This document shows, piece by piece, positions 1 to 64,000 of a DNA stretch of 64,000 bases; the stretch's first letter is position 1; the number at the start of each line of letters is the position of its first letter. Under the pieces are notes generated by a model. It was not told where the DNA came from and made no database searches. It was given only the letters and a program-made list of their open reading frames with translations. Made by a program: the position numbers and the translations under genes. Origin of the DNA: Entoloma clypeatum (lineage: Eukaryota; Basidiomycota; Agaricomycetes; Agaricales; Entolomataceae); assembly GCA_963565915.1 (NCBI GenBank), contig OY751487.1:3038001-3102000 (forward strand). The letters are read 5' to 3'.

Positions 1-375
1 CCTGCATGCAGGGGGGCACATTGGGCTGGACACAAGACGATGCATGGGCGAGGGACGTGCGGGGAGGTGAGCCAGGATGGATGGGAGGCCAGACAAGACA
101 GGTGTATATCATAGGTTGTTAATTGTGTAATTATGTATTCTACAATAAATTTGTTTAAAAAATTCTCTTCAATAGCAGCCAAAAATTGTGGGTGGTTATA
201 GGGGAGTCTATGGAGTGCTTCACAGTTTGAATGGTATGCTACATAATGAAACACTGATGCTACATAGCACTACATAGCCAAGCCCTGATGCTATGGAGTG
301 CTACACACTTGGCAATGTATGCTACAGCACTATGGTGCTATGTAGGGCTATGCAGCACTATGTAGCACAGGTCTG
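1..375. other. No gene; degenerate short repeats
   Basis: I see no gene here. From about 180 to 372 the DNA is built of imperfect copies of a short unit resembling CTATGTAGCA (variants with GCTACA and CACTATG). This lies just past the chromodomain end of Ty3-1, where its 3' LTR would be expected, but I could not recognise LTR termini. Confidence 0.5.
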
Positions 376-3029
376 ATTTGCTGATGTGGGCCTGGCTTAG
401 TTGGTTGAGCAGAGTGGAAGTCCGCTACTGTATCCGCTGTGTGTTCAAGCTCAGATGCGGGTAACCAAGAAAACTCTTCACTGGTGTCTTCATAACCTAA
501 CCAGCGGACAAGGTAAAGGAGTTTGCATCATCGTCTTTTATCAGTCTTTGAGTCGATGATTTGGTTTCTCCTTCGATCTTGAGCGGAGGCGGAGGAGATT
601 TGGAATCTCATTGGGGGTTGCTGGTTCAAGCATAGATATGTGAAAGATGGGGTGTATAGCACGCATAGTGTCAGGTAGACGTAGTGTAAAGGAGTGCGTG
701 CCAGGTTGGGCTATGATTTTAAATGGGCCAGCATATTTGTCAGATAACTTTTGGGTGGGTTGTGTGGTGCGGAAGAACTTGGCTTTAACAAAGACTTCTT
801 GTCTGATGCGGAGCGGAGAAGGCGGAGACCGTTGGACATCCGCAGGGCCTTGATAACATTGTTGTGCCTCTGCAACAGCAGTCTTTAGTTCTTGATGTAG
901 TTTGTCTAAGTTGACAACATATTGTCGAGCTTTGTTGGATGCTAGATCACATTCTGGATGGAGTGTAATGTCAGGATGATAACCTTTGTTGGCGAAGAAG
1001 GGTGATACACCAGTAGTGGCACTCGGAGTGTTGTTGTATGCGAACTCTGCAAGCGGAAGCAAAGCGGACCAGTTGTCTTGCTGGTATTTGCAGAAGATGC
1101 AGAGTTATTGTTCGAGTGTCTGGTTGGTGCGTTTGGTTTGACCATCGCCTTCAGGGTAATATCTGGAAGTGAAATGAAAAGGGCTTTTGCAAGAGAGCGG
1201 AAAAAGTGGGAGACAAATTTGGGTCTGCAATTGGATGTGACATTTTGCGGAACTCTGTGCTTGGAAAAGATGTGAAGCACGAAAAGGTTTGCTAGGTCTT
1301 CAGATGTGCAATTAATGGTGGTAGGAATGAAGATGCCTTGTTTGGTGAGGCGGTCTACAATAACCAAAATCACATCGGAGCCAGCAGATGTCAGAAGGGG
1401 TTCAATGAAGTCCATGGAAATAGAATGCCAGGGACATTCAGGAATAGGGAGTTGTTTAAGCAGACCATAGGGTTTATGACATTGGGGTTTAGCACACATA
1501 CAAGTGGTACATGACTTGCAATACTTTTTGATGAAGTTGTGCATTCCAGGCCAAGTGTATTCTTGTTGGATAAGACTAATAGTCTTATTTTGACCAGGGT
1601 GTCCAGCGAGGATATGGTCATGCTTATTGCGGAGGATGCGGAGGCGGAGGTTGGATGAGTCGGGAACATAGATATGTCCATTGTGGAGTAGGTAACCTGC
1701 TTCATTCATGATCCAGCATGGATTAGGGAACAGATGCCATGGTAAAGGCTTTCTTCAAGGTGTTTAAAGATTCGTGAGCGGAGTCAGAGAAGTGCCATTG
1801 TGTGTTTTTGTGGGTGAGTCGGGTGAGTGGAATGGTGATTTCAGAGTAGTAAGAGATGAATTGACAATAAAAATTGGCAAAACCTAGGAAAGATTGAATA
1901 TCTTTGACCTTCCTTGGTTCAGGCCAATCTTGAATAATTTTGACTTTCTTATCTGACATGCGGAGGCCTGTCGGAGAGAGGATTAAGGCAAGGTATTCAA
2001 CAGTATCCGTAGAAAACTTGCATTTGTCTGTGCACATGTATAAGCCATGTTGTCAGAGACATTGGAGGACTTCGCGGACATGCTTCTGATGCTCGGAGTA
2101 TGAGGATGTCGTTGAGATATGTGGTAACATACTTATCAAGCAGGTTGTGGAAGATGTCGTTCATGAAGCGCTGAAAAATGGCTGGGGAGTTGGTGAGTCC
2201 AAATGGCATGACAAGCCATTCAAAAGACCCATAGCACATGCGGAAAGCGGTTTTCCATTCATCTCATGTGGACAAGGTGATAGGCATGTCAAAGGTCAAG
2301 AGCCATATAAACACTGGCTTTTCCAGCAGTCTGAAGAAGATTGGATATGAGTGGAAGCAGATATCAGTCCTTCTTTGAGATTTTGTTGAGACCACGGAAA
2401 TCGACGCAAAGACAAAGAGAGCCATCCTTTTTATGAATGAAAAGGACAGGAGCACCGTGCGGAGAGGAAGAGGGTCAGATGAATCCAATGGTGAGATGTT
2501 TGTCAATGAATTCACAGAGGGTATTGAGTTAGGTTTGTGAAAGGGAGTAGATCAGACCGAACGGAGGAGCGGAGCCCTCTTTGAGTTCGATCTTGAGGTC
2601 GTAGGGATGGTGTGGTGGAAGAGTGTCTGCTTTTCCTTTGCTGAAGACATTAGCATAGTCGTGGTATTCCTCGGGTACATTTGTCAAGTCGGGGGTGTTG
2701 GAAGCGGAAGTGGAGTGAGCGGAAACGGAGGGAGTCAAAAGGTGAAGTTGAAAGGATTGTGTACCAGGCAATTTGCATGCCCTCATAAATGCGGCTGCAT
2801 TAATGAGTGAAATCTGCCAGAAAGTGGTGTTGACGCAATGTGATATCTGCCCAGTGCTCTGAATGTCAAAGTGAAGAAATTCAACCAAGCGCGGGTAAAT
2901 GGCGGGTGGAGCGGATTGCGGAGGTACGATTGGAGGTTCTGGAGGAGGAAGCATAGCTGTCCTGCCTTGGCAGGAGGTCGACAACAATGTCGGAAACAGC
3001 TCTTTTTGCATATGTGGATGGAAAGTGAT
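376..3029 (-). pseudogene. Ty3-1 pol 3' part: RT, RNase H, integrase, chromodomain
   Basis: Read right to left this encodes reverse transcriptase (about 1900-2700), an RNase H remnant, the integrase zinc finger and core (about 942-1709), the integrase C-terminal domain (541-1062) and a chromodomain near 376-540 (YLVRWLGYEDTSEEFSWLPA). Such polyproteins copy the element RNA into DNA and insert it; a chromodomain usually guides insertion to marked chromatin. The RT catalytic motif reads YLND near 2118-2130 where YLDD is expected, a G-to-A type change that should inactivate it. The frame breaks near 1710, 2000, 2250 and 2520. The break at 3029 is the hAT-1 insertion. It is certainly non-functional. 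Confidence 0.88.
3022..3029. repeat. Target-site duplication of hAT-1, left copy
   Basis: AAAGTGAT, repeated exactly at 17000-17007 on the other side of hAT-1. Eight bases is the hAT-superfamily length. Confidence 0.93.
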
Positions 3030-3050
3030 TAGTGTTTCAAGGTTCAGTCC
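3030..3050 (+). repeat. hAT-1 terminal inverted repeat, left
   Basis: Begins TAGTGTTTCAAGGTTCAG; it pairs with the right terminus and closely resembles both ends of hAT-2. Confidence 0.92.
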
Positions 3051-3194
3051 AATAGGACTGGAACCAGACCAGACTGAACCGAAAATGAACCGAAATAGAC
3101 CGAGACCACGGTCTTGGTCTATGCTAAAATGGGAAGGGCCTGGTCTTTGGTCTTGACCAAATTTTTTTTTTGGGTACTAGTACAGGGTGTCTAC

Positions 3195-3415
3195 GTGTAT
3201 TTACGTGGCTGTTGGCCATTGGGCGATAAAGGGGGCACACATTGTGGCAGTTGGGCATGGGATGCTGTTGGGCGCGAAGGGAGGCTGTTGGGCGTGAGTC
3301 GACAAGGCCATTGAGAGGGGGCCGTTGGGTGCGAGTGGACGCCATTGGGCAGAGGAGGGGCCGTTGGGCACAAGTGGATGCCGTTGGGCGTGTGGAGCGG
3401 CATTGGGGGTGAGTC
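3195..3415 (+). repeat. GTTGGGC minisatellite (left block)
   Basis: Imperfect units of roughly 20-25 bp, each with (G/C)CNTTGGGC followed by a G-rich tail. The array is interrupted at 3420 by Copia-1 and resumes at 15000. A complementary array (GCCCAAC) lies near the right end of hAT-1. Confidence 0.75.
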
Positions 3416-3419
3416 AAGA

Positions 3420-3734
3420 TGTTGAAACTTTTCCATCACGTAGATTAGATTAGATTAGATTAGATTACATCACATGACCATTTACACATCTTTGATTACA
3501 TACTTATTTGGTTGGTACAAACAGTAGTACAGTATATAAGACCAGGAAACTGTCAATATCAATAAGTTGTCTCTTGACTCTTAACAGCTCCATCGCTCTT
3601 ACCAGCCTCAACCGCTCTCACCAGCCTCACCCTTTCCAATCCAAGTAAGTGACTAGAACGGTTAAGTAGAGTACTTCCACTGTAACTATGTTGCTCAGTA
3701 CATCTGCGGCTAGCGCCCAGGTGGAACTTCAACA
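3420..3734 (+). repeat. Copia-1 5' LTR
   Basis: 315 bp, TGTTGAAAC...CTTCAACA. It has a (TTAGA)n stretch near the start and a TATA-like box (AGTATATAAGACC) around 3530-3542, which would drive the element transcript. Confidence 0.93.
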
Positions 3735-3747
3735 GGTTATGGGCCCC
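3735..3747 (+). other. Copia-1 primer-binding site
   Basis: GGTTATGGGCCCC directly follows the LTR. Its complement GGGGCCCATAACC resembles the anticodon arm of initiator tRNA-Met (anticodon CAT), as expected if a 5' half-tRNA primes synthesis, as in Drosophila copia. Confidence 0.65.
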
Positions 3748-4092
3748 AGATAGCAGAGGGACTTGAAAACGCTGGCAACAGCAAGTACCTGCCCACTCTA
3801 CCCTGGTTGACAGGAGAACCGATCGCAAGATCTAGGTTCTGAGTCATACTTCTTCACATATGAACCTGGGAACGTCATTATGACAAGTACCTGTCATGAA
3901 GCGTCCCTAAGGGGATTGACTTAGTACACATCATGTGGAAACATTGATCATACCTCATACACTTCTGACAAAAAGGGTTTTTCCCACAACCGCTATTCCT
4001 GAAGGGAATATGTTATGAGGAATCATTTATTTGTTTTCTCTAAAAATCAAAAACATCACTGATTGGGAAAACTCCTTTTAGACTCATTAAAA

Positions 4093-6666
4093 ATGTCTAC
4101 CTCTCGCTCCGCCCTTGACTCCATCATCGTCTTCGACGGCATCAACTACCAGAGTTGAGCCGAGAAAATGAAATCCTATCTCCTCCATCAAGGAGTCTGG
4201 CGACATTGAGCGCCCTGACATCGCCGACTTTACGGTCACGGTCTCCACCCCTGCCTCCGCCACTTCTACATCTGCTACCCAACCTCCAGTGGTCACCACT
4301 ACCGTCGACCAACCTGCCTTCCACAAGGAAAGGAAGATTTGGATCAGGGACGACGACATGGCTCTGGGTTCCATCCACCTCAAAGTCTCCGAGGCGATCA
4401 GGAGGCACATCAAGGACGCCAAGTCCTCAAAAGATGCCTGGACATCATTGAAGGACACATATTCAAAGGTCTCCCCCGCCACCATATTTGACGATTTCAA
4501 AGCCGCAGCCTCTTTCAAACTGTCTGGTCGGGACCCTGTGCTGGAAATCGAGCGCCTTGGGTCACTCTTCGCTCGCCTTAGCGACTCAAAATTCATTGTG
4601 CCTGATCTGATGCAGGCTATGATCTTGGCAAGTGCCATTCCTGACGCTTGGTCGTCCCTCTCCACCGCCCTCTTTCAGGTCTACGATGCCGACGACTTCA
4701 CATGGCAGGCAGTCAGCAACAGCATCATTTCAGAGTACAGGCACAAGTATGCGATAGGATCTACTCGGGCGTCCAACGAGCAGGCCTGGAAAATCTCCGG
4801 GACTAAGCGAAAGGGGCAAGACCCCAAATGGGAAAAGCAGACAGTGCCGAGTACCTCGCGCAACAATGCTGACGAGCAGCCTAACTTGACTGACCCAAGT
4901 ACCGCTTCTGAAAAGAAGAAGGGAAAGGGACGCTGGCGCAACCAGAAAAAGCGCGCCAACAACGCCGACAACGACTCCGACCACACTGAGGAGATGGTCG
5001 AGTTCATCGCACCAGCTATTGAACAGACTCCTCGTCGTCCTGCTCCCTGTCCTCTTCCCCCTCATCATGCACTGTTCTTCACCACTGTAACCGGTCACGG
5101 AAGTACCTCCTTTACCACACAACCTGAGTCAGAAAGGATGCAGTCGCTACTGCAACGCATGAACCCTCCTCCTTCCCAGTACACCGGGCTTCCTTCTGGA
5201 AAGCCGTCAGTGTGGAAAAAGAATGAGAGGGTGAAAAAACTCGCCCGAGAAATCGGCGCCCGACCCTCTGGGTCAAATCTTCGTATCTTGGACACCATCA
5301 TTCCAGACATCGACAAGAGGCCAACTAAACAGCATTGAGTAACTCCGCCGTTAGACCAATCACTGCGGATGATGGACATAGACCAAGAACGGATGGGGCC
5401 AGACGAGTTTGTGGACGAGATTGAACTTGATGGTTCATCAAAAACTTATCTCAAACCTTATCAATTGCGGAATGCTAATAATACCTCTCAACAGACGTAT
5501 GATATATTAGCCAGTACCAGTACAGTTTGCATAGATCACTTCAGCAGTGATCTACATAAAAATATATAAAACATTTTGCCTTCTGTACACATTGTAAGGA
5601 AAAAGAACGCGCACAATGGATATTAGATTCCGGTGCTTCTCTACACTTTATGCATGAGTTCAAAGACTTCGCATACTATAGACCTCTCACGGTCAAGCGA
5701 TTCGTCCAAACTGCTGCTAAAGGAAAGAAACTGGAAATACTCGGAGTTGGGGCCGTTCCAGTACGGCACACCCTAAATGGGGAAGTTAAAACCCATCTTC
5801 TCAGACCGGTATTCTACATCCCCGATATGGACACACGCCTATTGTCCCTAGGCATCTTTCTTAACCATGGTTACAAAGTAGACGGGACTCGTGGAGAAAT
5901 CAACATCTCCAAAGGGCTGAACAAAATCCAGTTTTCGCCCCACATCCTTGGTCAAACCATTTACTGGTTAGACACTGAAATACGCTATGACCAGATCCAT
6001 GCGATCTCGAGCGAAATCACTGTCGAAACATGGCATAAGCGCCTTGGTCACCCAAATGATCAAGCACTCCAAAAGATTCCCACCAGTACCAAAGGGGTAC
6101 CTGAAACACTAGTACGTGAGAAATCACAGGAAAGTTGCACAGGTTGCCTCAAAGGGAAAATGCCGAATCAGTCATATCCCAATTCGATGACAAGGGCAAC
6201 CAAAACCTTTGATCTGATCCATTCCGATCTCAAACAGATATCCACGGCATCATACCATAAATATAAATATTTCCTCACATTTTTGGACGATTTTTCATCC
6301 CAAGTCTGGGTTGTCTTGCTTAGAAAGAAGTCTGATGCCATCACGGCACTGCAACAATTTCTTGCGATGATCCAGAATCAGTTCGCCGCCACTCCTAAAA
6401 AATGGCGAGTTGATGGAGGTGGAGAGTTTGACGAATACAAGGATGTACTTGCCGATCATGGAGTTCTGATTGACATCACGCTCCCGTATCAGCACCAGCA
6501 GAACTGTAGAGCAGAACGGATAAATTGAACCCTGTGGGAGAAATCTCAGGCCTTGCGCTTCGACGTGTGCTTACCCCCTATATGGTGGGAATTCTGTTTG
6601 GAACATGCAGCGTTTCTCTACAACAGAACCCCCATGCAGCGTCTTGAATGGAATACCCCTTACTTC
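4093..6666 (+). pseudogene. Copia-1 gag-pol, 5' part (broken)
   Basis: Encodes the same polyprotein as Copia-2: Gag (from the ATG at 4093), aspartic protease (WILDSGAS near 5618-5641) and the integrase zinc-finger and core regions (to about 6528). Relative to Copia-2 it has W-to-stop changes in the first 100 codons (for example near 4156), a frameshift before 4289, frame changes near 5340 and 5570, and CGA-to-TGA at 6526. The reading stops at 6666 where Copia-2 is inserted, within the stretch TPYFRV, and resumes at 12457 after the duplicated AGGGT. The predicted product is inactive. Confidence 0.92.
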
Positions 6667-6671
6667 AGGGT
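6667..6671. repeat. Target-site duplication of Copia-2, left copy
   Basis: AGGGT, repeated exactly at 12457-12461. Removing Copia-2 and one copy restores the Copia-1 reading frame across the site. Confidence 0.95.
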
Positions 6672-6981
6672 TGTTGAAGTTCCACCTGGGCGCTAGCCAC
6701 AGATGTACTGAGCAACATAGCTACAGTGGAAGTACTCTACGATACCGCTATGGTCACTTACATGGTTTGGAGGGGGTAAGGCTAGTGAGAGCGGTTGAGG
6801 CTGGTGAGAGCGATGGAGCTGGTTAAGAGTCAAGAGACAACTTGTTGGTATTGACAGTTTCCTGGTCTTATATACCGTACTACTGTTTGTACCAACCAAA
6901 CAAGTATGTAATGAAGATATGTAAAGGTCACGTGATGTAATCTAATCTAATCTAATCTACGTGATGGGAAAAGTTTCAACA
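6672..6981 (-). repeat. Copia-2 3' LTR
   Basis: 310 bp. On the element strand it starts TGTTGAAACTTTTCC and ends CTTCAACA. Confidence 0.95.
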
Positions 6982-6992
6982 CCCCCCCATAT
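6982..6992 (-). other. Copia-2 polypurine tract
   Basis: On the minus strand, AAATATGGGGGGG lies directly before the 3' LTR, the usual start site for plus-strand DNA synthesis. Confidence 0.75.
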
Positions 6993-7055
6993 TTAGTACA
7001 TACTTCTAAATACATCTTACTTTTTCCCACATATATATAGGTACTTTTGTTTCGC

Positions 7056-10000
7056 CTAGTTCTTTATCAGTCCGAAGTACGGGATAAACTTGGAAAAGAG
7101 GATTTTCCCCAGATTCTTAGTCAAAAGGTCTGCAGGGTTATTCACTCCTTCGATGAATTCGACCGTAATAATTCCTTCGGAGACTTTTTCTCTGACGAAG
7201 TGGAATCGCACGTCAATGTGCTTGGATCGCTTCTCAGTTACAGGGTTGGATGCGATGAAGACGGAGCCATTGTTATCTCCGTAGATCGGTACTGATCCGA
7301 TCTGCATTCCAAGTTCGGCAAGCATGCTTCTCAGCCATGTTGCTGCGCGACTGCAATCTGATAGCGCCATATACTCTGCTTCTGTAGAAGAGAGGGCGAT
7401 GGTCTTTTGCGCCGATGATACCCATGTTATCGCTCCAGACGCCAGTGATACAAAGAAGCCGGTGGTAGACCTCCTCGTGTTTTCATCTGACGCCCAGTCG
7501 GAGTCTGTGAATGCATAGATCCCTTTCCCTGAGTCCCCATCATACATGATCGCGTAATTTTTCGTTGCCTTCAAATATCTGCAAATATCCCTAGCCACCT
7601 CTAAATGGCGTTTGGTGGGATTTGCGGAAAATTGGGACATTTTGATTACAGCAAAGCAGATGTCAGGCCTCGTTCCAATCATCAGATATAGGAGTGATCC
7701 GATGACGGATTGGTACTTAGATCGGAGTTCCGCATTGGGTTCATCTTCGGACGCCATGGGTTTGTAGCCCGTAGGGAGTGGAGTATGGGTGGCATTAGAT
7801 TCGCTCATCCCCATGCGTGCCAGAATTTTCTCAAGGTAAGGTACTTGATCAATGAAGATCCTCTTCCCACGTTGCCTTATTTGGATTGAGAGAAATTCCT
7901 TTGGTTCCCCATCGGGCACTAGGTGACCTAGGTCCCTACATTCCCATGTTGTCATGAAGGCCTTCTTCTTTTCTAGCGTATATTCCCGGTTTGTGCCGAG
8001 AAAAGCAGAGTCGTCGACATAGATGACGGCAATTACAATTTCCCCGTTGGTACTTTTGTGAATGAATACTCCCGCATCGGAGTGAAGCCGGACAAAGCCG
8101 AGCTTTTTCATGGAGGAATCAAGTTCCCTCCACCAGGCTAATGCGGCCTGCTTAAGTCCATATAGAGCTTTGAATAGTTGGTACACGAGGTGTTCTTTCC
8201 CTTTTACTATGTAGCCCTCAGGCTGTCGCATATAGATGACTTCACGGAGCGTTCCATAGAGGAAGGCTGATGAGACGTCCAATAGAGTCATGAACCACCC
8301 TTCAAGGGCTGTCAATGCCAGTATTAGCCGGACGGTTTCATATCTTACGACTGGTGAGAAGATCTGATCAAAGTCGATCCCTTCTACCTGTGAGAAGCCT
8401 TTTGCGACGAGGCGCGCTTTCAGACGCCCGTCGGACTTTTCGTTGTAAACCCATTTGTTCCTTAGAGCTTTCCTCCCTGCAGGCAGGGGTACTAACTCCG
8501 TGATCACCCCGCGGCGTTTGAGCATGTCTAGCTCTTTACGTTCAGCCGCATACCAGTCTTCTTTATTTGGAAGAGGGTATATGTCTTTATGGGACATGTC
8601 GACAATGCCAACTTGGACTGATATTGCTTCCATCAGGAGGTCATTCATCCATGCCGTTTGACCGCCCAGTCTCCGTCTTCGATCTAATTTTTCAAGATCA
8701 GACGCTGGAGTGTCTTCCCCATAGATGCTTCCTGGCATCTTCCGAACTCGTCGTTCCCTGATCGGTCGATCTGGTACTTGCTCGGGTTCCGGAGTGGGTA
8801 CTCGCGGTTCGTCATCAGGCTCACTGGCAGGCAATTCGTTGTCTGATTCAGGTTGATCCTGTTCAATGGGAAGTGGGTCATGAGGTGTTTCGTTGTGACT
8901 TTCGTCGTCGTTGCTGCCAGGGATGAGATCCTCAAACTCATCAGCCGGCTCTGGGTTTTCCATTTCTGGATGGTTTTCTGGCAAAGGGTCGATGTGGCAT
9001 CTAGGGTACTTGCTTTCATCGAAGATAGCTTTCCCACCCATGAAAATCGTGTTGGTCTCAGGATCCATGAAGCGGTATCCTTTGACCCCTGGTTTTGATC
9101 CGAGATAAATCATCAATCGAGATCTTGACTCCAGGGAGTTTCTGCGTTTTTCTTTTGGGATATATACATATGCTTGGCATCCGAAGACTCTGACGCTAGA
9201 CATGTCGGGGATCTCATTGGTTACCCTGAAGTGAGGGGTTTTCCATTCAAGACGCTGCATGGGGGTTCTGTTGTAGAGAAATGCTGCGTGTTCCAAACAG
9301 AATTCCCACCACATGGGCGGTAAGCATGCATCGAAGCGCAATGCCTGAGATTTTTCCCATAGTGTTCGATTGATCCTTTCTGCTCTACCATTCTGCTGGT
9401 GCTGATATGGGAGCGTGACATCGATCAGAATTCCATGATCGGCAAGTACATCCTTGTATTCGTTAAATTCTCCACCTCCATCAACCCGCCACTTTTTAGG
9501 GGTAGCGGCAAATTGATTCTGGATCATCGCAAGGAATTGTTTCAGCGCCGTGATGGCGCCTGACTTCTTCCTAAGCAAGACGACCCAGACATGGGATGAA
9601 AAATCGTCCAAAAAGGTAAGGAAATATTTGTACTTATGGTACGATGCCGTGGATATCTGCTTCAAATCCGAATGGATCAAATCAAAGGGTTTGACAGCCC
9701 TTGTCATCGAGTTAGGATAAGATTGATTCGGCATTTTCCCTTTGAGGCACCCCGTGCAGCTTTCCTGTGATTTCTCACGTACTAACGTCCTGGGTACTCC
9801 TTTGGTACTAGTGGGAATTTTATTAAGCGCCTGGTCATTTGGGTGGCCAAGACGTTTATGCCAGGTTTCAGCAGTGATTTCGCTAGAGATCGCGTGGATT
9901 TGGTCATAGCGTATTTCAGTGTCTAACCAGTAAATGGTTTGTCCGATGAAATGAGGCGAAAACTGTATTTTGTTCAGCCCTTTAGAGATATTAATTTCTC

Positions 10001-11783
10001 CGCGCATTCCATCAACCTTGTAACCATGGTTAAGGAAGACGCCTAGGGACAATAGACGTGTGTCCATATCCGGAATATAAAATACCGGTCGTAGGAGATG
10101 GGTTTTAGTTTCCCCATTCAGGGTATGCCGTACTGGAACGGCCCCAACTCCGAGAATTTCCAGTTTCTTTCCCTTTGCAGCTGTTTGGACAAATCGCTTA
10201 GCCTTGAGAGGCCTGTAATACGCGAAGTCTTTGAACTCATGGGTAAAGTGTAATGATGCGCCGGAATCTAAGATCCACTGAGCGCGTTCTTTCTCTTTGC
10301 AGTGTGTGCAGGACGCAAAATGTTTGGTATATTTTTTGTACAGATCATCGCTAAAGAGATCTATACTACCTGCATCGGTACTAGCTAATATATATTCAAA
10401 CGTCTGTGCGTGATTATTAGCATTTCCCATTTGGTCAAGTTTGAGAGAAGAATGTGACGAACCGTCAAGTTCGATCAGCCCATCTTCGAATTGTTCCGGC
10501 CCCATCCGCTCGCTTTGATGGTCTATGTCCATCATTTTCAGTGATTCTTCAATCGACGGGGCTACGCGACGCTGTTTAGCCGGCCTTTCGTCGATGTCAG
10601 GAATGATGGTGTCTAGGATACGAAGATTCGATCCTGAGGGGCGAGCACCAATGCCGCGCGCGAGTTTGCGGACATGGTCGTTCTTTTTCCACACGGATGG
10701 TTTTCCAGAAGGAAGCCCGGTGTACTGTGACGGAGGGGGGTTCATCCGTTGCAGGAGCGACTGCATTTTTGCGGAATCGGGCTGGGCGGTACTTAACGTT
10801 TTCCCGCGGCCAGTGACGGTGGTGAAGGATGGTGCCGGAAGAGGAGGGAAGTGGATGGCGGGAGCAACAAACTCAACCGTTTCCTCCACATGGTCGGACG
10901 TGTTGTCCGCAGTGTTGGCGCTTTTCTTCTGATTGCGCCAGCGTCCCTTTCCCTTCTTCTTCTCAGAAGCGGTACTTGGGTCGGCCGAGTTAGGCTGCTC
11001 GTCAGCATCGTTCTGCGAGGTACTCGGCTTTTGCTGCCTTTCCCATTTGGGGTCCTGCCCCTTGCGCTTTGTCCCGGAGATTTTCCGGGCCTGCTCATTG
11101 GACGTACGAGTAGACCCGACCGAATACTTGCGCCTGTATTCCGAGATGATGCTATCGGCGACGGCCTTGTAGGTGAAATCGTCGGCGTCATAGACCTGGA
11201 AAAGGGCGGTGGAGAGTGACGACCAGGCGTCGGGAATTGCATTGGCCAGGATCATTGCCTGCATCAGATCGGGAACGACAAACTTTGAATCGGCGAGCCG
11301 GGCGAAAAGAGACCCCAGGCGTTCAATCTCAGGTACGGGGTCGCGCCCAGAGAGCTTGTAGGTGGCGGCGGCCTTGAAGTCGCCGAAGATGACGGCCGGG
11401 GATACCTTGGAGTAGTTATCTTTTAGCTCGCTCCATGCGTCAAGTGCCGAGGTGCTATCCTTGATGTGGCGTCTGATTGCCTCAGAGACCTTCAGGCGTA
11501 TCGCCCCGAGAGCTACGTCATCGTCCCTGATCCAGGCTTTTTCCTCCTTACGGAAGCCGGGCTGGTCGACCGTGGTAGTTAGTACGGGGGGAGCAGCGGC
11601 GGTGGGACCGGGAGTGGAGACCGTAGTGGTGAAGTCAGCGATCACAGGACGAGTGATGTCGCCGGAGACGATGCGCCAGACTCCTTGATGGAGGAGGTAG
11701 GACTTCATTTTCTCGGCCCAGCTTTGGTAGTCGATGCCGTCAAAGGCGGTGATGGTGTCCATGGCGGAGCGAGAGGTAGACAT
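7056..11783 (-). CDS. Gag-Pol polyprotein of Copia-2 (1575 aa)
   Basis: One open frame encodes all Ty1/copia functions in the usual order. Residues 1 to about 470 are Gag, with a basic linker (GTKRKGQDPKW; KKKGKGRWRNQKK) but no CCHC zinc knuckle that I can see. The aspartic protease motif WILDSGAS is near residue 500, after a CTHC pair. The integrase zinc finger and core lie at roughly 640-850 (HQQNGRAERINR near 794). Reverse transcriptase has its catalytic YVDD near 1252, and RNase H (SSTEAEYMAL) is near 1463. The protein is processed by its own protease and acts in cytoplasmic particles. No stop or frameshift is visible. The ATG chosen (MSTSRSAMDTI) has the same context in Copia-1. Confidence 0.96.
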   Translation of the reverse strand: MSTSRSAMDTITAFDGIDYQSWAEKMKSYLLHQGVWRIVSGDITRPVIADFTTTVSTPGPTAAAPPVLTTTVDQPGFRKEEKAWIRDDDVALGAIRLKVSEAIRRHIKDSTSALDAWSELKDNYSKVSPAVIFGDFKAAATYKLSGRDPVPEIERLGSLFARLADSKFVVPDLMQAMILANAIPDAWSSLSTALFQVYDADDFTYKAVADSIISEYRRKYSVGSTRTSNEQARKISGTKRKGQDPKWERQQKPSTSQNDADEQPNSADPSTASEKKKGKGRWRNQKKSANTADNTSDHVEETVEFVAPAIHFPPLPAPSFTTVTGRGKTLSTAQPDSAKMQSLLQRMNPPPSQYTGLPSGKPSVWKKNDHVRKLARGIGARPSGSNLRILDTIIPDIDERPAKQRRVAPSIEESLKMMDIDHQSERMGPEQFEDGLIELDGSSHSSLKLDQMGNANNHAQTFEYILASTDAGSIDLFSDDLYKKYTKHFASCTHCKEKERAQWILDSGASLHFTHEFKDFAYYRPLKAKRFVQTAAKGKKLEILGVGAVPVRHTLNGETKTHLLRPVFYIPDMDTRLLSLGVFLNHGYKVDGMRGEINISKGLNKIQFSPHFIGQTIYWLDTEIRYDQIHAISSEITAETWHKRLGHPNDQALNKIPTSTKGVPRTLVREKSQESCTGCLKGKMPNQSYPNSMTRAVKPFDLIHSDLKQISTASYHKYKYFLTFLDDFSSHVWVVLLRKKSGAITALKQFLAMIQNQFAATPKKWRVDGGGEFNEYKDVLADHGILIDVTLPYQHQQNGRAERINRTLWEKSQALRFDACLPPMWWEFCLEHAAFLYNRTPMQRLEWKTPHFRVTNEIPDMSSVRVFGCQAYVYIPKEKRRNSLESRSRLMIYLGSKPGVKGYRFMDPETNTIFMGGKAIFDESKYPRCHIDPLPENHPEMENPEPADEFEDLIPGSNDDESHNETPHDPLPIEQDQPESDNELPASEPDDEPRVPTPEPEQVPDRPIRERRVRKMPGSIYGEDTPASDLEKLDRRRRLGGQTAWMNDLLMEAISVQVGIVDMSHKDIYPLPNKEDWYAAERKELDMLKRRGVITELVPLPAGRKALRNKWVYNEKSDGRLKARLVAKGFSQVEGIDFDQIFSPVVRYETVRLILALTALEGWFMTLLDVSSAFLYGTLREVIYMRQPEGYIVKGKEHLVYQLFKALYGLKQAALAWWRELDSSMKKLGFVRLHSDAGVFIHKSTNGEIVIAVIYVDDSAFLGTNREYTLEKKKAFMTTWECRDLGHLVPDGEPKEFLSIQIRQRGKRIFIDQVPYLEKILARMGMSESNATHTPLPTGYKPMASEDEPNAELRSKYQSVIGSLLYLMIGTRPDICFAVIKMSQFSANPTKRHLEVARDICRYLKATKNYAIMYDGDSGKGIYAFTDSDWASDENTRRSTTGFFVSLASGAITWVSSAQKTIALSSTEAEYMALSDCSRAATWLRSMLAELGMQIGSVPIYGDNNGSVFIASNPVTEKRSKHIDVRFHFVREKVSEGIITVEFIEGVNNPADLLTKNLGKILFSKFIPYFGLIKN

Positions 11784-12133
11784 TTTTGAATGAATCTAAA
11801 AAGGGTTCTCAATCAGTGATGTGTTATGAATATGATTCGAGAAAGCAATTTGAATGATTCCTCGTGACATATTCCCTTGAGGAATAGCGGTCATAGGGAA
11901 ACCCTTTATATGTCAGAAACGTATAAGGTGCGATCAACGTTTCCACATGGAGTGTACTATGTCAATCCCCTTAGGGACGAATCATGACAGGTACTTGTCG
12001 TAATGACGTTCCCAGGTTCATATGTGAAGAAGTAAGACTCAGAACCTAGATCTTTCGATCGGTTCTTCGCCAGCCAGGGTAGAGTGGGCAGGTACTCGCT
12101 GTTGCCAGCGTTTCCCAAGTCCCTCTGCTATCC

Positions 12134-12146
12134 GGGGCCCATAACC
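12134..12146 (-). other. Copia-2 primer-binding site
   Basis: On the minus strand GGTTATGGGCCCC directly follows the 5' LTR, the same as in Copia-1. It is complementary to an anticodon arm with CAT anticodon, so an initiator tRNA-Met half is the likely primer. Confidence 0.65.
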
Positions 12147-12456
12147 TGTTGAAGTTCCACCTGGGCGCTAGCCACAGATGTACTGAGCAACATAGCTACA
12201 GTGGAAGTACTCTACGATACCGCTATGGTCACTTACATGGTTTGGAGGGGGTAAGGCTAGTGAGAGCGGTTGAGGCTGGTGAGAGCGATGGAGCTGGTTA
12301 AGAGTCAAGAGACAACTTGTTGGTATTGACAGTTTCCTGGTCTTATATACCGTACTACTGTTTGTACCAACCAAACAAGTATGTAATGAAGATATGTAAA
12401 GGTCACGTGATGTAATCTAATCTAATCTAATCTACGTGATGGGAAAAGTTTCAACA
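12147..12456 (-). repeat. Copia-2 5' LTR
   Basis: 310 bp, matching the LTR at 6672-6981. It contains the predicted promoter. Confidence 0.95.
12343..12351 (-). promoter_or_regulatory. TATA box in Copia-2 5' LTR
   Basis: On the minus strand the LTR reads GGTATATAAGACCAGG, a clear TATATAA box in the position expected to start the element transcript. Confidence 0.65.
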
Positions 12457-14613
12457 AGGGTGACCAATGAGATGCCCGATATGTCAAGCATCAGAGTCTT
12501 CAGATGTCAGGCATATGTGTATATCCCAAAGGAAAAACGTAGAAATTCCCTGGAGTCTAGATCTCGATTGATGATTTATCTCGGATCAAAACCAGGGGTC
12601 AAAGGATACCGTTTCATGAATCCTGAGACTAATACAATTTTCATGGGTGGGAAAGCTATATTTGATGAAAGCAAGTACCCTAGATGCCACATTGACCCTT
12701 TGCCAGAAAACCATCCAGAAATGGAAAACCCAGAACCGGCTGATGAGTTTGAGGACCTCATCCCCGGAAATGATGACAATGACAGTCATTATGAAAAACC
12801 TCACGACCCTGTTCCCACTGGACAGGATCACCCTGAATCAGATGATGACTTGCCGTCTAGCGAGTCCGACGATGAACCACGAGTACCCACTCCGGAACCC
12901 GAACAAGTACCAGATCGACTGATCAGGGAACGATGAGTTCGGAGAATGCCAGGTAGCATCTATGGGGAAGACACCCCTGCTTCTGATCTTGAAAAAATGG
13001 ATCAAAGACGTAGATTAGGCGGTCAAACGGCATGGATGAACGATCTCCTAATGGAGGCAATCTCTATCCAAGTGGGCATCATCGAAATGTCACACAAAGA
13101 TATATACCTTCTTCCAAACAAAGAAGATTGGTATGCGGCAGAACGAAAAGAGCTAGACATGCTCAAAAGCCGCGGGGTGATCATGGAGTTAGTACCCCTA
13201 CCTACAGGAAGGAAAGCTCTAAGGAACAAATGGGTTTACAATGAAAAATCCGACGGGTGTTTGAAAGCGCGCCTTGTCGCAAAAGGTTTCTCACAGGTAG
13301 AAGGGATCGACTTCGATCAGATCTTCTCACTGGTAGTGAGGTACGAGACCGTCCGGTTGATTCTGGCATTGACAGCCCTTGAAGGGTGGTTCATGACATT
13401 CCTGGACGTCTCATCAGCCTTCCTCTATGGAACACTCCGTGAGGTAATTTACATGCGACAGCCTGAGGGCTACATAGTAAAAGGGAAAGAACACTTTGTG
13501 TACCGACTATACAAAGCCCTATACGGACTTAAGCAGGCCGCATTAGCCTGGTGGAGGGAACTCGATTCCTCCATGAAAAAGCTCGGTTTTGTCCGGCTTC
13601 ACTCCGATGCAGGAGTTTTCATTCACACAAGTACCAAAGGGGAAACTGTAATTGCCGTCATTTATGTCGATGACTCTGCTTTTCTTGGAACCGAGAATAC
13701 ATGCTAGAGAAAAAGAAGGCCTTCATGACAACATGGGAATGTAGGGACCTAGGCCATCTAGTGTCTAATGGGGAACCGAAAGAATTTCTCTCAATCCAAA
13801 TAAGACAACGTGGGAAGAAAATCTTTATTGATCAAGTACCTTACCTTGAGAAAATTCTCGCATGAATGGGGATGAGCGAATCCAATGCCACCCACACCCC
13901 ACTCCCAACGGGCTACAAACCCATGAAGTCCGAAGATGAACCCAATGCGGAACTCAGATCCAAGTACCAATCCGTCATCGGATCACTATTGTACTTAATG
14001 ATCGGGACAAGACCCGACATTTGTTTCGCCGTGATCAAAATGTCCCAATTTTCCGCAAACCCTACCAAGCGCCATTTAGAAGTGGCAAGGGATGTTTGCA
14101 GGTATTTGAAGGCAACGAAAGATTATGCGATCATGTATGATGGTGATTCTGGGAAAGGAATCTACGCATTTACAGACTCCGATTGGGCGTCAGACGAAAA
14201 CACCAGAAAATCCACCACTGGTTACTTCATATCGCTGGCGTCTGGAGCAGTAATCGGCGCAAAAAACCATTGCCCTCTCTTCCACAGAAGCAGAGTACAT
14301 GGCGCTATCAGATTGCAGTCGCGCAGTGACATGGCTTAGAAGCATGCTTGCCAAACTTGGAATGCAGATCGGATCAGTTCCGATCTATGGAGACAACAAT
14401 GGCTCCGTCTTTATCGCATCCAATCCTGTAACTGAGAAGCGATCCAAGCACATTGACGTGTGATTCCACTTTGTCAGAGAAAAAGTATCTGAAGGGATTA
14501 TTACGGTCGAATTCATTGAAGGAGTGAATAACCCTGCAGACCTTTTTGCTAAGAATCTGGGGAAAATCCTCTTCAACAAGTTTATCCCGTACTTTGGATT
14601 ACTTAAAAACTAG
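12457..14613 (+). pseudogene. Copia-1 gag-pol, 3' part (broken)
   Basis: Continues the Copia-1 polyprotein after the Copia-2 insertion: the end of integrase with its acidic linker (to 12936), reverse transcriptase (12946-13707, VIYVDDSAF) and RNase H to the TAG at 14611. Compared with Copia-2 there are CGA-to-TGA stops at 12934, 13863 and 14461, a small deletion after YVDDSAFLGTE (frame change near 13690), and another loss around 14255 that removes residues before the RNase H motif. The gene is dead, though its sequence remains close to that of the intact copy. Confidence 0.92.
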
Positions 14614-14682
14614 ACGAAGAAAGAGTACCTATATGGGAAAAAGTAAAGATGTATTTAGAAGTATGTACTAAATATGGGGGGG

Positions 14683-14998
14683 TGTTGAAACTTTTCCATC
14701 ACGTAGATTAGATTAGATTAGATTAGATTACATCACGTGACCATTTACACATCTTTGATTACATACTTATTTGGTTGGTACAAACAGTAGTACAGTATAT
14801 AAGACCAGGAAACTGTCAATATCAATAAGTTGTCTCTTGACTCTTAACCAGCTCCATCGCTCTTACCAGCCTCAACCGCTCTCACCAGCCTCACCCTTTC
14901 CAATCCAAGTAAGTGACTAGAACGGTTAAGTAGAGTACTTCCACTGTAGCTATGTTGCTCAGTACATCTGCGGCTAGCGCCCAGGTGGAACTTCAACA
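14683..14998 (+). repeat. Copia-1 3' LTR
   Basis: 316 bp, TGTTGAAAC...CTTCAACA, preceded by the purine run ATATGGGGGGG. Followed by CAAGG (14999-15003), the partner of CAAGA at 3415-3419. Confidence 0.93.
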
Positions 14999-14999
14999 C

Positions 15000-15235
15000 A
15001 AGGCTGTTGGGCACGAGAGGGGGCTGTTGGGCACAGGAGGGGCTGTTGGGCGCGAGTGGAGGCCGTTGGGCATGGGTGGAGGCTGTTGGGGGCAAAGGGA
15101 CGCCGTTGGGTGTGAAAGGATGTTGTTGGGTGTGAAAGGACACCATTAGGTGCTAGAGGGGGCCATTGGGCATGAGTTGAGGCTGTTGGGTGCCAGAAAG
15201 GGCCGTTGGGCAAGAGTGGGCATGAAAGTCAGATG
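15000..15235 (+). repeat. GTTGGGC minisatellite (continuation)
   Basis: Continues the array broken by Copia-1 at 3419: about ten imperfect units with GTTGGGC(A/G). The short ORFs read through it are products of the repeat and not genes. Confidence 0.75.
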
Positions 15236-15569
15236 GCAAACTGGACAAAGGGTTTGTTTGGCCCAGAAAGCAGCCAAAGCAAATAAGGGCAAATAGCCTG
15301 CCCTCGTTTGGATGCGCATCAGGCACGCATCAAATGTGTCAACTAAATATAAACATACTTAAAAAAACATTGCACATCTGCCTACATGTCTTACACAGGG
15401 GCAGCAAAAGCTTATGCACTATATCAATTAAGTATTAGAGCATTATATGTCACTTACTATGTATCTATTTTGTGAAATTTCACCATGGATCTTATGATAT
15501 ACCGATGCAGAGCTCTGCACCAAGTAATAGTAAACAAGAATACATCGCGCAGGTGCGCGCGGCACCTTC
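15236..15569. other. hAT-1 interior, no gene
   Basis: AT-rich sequence with no coding frame or RNA gene that I can recognise. Confidence 0.5.
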
Positions 15570-16030
15570 CTCATGGTCTAATAAGGGTTTGAAGTCATAA
15601 AACTCATGAATACATATGTATTGACCTTCTGAAACACCTTGAATGATTTTAAGATGTCTAGATAAGATAGAAATAATCAAATGTGCAGATTTCAGTAAAA
15701 GTGTTATATCTCCATGATTAATCCACCAAATTTGAAAAACAAATGTGCTGTGAGATCCCCTGAATGGGGAGAATCCAAAGCTGAAGTAAAGTTTTCTGGT
15801 CAAATTTTCGACCTATTTTGCTTATATTCACCTTATTAAGTCCTTGAATTTTATTTGCATGGTCTGAATAGGTTTACATACAATGTTGCAATAGTATATA
15901 TTTACTACATGTAGTTTAAAGGGGTTGTGGAAAGGAGAAAGTGAGGAAATGATGTTTTTTGTGTTTGAGGTAACTCATGATGCACTGTTTATCACAATTT
16001 ACAGTGTGATTTGATACATCAATTTGCTGC
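15570..16030. repeat. Dispersed repeat inside hAT-1
   Basis: The stretch from CATGGTCTAATAAGG to CATCAATTTGCT recurs at 35476-35685 (same orientation) and, inverted, at 35886-36343, with only scattered differences, several of them G-to-A. It has no coding signature. It may be part of the hAT-1 family body or an independent element. Confidence 0.8.
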
Positions 16031-16289
16031 CCAGACTCTCTACCATACATGGCTCATGTATCGAACTGTATATATACTTCTTATAGGTTTATAAACATCC
16101 CTAAATCAGTTAATAAGTATATTTGAGGCCTGTGATGCCACGGTTTGGGCATTGAGGCTGTGAGTTTCAACGACACACTCACTCGGCATTGACTGCCGAG
16201 CACCTCAGCAATCGCCGAAAGTCGAACCATAAGTTGACAGCCAGCGAAACATTCCCACTGTTCTTTTTATTCCCCACCTCCACTCCATA
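16031..16289. other. hAT-1 interior, no gene
   Basis: Non-coding sequence between the dispersed repeat and the right-hand minisatellite; nothing recognised. Confidence 0.5.
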
Positions 16290-16760
16290 TGGCCACCACC
16301 TCCGCCCAATGCCCACCACTTGTGGTAAACGGCCCGCTATTGCCCCCTCTAGTGCCCAACAGTCTACTTTCACGGACAACAGCCTCCGTTCATGCCCAAC
16401 GGCCCCCTATCGCGCCCCATGGCCTCGACTCACCCGCAATGCCGCTCCACACACCCAACAGTGTTGACTTGCACCTAACGGCCCCTCCTGTGCCCAACGG
16501 CCCCCTCTCATGCCCAACAGCGTTGACTCGCGCCCAATGGCCCCTTCTGTGCCCAAGGGCCCCCTCTTGTGCCCAACAGCCTCCACTCATGCCCAATGGC
16601 ATCCACCCATGCCCAATGCCCCCTATCATGCCAAACAGCCTCCACTCATGCCCAAAGCCGCTGAATCATGCCCAAAGCCGCTGAATCATGCCCAAAGTTG
16701 CCAAATCATGGCCAACAGCGCCGACTCATGCCCAACGTGTTGAACAGTCTCTGTTCATGC
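16290..16760 (-). repeat. GCCCAAC minisatellite (right, inverted)
   Basis: About 20 imperfect units containing GCCCAA(C/T)(A/G)GC, the reverse complement of the left-hand GTTGGGC arrays. The two ends of hAT-1 could therefore pair over several hundred bases. Confidence 0.78.
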
Positions 16761-16978
16761 CCAAAAGCTACCACTCCCATACATGTATATATTTAGCCAC
16801 CATGTATAATTAATCAACCCACCAAACCGGTTGTGACCAGTTGTGACCAGTTCGGTCCACCGTCCATGGGTCTGATGGTCCGGTCCTGTGTGGTCCGGTC
16901 CGGTTTTTTGCCCTTTTGTCATATATGAAGACCGGTCTCGGTCTTGGTCTATGCCCCTCGGAGGCAAAAAACTGAACT

Positions 16979-16999
16979 GAACTGAACCCTCAAACACTA
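16979..16999 (-). repeat. hAT-1 terminal inverted repeat, right
   Basis: Reads ACTGAACCCTCAAACACTA at its end, complement of the left terminus with small differences. Followed by AAAGTGAT (17000-17007). Confidence 0.92.
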
Positions 17000-18102
17000 A
17001 AAGTGATACTGCCCAATACCCAATCAATCATAGGATTGTGGCAGGTGAGCCAGTTGTATCCAAGAACCATGGAAGACGCGGAGTCGAGCGGAGTAACATA
17101 AAAATCCTGTTCAAATATTTCACCTGAAGGAAAACATATAGGTATTGTTACAACTTGAGTGATAAATGTGTTAGAAGAACCATCGAAAAGCTTTAGTTCT
17201 AAAGGCGGAACAGCAGAGGTTGGAAGATCATAAGCGGAGGAAAAGTTATTGTCAATAAAACAATGGGTTGAGCCAGAATCAATAAGTGCTGGGACAGAAT
17301 CTGAAGAGAAAAAAGAAGATGAGATATTTATACATAGAGTGTTTGGATTGGAGAGAGTGGTCGTGTTAAGTTGGATGGGAGTGGAGGCACAGAGAGAGTC
17401 AATGCAGTCCTCAGACCATGCTTCATGAGGACCACTGTCTATTTTTTTGAGTTGATCTCCTTACCTTTATTCTTGGCTTGAGTGCCGACTTGGGTGGCCT
17501 TTCCTTTAGCCTTGGAAGTGGAGGACTCGGAGATGGACTTGGGACAGTCCTTGACAGCATGTCCGATGCTACCACAGAATAAGCAAAGGTTGTTATCAAA
17601 ACGACATTTGCGTTCTTGATATGTCAGTTTGCCATCTTTGCCTAATTTACTAGAGAGGTCCGGTTTCAGAGCGGAAGTGGTAGCAGGAGCGGATGGTTTG
17701 GATGATGTTTGTGCGGTGGATTGGTTCGGAGTGGATGGCTTGTTGTCGGACTTGGGAGTGGGTTTATTGGTTCTGGATTTCTCTCATTGACGTTCCCAGT
17801 AGCGAGTGTCAATAGTTTGAGCCGCAGATTGTAAGTCTGGCAAGGACTTGATCTTGGGTTGTTGGGAGAGGATGTCCTTGATCTGATCCGGAAGTCCAAC
17901 ATAATAGTGGTGTCGGAGGGAGTTTTCATCCCAGTCAGTCTTGGTAGCAAGATGTTGAGATTCAATGTTGTACTTCAAAATCTTTTGATTTTCCTTCCTA
18001 CGCAGGTTGTCCAATTGTTCTTTGGCTTTGCCCTGAGGGTCAATAGTACCAAACTTGGAGTGGAGAAGTCGGACAAAGTCAGGGAAAGAACCCTGCCAAT
18101 TG
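17000..18102 (-). pseudogene. Ty3-1 gag (middle), zinc knuckle and protease
   Basis: Read right to left this holds the Gag retrotransposon domain (17784-18100), a CCHC knuckle (CLFCGSIGHAVKDC near 17550-17592) that would bind RNA, and an aspartic protease whose active-site motif [12 protein letters not shown] lies near 17250-17285. It ends in the conserved HNPMIDW segment at 17010-17045. Stops near 17440 and frame changes near 17790 break it. Its right edge continues into the gag start at 20771 across hAT-2, and its left edge continues into pol at 3029 across hAT-1. Confidence 0.88.
18095..18102. repeat. Target-site duplication of hAT-2, left copy
   Basis: GCCAATTG; the right copy at 20771-20778 is GCCATTTG, 7 of 8 matching. 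Confidence 0.85.
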
Positions 18103-18123
18103 TAGTGTTTGAAGGTTCAGTCC
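18103..18123 (+). repeat. hAT-2 terminal inverted repeat, left
   Basis: TAGTGTTTGAAGGTTCAGTC; differs from the hAT-1 left end at one of the first 20 bases. Confidence 0.9.
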
Positions 18124-18359
18124 GGTCCGGTTTTTCAACCCAAAAAGGGTGAGACCAGAACCGGGACCGGTCTTCTGGCACCTTCACTTGTCCAAAAACT
18201 GGACCGAACCACATGGGGCCAGTCCATCTCTCACTGCCAGTTGAGACCGAACCGGTCTCAACCGGTTCTTGTAGCAGTAAAGGTATGGATTCGGTATGTA
18301 AGGCTATGAAAGGGTAGTGTAAACGAGCTAGAACGATGTTAGAAATGGCAGACAATGAC

Positions 18360-18790
18360 AACGTCCTCCAAATGGAAGGCGACGACAGTGAGGGTTCTTC
18401 AACAGAAACTGTGGATGGTGAGGTAGGGTCCTCCCCTCAGAAACAGCCAGCGGTGAGCTCAGGTCCCCCAACCAAAACAAAGGACAATGGGTCCTCCAAC
18501 AGAAACGGTGGATGGCGAGGCAGGGTTCCCCCCTTCAGAAACAGCAGGCAGCAAGAATTCCTCAACTAGGATCCTCCCCTCAGAAACAGCCGGCGGCGAG
18601 CTCGGGTCCCCCAACCAAAACAAAAGACAACGGGTCCTCCAACAGAAACGGCGAATGGCGAGGTAGGATCCCTTCCCTGAGAAACGGCAGACAGCGAGGG
18701 TCAGCGGAGTTTCCCAACCGAAACACAGCGAGGGGGTTCTCCAGCAGAAACGGCAGAGGGCTCCCCCCTCGCAAGCAAGGGTGGAGTTCC
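18360..18790 (+). repeat. Tandem array 1 in hAT-2
   Basis: Imperfect repeats of the type CAACAGAAACGG...GGCGAGG...CCCCTCAGAAACAGC. The open frames on both strands here translate the repeat and show no domain. Confidence 0.7.
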
Positions 18791-19964
18791 TCAACCGAAA
18801 AGGAAGGGCAACCAGAGGTGTGGTCTGGAAAGGGTTCTGCTAGTTGACTGTGCAGGAGAGGGGGGTACTAGACATAACAGGTGGCAGCATACAAACAAAA
18901 GGAAGGGAGGGAGCGGCCACCACCATGTGAGTGGTCACTGTGAAGGGCATTGTGAGTCAGCAATCCAGGAAGTGGATTGTGTACTTACCTGGTGGCGGCG
19001 CTCGTGTTGAGGTGTTGGGACGGTATTGGGGGGGAATGAAAGAGAGATGGGCAGAGGGTTTGACGATCCAGAAACCCCACACAGAAGTTGCCGAGGCATG
19101 CATCAATGATGCATCAAAGGTCACGCTCACTGTTGTGCATGCTCTCGAGGACCTACCTGAGTGCAGGCTGGCATGGAGATGGCCAGAAACCATAGATAGA
19201 CAGTAGATTTCATGTATTTCTTATTATTTCCCCCAGAAAATATATATTTCTTGAGACATTATCCATAAGCATGTAACACAACTGTGAATTCAGTCTGAAT
19301 GCACAGATCTTGTGTATCAATATGCCTTCAAACCATGTATTTCTCAGTTTCCCCTTTCCACAACTCTTCAAACACTTTACTGACTGTTGAATACTGTGTA
19401 TATGGTGTCTATAGACATAGCTGAGACCTTGTAATTGAATATCACACCTGTGTAGGCTCATAATAAGATGAAAAAATTACAGATAATTTTTATTTCAGAT
19501 TTGGAATCAGTGAATTGAGAGGATAACAAAGCACCCAGTGTTCTTCAATTTTTGTGCTCTGGTCATAGAGATATTGTGACTTTACTGGTTTATTTCAATG
19601 CTACTGGATCTCATGCTTAAGAATCTATGAGCTACCTATAATTTATGTCAGATCAATTCTTATATTACTCTAAATTGTATAAATCATAAACCGCCAGCGA
19701 GAATCGAGGGGTGCTGAGGAACATGTCGTCCCCCAACTTTTCAGTGGGGGGTGGGCGGGTTATTTGCCCTTATTTGTTTTGGGTACTTTTTGTGTGTGAA
19801 ACCATTTGCCCACATTGTTGCTCTCTCACTTCACCCCACCGCAACCAACCCGGCCTCACCGCTGACTGCAATGGCAGCAGCAGCCTTCAGTAAGTCCCCA
19901 CCCCTCCTCATTGTTCCTCACTCACCACCAGTCTAGGTGCTGCCGCTGCCGAGTGCCCACAACC
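18791..19964. other. hAT-2 interior, no gene
   Basis: About 1.2 kb with no convincing frame. The short ORFs (for example 18931-19206) have no recognisable domain. Confidence 0.5.
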
Positions 19965-20500
19965 CGGCCGCGGCCCTTTTTTGCAGTGAAGACAACTCCC
20001 CCTCCACTGCCCTTTTTTGTGGGGAAGGCGATGCCTCCCTGTCGCCCTTTTTTGTGGAGAAGACCACGGCCCCCCACAGCCCTTTTTTCATTGGCAACGA
20101 CACCTTCTCTATGGCCCTTCTTTCGCAAGGAAGACGATATGCCACTCCACTGGCCTTTTTTGCAACAACAACGACACCCCCCACTGACCTTTTTTGTGAG
20201 GAAGACAATGTCCCCCCACTTTCCTTTTTTGTGAACACTGGCCTTTTTTCACAGCAACGACACCTTCCCCGCTGCCGTTTTTTGTGAGGAAGACGACAGC
20301 CCACAGCCCTTTTTTTTGATGGGGACGACACGTCCCCCATTGCCCTTTTTTTTTGATGGGGACGACGCGTTCCCCACCGCCCTTTCTCATGAGGACAACA
20401 ACAGGCCTTCACCCCCTTTTTTTCGACGACGACGCCTTCTCCACCACCTTTTTTTGACGGGGACGACACCTTCCCCGCCACCCTTTCCCATCTTTTTGTT
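19965..20500 (+). repeat. Tandem array 2 in hAT-2 (CCCTTTTTT units)
   Basis: About 15 imperfect units of 30-45 bp, each with a (C)CCTTTTTT run followed by a GA(A/C)GACGA(C/T) block. The several ORFs of 60-180 codons here come from the periodic sequence. Confidence 0.78.
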
Positions 20501-20749
20501 ATTGAAGACCTCTCCTCCCCTCGTTTTTACTACCCCAGACATGTTTATTACAGCCTATGTAGTCACATGTATTAGGTATCCAAAAGACCAGTTCAGACCA
20601 GTTTAAACCGGTCTTTCACTGGTCTCAAAAAAAACAAAATTTCAGTGAACCAAAGACTGGGTGCACCCCAAAATAGAAGAGACCAAGACCGCGGTCCGGT
20701 CTTTTTTGGTCCACTTTTCAGTTTGGTCTGGTCCGGTTTTGGTCCACAA

Positions 20750-20770
20750 AGACTGAACCTTGAAACACTA
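20750..20770 (-). repeat. hAT-2 terminal inverted repeat, right
   Basis: GACTGAACCTTGAAACACTA, complementary to the left end with one difference. Confidence 0.9.
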
Positions 20771-21429
20771 GCCATTTGGATTCATTATCATCAAGAATGA
20801 AGGGTTCAAAAAATTTGAGTGCTGTGCCTCGGAAGTAGGACATGGCAAAGTTGACTTTGGAATGTTCTGAGTCAAAGTTGTTGTCAGAGAAGTAAAGTTT
20901 GCATTGTAAAATAAATGCAGAGAGTTTGCATGGATGGGATCTGTCGAAGGTATCTGGTTCGTTGGCATACAACTTTTTCTTCTTTGTGTCACAACATTTC
21001 AACTCTTTGGTCATAAGCAAAATGGCTTCAGCTAGATTGGGTTCCTGATCTGGATTGGAATCAGAGTCATTCAAATCTCCATGTAAACTAGCGTCGGAGG
21101 GAGGAGATCCTCCTGGAGGTCTGCCAAATAAGCCAGAATTTGGAGGTACGGAGGGTTCTGTTGGTGGGTTTGGAGGATTGGGGGGAAGCGGTGGAAGCTG
21201 ATCAGAAGAAGGCAGAGCAACAGATGGTCCGGGGGTAGGAGCAGATGATGATGCTGTGGCTCCTTGAGGGGTAATGGTTACATTGCATGTTCCTCGAAGG
21301 AAAGCAGAGCGTGGACCCGTGGTGTGGATGAGCTGCTGCACAAGCAGTCCTAGTGGTTTGAACTGTATTACAGGTTTGAGACATGTGGGTAGAGTTTGTT
21401 GGGTAGATCAAAGAATGGTGGTAGTTCAA
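20771..21429 (-). pseudogene. Ty3-1 gag, N-terminal part
   Basis: A proline-rich N-terminal region (about 21100-21340) followed by an acidic linker and the start of the Gag capsid-like domain (YANEPDTFDRSHP; LYFSDNNFDSEHSKVNFA; GTALKFFEPFIL). This pattern is typical of fungal Ty3/gypsy Gag proteins, which assemble the particle. The frame ends at the hAT-2 border at 20771. The 5' end is lost at the Copia-3 insertion at 21480, and frame changes near 21340 make the true start unclear. Confidence 0.82.
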
Positions 21430-21479
21430 ATAAATATACTGTCACATAGTGTTTTTCTCAACATTGGAAAACATCGGAT

Positions 21480-21769
21480 TGTTGGAACAGCATACGATCA
21501 CATCAACGCTGGAGGTGATCACAGCAGATGCATTGTCTTGCAGTCCTAGTGTACTCTACACTACGCGCTACGGATCGTGTATCTATGATAGAGAGAGATC
21601 CTACTACTAACCTTGAGAGGTGTTTGCAGGTGGGGGTTACTCAGTAAGAGCGTTATATTGCACAGAGAATAAGAACAGTCTTATATACTTGTCTACTTAT
21701 TTGTACACTATTTGTACATAATGGGGTTGAGCACATGGCGCATCTAAAGGAAGCGGAACTCATTCAACA
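21480..21769 (-). repeat. Copia-3 3' LTR
   Basis: 290 bp. On the element strand it begins TGTTGAATGAG and ends TTCCAACA (5-bp inverted ends TGTTG/CAACA), with a TATATAAGAC box near 21691-21700. Confidence 0.85.
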
Positions 21770-21780
21770 CTCCCCCTCGA
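21770..21780 (-). other. Copia-3 polypurine tract
   Basis: TCGAGGGGGAG on the minus strand immediately before the LTR. Confidence 0.75.
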
Positions 21781-21789
21781 TGTGTATAC

Positions 21790-24700
21790 ATCGGATTATG
21801 AAAATGTCAAGCCTAGATGTTGGCGACATCTTTCAAAGAGTTCCCGACTAAGATTTTTAGTTAGCATATCTGCGGGATTGGATGTGCCTTCAATGTACTC
21901 TACAGTGATCAATCCACGAGAGATGTACTCTCAGATGATGTGATATCTAAGATCGATATGCTTAGTATGGCGTTCCTGTACAGGGTTGTTCCCAATGAAG
22001 ATCGAGCCATGATTGTCGGCATAGATCGGGACATTCCGCATTAGGAAGCCAATCTCCTGGAAGAGTTGGATTACCCATTTTACTTGGCGGCCACAATCGG
22101 ACATCGCCATGTACTCTGCTTCAGTAGATGAATGAGCAATGGTTTTTTGTAGACGACAAGTCCAGCCTACAGAAGCACCTGCAAGCTTCAGGAAAAAGCC
22201 GGTGCAGCTTCAACGCTTAATTTCATCAGATGCCCAGTCAGAATCCGTGTAGGCATGTAAGCCCACATTTTGATCACCGGAATAGGTCAGTCGGTAATCA
22301 GAAGTGCCCACAAGATAGCGGATTATATACTTCGCTTTATCAACGTGTTCCTGGGTAGGATTTGCCGAGAACTGTGATAACGTAATCATGGCAAAGGCAA
22401 TGTCGGGTCGTGTACCAATCATTAAATATAGCAGAGACCCTATGATCTGCTGAAATTGTGATCGAAGCGCAGCAGTGGCAATACCAGCATTTGCTGTCGG
22501 CTTGTATCCAGTAGGTAGAGGAGTCTTGGCGATCATTGCATTTGTCATGCCAAATCTCTCTACAACTTTCTGTAAATAGGCACATTGATTGATCATGATC
22601 GTATTCTTGGTACGTGTGATGCGCATTCTCAAGAATTCAGTGGGTTCACCTAGATCACGAGATTCCCAAATAGCCATGAATTCAGCTCTTTTAACAGTTG
22701 TAAGTTTAACATCTGGTCCCATGAACATTGCATCATCGACATAGATTATCGCTAGTACGATGGTTCCGTTCGGGGAATAGAAAACAAAGATTCCAGCGTC
22801 AGATATGACCCTTCGGAAACCTAGTTTCTTCATGGATTTCTCCATGGCATGCCACCATGCAAGTCCAGCCTGCTTTAAACCGTAAATTGCCTTATGTAGG
22901 TGCCAAACAAGAAGTTCTTTGCCTTTTATTTTGAAGCCTTCAGGTTGCATCATGTATAACTCTTCCTGGAGTTTCCCATAAAGGAAAGCAGCAGTTATGC
23001 CAAGCACAAGAATCACCCAACTCTCAAGCGCAGCGGTAGCGAGCATGAGACGTACTGTCTTGAATCGAACTACAGGAGAGAATACCTCGTCAAAATTGAT
23101 TCCCTCAATTTGCGAGAACCCTTGAGCAACAAGCCGAGCCTTTTTACGGCCATCGGTCTTTATGTCAAAGACCCATCGTGATCCGATGGCCTTCCGTCCA
23201 GTCAGTAAAGGTGTTAGATCATAGACATCATGCCGCTTGATGCTATCAAGTTCCTTATGGCATGCGTCCAACCACTCATCCTGGAGGTTTTTCGGCATTT
23301 TGGCAATGTCGCGAAACTTCATCTCCCGGATATCACGGAACTGTGAGAGATTAGATTCAGAGTGAGGAACAGCTGATGCAAGTAGCGCGTTCAACTCAGC
23401 GATCTGTTTCGTGTCTCCCCCTCGTTTCCGAACTAATCGTTCTAGGTACAAGTTAAATGCTTTTGGACCTAGCTCCACATCATTCATCATTTTGCGCAGT
23501 AAGCTCTCCGCATCTGTATCTTCCAAAGGTTCATCATCAGGAACTTTGGGGTCATCGGGAGGAGTACCGGAAGACCACTAGGCCCTGCGTCAGGTGGGGC
23601 TAAGGGGGAACTAGGTTCCACTTCTTCCTGTCGTGATCGGGGAACATTGCAGAGCCGGGAAGGCTCACGCTGCTGTTTCTCTCAATTCACGGCTTCATGC
23701 CAAGAGCGTGTGCGATTGATGTCACGTTGTTGTTGCGCGGTGTGCCGTTGCTCCCCGTAGATGTTGCCTTCCCGTCGAGGTGGGTTAGCATTCCTTCGTG
23801 GTCGAGGGACATCAGCAGGCAGAGGATTCGCCGGCTGGTTCTGGACCTCAGGATCATCCTGATTTGAAGGTGGTACATCAGCGCCGTCGTGCTGGTTTCC
23901 ATTTGGAGCAGAAGGGGGATCGGAGGATTCATCTCCACTTGGCTGATTACGCCGGCAGGAATGATAATGAACATCTCCGTCTCCGAAGTGGTGATCAACA
24001 TCGTCATCAGGGTTTCTGTCATCCTGAGACTCATCATGGGAAGGCTCATTTCCCATGGGTGTGTGTTGTGGCACTTTGGTATCCGGACACCTTGGAAAGA
24101 GTGTTTCATTGAATACCGCGGTAGTACCAATAAAGATACTGTTTTTATCAGTCATAAACTGATATGCTTTCATTCCTGGTTTAAAACCCATAAAGGTCAT
24201 AAGCTCCGCATGTGGATTTAATTTATTCACACGGTGTTCTTCAGGAATATAAACATAGGCAGTGCAGCCTAAAACACGGAGATTTGATACATCCAGTTTT
24301 TTCCCCTTTTAGAGATTCAAAAGGTGTTTTCCAATAAAGTTGTTTAATTGGCATGCAATTATAGACATGCACGGCGTGTAAAACACAAAACTCCCACCAT
24401 GATTGTGGTAAGCAGGCAGCAAATCACATCGCCTGTGCTTTTTCTACAATGGTGCGGTTAATCCTTTCAGCTCGACCGTTTTGTTGGGGTGTATTGGGAG
24501 CTGAAATTTCCATGGCAATTCCAAGATCCTCGAGGTATTTTACTACCCCAGTTTCCTTTTTGAACTCTCCCCCTCCATCAAAATGCCATCGGCAAAATTG
24601 GGCATTAAACTGGGTTTTCATAAGCATTGTCCACTTTTTGAATGCATCAGAGGTATCGGATTTGAGTTTCAACAATACCATCCAAGCATGCCCAGAATAA

Positions 24701-25376
24701 TCATCCAAGAAGCTGACGTAGTATTTAAATTTGTGATAGGAGGCGACAGGAAACTCTTTGAGGTCCGAATGGAGCAACTCAAAGGGTCTGGAAGCACGTG
24801 AAGATGAAGGAGGGAAGCTTTTCAACCTCAACTTCGCTTCTGCGCAGGGACGGCATGGCTTATCCTTAAGGGGAAATTGGACATCCTCTTTGCTTTGCCC
24901 GCAGTCTGGGCAGTATGGACAGATTTCTCTTCTTCGTACGTTGCAAAGTCACTCATCTCTGCGGTGAAGTGCATACTAGTGCCGGAATCCATGATCCACT
25001 CGGCATCATTAGTATCTTTAGGTTTGTTCTTACATTTCAAACATGAAGCAAAATGATCATATATTTCCTCCATGAAGGAGGCAGCAACGACAGGTGATTT
25101 TAAATCACTACAACCCGGTTCTAGTGACTCATCACGAATCTGGGTGTGTTCTTCTGTCATTGTGTGCTCATGTGAAACTTGTGAAAGAACGTACCTCGGG
25201 TCGTCGCATGACGATCCTCCAAAAAGCTCATCGTCGACATCATCTGCCCAACTGAAACATGTCTGCTTGGACGGTCCAGGTTCATCTTCGTCATACTCAT
25301 ATTCCTCATCAAAGTCCATCACCGTATCGGCATCATAATCTTGGCATTCCATCAGGAACAGAAAAGCATCGTCCAA
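21790..25376 (-). pseudogene. Copia-3 gag-pol (partial, broken)
   Basis: Read right to left: the end of Gag with an acidic stretch and the protease motif WIMDSGTSMHFT (near 24960-25005); then an internal deletion, because the text jumps within about 60 codons to a CPYCPDC/CRPC segment resembling the integrase zinc region; the integrase core (24424-24831, ending HWFDGGGEF-like and PQQNGRAERINR); the integrase tail (23682-24230); reverse transcriptase (22210-23526, YVDDAMF); and RNase H (21800-22205). Stops and frame changes occur near 24420, 24310, 23680 and 22205. Not functional. Confidence 0.88.
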
Positions 25377-25637
25377 TACCTCATTGTTGTTACGGACTTA
25401 CCGGTTTGTATGCTACGCACTTTTCCCATGCATTGTACCTTCGTTATTTCTTTGACTCATTGGACTGCTTATTCATTTACCTTTACTCTACCATTCTCCT
25501 TTAGTATACTTCGCTCCCGCGCTGACTCGCACTCCGCAGTCATCTGACTCACTTCGCACTGCCTTTCCGCAGTTACTGACTCATCTGCACTGCCTTCCGC
25601 AGCTACTGACTCACTCGCTACCGCTCGTAGCCAGTAC

Positions 25638-25645
25638 TATATAAA
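25638..25645 (+). promoter_or_regulatory. TATA box of Ty3-2 5' LTR
   Basis: TATATAAA, about 34 bp upstream of AGATTTAGCAA. Transcription is therefore expected to start at or next to the sequence that is complementary to the primer site. Confidence 0.7.
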
Positions 25646-25671
25646 CCCCATGTACCATAGCTACATTCCTT

Positions 25672-25682
25672 AGATTTAGCAA
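25672..25682 (+). other. Predicted self-primer (RNA 5' end) of Ty3-2
   Basis: AGATTTAGCAA lies about 34 bp downstream of the TATA box and is the exact reverse complement of TTGCTAAATCT at 25757-25767, just after the LTR. Confidence 0.7.
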
Positions 25683-25756
25683 TCACTTTGCTCTTCGCCT
25701 TTCCACTTCCTGCATACTCTGCCCGAACCTTGGAACGGTTTGTTAAGCATAACAAG

Positions 25757-25767
25757 TTGCTAAATCT
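25757..25767 (+). other. Ty3-2 primer-binding site
   Basis: TTGCTAAATCT, two bases after the LTR end. It lacks the TGG expected of a tRNA-primed site but pairs perfectly over 11 nt with the predicted RNA 5' end, as in the Tf1/sushi group. Confidence 0.72.
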
Positions 25768-25775
25768 CGTTAGGT

Positions 25776-27411
25776 TTGCCCAGAGCGAAGAGAGCAACTA
25801 CCAGACGAGTCAAGACGTCGCGCTTCTTTGAAGACTTCACCAGTAACCCATTCAGCACGCCAGAAGCCCGACAGGAGGAGTTAAGTCCTCGAGACAGTAT
25901 CGATTTACACTCATCCAGCAGTACATTGAATCGGAGATCCGTCGCATCCTACAGCAGGTGCTTGACGAAGAATTAGACAACGACGAGCATCGCCCCCACG
26001 GCGAGATAGCAGAGAGCATCCATCTTGCTCGGCAACACCAGATCGCGTGCTACAACGCCCGACAGAACGAACTCGAAAGCTCTCGCGTTCAAGAAGGACC
26101 TCAGACAGGTCGGATCACAGAGATCAGAGAGTTTATCGGTGTCCAGACAACCGTTATCAGAAGATTGATTAGGACGCTCACATTGAGACGTCCCAGAGCC
26201 GCATCACCACGTCTTACTCGAAGCAGCAGATCTACGCCCACTTCACCACCGACGAGCAACAGACCGAGTACAACCATTGGGCACGAAACGAGAGACTTGA
26301 CCCCTTCTTGCGACCAACAGATGCGCAGGAACAGAGATTCCTTAGAGATCTACAGAGGAAATACCCCGAACGTTTTGCCACCGATTCCGCCAACGAGTCC
26401 CCTGACGAATTTACTTTTGACTCCGCGCAGTCAGATACCGAACAGACGCCTAGAACAGGGACTGATTTTCAACCCCTACCTGTATCCCGAACCCCATCTT
26501 CATCCCAACAATCCGACACCTCTCCTACTCCGCAGGTTCTAGACATGGCAGAAGCACCGACAGTACAAACAATGGATACATCCAAGATCATCAAAGATCC
26601 TGGGATGTTCAAAGACAGACACACCTTCGACGAGTGGTGGAAAGCCACCAAATTATACATCAGGTTCCAGAAGGGCCTGTCCGACAATCAGAAGATTCTT
26701 GCAGTGTTATCCCGCATGATGGAAGGGTCCGGTAAACACTGGGCCAGCAACAAGTTAGACGACCTTGCCACTGATGGCGAGAACATCACCTGGTTAGGGT
26801 TCTCAGACAACATCGCTACGCGATTCTCTATTGCCAACAAGTCGGCAGCGGCCAAGGCGAGACTCGAAGTCCTGAAACAGGAGAAACGCACCATCAACAA
26901 ATTCTTGGACAAATTCGAAGAGCTCTTGAAGCTGTCAAACCTTGGCGAAGAAACTGGAAAATACATCCTGGAAAAGAACGTCAACCGCAGAATTTCTGAA
27001 CAAGTGGCTAGCGATGGCAAGACATACACTGATTATGCAAAGGAGATCCGAAACAAGGGACGACAGATGGAGGGACATGCATTAGTCATCCGAGGGGGTG
27101 GCGACACACGCACCGGATCGGGCACCACTTATGGCGGTCAAGGCAAAGCCATGGAGATCGACAAAGCAGGAGTAGCCCGTTGCTACAACTGTCAGCGCTT
27201 TGGTCACCTTGCCAAAGACTGCAAAGCCCCAAAGAAGAAAGATGGTCGTAAGTGTTTCAACTGCAACCAAGAAGGACATATCGCGCGCAACTGCCGCAAG
27301 CCGAAGAAGAACTCTGGAAAGATTAGGAAGGTGTCTGATGGAGATACCGATGATGATGAAACCATCACCATAGAGACCGATGAGAAGGATTTTCCCGAAG
27401 GGTCCGATTAA
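25776..27411 (+). pseudogene. Ty3-2 gag (frameshifted)
   Basis: Encodes a Gag with a basic N-terminus, a helical region (IESEIRRILQQVLDEE), a capsid-like domain (FDEWWKATKLYIRFQKG; about 26600-27060) and two CCHC knuckles, CYNCQRFGHLAKDC and CFNCNQEGHIARNC (27183-27300), followed by an acidic tail. The frame changes near 25890 and near 26175, with a TAG close to the second. No ATG opens the first frame, which reads from TTG at 25776. The last open part (26308-27411) is intact. Two knuckles are also a difference from Ty3-1, -3 and -4, where I see one. Confidence 0.85.
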
Positions 27412-27413
27412 AC

Positions 27414-30400
27414 GATGCTAGGTCGCGACCCTTATCCATTAAACAAACTTGCTTGCCTGATGCAGCTACAGACAATATAACTTATGTTATCCCTGCAAAG
27501 CGAGCCGTTGCGTCAACTAAGATTGTCAAGGGAGATAAACCTCCGAAACGACGAGAGATCAAGCTGCAAGCTCAGATCAAAACACGACGAGGACCAAAGG
27601 CCATTCGACCCGAGGTTGATAGTCCCAGAATAGTACGCGAACAGAACCTTCCCACACGTGGAATAAAGCCCATATCAATCCTAAATGCGGATGGATTGCC
27701 GAACCGACAACAGAAAGCAGAAAAACTTGCCGAAGTCAAGCTGGACTTAGGAACACACCAGGAAACCATGGAAGCAATGGTATTGGACATTGGGAGAACA
27801 GACATGCTTTTGGGACATGACTGGTTGGTGCACCACAACTCCACAATCAATTGGACGACCGGCGCTGTAACATTCAACCGGTGCCCATCAACATGTCAAA
27901 CCAAACACTCGGATTTCAGGGTTAACCTTAATGGTCGCAAACATCGGGTTCGCATGGTGGAAGTACGAGACAAGGACGCGCCCAAGAAATCAAATCAGAA
28001 ATGGAAGCCCGGAGACCCCATATTGGAAGCAGTTACTCCCACACCACCTCCCACAACCAAATGACCCTCATACGTTGAACGTTTTGCCCATCTCTTTGAA
28101 AAAGAAAACTTTGACAAGATCCCAAAGGAAAGAGAATGGGACCACGGCATCGAACTTACACCGGACGCACCAAAGGAGCTAGGAGGAAACACGTACCCTA
28201 TGACCCAAAAGGAGCAAGAAGAACTGGACGAATTCATCAATGAAGGCCTGGCAACCGGAAAGATCCGACTGTCCAAATCCCCTTATGCATCACCCTGCTT
28301 TTTCATTAACAAGAAAGACGGTTCCAAACGATTGGTACAGGATTATCGCACTGTCAATAAATTCACGGTTAAGGACAAATTCCCACTCCCACGCATCAAC
28401 GACCTCTTGGATGTATTGAAGGACGCAGTCTACTTCAACAAAATGGACATCATGTGGGGATACAATAACGTGCGGATCAAGAAGGGTGACGAATGGAAAG
28501 CCACCTTCCTGACCAGCCGAGGATTGTTTGAACCATTGGTCATGTTTTTCGGTCTCTGCAACTCCCCGGGAACGTTCTCTCGGATGATGGCCAGCCTATT
28601 CAGGGATCAGATCTGTCGGCGCATCTGTGTGATTTACATGGATGACATAGTGGTTATTGGTAAAACCAAGGAAGAACTCACCCGGAACACCGAAGAGATC
28701 TTGCAGATTCTGTCAGACAATGACCTGTTCCTAAAGGAGAAGAAGTGTCTTTGGGAAGTAACGAAATGCCCCATATTGGGATATGTCGTTGGAGAAGGAC
28801 ATGTTGAGATGGAAACTGAAAAGGTGGACACAATCCGGAACTGGCGAGTACCCACATCAAAAAAGGAAGTCCAGAGGTTCCTGGGATTTGCCAATTTTTA
28901 TCGACGCTTCATTGAAGGATACTCAAACATCGCAAAGCCACTCACAACACTTACGGGAAATACAGCATTCACGTGGGGACCAGCGGCGCAAGAAGCATTT
29001 GAAGGTCTCATACGGGCAATTACATCGGCACCGGTCTTGGCATTACCAAAACCAGAGGGACAGTTCAGGGTTGAAACCGATGCATCGGGCTATGCAATTG
29101 GAGCAGTACTCTCTCAGAAGCAAGACGACAAATGGCACCCCATCGCGTTCTTGTCGCGGACCATGTCCGCGGCCGAACAGAATTATGAGATATACGACAA
29201 GGAACTTCTGGCAGTCGTGGAAGCATTGAAAGATTGGAGACACTATCTGCTCGAAGCCAAGGAACGTTTTGAAATCTTGACCGATCACAAGAACCTGGAA
29301 TACTTCCGTCGTCCTCAGGACCTGAATCAACGACAGCGACGCTGGAAAATGAAGTTACAGGACTATGACTTCGAATTACGGCATGTGCCCGGCAAGACCA
29401 ATGCGAAAGCGGACATCCTGTCACGCTTACCCTGGTATGAAGCGGAACTCGAACCACAGGACAGTGACCAAATGCTCAAGGAGGGACTATTCTTGAAACG
29501 ATTGGAATCAGAAGATGTGGTACAAATGGAGATGTTCACGGAGGAACAATTCTTTGAAGGGGGTGAAACATCTGATTCCATCAAAATCGGAAACATCACA
29601 ACCATCGAAAACCCATGGATCGCACGCATCAAGGCCTCGAATCACATGGAGACAGAAGTAGCCCAGGGTCTGAAGAAGAATCCTCACTGGTACCAGCAGG
29701 AAAATGGCATCACCTACGCAGGAGAATGAGTCTATGTTCCACCAGACCCACAATTGCGCCAAGAACTGATGTTTGAAGTGCACGACGCACCAGTGGCAGG
29801 ACATCCAGGACAATATCGAACACATGAACTCCTCACTCGCACCTACTGGTGGCCCACCATCCTACATGATGTAAAGAAGTATGTGAAAGGTTGTGACACC
29901 TGTCAACGTAACAAGATCAGCCGCCAAAGGAGACATGCCCCTCTACACCCTAACGCCGCGCCAAGTCAACCATGGGAAGACATAGGGATTGACGTTGTGG
30001 GACCGATACCAGAATCTGATGGGAAGAACGCAATTCTGGTCATCACGGACAGACATTCAAAGATGCTTCATCTCATCCCGACAACCGTGGAACTATCGGC
30101 TGAAGGATTAGCCAAGATCTATCGGGACCAGATATGGAAGCTTCATGGGATCCCTAAGAAGATCATTAGCGACAGAGGACCACAGTTCGCCGCGAAGTTC
30201 ATGGAGATACTTTGCCGCATGTTGGGAATCAAGAGAAACCTGTCCACTGCGTACCATCCACAAACTGATGGACAAGCCGAACGATCGCATCAGGAAACCG
30301 AGGTGTTCTTACGAAACTTTGTCAACCATCTACAAGATGATTGGGCGGAATGGATCGCAATCGCAGAATTCCAGTACAATGACAAAGAACATCAAGCGAC

Positions 30401-31037
30401 AAAGTACACACCATTCTATCTCAACTACGGTCTGCATCCTTGGAAGGGAGAACTTGTGTTGGAAGACACCAATCCAGCGGCAAACGACTTCTTGAAAAAA
30501 CTCAAACAGGCACAAGAAGAAGCCAACGCAGCACTGAAACAGGCCCAGGATCAGATGAAGAAGACAGTTGACACACGACGAAGCCCGTCTCGGAATTACC
30601 GCATCGGAGACAAGGTGTGGCTGGAAGGGACTAACATCAGGACTGATCGTCCCTCAAAGAAACTTGACGCCCTCCGACACGGACCATTCAAAGTCCTAGA
30701 GAAGAAAGGAGCTAGCGCATACCGTCTTGATCTTCCCAAAACCTGGAAGATGATCCACCCTGTGTTCAACGAGACCCTGTTATCGCCATACGAAACCCCG
30801 AAGTATACCATTCAGAAAAAGAAGCCAGCCCCTGATCCGATCATCGTCGAAGGACGAGAAGAATACCATGTCTCCACGATCCTGGACTCTCGGAAATTCC
30901 GTGGAAAGATCCAGTACCTTGTCCAATGGGAAGGGTATGGCCCAGAAGAGAACACGTGGGAACCTCGGACTAATGTTCAGAATGCTCAAGACTTGATCCG
31001 AGATTTTCATCGGCAAAATCCATCGCGTCCACGATAA
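27414..31037 (+). pseudogene. Ty3-2 pol: protease, RT, RNase H, integrase, chromodomain
   Basis: A single frame carries all Pol domains but contains TGA at 28062 and at 29727, both where an arginine codon is expected. The protease keeps its flap part (LDIGRTDMLLGHDWL), but the active site reads VDSP where DSG is expected, which suggests a small deletion. Reverse transcriptase has YMDD (28634-28645), RNase H begins VETDASGYAIG (29070), and the integrase HHCC finger lies at about 29780-29910 with the core after it ([14 protein letters not shown]). A chromodomain ([28 protein letters not shown]) covers 30855-31000. Pol lies one frame from Gag, so a frameshift would be needed for expression. Confidence 0.9.
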
Positions 31038-31154
31038 GAGAACAAACTTTGAGAGCCATTTTCCACATCGACTTCTGTCACATCGAGTTCCCCGCTCCAA
31101 CTCTTCTCGCCCAACACGCCGTTCTTCTTATACCTTTCAAACATCATTTCTGCC

Positions 31155-31523
31155 ATGTCCAACATCACCGCCGCCTCCACCGATGCTTCCGATATCAACC
31201 CCACCATCACCACCCTCATCGGCGAAGTGCTCTCCATGCGCGACCAGATCCATGCGCTCGAAACCTCCGTCACCGACATCCTCCACCGGCAGATGCATAT
31301 CCGCCTTCATACCCTCTCCGATTTACCAACCGCCCCCACCGCTGAGGAGAAGCTCATCCTCAAAAACTATACCAACACCCTTGCTGTCGAGAATCGACGC
31401 CTTCGCCTCGCCGTTCGAGGTTTAGAGTTTGCCACGGCGGTAAACGATGAACTGATAAAGGATTGGGGTAACCGAGTTGACCCTGCCTGGGCCGATCCAA
31501 ATGGCAACGATGGATGGGAGTAG
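31155..31523 (+). CDS. Ty3-2 accessory ORF, copy A (122 aa)
   Basis: A separate ORF between the end of pol and the polypurine tract, where most Ty3/gypsy elements have nothing or an env-like gene. The product has no signal peptide, membrane segment or cysteine motif. It is mostly helical in appearance, with heptad-like leucine and isoleucine spacing around SMRDQIHALETSVTDILHR, suggesting a coiled coil. I do not recognise the family. Copy B at 32542 is about 76% identical over 90 aligned residues, with many silent differences, so the protein has been under selection. The ATG context CCATG is shared by both copies. The function is unknown; a Gag- or RNA-binding partner is one guess. Confidence 0.75.
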   Translation: MSNITAASTDASDINPTITTLIGEVLSMRDQIHALETSVTDILHRQMHIRLHTLSDLPTAPTAEEKLILKNYTNTLAVENRRLRLAVRGLEFATAVNDELIKDWGNRVDPAWADPNGNDGWE

Positions 31524-31526
31524 GTA

Positions 31527-31544
31527 GTCTGTGAGGACACAGAC
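31527..31544 (+). other. Conserved hairpin before the 3' LTR, copy A
   Basis: GTCTGTG-AGGA-CACAGAC: a 7-bp stem with a 4-nt loop, four bases after the ORF stop and just before the purine run GAGGAGGGGAACA. In copy B the outer pair is C-G instead of G-C. Confidence 0.65.
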
Positions 31545-31560
31545 CTTGAGGAGGGGAACA

Positions 31561-31745
31561 TGTTACGGACTAACGACTACGGACGTATACGCTTACTTTT
31601 TCACTTTTACTCATCGGCCCCCGCTTACACATATTGTATTATACTTTATTTCCTTTAGTATACTTCGCTCCCACGCTGACTCGCTTTCCGCAGATGTCTG
31701 ACTCATTCCGCAGTCAGCTTACTCATTAGTGCATAGCCTTCCGCA
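31561..31745 (+). repeat. Ty3-2 partial 3' LTR (U3 only)
   Basis: Begins TGTTACGGAC like the full LTRs but diverges from them and stops at a CCGCAG repeat. It lacks the TATA box, RNA start and 3' end. At its end the sequence jumps into pol. Confidence 0.82.
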
Positions 31746-31749
31746 GTCA

Positions 31750-32418
31750 TGGATCGCAATCGCAGAGTTCCAGTACAATGACAAAGAACACCAGGCAACG
31801 AAGCACACCCCATTCTACCTCAACTACGGTTTACATCCGTGGAAGGGAGAACTCGTGTTAGAAGATACCAATCCGGCTGCCAACGACTTCTTGAAAAAAC
31901 TCAAACAGGCACGAGAAGAAGCCAATGCTGCGCTGAAACAAGCACAGGATCAGATGAAGAAGACAGTTGACACACGGCGAAGTCCGTCTCGGGACTACCG
32001 CATCGGAGACAAGGTGTGGCTGGAAGGGACTAACATCAGGACCGATCGACCCTCAAAGAAACTTGATGCACTCCGACATGGACCATTCAAAGTCCTAGAG
32101 AAGAAAGGAGCTAGCGCGTACCTTCTTGATCTTCCAAAGGCGTGGAAGATGATTCACCCTGTGTCACCATATGAAACTCCGAAGTACGCCATCCAGAAAA
32201 AGAAACCAGTCCCTGATCCGATCATTGTCGAAGGACGAGAAGAGTACCATGTGTCTACGATCCTGGACTCTCGAAAGTTCCGCGGAAAGATCCAGTACCT
32301 CGTCCAGTGGGAAGGATATGGCCCAGAAGAGAACACATGGGAACCGCGAGCTAATGTTCAGAACGCTCAAGATTTGATCCGTGATTTCCATCGGCAGAAC
32401 CCGTCACGTCCACGATAA
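31750..32418 (+). pseudogene. Second copy of Ty3-2 pol C-terminus
   Basis: Starts in the integrase core at [15 protein letters not shown] and runs through the integrase C-terminal domain and chromodomain to a stop at 32416. It is nearly identical in protein to 30350-31037, with many silent nucleotide changes, so it comes from a different member of the same family. A three-residue deletion occurs near 32163. It has no start of its own and exists only because of the fusion at about 31745. Confidence 0.88.
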
Positions 32419-32541
32419 AAGACACCCGTTGAAATCAGCAACAGCATCGACCTCATCAGTCAAAAAACCCACCGAGTTCTCCGCTCCGTCTTCAATATAG
32501 CTACTCCATTCTTCCTCTATCTCTCCAACATCCTCTGCACC

Positions 32542-32904
32542 ATGTCCACCGCCACCACCACATCCACTGAAACCAACCCTGCCATCACTGCCCTCATGGG
32601 TGAAGCCCTCTCCATGAGAGACCAGATCCACGCGCTAGAAGCCTCACTCGCCGACATCCTGCATCGACAGATGCACATCCGCCTCCATTCTTTATCCGAC
32701 CTCCCCGTCGCACCAACCCCCGAAGAGAAACAAATCCTCGGGAACTACACCCGTACGCTGGTCATTGAAAACCGGCGCATCCGACTAGCCGTCCGGAGTC
32801 TCGAGCTCGCCGTCGCCATCAACGAAGAGCTAATAGACGATTGGAGCCTCAAGGAGAATGGCTCCTGGACAAACAACAACGATGCCGGAGGATGGGGACA
32901 ATGA
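32542..32904 (+). CDS. Ty3-2 accessory ORF, copy B (120 aa)
   Basis: Homologue of the ORF at 31155, in the same position relative to pol, hairpin, purine tract and LTR. The conserved core contains SMRDQIHALE, DILHRQMHIRLH and ENRR-RLAVR. The termini vary: the first ten residues differ, and the tail differs although both end close to GGW or DGW. Differences in the core are mostly third-position or conservative. No known domain is recognised. Open from ATG to TGA at 32902. Confidence 0.75.
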   Translation: MSTATTTSTETNPAITALMGEALSMRDQIHALEASLADILHRQMHIRLHSLSDLPVAPTPEEKQILGNYTRTLVIENRRIRLAVRSLELAVAINEELIDDWSLKENGSWTNNNDAGGWGQ

Positions 32905-32922
32905 CTCTGTGAGGACACAGAG
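32905..32922 (+). other. Conserved hairpin before the 3' LTR, copy B
   Basis: CTCTGTG-AGGA-CACAGAG, directly after the ORF stop. Its outermost pair has swapped relative to copy A while pairing is kept. Confidence 0.65.
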
Positions 32923-32938
32923 CTTGAGGAGGGGAACA

Positions 32939-33326
32939 TGTTACGGACTTACCGGTTTGTATGTTACGCACTTTTCCCTTGCATTGTACCTTCGTTATTT
33001 CTTTGACTCATCGGACCGCTTACTCATTTACCTTTACTCTACCATTCTCCTTTAGTATACTTCGCTCCCACGCTGACTCGCACTCCGCAGTAGGGATTAC
33101 TCAGTCCGCAGTCGTCTGACTCACTTCGCACTGCCTTTCCGCAGTTACTGACTCATCTGCACTGCCTTCCGCAGCTACTGACTCACTCGCTACCGCTCGT
33201 AGCCAGTACTATATAAACCCCATGTACCATAGCTACATTCCTTAGATTTAGCAATCACTTTGCTCTTCGCCTTTCCACTTCCTGCATACTCTGCCCGAAC
33301 CTTGGAACGGTTTGTTAAGCATAACA
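32939..33326 (+). repeat. Ty3-2 3' LTR
   Basis: 388 bp, the same termini and TATA/AGATTTAGCAA arrangement as the 5' LTR, with about 20 extra bases (TAGGGATTACTCAGTCCGCAG region near 33092). Preceded by the purine run GAGGAGGGGAACA. Confidence 0.92.
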
Positions 33327-35047
33327 CCTCTGTTATTGCTCCGGCCTCGTTTGGAGTTCTGTCGATGTTGTATACCAGAATTGCGCATTGTAGTTTTCGA
33401 GTAGAGAGTCGATGTTTCTCAACCAAAGTGCGTTCAATAAACGACCCTGTTGCCCCGCTGTCGAGTAAGGCCTTTTGTGATAGTGTGTCTTTGGTGTCGG
33501 TAGTTTCAAGAACTATGTCTAGTTCAATAGAATTGTCAGAGTGAGCGGAGGCGAGGACATATTGTTTTGGAAGCCGACGCTCCCATTTAGAGAGGCGAAG
33601 GCGGATGGGATTTGCGGAGTTGGGTGCGACTATGGGATCGTTTGCAGGCTTAGAGATGGAGGGTATAGGATCATATTGTTCCATAAATAAGGCAGCATAA
33701 CAATTTTTAGCAGACAACGAGGGCGCACTGTTCACTCGCTGTGGGGAGGAAAATCCTCCTGTCCTTCCTCCGACTCCGCAGACTCCGTGGGCAGAACGGA
33801 GTTGCCTTCCGCTGCGTCCTTGACCACGAGTTGTTCCATAACAAACTCATCCTGCTCCTCCATTGTCATGAAGCGAACATCGAAGCGAAGGGGGCATTCA
33901 CGACTAAAGTGACCCATTTTGTTACATCTGAAGCATGCATTGGCATTCTTGCCTTTGACGCGTGAAGTATCAATGTCCATTGCATTGGGGTCCCTTGTTG
34001 GCGGAGTGGATGCGGATGCAAGCGGAGCTGTACGCAGAGTGAATAGAATGTAGGGGCGAGAGAATACTGAGGTGCCAGGTACTCTTGGTCCGACAACATT
34101 GCGGAAGGTGGAGGTGCGGGTCGGAGCAGTGGCTTTGAAGGCTTTGTTGGCAATCCTATTGTCGTCATTGACTCGTGCTGCAAAGTATCACTCATCGGGG
34201 TTGTCATCCGCAGGTCGTCCGTGGGTCAGGGTGGCAATCTCATTCTGAATGTCGGAACAGAGACCATGGCGGAATTTGAGTACGATGTTGGTATCCTCCT
34301 GATAGCCCACTTTGTCAATGTAGTCTTTGAACTCGTCAATATAGGTCTCGACATCCCGTTGACCTTGATAATAGGATTCTCCTTCGAGGATCAGTCTCGC
34401 GTCCTGTTCCTCATTCTTCGGAGTGAACTCCGCTGTAAAGACTGCACGGAAGTCCACCCAAGTCCGATAAGGCGGAGCACCGGTTCTCCGCTCCTGTCGG
34501 ATAATGCAATCCGCAAAGCGTGCTGCACGTCCACTCTTCATGAAAGATAAGGCCCAATAAATTTTAGTGTGGTCATCTGCGAACTGTTCCGGAGCCAGCC
34601 CCATAAACAATTCACAGGAGTTTAGAAAGGTCCAGCCATTTGCGCACGATCCATCAAAGTCCGACGGATTGGCAGGTTTTGCTCAACGCATGCCCGGATT
34701 GGCCAGAGCGAGCGGAGCGGGTATAATAGCGGGTGTGGGAGCAGCTGGGATAGGTGGCGGAGCTGGGGCAGGAATTGTGTTGAAGGCGAGGAGGAGTTGG
34801 TCAAGTTGAGTCGAGATATCAGCGAGAGTTTGACGTTGTTCCTAGAACTCATGCTCGAGCTGTTCAAGGCGATTGGGGTCGTCCATTACTATGTGCGGAG
34901 CAGAATCACCAGTTACAGAGAGGTAATTAGAAGAACTGGAAGGGGTGTGAGATGTATCGGAGTCGGACGCAGATGAAGCTGCTCCGAAGCGCGGAATCGT
35001 GACAACGATGCAATCGGACCCGGTCCAATTAGAAGAGAACTTTCTAC
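33327..35047 (-). pseudogene. Ty3-3 copy, inverted left arm: gag and start of pol
   Basis: The exact inverted counterpart of 36777-38497: Gag (34188-34890), the zinc knuckle (CFRCNKMGHFSREC near 33905-33945) and the protease start with LLDSGATGSF (33455-33487). It is cut at 33327 by the end of the Ty3-2 LTR, at the position equal to 38497. All stops seen in the right arm are present here too. See the palindrome finding: this may be an assembly artefact. Confidence 0.85.
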
Positions 35048-35480
35048 TGTAAGGGCGACCTTACGATCCAAGACTCAAACTCAGATACTTGCAAGGGAGA
35101 TCCAAAGTTTAGATTGAGCAGTCTGATAAGTAATACAACACACACCTTGCAAGGGAGATCCGAAGAGAAAGTTCTAAGGATTCCCCTGCAAGCTAGCGAG
35201 ATAAATAATAAAATGAGATATGAAATAAGAGATAAAACGAGACACATGAATGATGAGCAATGATTGGGAGTAGCGATGAAGGATGAATGGAAACAAGATG
35301 AATGATAGTACCTACGATCCGACATGTGGAGTAGCGGATGGGGGCGGAGTCATCAGATGCGGAGAGGCGGATAAGATGTCGGAGACAGCAGATACAATTG
35401 GAGGATGTCGGAGATGGTGGAATAGAAAGGAAAGGAAGAAAGGAAAGGAAAAGTGAAAAGTGAAAGTGGTTGCCCTTGCA
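35048..35480 (-). repeat. Ty3-3 5' LTR, left arm
   Basis: 433 bp, the reverse complement of 36344-36776. Confidence 0.9.
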
Positions 35481-35685
35481 CATGGTCTAATAAGGGTTTT
35501 AAGTCATAGAACTCATAAATACATATATATTGACCTTCTGAAACACCTTGAATAATTTTAAGATGTCTAGATAAGATAGAAACAATCAAATGTGCATATT
35601 TCAGTAAAAGTGTTATATCTCCATGATTAATCCACCAAATTTGAAAAACAAATGTGCTGTGAGATCCCCTGAATGGGGAGAATCG
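35481..35685 (+). repeat. Dispersed repeat, left of gap
   Basis: Matches 15575-15774 in the same orientation and the right arm in inverted orientation. Confidence 0.82.
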
Positions 35686-35885
35686 NNNNNNNNNNNNNNN
35701 NNNNNNNNNNNNNNNNNNNNNNNNNNNNNNNNNNNNNNNNNNNNNNNNNNNNNNNNNNNNNNNNNNNNNNNNNNNNNNNNNNNNNNNNNNNNNNNNNNNN
35801 NNNNNNNNNNNNNNNNNNNNNNNNNNNNNNNNNNNNNNNNNNNNNNNNNNNNNNNNNNNNNNNNNNNNNNNNNNNNNNNNNNNNN
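35686..35885. other. Assembly gap (200 N)
   Basis: Exactly 200 undetermined bases, a round number typical of a scaffold gap. ORFs reported across it are meaningless. Confidence 0.98.
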
Positions 35886-36343
35886 AGCAAATTGATGTAT
35901 CAAATCACACTGTAAATTGTGATAAACAGTGCATCATGAGTTACCTCAAACACCAAAAAACATCATTTCCTCACTTTCTCCTTTCCACAACCCCTTTAAA
36001 CTACATGTAGTAAATATATACTATTGCAACATTGTATGTAAACCTATTCAGACCATGCAAATAAAATTCAAGGACTTAATAAGGTGAATATAAGCAAAAT
36101 AGGTCGAAAATTTGACCAGAAAACTTTACTTCAGCTTTGGATTCTCCCCATTCAGGGGATCTCACAGCACATTTGTTTTTCAAATTTGGTGGATTAATCA
36201 TGGAGATATAACACTTTTACTGAAATATGCACATTTGATTGTTTCTATCTTATCTAGACATCTTAAAATTATTCAAGGTGTTTCAGAAGGTCAATATATA
36301 TGTATTTATGAGTTCTATGACTTAAAACCCTTATTAGACCATG
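35886..36343 (-). repeat. Dispersed repeat, right of gap (inverted)
   Basis: The reverse complement of 15575-16030. The Ty3-3 LTR begins right after its CCATG. Confidence 0.85.
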
Positions 36344-36776
36344 TGCAAGGGCAACCACTTTCACTTTTCACTTTTCCTTTCCTTTCTTCCTTTCCTTTCT
36401 ATTCCACCATCTCCGACATCCTCCAATTGTATCTGCTGTCTCCGACATCTTATCCGCCTCTCCGCATCTGATGACTCCGCCCCCATCCGCTACTCCACAT
36501 GTCGGATCGTAGGTACTATCATTCATCTTGTTTCCATTCATCCTTCATCGCTACTCCCAATCATTGCTCATCATTCATGTGTCTCGTTTTATCTCTTATT
36601 TCATATCTCATTTTATTATTTATCTCGCTAGCTTGCAGGGGAATCCTTAGAACTTTCTCTTCGGATCTCCCTTGCAAGGTGTGTGTTGTATTACTTATCA
36701 GACTGCTCAATCTAAACTTTGGATCTCCCTTGCAAGTATCTGAGTTTGAGTCTTGGATCGTAAGGTCGCCCTTACA
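36344..36776 (+). repeat. Ty3-3 5' LTR
   Basis: 433 bp, TGCAAGGGCAACC (C where the 3' LTR has T) to GCCCTTACA, with an internal direct repeat CTTGCAAGGGAGATCC. The RNA start is predicted at AGAACTTTCT (36649-36658). Confidence 0.9.
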
Positions 36777-36778
36777 GT

Positions 36779-36788
36779 AGAAAGTTCT
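36779..36788 (+). other. Ty3-3 primer-binding site (self-complementary)
   Basis: AGAAAGTTCT, two bases after the LTR, the exact reverse complement of AGAACTTTCT at 36649-36658 within the LTR. Confidence 0.7.
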
Positions 36789-36937
36789 CTTCTAATTGGA
36801 CCGGGTCCGATTGCATCGTTGTCACGATTCCGCGCTTCGGAGCAGCTTCATCTGCGTCCGACTCCGATACATCTCACACCCCTTCCAGTTCTTCTAATTA
36901 CCTCTCTGTAACTGGTGATTCTGCTCCGCACATAGTA

Positions 36938-38092
36938 ATGGACGACCCCAATCGCCTTGAACAGCTCGAGCATGAGTTCTAGGAACAACGTCAAACTCTC
37001 GCTGATATCTCGACTCAACTTGACCAACTCCTCCTCGCCTTCAACACAATTCCTGCCCCAGCTCCGCCACCTATCCCAGCTGCTCCCACACCCGCTATTA
37101 TACCCGCTCCGCTCGCTCTGGCCAATCCGGGCATGCGTTGAGCAAAACCTGCCAATCCGTCGGACTTTGATGGATCGTGCGCAAATGGCTGGACCTTTCT
37201 AAACTCCTGTGAATTGTTTATGGGGCTGGCTCCGGAACAGTTCGCAGATGACCACACTAAAATTTATTGGGCCTTATCTTTCATGAAGAGTGGACGTGCA
37301 GCACGCTTTGCGGATTGCATTATCCGACAGGAGCGGAGAACCGGTGCTCCGCCTTATCGGACTTGGGTGGACTTCCGTGCAGTCTTTACAGCGGAGTTCA
37401 CTCCGAAGAATGAGGAACAGGACGCGAGACTGATCCTCGAAGGAGAATCCTATTATCAAGGTCAACGGGATGTCGAGACCTATATTGACGAGTTCAAAGA
37501 CTACATTGACAAAGTGGGCTATCAGGAGGATACCAACATCGTACTCAAATTCCGCCATGGTCTCTGTTCCGACATTCAGAATGAGATTGCCACCCTGACC
37601 CACGGACGACCTGCGGATGACAACCCCGATGAGTGATACTTTGCAGCACGAGTCAATGACGACAATAGGATTGCCAACAAAGCCTTCAAAGCCACTGCTC
37701 CGACCCGCACCTCCACCTTCCGCAATGTTGTCGGACCAAGAGTACCTGGCACCTCAGTATTCTCTCGCCCCTACATTCTATTCACTCTGCGTACAGCTCC
37801 GCTTGCATCCGCATCCACTCCGCCAACAAGGGACCCCAATGCAATGGACATTGATACTTCACGCGTCAAAGGCAAGAATGCCAATGCATGCTTCAGATGT
37901 AACAAAATGGGTCACTTTAGTCGTGAATGCCCCCTTCGCTTCGATGTTCGCTTCATGACAATGGAGGAGCAGGATGAGTTTGTTATGGAACAACTCGTGG
38001 TCAAGGACGCAGCGGAAGGCAACTCCGTTCTGCCCACGGAGTCTGCGGAGTCGGAGGAAGGACAGGAGGATTTTCCTCCCCACAGCGAGTGA
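36938..38092 (+). pseudogene. Ty3-3 gag
   Basis: Gag read in one frame from MDDPNRLEQLEHEF. The capsid-like region is SDFDG...NGWTFLNSCELFMGL through YYQGQRDVETYIDEFKDYI (about 37160-37560), and one CCHC knuckle is CFRCNKMGHFSREC (37890-37931). Three stops interrupt it: TAG near 36980 (Q in Ty3-4), TGA at 37139 (R in Ty3-4) and TGA at 37634 (W in Ty3-4). The final stop at 38090 overlaps the pol frame in a GTGA, so pol would be made by a frame change. Confidence 0.88.
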
Positions 38093-41000
38093 ACAGTGCG
38101 CCCTCGTTGTCTGCTAAAAATTGTTATGCTGCCTTATTTATGGAACAATATGATCCTATACCCTCCATCTCTAAGCCTGCAAACGATCCCATAGTCGCAC
38201 CCAACTCCGCAAATCCCATCCGCCTTCGCCTCTCTAAATGGGAGCGTCGGCTTCCAAAACAATATGTCCTCGCCTCCGCTCACTCTGACAATTCTATTGA
38301 ACTAGACATAGTTCTTGAAACTACCGACACCAAAGACACACTATCACAAAAGGCCTTACTCGACAGCGGGGCAACAGGGTCGTTTATTGAACGCACTTTG
38401 GTTGAGAAACATCGACTCTCTACTCGAAAACTACAATGCGCAATTCTGGTATACAACATCGACAGAACTCCAAACGAGGCCGGAGCAATAACAGAGGTGT
38501 TGGATGTAGTGCTCCGCTATCGGGATCACTCAGAACGGACCCAGCTTGCAGTCACAAGTTTGGGAAAACAAGAAATCATGTTAGGCTTCACTTGGCTCAA
38601 AGAACACAACCCCGAGGTAGATTGGACGTCAGGGGAAGTGAAGATGAGCCGGTGTCCTGCACGATGTCGGACATGCCACCAGGAGGCAGCCCAAGAGCGG
38701 AAGGAGCGGAAGTTTGAACAAGTCCGCATCCGAGCCTGTCGGATGGGTTCCACTCCGATGTCCGGTCTAGAGGAGGAGGCTCCACGTGGCCCATGGGTGG
38801 AGGATGTCACAGAAGGAGAGGAACCGGAGGAGTTAGCGGAAGATGATGAGGAAGAGGATGAGTTTGAGGAGGGAGATTGCCTTTTTGTCAGAACAGTACC
38901 CGCGGAGGCGGAGTTCATCCGCGCTTCATCCAATATCTCGCAACATCTATCGGAGGCCTTCCTCAGTAACCAAAAACCTAAATCTTTCCACAACTCTGTA
39001 CCAGACCACTTGTTTGACTTCGAAGACGTATTCTCAAAGACCTCTTTCGACACCTTACCAGAAGAGCGGACTTGGGACCATGCCATTGAACTTGTTCCGG
39101 ACGCCTCTCCGGCGGGTTGTAAGGTATATCCGCTTGCTCCGAATGAACAGAAGGAACTCAACGCATTTTTGGAGGAAAACCTTGCAACTGGTCAAATCTG
39201 CCCTTCCAAGTCTCCAATGGCATCTCCGGTATTTTATATCAAGAAGAAGGATGGCTCCCTTCGTCTTGTACAAGACTACCGGTCACTCAACTCCAAAACT
39301 ATCAAAAACAAGTATGCGCTTCCGCTCATATCCGAACTGATCAATAAACTTCAACGCGCTCAATACTTCACCAAGCTCGACATCTGCTGGGGCTACAACA
39401 ATGTGTGGATAAAACCCGGAGACGAGTGGAAGGCCGCTTTTCGGACCAATCACGGACTCTATGAACCATTGGTGATGTTCTTCGGCCTCACTAATAGTCC
39501 ATCCACATTCCAGACTATGATGAACGAGATCTTTCAGGACCTTATCACTGAAGGTGTAGTCTGTGTTTACCTCGACGACATACTCATCTTCACGGAGACC
39601 CTTGCGGAGCATTGGAGAGTCACACGGATTGTACTGGAACGACTTCGCGAACACAAACTCTATCTAAAACCAGAGGAATGCGAGTTTGAACAAACGCGCA
39701 TTGAATACCTAGGCCTTAATATTGAACAAGGACACATAGAGATGGATCCGGTGAAGGTAGCAGGGGTCGTGGAGTGGCCTGCTCCGACAAACATCCGAGA
39801 AGTACAGTCCTTTCTGGGATTCACTAACTTCTATCGCCATTTTATTGAAGGGTTTTCGGACATCGCGCGCCCTCTTTTCAAGCTCACGAAGAAAGGGCAC
39901 CTCTGGTCTTGGAGGGAGGGAGAAGTGTCCGCATTTGTGGAGTTGAAGCGGAGGATTACATCCGCCCCGATCCTGGTCCTAGCTGATCATGGAAAGGAGT
40001 GGCGGATAGAAGTGGATAGCTCGGACTTTGCAACCGGAGCAGTACTGTCCCAACCAACAGAGGACGGTAAGTGGCACCCTGTCGCATTCTATTCCAAAAG
40101 CCTAAGTCCGGTGGAACGCAACTACGAGATCTACAACAAGGAGATGTTGGCAGTGGTCCGCGCATTGGAGGAGTGGAGGCACTTTATTGAAGGAGCGGAG
40201 AAGACAGTGGAGATTTGGACGGACCACAAAAATCTTGAGTATTTCATGACAGCTCAAAAACTAAATCGACGACAGGCTAGATGGTCCTTATACCTCGCTC
40301 GTTTCGATTTCAAAATGCACCATCAACCTGGCAAGTCAATGGGCAAGTCCGACACTTTGTCCCGATGAGCGGACCACGGAGACGGATCGCGGGACAATGA
40401 AAACATCATCCTTCTTCGACCAGAATTGTTTGCAGTGCGAGCAATGTGTGGGGTAACTGTTCAAGGGGAAGAACGCGACGTCCTCCACCAGGTCTGACAG
40501 GGAATCTGAGAGGGGTTACTGGAGGATAGTGTGGCGGAGGTTGTCAAATCCCTTCCAACCGTCGGAGTGGGATCCGTCCGTAGTGCGGAAGGTTTGCTCT
40601 ACTTCAGGGATCATATCTATGTTCCTAACAATCCCCAACTGCATCATCGGATCCTCACACAACACCATGACACTCCGGTGGCCGGACATCCTGGACAGTG
40701 GAAAACCTTGGAACTGGTGTCGTGCAATTACTGGTGGCCACACATGTCTCGTTTAATAGGTCAATATTGCAAGACATGCGACCCATGCCTCCGCACCAAG
40801 GTCCGACGCACTCTGCCCTCTGGAGAGCTCAATCCGCTACCAGTCCCCACAGAGCGATGGCAAGTAACCACATGGGATTTGAACCTCGCGAGAAGCGGAC
40901 AGAGATCGAAGCGGTAGCAGATTTCAGCCAGCGGATGAAGTCCGCTCTAGAGGAGGCTCGCGCAGCACTGACAAAGGCAAAAGACGACATGGCCCGATAC

Positions 41001-41520
41001 TACAACCAGCATCGGAGCACCACTCTGACATTCCGCCTGGGGGACAAGGTCTTTTTAGACTCATCAGACCTCAAAACCACCCGACCCACAAAAAAACTTG
41101 CACATCGATACATAGGCCCTTTCCCAGTGGTCCGACCTGTCGGAACACATGCCTACGAACTCTGCCTTCCCCCTTCCATGTCCCACGTTCACCCAGTATT
41201 CCATGTTGTCAAACTTTCACTAGTTCCCGACGATCCTTTCCAATGCCAAGTCCGCTCTCCTCTGCCTCCGACGGTAGTCGGAGAAGAATTGGAGTATGAT
41301 GTTGAAAACCTCTTGGACAGCCGACTGCATCGAGGCAAGCTTCAATTCTTGGTCAAATGGAAGGGATATGGCTACAAAGAGAATTCCTGGGAAGCAGAAG
41401 ACAATGTCCACGCTCCGCGCCTAGTCTGCGACTTCTACCAACGTCATCTGGGAGCTCCATGGCGGATCGCCGCCGCGATATTGGACTCGTTTCGCCTGAC
41501 ACATCGAGACGCCGTGCCTC
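38089..41520 (+). pseudogene. Ty3-3 pol
   Basis: An open stretch of 759 codons to 40368 gives a protease with intact LLDSGATGSFI, an acidic linker (EEPEELAEDDEEEDEFEEGD), reverse transcriptase with YLDD (39569-39580) and RNase H (VDSSDFATGAVLSQ). TGA codons at 40366, 40495 and 40507 stand where Ty3-4 has arginine. The integrase zinc finger follows (40600-40810), and then the text jumps from WQVTTWD into the region after the core, so the catalytic D,D-35-E is gone and the frame shifts. The C-terminal domain and chromodomain (LEYDVENLLDSRLHRGKLQFLVKWKGYG) remain at 40920-41470. Confidence 0.9.
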
Positions 41521-41533
41521 GAAGGGGGGGTGA

Positions 41534-41966
41534 TGTAAGGGCAACCACTTTCACTTTTCACTTTTCCTTTCCTTTCTTCCTTTCCTTTCTATTCCACCAT
41601 CTCCGACGTCCTCTGATCGTATCCGCTGTCTCCGACATCTTATCTGCCTCTCCGCATCCGACGACTCCGCCCCCATCCGCTACTCCGCACGTTGGATCGT
41701 AGGTACTATCATTCATCTTGTTTCCATTCATCCTTCATCGCTACTCCCAATCATTGCTCATCATTCATGCGTCTCGTTTTATCTCTTATTTCATATCTCA
41801 TTTTACTATTTATCTCGCTAGCTTGCAGGGGAATCCTTAGAACTTTCTCTTCGGATCTCCCTTGCAAGGTGTGTGTTGTATTACTTATCAGACTGCTCAA
41901 TCTAAACTTTGGATCTCCCTTGCAAGTATCTGAGTTTGAGTCTTGGATCGTAAGGTCGCCCTTACA
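41534..41966 (+). repeat. Ty3-3 3' LTR
   Basis: 433 bp, TGTAAGGGCAACC...GCCCTTACA, preceded by the purine run CGAAGGGGGGGTGA. Confidence 0.92.
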
Positions 41967-42051
41967 ATCTCATAGGACTCTTATTGTGTTAATTTGAAAC
42001 AATGGAAATTGCCCTTGTCCATGCTGCCTTATCCTCAAATCCAACATACCT

Positions 42052-43928
42052 ATGATGGGGGGAAAACACAACCTAAAGAACCGGGTGGCCTCAAAGCGTC
42101 TCGATAATGCCACCCACAGGAAAGTTTTCGAATCAGCCTGGACTCTCGTATATAACCGGAATTATGCAGTCAATAGTGTGGCTGTGGACCGATTATTAAC
42201 TGACGAGTCCCTGGTTCCAACTCGGGTAAGTTTTATCATTGTGTGCTGCCAGTGAACAATGGCTTGACAATTTCAAGAATGTGTTCTCCACTCAACTTGC
42301 AGACTTGGGATTTGACATCTTCGAATCCCTCATGGTCGACCTTATGCATGAATTTGAACTTGGCATATGGAAAGGGTTGTTTGTTCATCTAGTGCGACTG
42401 CTCAGTGCCTTTGGTCAAGGAGGAATACGGCAGTTCTTGGCAAACTCCTCTGAAATGAATAAGATGGCGGCTCGTGATTATGAGAACCTGCTTCAGGTGA
42501 GAGCAGCCCTGTCTTTCCTGGCGGAGGACAGAACATTGACTCTATTCAGTGCACAATACCTGTCTTCGACGGACTTTTCCCTGATTCCAATAATTGAATT
42601 GTACTTAATTTCATCTTCACCTGCGCTCACTGGCACTCCCTTGCAAAACTCCGGCTACACACCGATAAAACCCTTGCAGAGCTCGAATCAGCCACCAGTG
42701 TTCTTGCAGTGAAGTTCAAGGATTTTCAAAAAAAGACGTGCTCATTGTACAAGACCTTTGAGTTACCCAAAGAACAGGAAAAACGGCAATGAATGAAAGT
42801 GAAGAAAGCTCAATTAAACCCTGCCAAGAGGCAGGCCGCACAAACTGAGAATAACGGCCATAAAGAAGTGACCTTCAACCTAGCCATGTACAAGTACCAT
42901 GCACTTGCAGACTATGCCGACACCATCAGAAAGTATGGGACTACCGACTTGTACAGTACAGAATTGGTAAGAGCTTTCTGTAATATCTCAAAAGTCAAAC
43001 ATTGATCCCAGGGACCTAGGGTGAATCTGAGCACTGAACCTCAAAGGATCGGTACAAAAGGACTGACCGCAGAGATTACATGAAACAGATGGCGGGAACC
43101 GAGCGCTGACAGGCGAGACTTAGAAAGATTCGAGCTAAGGCCCTCCCCAAGTTGGCATCCCCCAAGTTAACCACACCCTCCAAGGAGTCATCATCACCCC
43201 CTCCCCTGAAGTCCATCACATCATTGGAAAAACGGAGAATCTTCCTGTAGACGTTGGCCTTTTCTTTCAGGAGAATGAAAAGGACCCCGCATTCAAGGTG
43301 CAAATCAACTCTTTTCTAATACTCAATGGTAATTGATGTCAGAAAGAAGTTCATTTCAAAGCTCAAGCAGCATCTTCTGGCCTGCATCCGCACTATGCTC
43401 ATGGCCCATGGCTTCGCACCACAGACTTCCACTGAAGGTGCACATTGTTCCTGTTTTCAACATGGGAAAGGCTTTGTCCGAAGGTGTTCCTGGGCACTCC
43501 AGTTGTGCTCAAGGCATAGATGATTGGAAGTCATACTATGTGAATTGGTGAGCCCCATTGTTTCTGCCTGAGGCGGGCTAACACTAGATCTTACCTTTAG
43601 CTTTGCTGACCGGGATATGGTCATGCATTATTATTGGGGTTTTGGTGTGGGGCATATATATGCACACGGACAGCCAGGCCTGGTTCCTGTGATGGGGGGC
43701 AGCTTAGGGGAGGCCAAAGACAAAGGCGAAGATGTTGAGGAGAGACATGAAGTGTCTGTTACTGCAGCCCTGGAACCTACTGTTGTTGAAGACACTCATG
43801 ACCCAGGCAGCTGTACGCCTTCAGTTGCATCAGATTCAGATGATGCGGCCTCAGACTCGGATGATGATCCTGTGGGTGACCCTGACAAGGAAGAAGGCCC
43901 CACATCAGAAGAAAAAATGTACAGATGA
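42052..43928 (+). pseudogene. Relic of a Plavaka/KDZ-associated repeated fungal gene
   Basis: Spliced pieces match a protein family very abundant in agaricomycetes. The segments are an exon ending SLVPTR at a GTAAGT donor (42228), a block FESLMVDLMHEFELGIWKGL...SEMNKMAARDYENLLQ (42310-42495), the segment YKYHALADYADTIRKYGTTDLYST (42890-42960), a basic stretch (GELEHR...RYKRTDR) to 43130, and a tail with FADRDM then an acidic C-terminus (43600-43928). Frame breaks, stops and losses in between show decay. From memory this family is linked to large DNA transposons (Plavaka/KDZ types); the activity of this part is unknown to me. The upstream part is missing, cut off at Ty3-3. Confidence 0.65.
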
Positions 43929-44943
43929 ATCAAGTTTATATTCTATTTTTCAGCCAAAATTGTAATATGTATTGACTGTAAAGACACCATTTGCCTCTGT
44001 CGTCTCAGTCTCTCAACCGCAGCACTTACACAGCAGTCCTATTTGTGCACATATATTTGCTGTTTTGCGGCTCTACCCAATGTATTACCCATTCCAACCC
44101 CACTATGCCCATCTCCAGAAATGCAAGGTGAATTGACACACTATCAGGGCCTGAAGTGTGCATCACTTTCTGTTGTTGTGGTCTGAACCATTGAAAGCCA
44201 AAGCCCCCCCATCTTGTCCAGGAACACCCGATTTTGAGGCTCTTGCTCCAGCCACTACCCCAGCTCTTGCAAATACAGAGGCCATGCATCGCGATGGAAT
44301 GATGTTTGCTACGGAATCTGATGTTTTCTTCATGCAAAAGTAGGCTTGTTTTCCTGAGCGGTATCATGTTCTCATCACGTCGGCACAGGGAAATTCATGG
44401 TGTTCGCTCATATTTCCACTTCTAGGCTTTTATATTCCTATCTCTGCCGTGCAAGTGTGAACACCGCAAACATAATATTTCTATGAAATTCTATCTATCT
44501 ACAATGCAGATGAAAGGGTGTTACCAATTCAAGTTATGCACAGTCAATGATAATGAAAACCTCAAAGTATGATATTCTCATCACCTTCGAACTCTCTGTT
44601 GTTTTGATTAAATCTAAATAGTAATCAGAGTTCTATCGATTCCTCTGAGGCCACACCGCTCTCGTCTTTGGAGTCTTCTGGCTCAACTCCAGAAAATGGG
44701 GTCATAGGGAGCAGGCAGGCGTGATTATGGAATGAATCTGTTGTCATCATCTATTTGCATGTGATGCACTGCGTCAACAAGGATCCATGACGGGTCAAGG
44801 AAGGCCATCATTGTGAAGTTTCATGAGGAGGCTGATGGTTGATGTTGCTTCATTGAGTGGGTGCCTTGCATTTAGGATGACTATTTCAAAAAAGGGTGAG
44901 CAAATTGTGTATCAAAACATCCCATTTACTAACTGTATGGTCG
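43929..44943. other. About 1 kb without a recognisable gene
   Basis: Short frames only (for example 44158-44343), with no domain, tRNA or repeat signature seen. Confidence 0.5.
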
Positions 44944-45290
44944 GCCAGTACTGGAATTAGGCTCCACAGCCGTATCCTGCAGCCTCTGCATTTGGAAGTG
45001 ACTGTTTGGTCTTACCAGACCAGATCTGCTGAAAGGGCAGGATGTCACCAGCTGGCGTACTTGCAACACAAAGTGTGTATGCACGCTTCTCATCTTGTCC
45101 GACAATATCAATCTGTTGTTGACCTTTCTGCTCATAAGTCTTGTTCTTAGTCATAAGGGTGATGATGCCCATTTGATCCATGTTGATGATGAGACTGGGC
45201 GGAATGTCATAGAAATTGACAAGATGGATGATTTGGAACAGACTCAGTTCGCACACAACAGGCGCATCATCAGGGATATGAGCAGCTGCT
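44944..45290 (-). pseudogene. DDE superfamily endonuclease-like gene, 3' part
   Basis: Minus-strand frame with NMDQMGIITLMTKNKTYEQKG...VGQDEKRAYTLCVASTPAGDILPFQQIWSGKT. This is the first catalytic-Asp region of the pogo/CENP-B-like DDE family common in mushrooms, where the usual motif is N(V/S)DQT followed by DEKRAFT. The text ends soon after SLPNAEAAGYG, and the remaining catalytic residues are absent. It continues upstream at 51415 across the Ty3-4 insertion: the frame joins through ..TRAAAHIPDDAP once one CTGCT is removed. The gene is therefore split, truncated and stop-containing. Confidence 0.78.
45286..45290. repeat. Target-site duplication of Ty3-4, left copy
   Basis: CTGCT, repeated exactly at 51410-51414. 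Confidence 0.93.
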
Positions 45291-45783
45291 TGTAAGGGCA
45301 ACCTTACAATCCAACAACTCCGAAGTGCTCCGAAGCGACTCCGACATCGGATGACTTGCAAGAGAAATCCAAAGTTAAATTAGACTCTACAAAGTACAAT
45401 ACAAGGCGTACCTTGCAAGGAAAATCCAAAGAGAAAGTTCTGAGGATTCCCTTGCAGGCTAGACAGCTATATAGACGACGAGAATTGGAAATGAGGAGAG
45501 GAATGTTGAAATACGACAAAGATCGGGAGTAGGGATGGGAACGGAATATATAAATTGGAAGTGTGCATGTGGTGGTATAAATCATTGCTCCAATGTGCAC
45601 TCCGACGCAAAGGACGGGTCAGAAGTGTCAGAGGTCGGAGGTGTCGAAGGATAGATGGAAACGAAAGGAAACATAAAGTATAGTAATATAAATAATAGAC
45701 GTACCACAATGGTCGGAGGGTTGGAGGATGGGTCAGAGGTGTCGGGGGTGTCAGATTGAGGAAATTGGATGGTTGCCCTTACA
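45291..45783 (-). repeat. Ty3-4 3' LTR
   Basis: 493 bp, about 100 bp longer than the 5' LTR. It retains a duplicated CTTGCAAG(G/A)(G/A)AAATCCAAAG block that is collapsed in the other copy. Confidence 0.9.
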
Positions 45784-45789
45784 TTACCC

Positions 45790-48700
45790 CCCTTCTAAGG
45801 CGCGGCGTCTCGATGCGCAAGGCGAAATGTACAGGACTTGAAGGCCGTTGCAGCGATTCAACGTGGAGCTCCCGGGTGTCGGCGGTAAAATTCCCGGACC
45901 AGGCACGGAGCGTGGACATCCTCCTCCGTCTCCCATGAGTTTTCCTTGTAGCCGTACCCCTTCCACTTGACTAGGAACTGCAGCTTGCCTCGTTGAAGCT
46001 GACTATCCAAGATCATTTCGACTTCATATTCCATTTCTTCTCCGACTGTGGTCGGAGGTGGAGGGATATGGACATCTCATCGGAAGGGGTCTTTCGGAGC
46101 CAGCGACAGTTTTACAATGTGGAATACAGGGTGAATGCGAGACATAGAAGGAGGGAGTTTGAGTTCGTACACATGTGTTCCGACAGGTCGGACAACCAGA
46201 AACGGGCCTACATATCTATGAGCCAGCTTTCTGGTCGGTCGGGTGGTTTTGAGGTTGGAGGAATCCAGAAAGACCTTGTCGCCCAGTTGGAAGGTCGGAG
46301 TAGATGTCCGACGCTGGTTGTAGTACCGCGCCATGTCATCTTTGGCCTTCCCCAAGGCTGCTTGTGCTTCCTCCAATGCGGACTTCATCTGCTTGCTGAA
46401 ATCCTCTATGGCCTCGATCTCTGACGGTCTTTGTCGGGGTGACGTCCGGTGTCGACGTAGAAGGGGGTTTGGCACGTGGACGTGTGGACATGATTATTGT
46501 ACGAAAACTCTGCCATCTGAAGCCATTCGTCCCAATCGTCCTGTTGCTCATTGACAAACAGTCGGAGGTATTGTTCCAATCCCTGGTTCACATGTTCTGT
46601 CTGTCTGTCCGACTGCGGATGGTAGGCTGTCGAGGCAGCAACCTTGATACCTAACAGCCTGTACAATTCCTGCATGAACTTGGCGATGAACTGTGGTCCG
46701 CGATCGGAGACAATGGCCTCCGGAAGACTGTGAAGCTTCCAAACATGTTGAACATAAGATTTGACAGATCCGAGGGCGGAGGGAGCGGAGTGCGTCGGAA
46801 TGAAGTGTCCATGTTTCCCGACTGAGTCTACTACTACCATGATAGCGTCATACCCATGGGCTTCTGGTAGTTCAGTGATAAAATCAACACTAGTTACCTG
46901 CCATCACTCCGACGGGACTCGGAGCAGATGGAGTTCACCAGAGGGTGCGGAGCGTCGGACCTTGGTGCGGAGGCAGGGGTCGCAAGTTTTGCAATACTGA
47001 CCAATTAAACGTGCCATGTGGGGCCACCAATAAGTGGGTGATACCAACTCTAGAGTCTTCCAGCATCCTGGGTGTCCGACCACCGGATTGTCATGGTGTT
47101 GCGTGATGATTTGTTGGCGGAGCTGTGGGTTGTTGGGCACATAAATGTGATCTCAGAAGTACAGTAAACCCTCTGACTGTTGCCATTCTGCTCCGCAGAT
47201 GGATGCAGCTCCGACTGTCAGAAGGGATTTGATGACCTCCGCTATGCCATCCTCTAGAAGGCCATCGCGGATGCCCTGTCGGACCTTCCAGAGGACATCG
47301 CGCTCCTCACCTTGAGTGGCTACTCCCCAAGTGGCCCGTATGGCAAACAGCTCCGGTCAGAGTAGGACTATGTCCTCGTTGTCCCATGAGCCATCTCCAT
47401 GGTCCGCCCGACGCAACAGTGCGTCGGACTTCCCCATCGACTTGCCCAGTCGATGGTGCATCTTGAAATCAAAATGCGCTAGGTATAGAGACCACCGCAC
47501 TTGTCGCCGATTGAGCTTCTGGGCGGTCATGAAGTATTCGAGGTTTTTGTGATCGGTCCAAATTTCCACCATCTTCTCCGCTCCTTCAAGGAAATGTTGC
47601 CATTCCTCCAGCGCGCGGATTACAGCCAGCATCTCCTTGTCGTGAATTTCGTAGTTGCGTTCCACTGGGCTAAGGCTTTTGGAATAAAACACGACAGGGT
47701 GCCACTTACCGTCCTCCGACGGTTGGGACAGTACCGCTCCAGTCGCAAAGTCGGAGCTATCCGCTTCGACTCGCCACTCCTTGCTGTGGTTGGGGAGGAC
47801 AAGTATCGGAGCGGAGGTGATCCTCCGCTTCAGACCTCCAAAGGCCCCCGCTTCCTTGTCGCCCCAGGACCATACACAGCCCTTGGTTGTGAGTCGGAAC
47901 AGAGAACGTGCAATGTCGGAGAACCCTTGGATGAAACGATGATAGAAGTTAGTGAATCCAAGGAAGGACTGCACCTCCCGCACGTTAGTCGGAGTCAGCC
48001 ACTCCGACACTCTGGCTACCTTGATGGGGTCCATTTCCACACATCCTTTCTCAATAATAAGGCCAAGGTATTTGATCCATGTCTGTTCGAATTCACACTT
48101 CTCCGGTTTGAGATACAATCCGTGTTGTCGGAGCCGCTCTAATACTATGCATGTGATCCTCCGATGCTCTGACAGGTCCGACGTAAAGATGAGAATATCA
48201 TCAAGATAGACACATATGCCACCTTCAGCAATAAGATCTTGTAGGATATCATTCATCATAGTCTGAAAGATTGAAGGACTATTAGTGAGTCCAAAGAACA
48301 TTACAAGGGGTTCGAAGAGTCCCTGATTTGTCCGAAAGGCCGCTTTCCATTCATCTCCAGGCTTGATTCGGACATTATTGTAGCCCCATTGGATATCGAG
48401 CTTGGTGAAGTATTGAGCATTCTGGAGTTTGTTGACTAGTTCGGAGATGAGCGGAAGAGGGTAGTTGTTTTTGATAGTCTTGGAATTGAGCGATCGATAA
48501 TCCTGAACGAGTCAGAGGGAACCATCCTTCTTCTTGATGAAAAAGACCGGAGAGGCCATCGGAGATTTTGAAGGTCGGATCCGACCAGTGGCCAGATTTT
48601 CTTCCAAGAAAGCATTGAGTTCCTTCTGTTCCTTCGGAGCGAGCGGATACACCTTGCAACCCATCGGAGTTGCATTGGGGATCAGCTCAATGGCATGGTC

Positions 48701-49690
48701 CCATACACGTTCCTCTGGCAGATTGTCGAAGGAGGTCTTGGAAAATACATCTTCAAAATCATGTAAGTGATTAGGTACAGAATCATGAAAAGACTTGGGT
48801 TTCTGGGAGGAATGCCTCTGATAGGCATTGTGAGGTAGTTGACGATGCTCGGACAAATTCCGATGTCGGAGGTAGGGCTCCGATGAAGAGGTGATCTCCC
48901 TCTTCAAACTCGTCTTCCTCCTCCGCATCATCTTCCAACGGCTCATCCGATGATTGTTCTTCGTCCTCGCTTATGTCTTCCACCCAAAGGCCTCGCGGGG
49001 CTTCCTCCGCTAATCCAGCATCTGGCGTCGGACCCATCCGACAAGTGCGGATGCATGCCTGCTCGAATTTGCTGACCTTCCGCTCCTGAATGGCCTCCTG
49101 ATGGCAAGTCCGACAGCGAGTGGGACAGCGACTCATTCTCACCTCCCTGGAGGTCCAATCTACCTCAGGATTGTGCTCCTTGAGCCATGTGAATCCAAGT
49201 ACAATATCCTGCTTTCCCAGTCCAGTTACAGCGAGCTGGGTCCGCTCTGTGTGATCCTGATATCGGAGTATAATGTCCAGGACCTCCGATATTGCTCCGG
49301 CATCATTTGGAGTACCGTCGACATTGTAGACAGGGATTGCACGTTGTAGCCTTCGGGTACTGAGTCGATGTTTCTCTACCAGGGAGTGGTCAATGAAGGA
49401 GCCAGTCGCTCCGCTATTGAGAAGAGCCTTTTGTGAAAGGGTATCCTTGGTGTCCATTGCCTCCAGAACAACATCTAGTTCAATAGCATTGTCGGAGCCG
49501 TCGGAGGCCAGGATGTATTTTTTCGGAAGTTGTCGTTCCCATTTTCGGACTCGGGGTCAGACGACTTTCAGAGTCGGGGTAGGTGTGACTGAGGGTTCAT
49601 TCTGCGCCGAGTCATAGGGAGAAGAAGTAAAATCCGATTCATCTATAGACAAGGAAGCATAACAATTGCTAGTGGACAACGAGGGCACAC
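45790..49690 (-). pseudogene. Ty3-4 pol
   Basis: Read right to left: protease (49457-48783) whose active site reads LLNSGATGSF, that is Asn where Ty3-3 has the catalytic Asp; an acidic linker; reverse transcriptase (48946-47357 region, YLDD near 48200); RNase H (VEADSSDFATGAVLSQ, 47720-47780); integrase finger (46904-47140), core (46406-46840, DRGPQF and YHPQSDRQTEHVNQ) and C-terminal domain (46077-46475); and a chromodomain at 45900-46030. Stops and frame changes occur near 48510, 47350, 47140 and 46410. It serves as a useful sister copy for locating damage in Ty3-3. Confidence 0.9.
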
Positions 49691-50830
49691 CATTCACTCG
49701 TTGTCGGGGGGAAAATCCTCTTGTTTGTCTTCCGCTTGCTCCTGCATCTTTAGTGGCTAGTTGGTCCATCATGTACTCCTCTGTTCGTCCAACGTCATGA
49801 ATCAGACGTCGAATCGGAGCGGACACTCGCGACTGAAATGACCAGTTTTACCACATCTGAAGCATACATTGGTGTTCTTACCCCTGACACGAGAGGCATC
49901 GATATCCATCGCATTGGGGTCGCGGATGGTCGGAGTCGGAGCAATGACTGTCGGAGGTGCACATGGAATATAGGGGATGAAAGGTCAGGGAAATACAGAT
50001 CCTGCCGCTGCCTTCGGTGCGGTCGGAGCAGTGCGGAAAGGGTTCGGGCGTGTCAGAACTGTGGACTTGAAAGCTTTATTGGCAATTTGATTATCATTGT
50101 TGACTCATGCGGCTGCATACCAGGCATCTGGGTTGTCATCCGCGGGTCGTCTGAAAGTTAGTGTCGCAATTTCGGATTGGATGTCGGATCGGAGGCCATG
50201 TCAGAACTTAAGTACTATGTTCGTTCCTTCGGTGTACCCAGCCTTTTCGACATAATCCTTGAAGCCGTCAATGTAAGCCTCCACATCCCGACTACCTTGG
50301 TAATAGGCTTCTCCCTCAAGAATGAGCCATGCATCTTGTTCTTCGTTTTTCGGAGTGAACTCTGCGATGAACGCAGTTCGGAACTGCACCCAGGTCTGGT
50401 GACACAGAGCTCCGGTCCGACGCTCTTGTCGGATGACGCGGTTGGCAAAGCGTGCAGCACGTCCACTCTTTATGAAGGAAAGTGCCCAATAGATCCTAGC
50501 ATGATCATCTGCAAACTGTTCCAGAACCAGTCCCATATACAGTTCACAAGAATTAAGAAAAGTCCAACCAGTGGTATGTGCTCCGTCGAAGTCTGACGGA
50601 GTTGTGGGTTTGGCCCGATGCACACCTGGATTGGCAGGTGTGATCGGGGCTGGCCAGAAGGCCGGAACTGGGGCCTCTGCTGGAGGGGGAATCGGGTCAG
50701 GGTTGGGAATGGGAACAGGTGGAATAGCGGCACGGATAAGTTGTTCGAGTTGAGCGGTAATGTTGGTGAGGGTCTGGCGGTGTTCCTGGAACTCACGTTC
50801 AAGCGCAGTAAGACGTTCGGGGTCGTCCAT
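49691..50830 (-). pseudogene. Ty3-4 gag
   Basis: Gag from MDDPERLTALEREFQEHRQT (ATG at 50830), through the capsid-like region (SDFDGAHTTGWTFLNSCELYMG; YYQGSRDVEAYIDGFKDYV), to a stop TGA at 50201 where Ty3-3 has arginine. It then continues with a further TGA at 50104 (arginine in Ty3-3) and a CCHC knuckle around 49830-49872 (CFRCGKTGHFSREC). The proline-rich linker after the first 40 residues is longer than in Ty3-3. Broken, but alignable throughout. Confidence 0.87.
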
Positions 50831-51007
50831 TTCTATGTGCGATATGGAGTCACCAGTTACAGAGTGGTAGGCAGAATGGTGGGAAGAGGGATCGGAAGGG
50901 GTGTCAGATGTACCGGAATCGGAGGAGGGCGGACTCAAGTCCGTGTTGTCAACTCCAAAGCACAGAATGGCTTCAATGGTACAATTCGTACCTGGTCCGT
51001 TTAGAGA

Positions 51008-51017
51008 GAACTTTCTA
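51008..51017 (-). other. Ty3-4 primer-binding site (self-complementary)
   Basis: AGAAAGTTCT on the minus strand two bases after the 5' LTR. It is complementary to AGAACTTTCT in the LTR (51103-51112), which follows a CTATATAG box (51138-51145) by about 26-33 bp. Confidence 0.72.
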
Positions 51018-51019
51018 CT

Positions 51020-51409
51020 GTAAGGGCGACCTTACGATCCAACAACTCCGAAGTGCTCTGAAGCGACTCCGACGTCAAACAACTTGCAAGGGAAATCCAA
51101 AGAGAAAGTTCTGAGGATTCCCTTGCAGGCTAGACAGCTATATAGATGACGAGAATTGGAAATGAGGAGGAATATATAAATTGGAAGTGTGCATGTGGTG
51201 GTATAAATCATTGCTCCAACGTGCACTCCGACGCAGAGGACGGGTCGGAAGTGTCGGAGGTCAGAGGTGTCGAAGGATAGATGGAAACGAAAGGAAACGT
51301 AAAGTATAGTAATATAAATAATAGACGTACCACAACGGTCGGAGGGTTGGAGGATGAATCGGAGGTGTCGGGGGTGTCGGATTGAGGAAATCGGATGGTT
51401 GCCCTTACA
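51020..51409 (-). repeat. Ty3-4 5' LTR
   Basis: 390 bp with the same termini as 45291-45783 but two internal deletions, one between direct repeats. Confidence 0.92.
51138..51145 (-). promoter_or_regulatory. TATA box of Ty3-4 5' LTR
   Basis: CTATATAG, placed to start transcription at the AGAACTTTCT sequence that matches the primer site. Confidence 0.6.
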
Positions 51410-51414
51410 CTGCT

Positions 51415-52462
51415 CGTGTACCACTGCAAACACCCCAGTTCATGACACTCTTCAGAAACTGGCCCACATATTGCTAGATAAGAAGGATAGGGTTAGATAC
51501 TGTATTTTTGAACATGAAATTTGGAAAATAGAAACCTCAGTGCATTTGAATGTTCGTAAGATACTTGGACACCTTTCTTTGATGATTGCTAGGATAATTG
51601 AGCATGCGAGGAGGCAGCTCACTGTGATACCACTTGATCTGATTGATTTAAGTTGGTCCTTGATCTCGGCAACAATGTCAGGGTAGGGTGTGAGAACTCC
51701 AACTCACCCCGTTCCAGCCAAGGTAGAACATCACCCAACATTTTTTATTGTTGCTGCTGACCATCATTTCTTGTTGTTCCTCAAGAGCCATTTATGTACT
51801 GTACCGCAGTGGAGTCGTCCAAAGAGATTGGGATGTTTGCGCTGGAGTGTGGAGACAATGTAACAAGGGAACCAGGCAACCTTCGGTGCAACCCGATTGA
51901 TGTGAGTCCAGAGAAACGGATGGTACCAATTGACACACTGATGTTTTCCTTGTTTGACACCCCTTTTCTTCCCATTTCTGACTGGTTTCCAGGCTTGACC
52001 TTCGGGACGAGAGATTGATGCTAGATCCTGCCACGGCGAGCGACAAGATGTGTCATCGCCCAAAACCAGCACCTTCATCTTCCGCCCACCTCTTAATGTT
52101 GAACTTGACTTGGCTTTCCTCTTCTTATCATGATGTCTCTGCTGTCGCACTCGATTCATCTCCTTCTTCTCTGTCTTTTGTTTTTCCTCCTTCCTCTGTT
52201 TCCCTTCTGCCTCAACCTTAGAATCCATGGAATACTTCTCAAAATTCTGCTTTTGCTACTCTCGGGCATCTTGGAGGGAAATCCTGTTACAGCCAACATC
52301 AAAAAGTGTGCGTTGCCATTGTTCATGGGGCTTGGATGGCTTGGGCCTTGGTGTTGTATCGTCGGCGGTGACGTGGGGAGCTTTTTTTGGGATAGTGTTG
52401 ACTGGGGGATTCTCATCATTGCTCGGCACAAGAGTGGGCATGCGCTTTCGGGTTTTGGACAT
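51415..52462 (-). pseudogene. DDE superfamily endonuclease-like gene, 5' part
   Basis: The start is MSKTRKRMPTLV (52462), followed by QRTLFDVGC, a basic coiled stretch (RVRQQRHHDKKRKAK), the segment NWYHPFLWTHINRVAPKV...LQRKHPNLFGRLHCGTVHKWL and the motif GVLTPYPDIVAEIKDQL (51610-51690). This is the characteristic N-terminal half of the mushroom DDE-endonuclease family, with DNA-binding-like parts ahead of the catalytic domain. Stops at 52256 (TAG, expected CAG), 51764 and 51704 (TGA, expected CGA) interrupt it. It joins the catalytic part at 45290 across Ty3-4. Confidence 0.75.
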
Positions 52463-52720
52463 GGGAGGTGAGTTCTCATGTCTGAGTCATCGCTAAATAA
52501 CAATGGAATTGACATTCTGGGGAACAATTCTAGTGGCATTCTTTGATATCTTGGTAACATTCCTATTCTTGGCTGGTGGACTAATAGCTCATCTACAGAT
52601 TCTCAGTACACTCCAGAACAGCTGTTGCTTACTGAAAGCTCACCTTTTATTCGGGATCTTTGCTCCCATGGCTTGTGCTGCCTTCGTCACCCGCCCAATC
52701 CAATGTTTCAGGTAGAACTC
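52463..52720. other. Short intergenic stretch, no gene
   Basis: Lies between the start of the DDE-like gene and the end of the split unknown ORF. A 70-codon plus-strand frame here has no domain and I do not call it. Confidence 0.45.
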
Positions 52721-52886
52721 TCAGTCCCCATCCGAAAACTTCTTTGCGACACTCCGAAACAGCGCAATCAAATTTTTGAGGCTTTCCCCGCGCTCAGTCA
52801 GCTGTATGATTCTGCCTGGTGCCATGTGGGTCCAAAAGATATTCTCCAAGTGTCGGTTGAATGCATAGGCCAAGCCTTCTTCTTTC
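52721..52886 (-). pseudogene. Unknown host ORF, 3' part (split by hAT-3)
   Basis: Minus-strand frame DVKEEGLAYAFNRHLENIFWTHM then GRIIQLTERGESLKNLIALF...KKFSDGD. With the hAT-3 element and one ACATCGTC removed, it continues directly from the frame at 60431-60577 (..FSLDEDD/V..), giving an open frame of about 108 codons that starts MASTTSALTS. I do not recognise it. It has no obvious targeting signal and has helical, charged composition. It could be a small host gene, an exon of a larger one or another decayed element. Confidence 0.6.
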
Positions 52887-52894
52887 ACATCGTC
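52887..52894. repeat. Target-site duplication of hAT-3, left copy
   Basis: ACATCGTC, repeated exactly at 60423-60430. Confidence 0.95.
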
Positions 52895-53040
52895 TAGTGT
52901 TGCCGCGACTCGGCTAGCCGGGTATTTGGCTAGCCAAGCTGCATCAAGCCGGGTGATTGGCTCACCAAGCTGAGCCAAGCTATGTCTTCGGCTTTCTCCA
53001 GCTCTGGAGCGGCTTCAAAGCCGGCTCAAGCCGGCTTCGT
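52895..53040 (+). repeat. hAT-3 left terminus with subterminal repeats
   Basis: TAGTGTTGCCGCG followed by many copies of GGCTAGCC, AAGCCGG and GGCTCAAGCCGG. Confidence 0.88.
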
Positions 53041-53129
53041 GATGAGACATCAAAATAATAGATAATAAAAAAATAAACATATATATATGGGATTATGCAA
53101 ATATATACAGCATGTCATCTACTGCCCGT

Positions 53130-56063
53130 CTACTCCGTGTCACCCAAATCAGGGCAAATAGCACCTAGTACTTGATTAAATGTGTCTTCACCCAAATTGG
53201 CATCTGCAGACAATAAAGTATTCAAGAGATCAACATCGTCATCGGCATCATCTGCAGGATCAATCATATCTTGCATAGGTGTTAGAATACCCTCCATAAA
53301 GTCCAACCGTTCACACCAAATAGCGAACTTCATGATTTGAAGGGCCTCAAACAAGTTCGGATTAATCCTATTTCGGCACTTGGTGTCGGTCTCGCTGGCT
53401 GAAGAAAAAATGTGTTCGCAAGGAACAGCAGATGCCTGAATGGGCAAATAGTCCAGGGCAATTCGATAAATCGTAGAGAACTCTTCTTGATTGCCTGACA
53501 CCTGCAAAGAATTCTCGTTAGCATCGTGGCATCAGCACTTGACTCATGAAATGACTACTTACATTCCAAAATCCAATCATGTTCGTGCCACGAGGTGATA
53601 ATACTCTCATATATGCTGCAAACTCTTCATCAACCGTCTTCGAACCCTGGATCTCTCGCAAGGGGGTATCCAGGTCCATCATGTCAATGAGCTTGTACTT
53701 TGCTGCCACCTGGTAAATCTGGTCTTCATTGGTTGAAGGCCGCGGCGCAACCGTTGACGGTGGGGTGGTGATACCAGGGTAGCGGGCACGATAATCGGTC
53801 ATCTGTTAAATTCAATTAGAACTTAGAATAGTCTAATTGATCGCATATACCATTTTTTTGAGCAACGCCGCTGTTTCAATGACATAAGAATCTTTCCAAT
53901 GCTTTTTGATCCAGGAGAAGCGTAATGCAGGGTTAATGACTGAGTAATTTTAGTATTACACTAAGGTAAAAATGAAATAACTCACACATCCCTACTGCAT
54001 AGGCCCGCGAATTATCCATACGTGAATAATATTTCTTCGCCCATTCAAGCCCCACATCGGTAATTGGCTTGAGTTGTGTATTCTGGTCTCCGAGGTCATC
54101 TAGCGAAGTCATGAATAGCTCAAATTCTGGGACAACATTTCCAAGAGTGGGAGTTTTCTCTGCGCATGGCCTTTCTTGGACTACATGAGGCAACTGGATC
54201 GATAAATTAGAGAGAGAAAGTAAGAGAGAAAAGTGGGACGTACCGCCAACACAGCATTAATGTCCTCAAGTCGGCTCCACTCTGCACGCGTCATTTTCAG
54301 GTGCATTAACTCATTGTTACTGAAACAAAATAATCGACGGGCTATGCTTCTGGTGAGCCAGGAGTTCCCATGATCAAATCACCAACTTACGGGTCGCAAT
54401 TCAAGGAACCTTTTGGTCATTGTGTGGACAGAGTCCCACCTTGTCCTCACATCACGAAGAAGCTGGACTTCGCGAACCCACACAATTTGCGACCCAATGA
54501 CAAACCACCCCCTCGCGTTGCCAAGTTTAATGGTGTCGGTAAAGATGTCGATACGTTGACCTGATGATTGAATGCCACGAACGGTATTGCGGCAGATGAC
54601 CACCACATCGCGTCTGCCGGCACCGGAACCAACATCTCCTGCGTAGTCATCAAAGTCATCGGAATAGCTGGTGCTGGTCGCGGCATCAACCATATGTCCA
54701 GTGCAAATGGCCACGACGTGCGGGAAGCACATGATGCACCTGTCCTTGGCATCAAACCAACTGGAGATACCACACAATGCAAGGCCAGATTGAAGGCCCT
54801 GCATGAAGGTGTCATTCATGGATGCATTGTCTAACGTCCAATGGCCCATCTTCAAGCAGAATGTTAAATTTGAAAAGATAAGAAGTGAATAGATCTTACT
54901 CTAGTGGTGACTTTGGCCCGATCTGTGATATTGAGAGCAATTCTCGCCAGCCGCTCTCCGCTGTGGTTTCCGTGAACCTGATGGAAGGCGATGAGCCCAC
55001 TACACATTGTCAGAACATTGAGGGGATCCTTCCGTGCCATCCAATGCGTGGTAATGGCGAGGTAGGGATAGCGGGTTTTACTGGACCATAGGTCAGCTGT
55101 AAAGCTGATGTCTCCGAGCGCAGCCTAGGAGGCTGTGAGTGGCAGGTAGGAGTACAATACATAGGAGATTCTCACGTTGAGTTCTTCAATGAGATCTTGA
55201 AAATATTTCCTGAACCCTTTCATTATGACCTTCGCCATCTTCGTCCAATGTGGAATGAAGTCATTCTTGAGCCCATCCCGCATGTAAAGCAGGAGGTCGC
55301 GGAACTCACGGCATTCAACGACATAGAGAGACTAGACAAATACCATAAGAATGGAGAAGAGAATATATGATTATAGATAGCACCTGATTGTCTGCGACGA
55401 TGAATTTAGTGAGAACGTCGGCGAGACCGTCTTGAGTGAATGGAAAGAAGGGGCGCGAAAGGTCGGGGGATGCAGCAGCATCGGGAGCGACATACCCAGG
55501 CTTCTCATTATCCCCCAGATAATCAAGCCATCCCTCCTCTTTGCAGGTGTGGACATACTGGCCCTTGTGTTCGCGATGCAGATGGAGGCACAGAGGACTG
55601 GTCGCAGTCAAGACGCTGTACCGGAAGGTGATGCCATCCTCCGGTGTCTTTTGCAGTATAGCGTCGGGCGGGCTAGATATGGGATTAATTGCATGAGGAT
55701 AACGAGGAACATAGATGGGGCAAAAGTGTACCTGCAGAGCTAGCACACCTTCCTCTTGACCGTCTTACCGCCGACCTGTAGCTCCTCCGTCTGGAAGAAT
55801 CGTAATACGTTGAGCGCTCTCTTCCTGGACTTGGGCAGCTGCTGCGTCACCGACTGAACCTGGACGGACAGCGTCGTGAACTGAGTTGTCCCGTTGGAAA
55901 GAGGACCAGGCTTGACAGAAGCGTCGGCAGCTTCTGCTTGCGTGGCGGCACGAACTGAGGACCAATCGAAGTCTTCGCCCTCGGGAGACCAATCGCGCAT
56001 AGGCTGATGACCAGCCCTATGCTGGGATCGACTACGAGTTTGGGTTGGAGCAGGAGCAGGCAT
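53130..56063 (-). CDS. hAT transposase (multi-exon)
   Basis: Cuts and joins the hAT element at its terminal repeats in the nucleus. From ATG 56063: a basic/proline N-terminus; a BED-like region (FRYSVLTATSPLCLHLHREHKGQY, about 55560-55640); the segment CREFRDLLLYMRDGLKNDFIP...MKGFRKYFQDLIEELN (55180-55320); SFTADLWSSKTRYPYLAITTHW with the first catalytic Asp (55045-55110); WTLDNASMNDTFM with the second (54800-54850); FPHVVAICTGH and VRTRWDS at 54400-54740; and the C-terminal dimerisation domain SAVPCEHIFSSASETDTKCRNRINP (53330-53430). Short introns with GT..AG ends separate these blocks. I saw no stop inside the exons, but exact borders are by eye. The stop is at 53130. Confidence 0.88.
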
Positions 56064-56589
56064 GATGGGTGAGGAGAGTGCAGGATGAGTGGGGATGCAA
56101 CGGTGCATTCCACCAGCGGGTCGCGAGAATATTTATTCCAAGAATGAAGTCCAAAGCGGAGCTCCTAAACAACGATTGATTGGTTGCATGGTGCGAAATG
56201 AGGTGATGGTACATGTACTGTGGATGTTTGAGGGATTCCTTAGCATGAAGGCACCACAACTCGCTGGTTCTGAAGATTTCAAATTTAATTAAGTTCAACG
56301 CGGAAAAGGGTGGACCTACGTAAAAGAACATGAGGTGGGGACGGGGACGCCAAGATGAAGGCGATGGAGGGTGGAGTACAACGAAGCCTGAGCAATCGCG
56401 GATTACTCAGTGTGATCAGCGGTTGAAAGAGGAGGCGACTTACTGGACCACCACCATGAGGTGGCTAGCTGTGTAATCTATCAGTCAAATGTTCGGAAAA
56501 CGAACACATGCTGATATATTACCTCGGAATATCCCTGCAGGAGCTGTGTACGGCTGAAGCGAGATCACGACGAGGCAGGGAATGACCGC
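56064..56589. other. hAT-3 interior between genes
   Basis: The promoter side of the transposase gene; no further gene recognised. Confidence 0.45.
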
Positions 56590-56877
56590 CTAGTAGTCGG
56601 TTATCAGTACTAGCGATGTAGGCCATCGTAGGCAATTGGGTTGAACGTGGTCATCAATAAAGTCTACAGATTGGCCAAAGAATTAGAGAGGTTAAAGGGA
56701 ATATGTGGATGGACTGACTGACCTTCCTCCCCTTCCTCCTCTTCCTCCTCTTTCTCCTCCTCCCCATCCACCTCAGCCTCGAGATCAAGGAACTGACGAA
56801 CATGGTCATAAGCCTACCAAATCAAAGTCAAATAAAATATGGAAGGCGATTCACGGATAACTTACAGGACGGCTCAT
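56590..56877 (-). pseudogene. Spt5-like N-terminal exons, inverted
   Basis: Three short exons on the minus strand: MSRP (56877-56866, donor GTAAGT), then AYDHVRQFLDLEAEVDGEEE continuing with a glutamate run (56813-56723, donor GTCAGT), then DFIDDHVQPN (from 56663) to a TAG at 56590. The pattern FLDLEAEVD, acidic run, DFIDD is typical of the acidic N-terminus of Spt5-like proteins. Splice phases agree across both introns. It is oriented away from the NGN/KOW gene that starts at 57315, so an inversion inside the element or a second, truncated copy are both possible. Confidence 0.65.
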
Positions 56878-57314
56878 GTTCTTGAGGCTGAGTTGACGAA
56901 TCTAGGGGGGCATATATTTAGCATAGTTCGGTATCTTTTGGGGAATGGGGAATTGAGAACGACGTAAAATAAACGCTCCGTTGGGATGTGTGGATATTGT
57001 AGGGACCTAGTGTGACATATGCCGGAGACGCCGACGCGTGAAGACATGTCCTAAAGGCGGCGGCAGAGTGTCGCCTCTTGGTCGCCTTGCACTTTCTTTC
57101 GTATTATAGACACCCATACAAGGGCTTATTGACTTATTATTTAGATAATGTACTACACTACTTCATAACTACTAAAGAAAAGAAGGGACTTACGGGTGGA
57201 TGGGGAGATGGTGGGGGTACAGAAGCAAGAGAGAAGGCATGCAAAAGCGCTGCTGAGTTGGCTGACATACATGAGTAATTGATTACAGAGACAGATGAAG
57301 ACCAGCCTCTCGCT
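56878..57314. other. hAT-3 interior, no gene assigned
   Basis: Between the inverted N-terminal exons and the Spt5-like gene. A 66-codon frame at 57078 has no domain. Confidence 0.45.
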
Positions 57315-59950
57315 ATGCCGGCCCAGTGTCAACTCCGCTGGCCCTCTCCTAAGGATTGGGGGCTATGGCACATCAAGTGTCGGGTAAGTTTTAGTCCATC
57401 GACTTATTTCTCTCCTAGTTTTTACGGATTCTATTAGCACGGTGTCAAGGAAGAGGCTGTCTTTGTACTCCTACAACTAGCAAGACCCTGGCACAAAATC
57501 CATGCAGCCTTCATGTCTTCTGAGCACGGATGCATCTACGTCAAAGCGATCATGAACCTGGAGCTTCAACACCTCCTGAGGTATACCCCTGGCATCATCC
57601 TCCGCCCCCCCGGTCGTCCCATCAAACTCTTCATTCCTCCCAATGATCGCCCGGCCACACTCACCATTACCACTCGCCCTGCAGATAGCCTGAAGGTTGG
57701 AGATTGGGCATGCATAACACAGGGACCTTATCAAGGCGACATTGGTCTCGTAACAGTGGTGGGGGGGTGGATAAAGCTCCTTGTCATGCCTCGCCTACGG
57801 CCACCTTTTTTCTCCCAGGATTTGTCCAAGCGCAAGCGCAAGTGTCCTGTACCCCCTCCTCCTCCCACCCCCATGCTTTTCGACCCCATCCAGTTCGCAG
57901 AGTCTCATGGGGTAGAGCTGACGCAAACTGGAGAAGATTTGTACCAATACCGAACATTTTATTTTGAACATGGACTCCTACTCAAGGACTTCGATTGTGG
58001 CACTATCTCGTCAAACGTAGTCTTCATGCCATTCTTCCTTGCCTCCCTCCTGCATCAGTGCAGCCATCCTAAGATAATAGCTGCTATGTTTCCTCCCCCG
58101 CGCGAGTGGGAATTTTTCGAAGGGGAAGAGGTAGATATTGTCGCTTCCTCAGATGATCTTGCAGAAAAGGCACATGTTGGGAAGAATGGCATAATCAAGG
58201 GGCTCGATGTTTGACATCTCGAAGTGGAACTCGCCACCGGAGAAGGTCACGTCTGCGTTCCTTGGGATGCTGCGCGTAAGCGACATAAAGTTGGCAAGTA
58301 CGTTCAGGTCAGCCACGGTCCTCAGCAAGGGCGTTTTGGATGGGTTGTCAGCGCTTGGGATGGCGAACTTGAGTGCACCGAGGAGCGTCCACCGCCTCCC
58401 GGCATTGAAGACTCACAGTTTGTTCCACGGGTTGAGGTAAGATCCACTGTTCCCCAAACTCATCTACATACTTATCCTATTCAACAGAAATTCACCATCC
58501 ACGTCAACAGCGCCAAGAAGACTGATGTGCCCTATTACCACTCCGCCAAGCGACCCAGTGTCTTCGACAAACTTTGCCCAGACCTTCCTCAGCTGGAGTC
58601 GGCATCAGAAGACAAAGTCCCGCTACGAGTTCCTTGGAGGAAGCTCGAGGTGGTAATTGTTGGAAATGGGGAGCTGAAGGGCAGGACAGGCACCGTACGC
58701 AACGTCTACATCAACAGAGGCACTGCAAGCGGCCTCAAGATCAATGTTGAGCTCAATACCTACAGCGGGAGCCATTCATTCAACTGAAGGCAGTTAGATT
58801 ATGACCATGTCGTTGAACGGAGGTTTGCCATGCCCTGCTTTTATTTTCTTCATTCATTTAATTTAATTCATATAGGAGTAAAATTCAGCTATTCGATTAC
58901 AGGCGCCCCGATGACAAACGTTTCCAACCTCTCCCCCGTCCTCGCAGGCTCATGCATTCGGGAAACATCAGAATCATAGATCCATCCAGTGGCAGAACAC
59001 CAATGCCTGCTCTGGATCAAATCTCGCTTTCGCCAGCTTGGGACCCTTCGTCGCGCACGCCCGGGAATCCCTACGCCGGGCAATCTGAGGGTGAAGGTCA
59101 CATTGCCTCTGCCTCCTATGATACGACCCGTCGCCCCGCGAAGGACTATGATGGTGCCATCAGCCCAACTTGGAATCCCTATGCCAAGGAACCCAATTGG
59201 GGAGGCAAAGGTCGGATTGCCTCCGCCTCGTATAACACGGACCATCCCCCCGCGAACGACTATGACGGCGCCATCAGCCCAACTTGGAATCCCTATGCCA
59301 AGGAACCCAATTGGGGAGGCAAAGGTCAGATTGCCTCCGCCTCGTATAACACGGACCATCCCCCCGCGAACGACTATGACGGCGCCATCAGCCCAACTTG
59401 GAATCCCTACGCCAAGGAACCCAGTTGGGGAGGCAGAGATCGGATTGCCTCCACCTCGTATAACACGACCCGTCCCTCCACAAACGATGCCGTCAACCCA
59501 CCTGCACCTGCACCTCCAAGCCACATTCTCCTTGACCCACGGCTTGAGAACATCAAGGTCACAGCAAAGGTGACAAGCGCAAGCCACACTAAGAAGTCCA
59601 TGACTGTGTGGGGCACAGTCCTGGGTGGCGTCCGAAGGATTGTTTACTCTTCAAACAAAGTGCTGCAGGATATAACGATGGCACAAGTGGTACTCGAAGC
59701 CCCCAGTCCTACGCGTACTGATTCCCTTCTCGTTGTTATCAGTGGAGAGAACATTGGGACCTTTGTACGTCGGGTTACCCATGAAGGACATGGACCTACC
59801 AGCCTTGCCATTTGCAGAGTTGTGACCCGGGAAGAGGGCTCCAGGGACACGGTCACTTCGACGACGTTGAAACTGCGGCCCGAGGATCTTGCACTGGTTG
59901 TGGAGACGGCAGAGCAAAAAAAAATTGAATCAAGATATACTGAAGGATGA
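57315..59950 (+). pseudogene. Spt5-like transcription elongation factor homologue carried by hAT-3
   Basis: Spt5 with Spt4 binds RNA polymerase II and controls elongation. Here exon 1 (ATG 57315) gives DWGLWHIKCR and is spliced (GTAAGT at 57384, acceptor before 57438) to HGVKEEAVFVLLQL...IHAAFMSSEHGCIYVKA, an NGN domain. KOW-type segments follow: VGDWACITQGPYQGDIGLVTVV (57695), VGKNGIIKG (58176), VGKYVQVSHGPQQGRFGWVV (58290) and GNGELKGRTGTVRNV (58668). Then SPAWDPSSRTPG and three 38-aa repeats with SPTWNPYAKEP resemble the Spt5 C-terminal repeats, and a last KOW-like domain begins LLDPRLENIKV (59530-59920). An in-frame TGA at 58212 (arginine likely) and a break near 58785, before an intron, suggest one damaged copy. 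It lies wholly inside the hAT-3 termini. Confidence 0.85.
59100..59475 (+). repeat. 114-bp tandem repeats encoding the C-terminal repeat of the Spt5-like protein
   Basis: Three units of 114 bp start at 59162, 59276 and 59390 (AGCCCAACTTGGAATCCCTA). Units two and three are almost identical. A fourth, diverged half-unit precedes them. Confidence 0.88.
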
Positions 59951-60422
59951 GCGTGCATCTGTAAGAAAATGTTGCTGAGGTAGGTATTCACATTGTCTTC
60001 GAACATTTTCACAAGCTAATCAACTCAGTAATTTGCTTTTAGATCTATTCGTCCACGACACTGACATGTAGGGGAGCAACCACCAAACTGACCATGACAC
60101 TCCTTCTGGAAACGGGGTTGGGTAGTGATGCGTGATAGCTGCGCGGGAGTGATGGTACCTTCGGATTCTGCTCTCGCATATCTTACTGGTCCCTATTGTA
60201 ATTGTCAGATTCAATGGATGATGTTTTATTGTTTCTCTCATCTGCCTGTCACAATTCCTGCCTTTGCCCACTGGGAGCCGGCTCGAGCCGGCTTCCGAGC
60301 CGGAGCCGGAGCTTCAATCAGCTCGGCTCTGATGAGAATTTGCCTTCCACGGCTCGGCTACGGCTCCCCGATGGCTTGGCTCCGGCTCTAGCCGGCTCGG
60401 AGCCTGAGCCGCGGCAACACTA
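59951..60422 (-). repeat. hAT-3 right end with subterminal repeats
   Basis: No gene. From 60275 GAGCCGG/AGCCGGCT motifs accumulate, ending CCGCGGCAACACTA at 60422, the complement of the left terminus. Confidence 0.85.
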
Positions 60423-60430
60423 ACATCGTC
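60423..60430. repeat. Target-site duplication of hAT-3, right copy
   Basis: ACATCGTC, identical to 52887-52894. Confidence 0.95.
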
Positions 60431-60577
60431 TTCGTCCAAGCTAAAGTCGTACGAGGCCTCAGAGTGAGGTGGATCAAGTGGCATGGAAGCTGGAAGGTAT
60501 TTAAAAAGCATTGCAAGATGGTTGATTGATGTGTAGATGTTGGGAGGAACAGATGTCAGTGCTGAAGTTGTGGAGGC
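60431..60577 (-). pseudogene. Unknown host ORF, 5' part (split by hAT-3)
   Basis: Starts MASTTSALTSVPPNIYTSIN and runs to FSLDEDD at the insertion site. The rest is at 52721-52886. The family is not recognised; an acidic end and no transmembrane segment are all I can say. The start is chosen because it is the first ATG of the frame. Confidence 0.6.
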
Positions 60578-60923
60578 CATTCTGGTTGACGTCGAGAGGC
60601 GTAGTTTGCAGGACAGTGCAGTTCAAAGTAGAATTTCGACAAAATTTCAACAATAATAACATTGCTTGATACATCCACTAGTAATGTTCGCAAATTATGA
60701 CTGCCGGCGAATCCCTCCCCGACGGTTGCCTATTTTGGCATCCGTAATGCCTAACGCGACCTCGGTTGCTAACACCAGTCATTTACGGAACGTAACGCAC
60801 CCAGACCCCGTTGCCACCATTCATTTGGCCACAGTAAACAAAGTATCACATGGACATGCTCTTTTTGACTTGACACAGCCACACTGACCTTTGGGTGAGG
60901 CATAGTCATCATAAGCTGTTATT
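60578..60923. other. Intergenic region
   Basis: No domain-bearing frame seen; presumably holds the 3' end of the D-lactate dehydrogenase transcript and the upstream region of the split ORF. Confidence 0.5.
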
Positions 60924-63297
60924 TTAATCAGTGTATGTAGTCTTGGAGGGATTTCGCTTGTCAGGATATAACTTTGGCTCAGGCTGAGTATGAAGAAAAG
61001 TTGGAATACCAGTGGTGTCTCACCTTTCCTGGATTCATCAGATTCAAAGGATCAATAACTGATTTAATGGTTCTCATTAATTCAACTGTCCCCTCTCCGA
61101 GTTCATCGATGAGGTAGTCTTTCTTTCCAACACCGATTCCATGCTCTCCAGAACCTGTCAAGGAGTCAAGGGAGTGGAAAGAAAACAGCGGCTAGACCTG
61201 GACTTACATGTTCCGTCAAGTGCTATCGCTCGGCGCACGAGACGATGGACGGCCTCGGCCACCGATTTGAGCTCGTCGTCGTTATGGAAAAGGATTAAGG
61301 CATGAAAATTACCATCTCCTACATGGCCAACGATTGTGCTCCGTAAACCTGCATCCACAAGGTCTTTTTTTGTTTCCAGGACGAGTTGGGGCAAACGCGA
61401 TATCGGAACGCTCGAGGAAGCATCATGCAACTTGATTTATCATGAAAATAGTCGTCAGTCTTACCACACATCTGTTGTCCAACAACGACTCCCTGGATTT
61501 GCTGCCATCGTTGACGTCAACGCAAATTTGCGATTTTGCCACAAGTTCTGGGCGTCTTCCTCCGTAGAGGTAACTTCGAAACGTGTACTCCCATGTGCCT
61601 CAACAATGGTCTGGATAGCCCTGAAGGTCTTTCGACTGGAAGTCGGATCGCCTTGAATTTTGAAAAAGAGGGTGTCTTCAATAGGATAGCGATGGTCCAC
61701 GAAACCTGCGATATTGATTGACTCCATCACTAAAAAGCAGTTCATATCACTGGAGTGGAGCGATAAGGTAAATACTAACTGCGGTCGTCAAGTAACTCGA
61801 CACATTCTGTCCTGCGGTGTAAACAGAGACTGATGGCGAAATATATATATAAAAACCCACGAATGTGAGGGCCGTCAGGGGAGCTGAGAATCTCTTGCAC
61901 TGCCCTAATAGCGCATTCTACGTTACGGAACTGAGCCACCGCGACGTTGGTGGGAAGAATAGGAGCCAAACGAAGGGTTGCTAGGGCAGATCAGGATAGA
62001 GCATCCAGATAGACTGGAAAACCAAATTGACCTTCTGTGACAATGCCTAACGTTCCTTCAGCGCCGATGAATAACTTGGTTGTATCGAAACCAGTTGCGG
62101 ATTTTCGGGCTCTTCTGCGTGTCTTGATGACTTCGCCATTGGGGAGAACAACAGTCTGGACGACGATGAGACGGTAGGAGAGTGTAGGATGAAAGAAGGC
62201 TGACGACGTTGAGAAACCACTCCCCTCGAGCAGTCCCGTATCGGACGGCGTTTGCTTAATGCGTAAACATTAGTCAGACAGCTGTCGGAAAACGAACAAG
62301 AAGAAGACTGACTTCCGCTACACCCTGTGCCTATCATTCCGCCAATAGTCTATCAATGTGAGTCGATTGAGATGCTGTGTTATCCCTTGATGAAGACTCA
62401 CAGCACCCGGCCCGGGATCCAGCTATGATACATATGTGAGCGGTACAATGTGGGAAAAGCAAGGAATATTCACAGGGAAGAAAAGAGGAATTCCTTTTTG
62501 CTTTAAAGTCTCGTTGATGTCTTCCCAGCGAGCTCCAGATTGGCAAATCAAATCGGAGTCAGCGACTTTGGACGTTTTCGATCAGTGAATGTGAGATAAG
62601 AAGACAGACAGCGCATCCCACCGTTAATCTTGAGAATTCGGTCCATTCCAGACATGTCCAAGCAAATGCTACCTGATGGGTGCTGATGAGGAATTCAGCA
62701 TCAGATTTGCGAGGCGGGAGGATTAAACTGTCACGCCTGAAGTATGACCCTCGAGACTTGTGGCACCGCCGTAAGCGACAACGGGAAGCTTATATTTGCG
62801 AGAGATGTTGACGACTTTGACCACGTCGGATGTTTGCATGGGGCGGACCTATGACCAGTGAGAAAGATGTATATTCCATGGTTTTTCGCATCGACTTACG
62901 ATAACGGAATGTGGAGATGTAGGGTGATAAGAATTTTCAGAAAAGCCATAAGTGCGTAATGCATCTGGGTCGGTGGTGACGTCATTTGGATTAGGAAAGG
63001 CTTCGCGTAAGTCTTTGAGAGCGAGCTGTATTTCTTTGTAGGATCCATATGGTTGTATTTCTGCCGGTACCTGTTACAAGATGTCGCGGGTGTTTAGGAC
63101 ACTCAATGAAGGTACGTTGGGATACGCACGAATAGATAGGAGTCGATGGCTTTGGCGACTCCGAAGATGCATACGGCATAGAATAGAGACTTTGTTGCAG
63201 GTGACCATGAGGGATGTCCGATAGGAGGAGGAGGAGGAGGAGGAGGAGGAGGTCGGGGACGATGAAAACGATATCGTGACAGAGATCTCTTGAGCAT
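60924..63297 (-). CDS. D-lactate dehydrogenase (FAD-linked, mitochondrial)
   Basis: Oxidises D-lactate to pyruvate, passing electrons to cytochrome c; an inner-membrane mitochondrial flavoprotein of the FAD-binding oxidase/VAO type. The start [14 protein letters not shown] (ATG 63297) looks like a mitochondrial leader, followed by a ten-proline run and a hydrophobic segment ([15 protein letters not shown]). FAD-domain motifs follow: [44 protein letters not shown] and [16 protein letters not shown]. The cap domain and C-terminus follow: [28 protein letters not shown] and the spliced end [15 protein letters not shown] with TAA at 60924. About a dozen short exons, including one of 21 nt at 62402-62422. 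It is the clearest ordinary host gene in the window and appears intact. Confidence 0.93.
62402..62422 (-). other. 21-nt microexon of the D-lactate dehydrogenase gene
   Basis: Encodes LDPGPGA, bordered by TATCATAG before and GTGAGT after, between the exon ending LFFP (62474) and the exon starting TIGGMIG (62349). Phase is kept on both sides. Confidence 0.82.
63222..63250 (-). repeat. (GGA)n microsatellite coding polyproline
   Basis: About ten GGA triplets on the plus strand, read as CCT/CCC proline codons near the start of the dehydrogenase. Its length is likely to vary between strains. Confidence 0.85.
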
Positions 63298-63428
63298 TGT
63301 ATGTACTTGTTTGTTTTTCCTTGGACAAAATGTCCTGATAAGGAAACACGTACAGTTTGCCACTGCCCGTCTGAAATGGCAGACAAATCCGCGGAATTCT
63401 TGGTGGAAGACCGCGTCGCACAACTCGA

Positions 63429-64000
63429 GTGAGTTCATCATCATCCGACTCCTCTTCGATTGTCCTCAATGTACGCAGGGCCATCTCAGAACGTCGGAAT
63501 GCACTCCTTCGCCAAATGCATCAGATGATACGACGTAGGAATGGTGTAGGCGCTCTTCTTACCCTTGAGCATGAGGATCACGATGACCTCGCCCTGTTCT
63601 TGAAACGTTTTCGCATCACTCTACCCGAGTACGTCTTCCTCTGAGCATTTGTTCCCCTTCTGTCGCAGATCTTCCTTCATTAGCACTGAGTCTGGCAGTA
63701 TAACAACCCTCCACCAGAGCGAGCTATACAGCCCGTCTTCACCAGTTCCAACACCTCAACTAATTATGTTGAGCGGAGATTCACCGCGAGTGCCTCATAA
63801 GACATCATTGACGTCAAATGATTCCGTTCAGTTGATGCAAGAAAAATCTCCAACTCCTGCAGATTCGGTTGTTCCATCCCCGCTCAGTCAACAATCGGAT
63901 GAAGAACATGACGAACTTGATCTTTTCAGGGAAATTCAAAGTTCCTCAAGACCTAAGGCCACCGGAGTACCCCCGTCACACCTCCAAAGACATATCCTTC
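63429..64000 (+). CDS. Unrecognised host gene, 5' part (runs off the window)
   Basis: A plus-strand frame with ALLTLEHEDHDDLALFLKRFRITLPE is spliced (GTACGT at about 63629, acceptor CTGTCGCAG near 63669) to an open frame rich in Ser, Pro, Thr and acid residues (SSFISTESGSITTLHQSE to SSSRPKATGVPPSHLQRHI) that continues past 64000. The start is uncertain: the frame is open from 63429, and the first ATG is near 63518 (MHQMIRRRNGVG). The low-complexity acidic/serine composition suggests a disordered regulatory or nuclear protein. It is divergent from the dehydrogenase, with starts about 130-220 bp apart, so the two may share a promoter region. Confidence 0.6.

Follow-up and report, generated by a model that had tools for sequence, protein, structure and literature searches.

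The window examined here is a stretch of 64,000 nucleotides (C5:3038001-3102000) of a genome of 60 Mb in 20 contigs, and it contains a 7,528-bp hAT transposon in which a transposase gene is paired with a divergent gene for a paralog of Spt5, a core protein that assists RNA polymerase in transcription. Proteins related to those of this genome indicate a mushroom. The features of this element, in window positions, are as follows.

52887-52894, no strand: left target-site duplication ACATCGTC, 8/8 match to the right copy
52895-60422, 7,528 bp: whole element, with hAT transposase and divergent Spt5-like gene between identical 13-bp inverted ends
52895-52907, plus strand: left terminal inverted repeat TAGTGTTGCCGCG, on the transposase 3' side
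53127-56063, minus strand: hAT transposase gene, ~810 aa, open exon pieces in order, borders by eye
56064-57296, no strand: divergent intergenic region, in which a single arm of an inverted repeat remains
57297-59950, plus strand: Spt5-like gene with NGN, KOW series, C-terminal repeats, and C-terminal domain, its 5' part lost
58212-58214, plus strand: in-frame TGA in the Spt5-like frame, an Arg codon in the C15 sister copy
59090-59487, plus strand: ~114-bp tandem repeats encoding the C-terminal SPTWNPYAKEPxWGG units
60410-60422, minus strand: right terminal inverted repeat TAGTGTTGCCGCG, on the Spt5 3' side
60423-60430, no strand: right target-site duplication ACATCGTC, 8/8 match to the left copy

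The preliminary description had both genes enclosed by termini with a perfect 8-bp duplication, and this is confirmed by the 13-bp ends and the 8/8 match of the duplicated sites. Two hallmarks of hAT elements are thus present, the 8-bp target-site duplication and short terminal inverted repeats beginning TA/CA (TAGTGTTGCCGCG). When positions 47001-64000 are scanned de novo for 14-bp inverted ends (at most 2 mismatches, at least 300 bp apart) bordered by perfect 8-bp duplications, the only pair recovered is that of the 52895-60422 element, and no internal termini with a duplication are found inside it. Joining the flanks in silico, with the element and one duplication deleted, gives a minus-strand ORF that runs uninterrupted across the junction; an unoccupied second copy of the insertion site was not found in a genome search. 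A 21-base end pattern, allowing up to 3 mismatches, occurs at 90 genome sites compared to 2 for the reversed control, and a pattern for the clade-2 right end occurs at 37 sites compared to 0 for its control, with all end patterns together giving 118 distinct sites.

The transposase gene fills the left 3 kb of the element on the minus strand, and its exon pieces as assembled are open. Its product contains the dimerisation domain PF05699 (2.8e-7, 30.7 bits versus a Pfam cut-off of 21.4), and candidate acidic residues for the DDE triad were picked by eye. The likeness to known proteins is to Mycena venus P0015, a putative AC transposase that is the single protein match at E <= 1e-20 (36% over 46%).

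The window's own copy of the Spt5-like gene is broken because it has the in-frame TGA at 58212-58214 and is missing 539 bp. The missing stretch lies upstream of 57288 when compared to the C12:246292 copy, and the corresponding stretch encodes an acidic N-terminus in sister copies. Pfam matches to the window's exons are weak and all under curated cut-offs (KOW, 0.033; KOW5_SPT5, 8.4e-4), while the NGN domain is not scored by Pfam in this copy. Further evidence comes from the C15 sister copy. This sister shares 86% identity with the window protein over 258 aa and aligns to fungal Spt5 chains from NGN to KOW (E 4.7e-6); the longest open frame among the clade-1 sisters listed is that of C15:2460775 (620 aa, including a short intron read through). 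An AlphaFold2 model of the C15 copy, of modest confidence (pLDDT 59, pTM 0.39), has as its best Foldseek match a chain of the Pol II-DSIF complex (5oik_Z, 8.8e-19). Whole-length superposition on this chain is poor (TM 0.23, rmsd 19), as would be expected for predicted domains in a loose chain, and single-domain matches, with TM values by target length, reach 0.80 for KOW1-linker1 (4ytk) and 0.87 for KOW2-KOW3 (4ytl). Together with the DSIF chain, these matches recover a KOW domain series in the model. Elsewhere, NGN (PF03439) scores above its cut-off at nine genome places, two of which (C8:1828159 and C9:1524449) are inside elements bearing both ends, and the Panaeolus relatives P0003-P0005 have an NGN domain at 1e-8 to 2.6e-8. 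At the C-terminus, a repeat of TPAW/SPAW type (SPAWDPSSRTPG / STPAWDPSSRTPG) is found in clade 1 and 2 frames, and the motif AWDPSSRTP or near variants are common to clade 1, clade 2, and Panaeolus. The likeness to canonical Pol II Spt5/DSIF extends over NGN, KOW1-linker1, KOW2-3, later KOWs, and a TPAW-like C-terminal motif; unlike canonical Spt5, the protein described here is mobile and multicopy.

Between the two genes, part of the stretch at window positions 56635-57271 recurs in several sister copies as an inverted repeat. The arms are ~310-405 bp long and 83-95% alike in the clade-1 sisters C15:2460775, C12:246292, and C6:1415344, with the C15 inner arm stopping ~20 bp ahead of the likely Spt5 start. 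C12:4325137 and C5:4547461 have the same intergenic stretch in both orientations, and three clade-2 copies have intergenic palindromes of ~560-700 bp. No inverted repeat was found in six further stretches, mostly 1.5-1.9 kb long (C8:1827, C11:3185, C2:510, C10:4299, C11:3131, and the window). The repeats hint at possible mirrored promoters.

We resolve many copies of both genes in the same genome. Three protein searches with Spt5-like exons gave 56, 84, and 57 matches and two with transposase exons gave 38 and 37, which, after matches no more than 4.5 kb apart are merged, correspond to 63 Spt5-like clusters and 36 transposase loci. A Spt5-like gene lies within 15 kb of 22/36 transposase loci, a count that is approximate because the clusters include distant paralogs, the host Spt5 among them, and split some copies (two clusters are inside C11:2178066-2190511). 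In 2,000 uniform random placements, which ignore repeat clustering, use estimated lengths for C13 and C14, and leave out contigs without matches, chance linkage has a mean of 1.2 and a maximum of 7, compared to the 22 observed. Independent of this model is the orientation of the genes, which are divergent in 21/22 linked loci. For the other 14/36 transposase loci, there is no Spt5-like match within 15 kb, and beside the C10:3887134 transposase (92% like the window's), the 3 kb examined gave no match to Spt5. Three loci considered as Spt5-free transposase copies (C9:4664095, C15:2516846, and C10:1278132) were rejected as such, each adjoining a Spt5 C-terminal exon, and this C-terminal-exon search supersedes our earlier counts (17/35 transposase copies without Spt5; 18/48 Spt5-like loci near a transposase).

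Seen from the Spt5 side, 35/63 clusters lie beside a transposase, an end facing the right way, or both, and none of the 48 loci examined had a wrongly facing end within 12 kb on its 3' side. Where a right end is present, it lies ~270-355 bp beyond the Spt5 C-terminal exon in 20/28 loci (distances that mix the inner and outer edges of the end pattern, ~20 bp). No transposase or end was detected near the remaining 28/63 clusters, host Spt5 (C10:3766407) included. The proposal that the pairing explains the multicopy state of Spt5-like genes in mushrooms is thus borne out, within this genome, for the 35 linked clusters but not for the 28 with no detected link. The clade-1b copies C8:1807168 and C9:4104916 have no hAT ends within 10 kb, and 6 of the 10 neighbouring ORFs scanned match Copia, Ty3, or Tc1-type domains.

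The genome contains 30 inward-facing end pairs 0.2-25 kb apart. Of the 20 longer pairs, 15 contain both transposase and Spt5-like sequence, one has just the Spt5, one just the transposase, and three have neither gene, such that Spt5-like sequence is present in 15/16 pairs holding a transposase. The 15 two-gene pairs represent 14 distinct ones because C1:4022617 and C1:4030026 share one right end, while the sole transposase-only pair, C1:4486921-4504026, spans 17 kb and may not be a true end pair. The other ten pairs are short (1.1-2.7 kb; two share a right end) and show neither transposase nor Spt5-like sequence; therefore, the cargo is not needed in cis. Duplications were examined at 14 pairs, with an 8/8 match in six, 7/8 in one, and none in seven, where their absence may reflect recombination between copies.

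8/8 duplication: window; C8:1825931-1831928; C11:2178066-2190511; C15:2100263-2122167; C10:4297516-4306574; C9:4659575-4666125
7/8 duplication: C9:1519057-1527419

All seven of these elements contain both genes.

The pairing is common to three subfamilies. Clade 1 copies match the window's transposase core at 89-95% identity and copies of the other subfamilies at 38-50%, and identities of the Spt5-like exons fall in three bands (68-94%, 55-59%, and 27-45%). Between clade 2b (C6:411674 and C10:4299189) and clade 2a, identity is 54-59% in the main Spt5 exon and 52-58%, over short stretches, in the transposase. On this measure, both genes are of one subfamily in 21/22 linked loci; C11:1882869, the remaining one, is ambiguous, with a mere 56-aa transposase match of 52% beside a Spt5 of 93%. 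The cargo proteins share only ~27-28% identity with the host Spt5 in the central part. In a tree of 46 proteins and 310 columns (IQ-TREE, LG+G4, 1,000 ultrafast bootstraps), the cargo proteins, unlinked genome copies, and proteins from Panaeolus, Marasmius, Dendrothele, and a metagenome form one clade with a support of 100, which is separate from the host Spt5 (C10:3766407) and two further paralogs. Within it, the Spt5-like set of the analysed genome groups with a support of 90; the host Spt5 serves as the root, so that the basal order is assumed. The tree omits P0011 and two loci shorter than 150 aa (C5_4573 and C15_3285), the P proteins were trimmed to 620 aa, and stops, which are present in many Spt5-like copies including that of the window, were entered as X.

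Selection was estimated by Nei-Gojobori dN/dS from matches longer than 70 aa whose identity exceeds 50% in clade 2 and 55% in clade 1, with dS of 0.02-1.5. The medians of four exon sets are 0.51 (120 pairs), 0.49 (41), 0.56 (27), and 0.53 (14), and deep clade-1 pairs give 0.17-0.33 among the pairs listed (the first 12 of each set). These values point to long-run constraint on the Spt5-like protein, with present copies mostly decaying. In six clade-2 pairs for which both genes were compared, dN/dS is 0.20-0.82 for the transposase and 0.52-0.81 for the Spt5-like gene, the latter being higher in 3/6 and lower in 3/6; the Spt5 part is therefore not more constrained than the transposase.

With many copies, three subfamilies, and a fixed place and orientation, the identification of the Spt5-like gene as a stable cargo of this hAT family is strongly supported, and we regard it as nearly certain. 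The same-genome search thus sustains what the preliminary description had proposed from one element: 22/36 transposase loci are linked, 15/16 terminal inverted repeat pairs with a transposase hold the gene, and the alternative it had named, capture confined to one copy, is contradicted by the other family copies that carry a Spt5-like gene.

Spt5/NusG is the transcription factor family conserved across all domains of life, and its duplicates with a specialised target include RfaH/ActX-type NusG paralogs, plant SPT5L/KTF1, and ciliate Spt5m. The ActX-type paralogs ride on plasmids, and to our knowledge, none of these types occurs on a eukaryotic transposon. No earlier description of Spt5 paired with a eukaryotic transposon was found among the papers listed in the searches, which covered mainly openly accessible literature, and the words "Spt5" and "KOW" are absent from the main texts of PMC12730594, PMC12062965, PMC10799480, PMC9674265, and PMC6416283. 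The closest relatives in kind are fungal transposons that have captured a TET/JBP gene: according to PMC12730594, DNA transposons of the Kyakuja, Zisupton, hAT7, and other groups carry such genes and are thought thereby to evade silencing. In those elements, hAT included, as in the one described here, a captured regulatory gene of host type sits stably beside the transposase; the cargo here is a Spt5 paralog rather than a dioxygenase, and the duplication is 8 bp compared to 7 for hAT7. Pfam gave no match to a TET/JBP dioxygenase gene among the 7 element ORFs scanned.

The arrangement suggests a transposon that would bring its own transcription helper, and we consider it probable that this is a two-gene hAT unit whose Spt5 paralog enters Pol II elongation and aids the element's own transcription. 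Transposase and Spt5 paralog, divergently transcribed, move together as a single unit bounded by one pair of ends, and the co-mobility, Spt5 architecture, and long-term retention observed above are the steps of this mechanism seen in the data. The cargo protein may then join the elongation complex of RNA polymerase II, either together with the host's single Spt4 (found at one genome locus only) or without it, and could help Pol II to traverse the repressed chromatin of the element itself; eased transcription would allow transposase to be made, to the benefit of the element. A pro-transcription or anti-silencing role as such is putative, with a likelihood that we place slightly below even. Still more tentatively, the transposon lineage may for a long part of mushroom evolution have owned its Spt5, a general elongation factor converted to anti-silencing or self-transcription and driven by a mirrored promoter in common with the transposase, and much of the Agaricales Spt5-like set may be transposon-borne. 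If a transposon keeps its own Spt5, mobile elements and hosts contend over elongation as well as over DNA methylation. The cargo also offers a natural, far diverged Spt5 paralog for the study of repressed-repeat transcription, and mushroom gene models named "Spt5-like" or "NGN domain" may be transposon genes.

In an alternative that we consider unlikely, the cargo is a decoy or dominant-negative factor. It would titrate the host's Spt4/Pol II, or Argonaute by means of the WG repeats in clade 1, and so block co-transcriptional silencing instead of promoting elongation. Its far divergence from host Spt5 is consistent with such a role, as are one weak PDB match to plant RDM3 (8hyj_W, 0.0012) and the WGG units of the C-terminal repeats. 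However, the domain series is retained, and WGG units are found in clade 1 only: they are absent from the tails of clade-2 L022, L023, and L025 and of P0003-P0005, which retain AWDPxSRTP. WG/GW repeats are thus no conserved tail here, unlike in plant SPT5L/KTF1, and the idea of an Argonaute hook was rejected, WG units not being conserved beyond clade 1.

Rather less likely is a transposition accessory that would bind DNA or the target and direct the element into transcribed or open chromatin. Such a role is compatible with the fixed co-transfer of cargo and transposase, and KOW domains bind nucleic acid as a matter of general knowledge, but the short derivatives without detected cargo also bear the ends, which leaves room for a role in trans.

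We give lower probability again to an accidental passenger, in which a hAT once swallowed a Spt5 gene and amplified it passively. PMC6710886 provides a precedent in Dothideomycete hAT elements, which have captured histone H3 in many copies, all RIP-inactivated with the original alone spared. Our element resembles these in having a captured, multicopy housekeeping gene, and many Spt5-like copies are indeed broken, with a recent-copy dN/dS of only ~0.5. In contrast to those H3 carriers, the cargo here is a diverged paralog retained through several subfamilies, in the same place and orientation beside transposase cores that share only ~45-58% identity, where loss or scrambling is expected for unselected cargo. 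The separation of the cargo clade from host Spt5, the kept domain series, and the low dN/dS of the deep pairs listed also stand against passive carriage, and a single accidental capture of a Spt5 gene is disfavoured.

Finally, it is highly improbable that an independent element bearing Spt5 is nested within the hAT copies: C15:2460775 and C12:4325137 (97% alike in protein) do lack the usual right end beside the gene and have a further upstream-arm copy downstream, but separate insertion of the Spt5 part, the other alternative raised beforehand, is rejected by the lack of internal termini with a duplication in the window, and in 20/28 loci the spacing between the gene and the right hAT end is nearly constant.

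Between the transposase and Spt5-like genes, sister copies of the window element contain an inverted-repeat region corresponding to window 56635-57271; the window copy has lost it. The C-terminal repeats of clade 1, the subfamily that includes this copy, contain WGG units (window 59090-59487) that resemble Argonaute hooks. No such units were seen in those clade-2 tails that were translated.

Some pairs of this hAT family's ends show neither of its two genes. Ten pairs of terminal inverted repeats spaced 1.1-2.7 kb apart (e.g., C6:977545-978670) mark short derivatives that share the family's ends but gave no match to the transposase or the Spt5-like gene. A 7.5-kb pair at C8:1470536-1478080 likewise has no match to either gene and could represent a diverged subfamily or an element with other cargo. 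Among 14 end pairs examined, half (7) lack a matching 8-bp target-site duplication:

C1:4030026, C11:3179973, C10:583722, C15:2515320, C11:1881350, C12:235127, C6:5018966

On C9, the element at C9:1519057 is itself enclosed by a further hAT-like element of 11,317 bp:

C9:1517837-1529153 (L054:3071 into L055, two extracted loci), outer hAT-like element, ends TAGTGTTCGAAAGT, duplication TCTGCTTC (8/8)

An Spt5-like gene on C9 is flanked by inverted 2.8-kb arms that are 95% alike, with a reverse-transcriptase ORF overlapping the arm:

L056:4643-7459 and L057:7184-10000, inverted arms

Two more Spt5 paralogs fall outside the clade that includes the cargo proteins:

C2:40829-41725, open frame of 337 aa, with SPAWDPSSRTPG in the adjoining frame
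C15:1518625-1519548, open frame of 336 aa

Elsewhere in the window, a retrotransposon gag-like ORF (50201-51031) scores slightly under the Pfam cut-off, and pieces of the window recur in loci read from other contigs.
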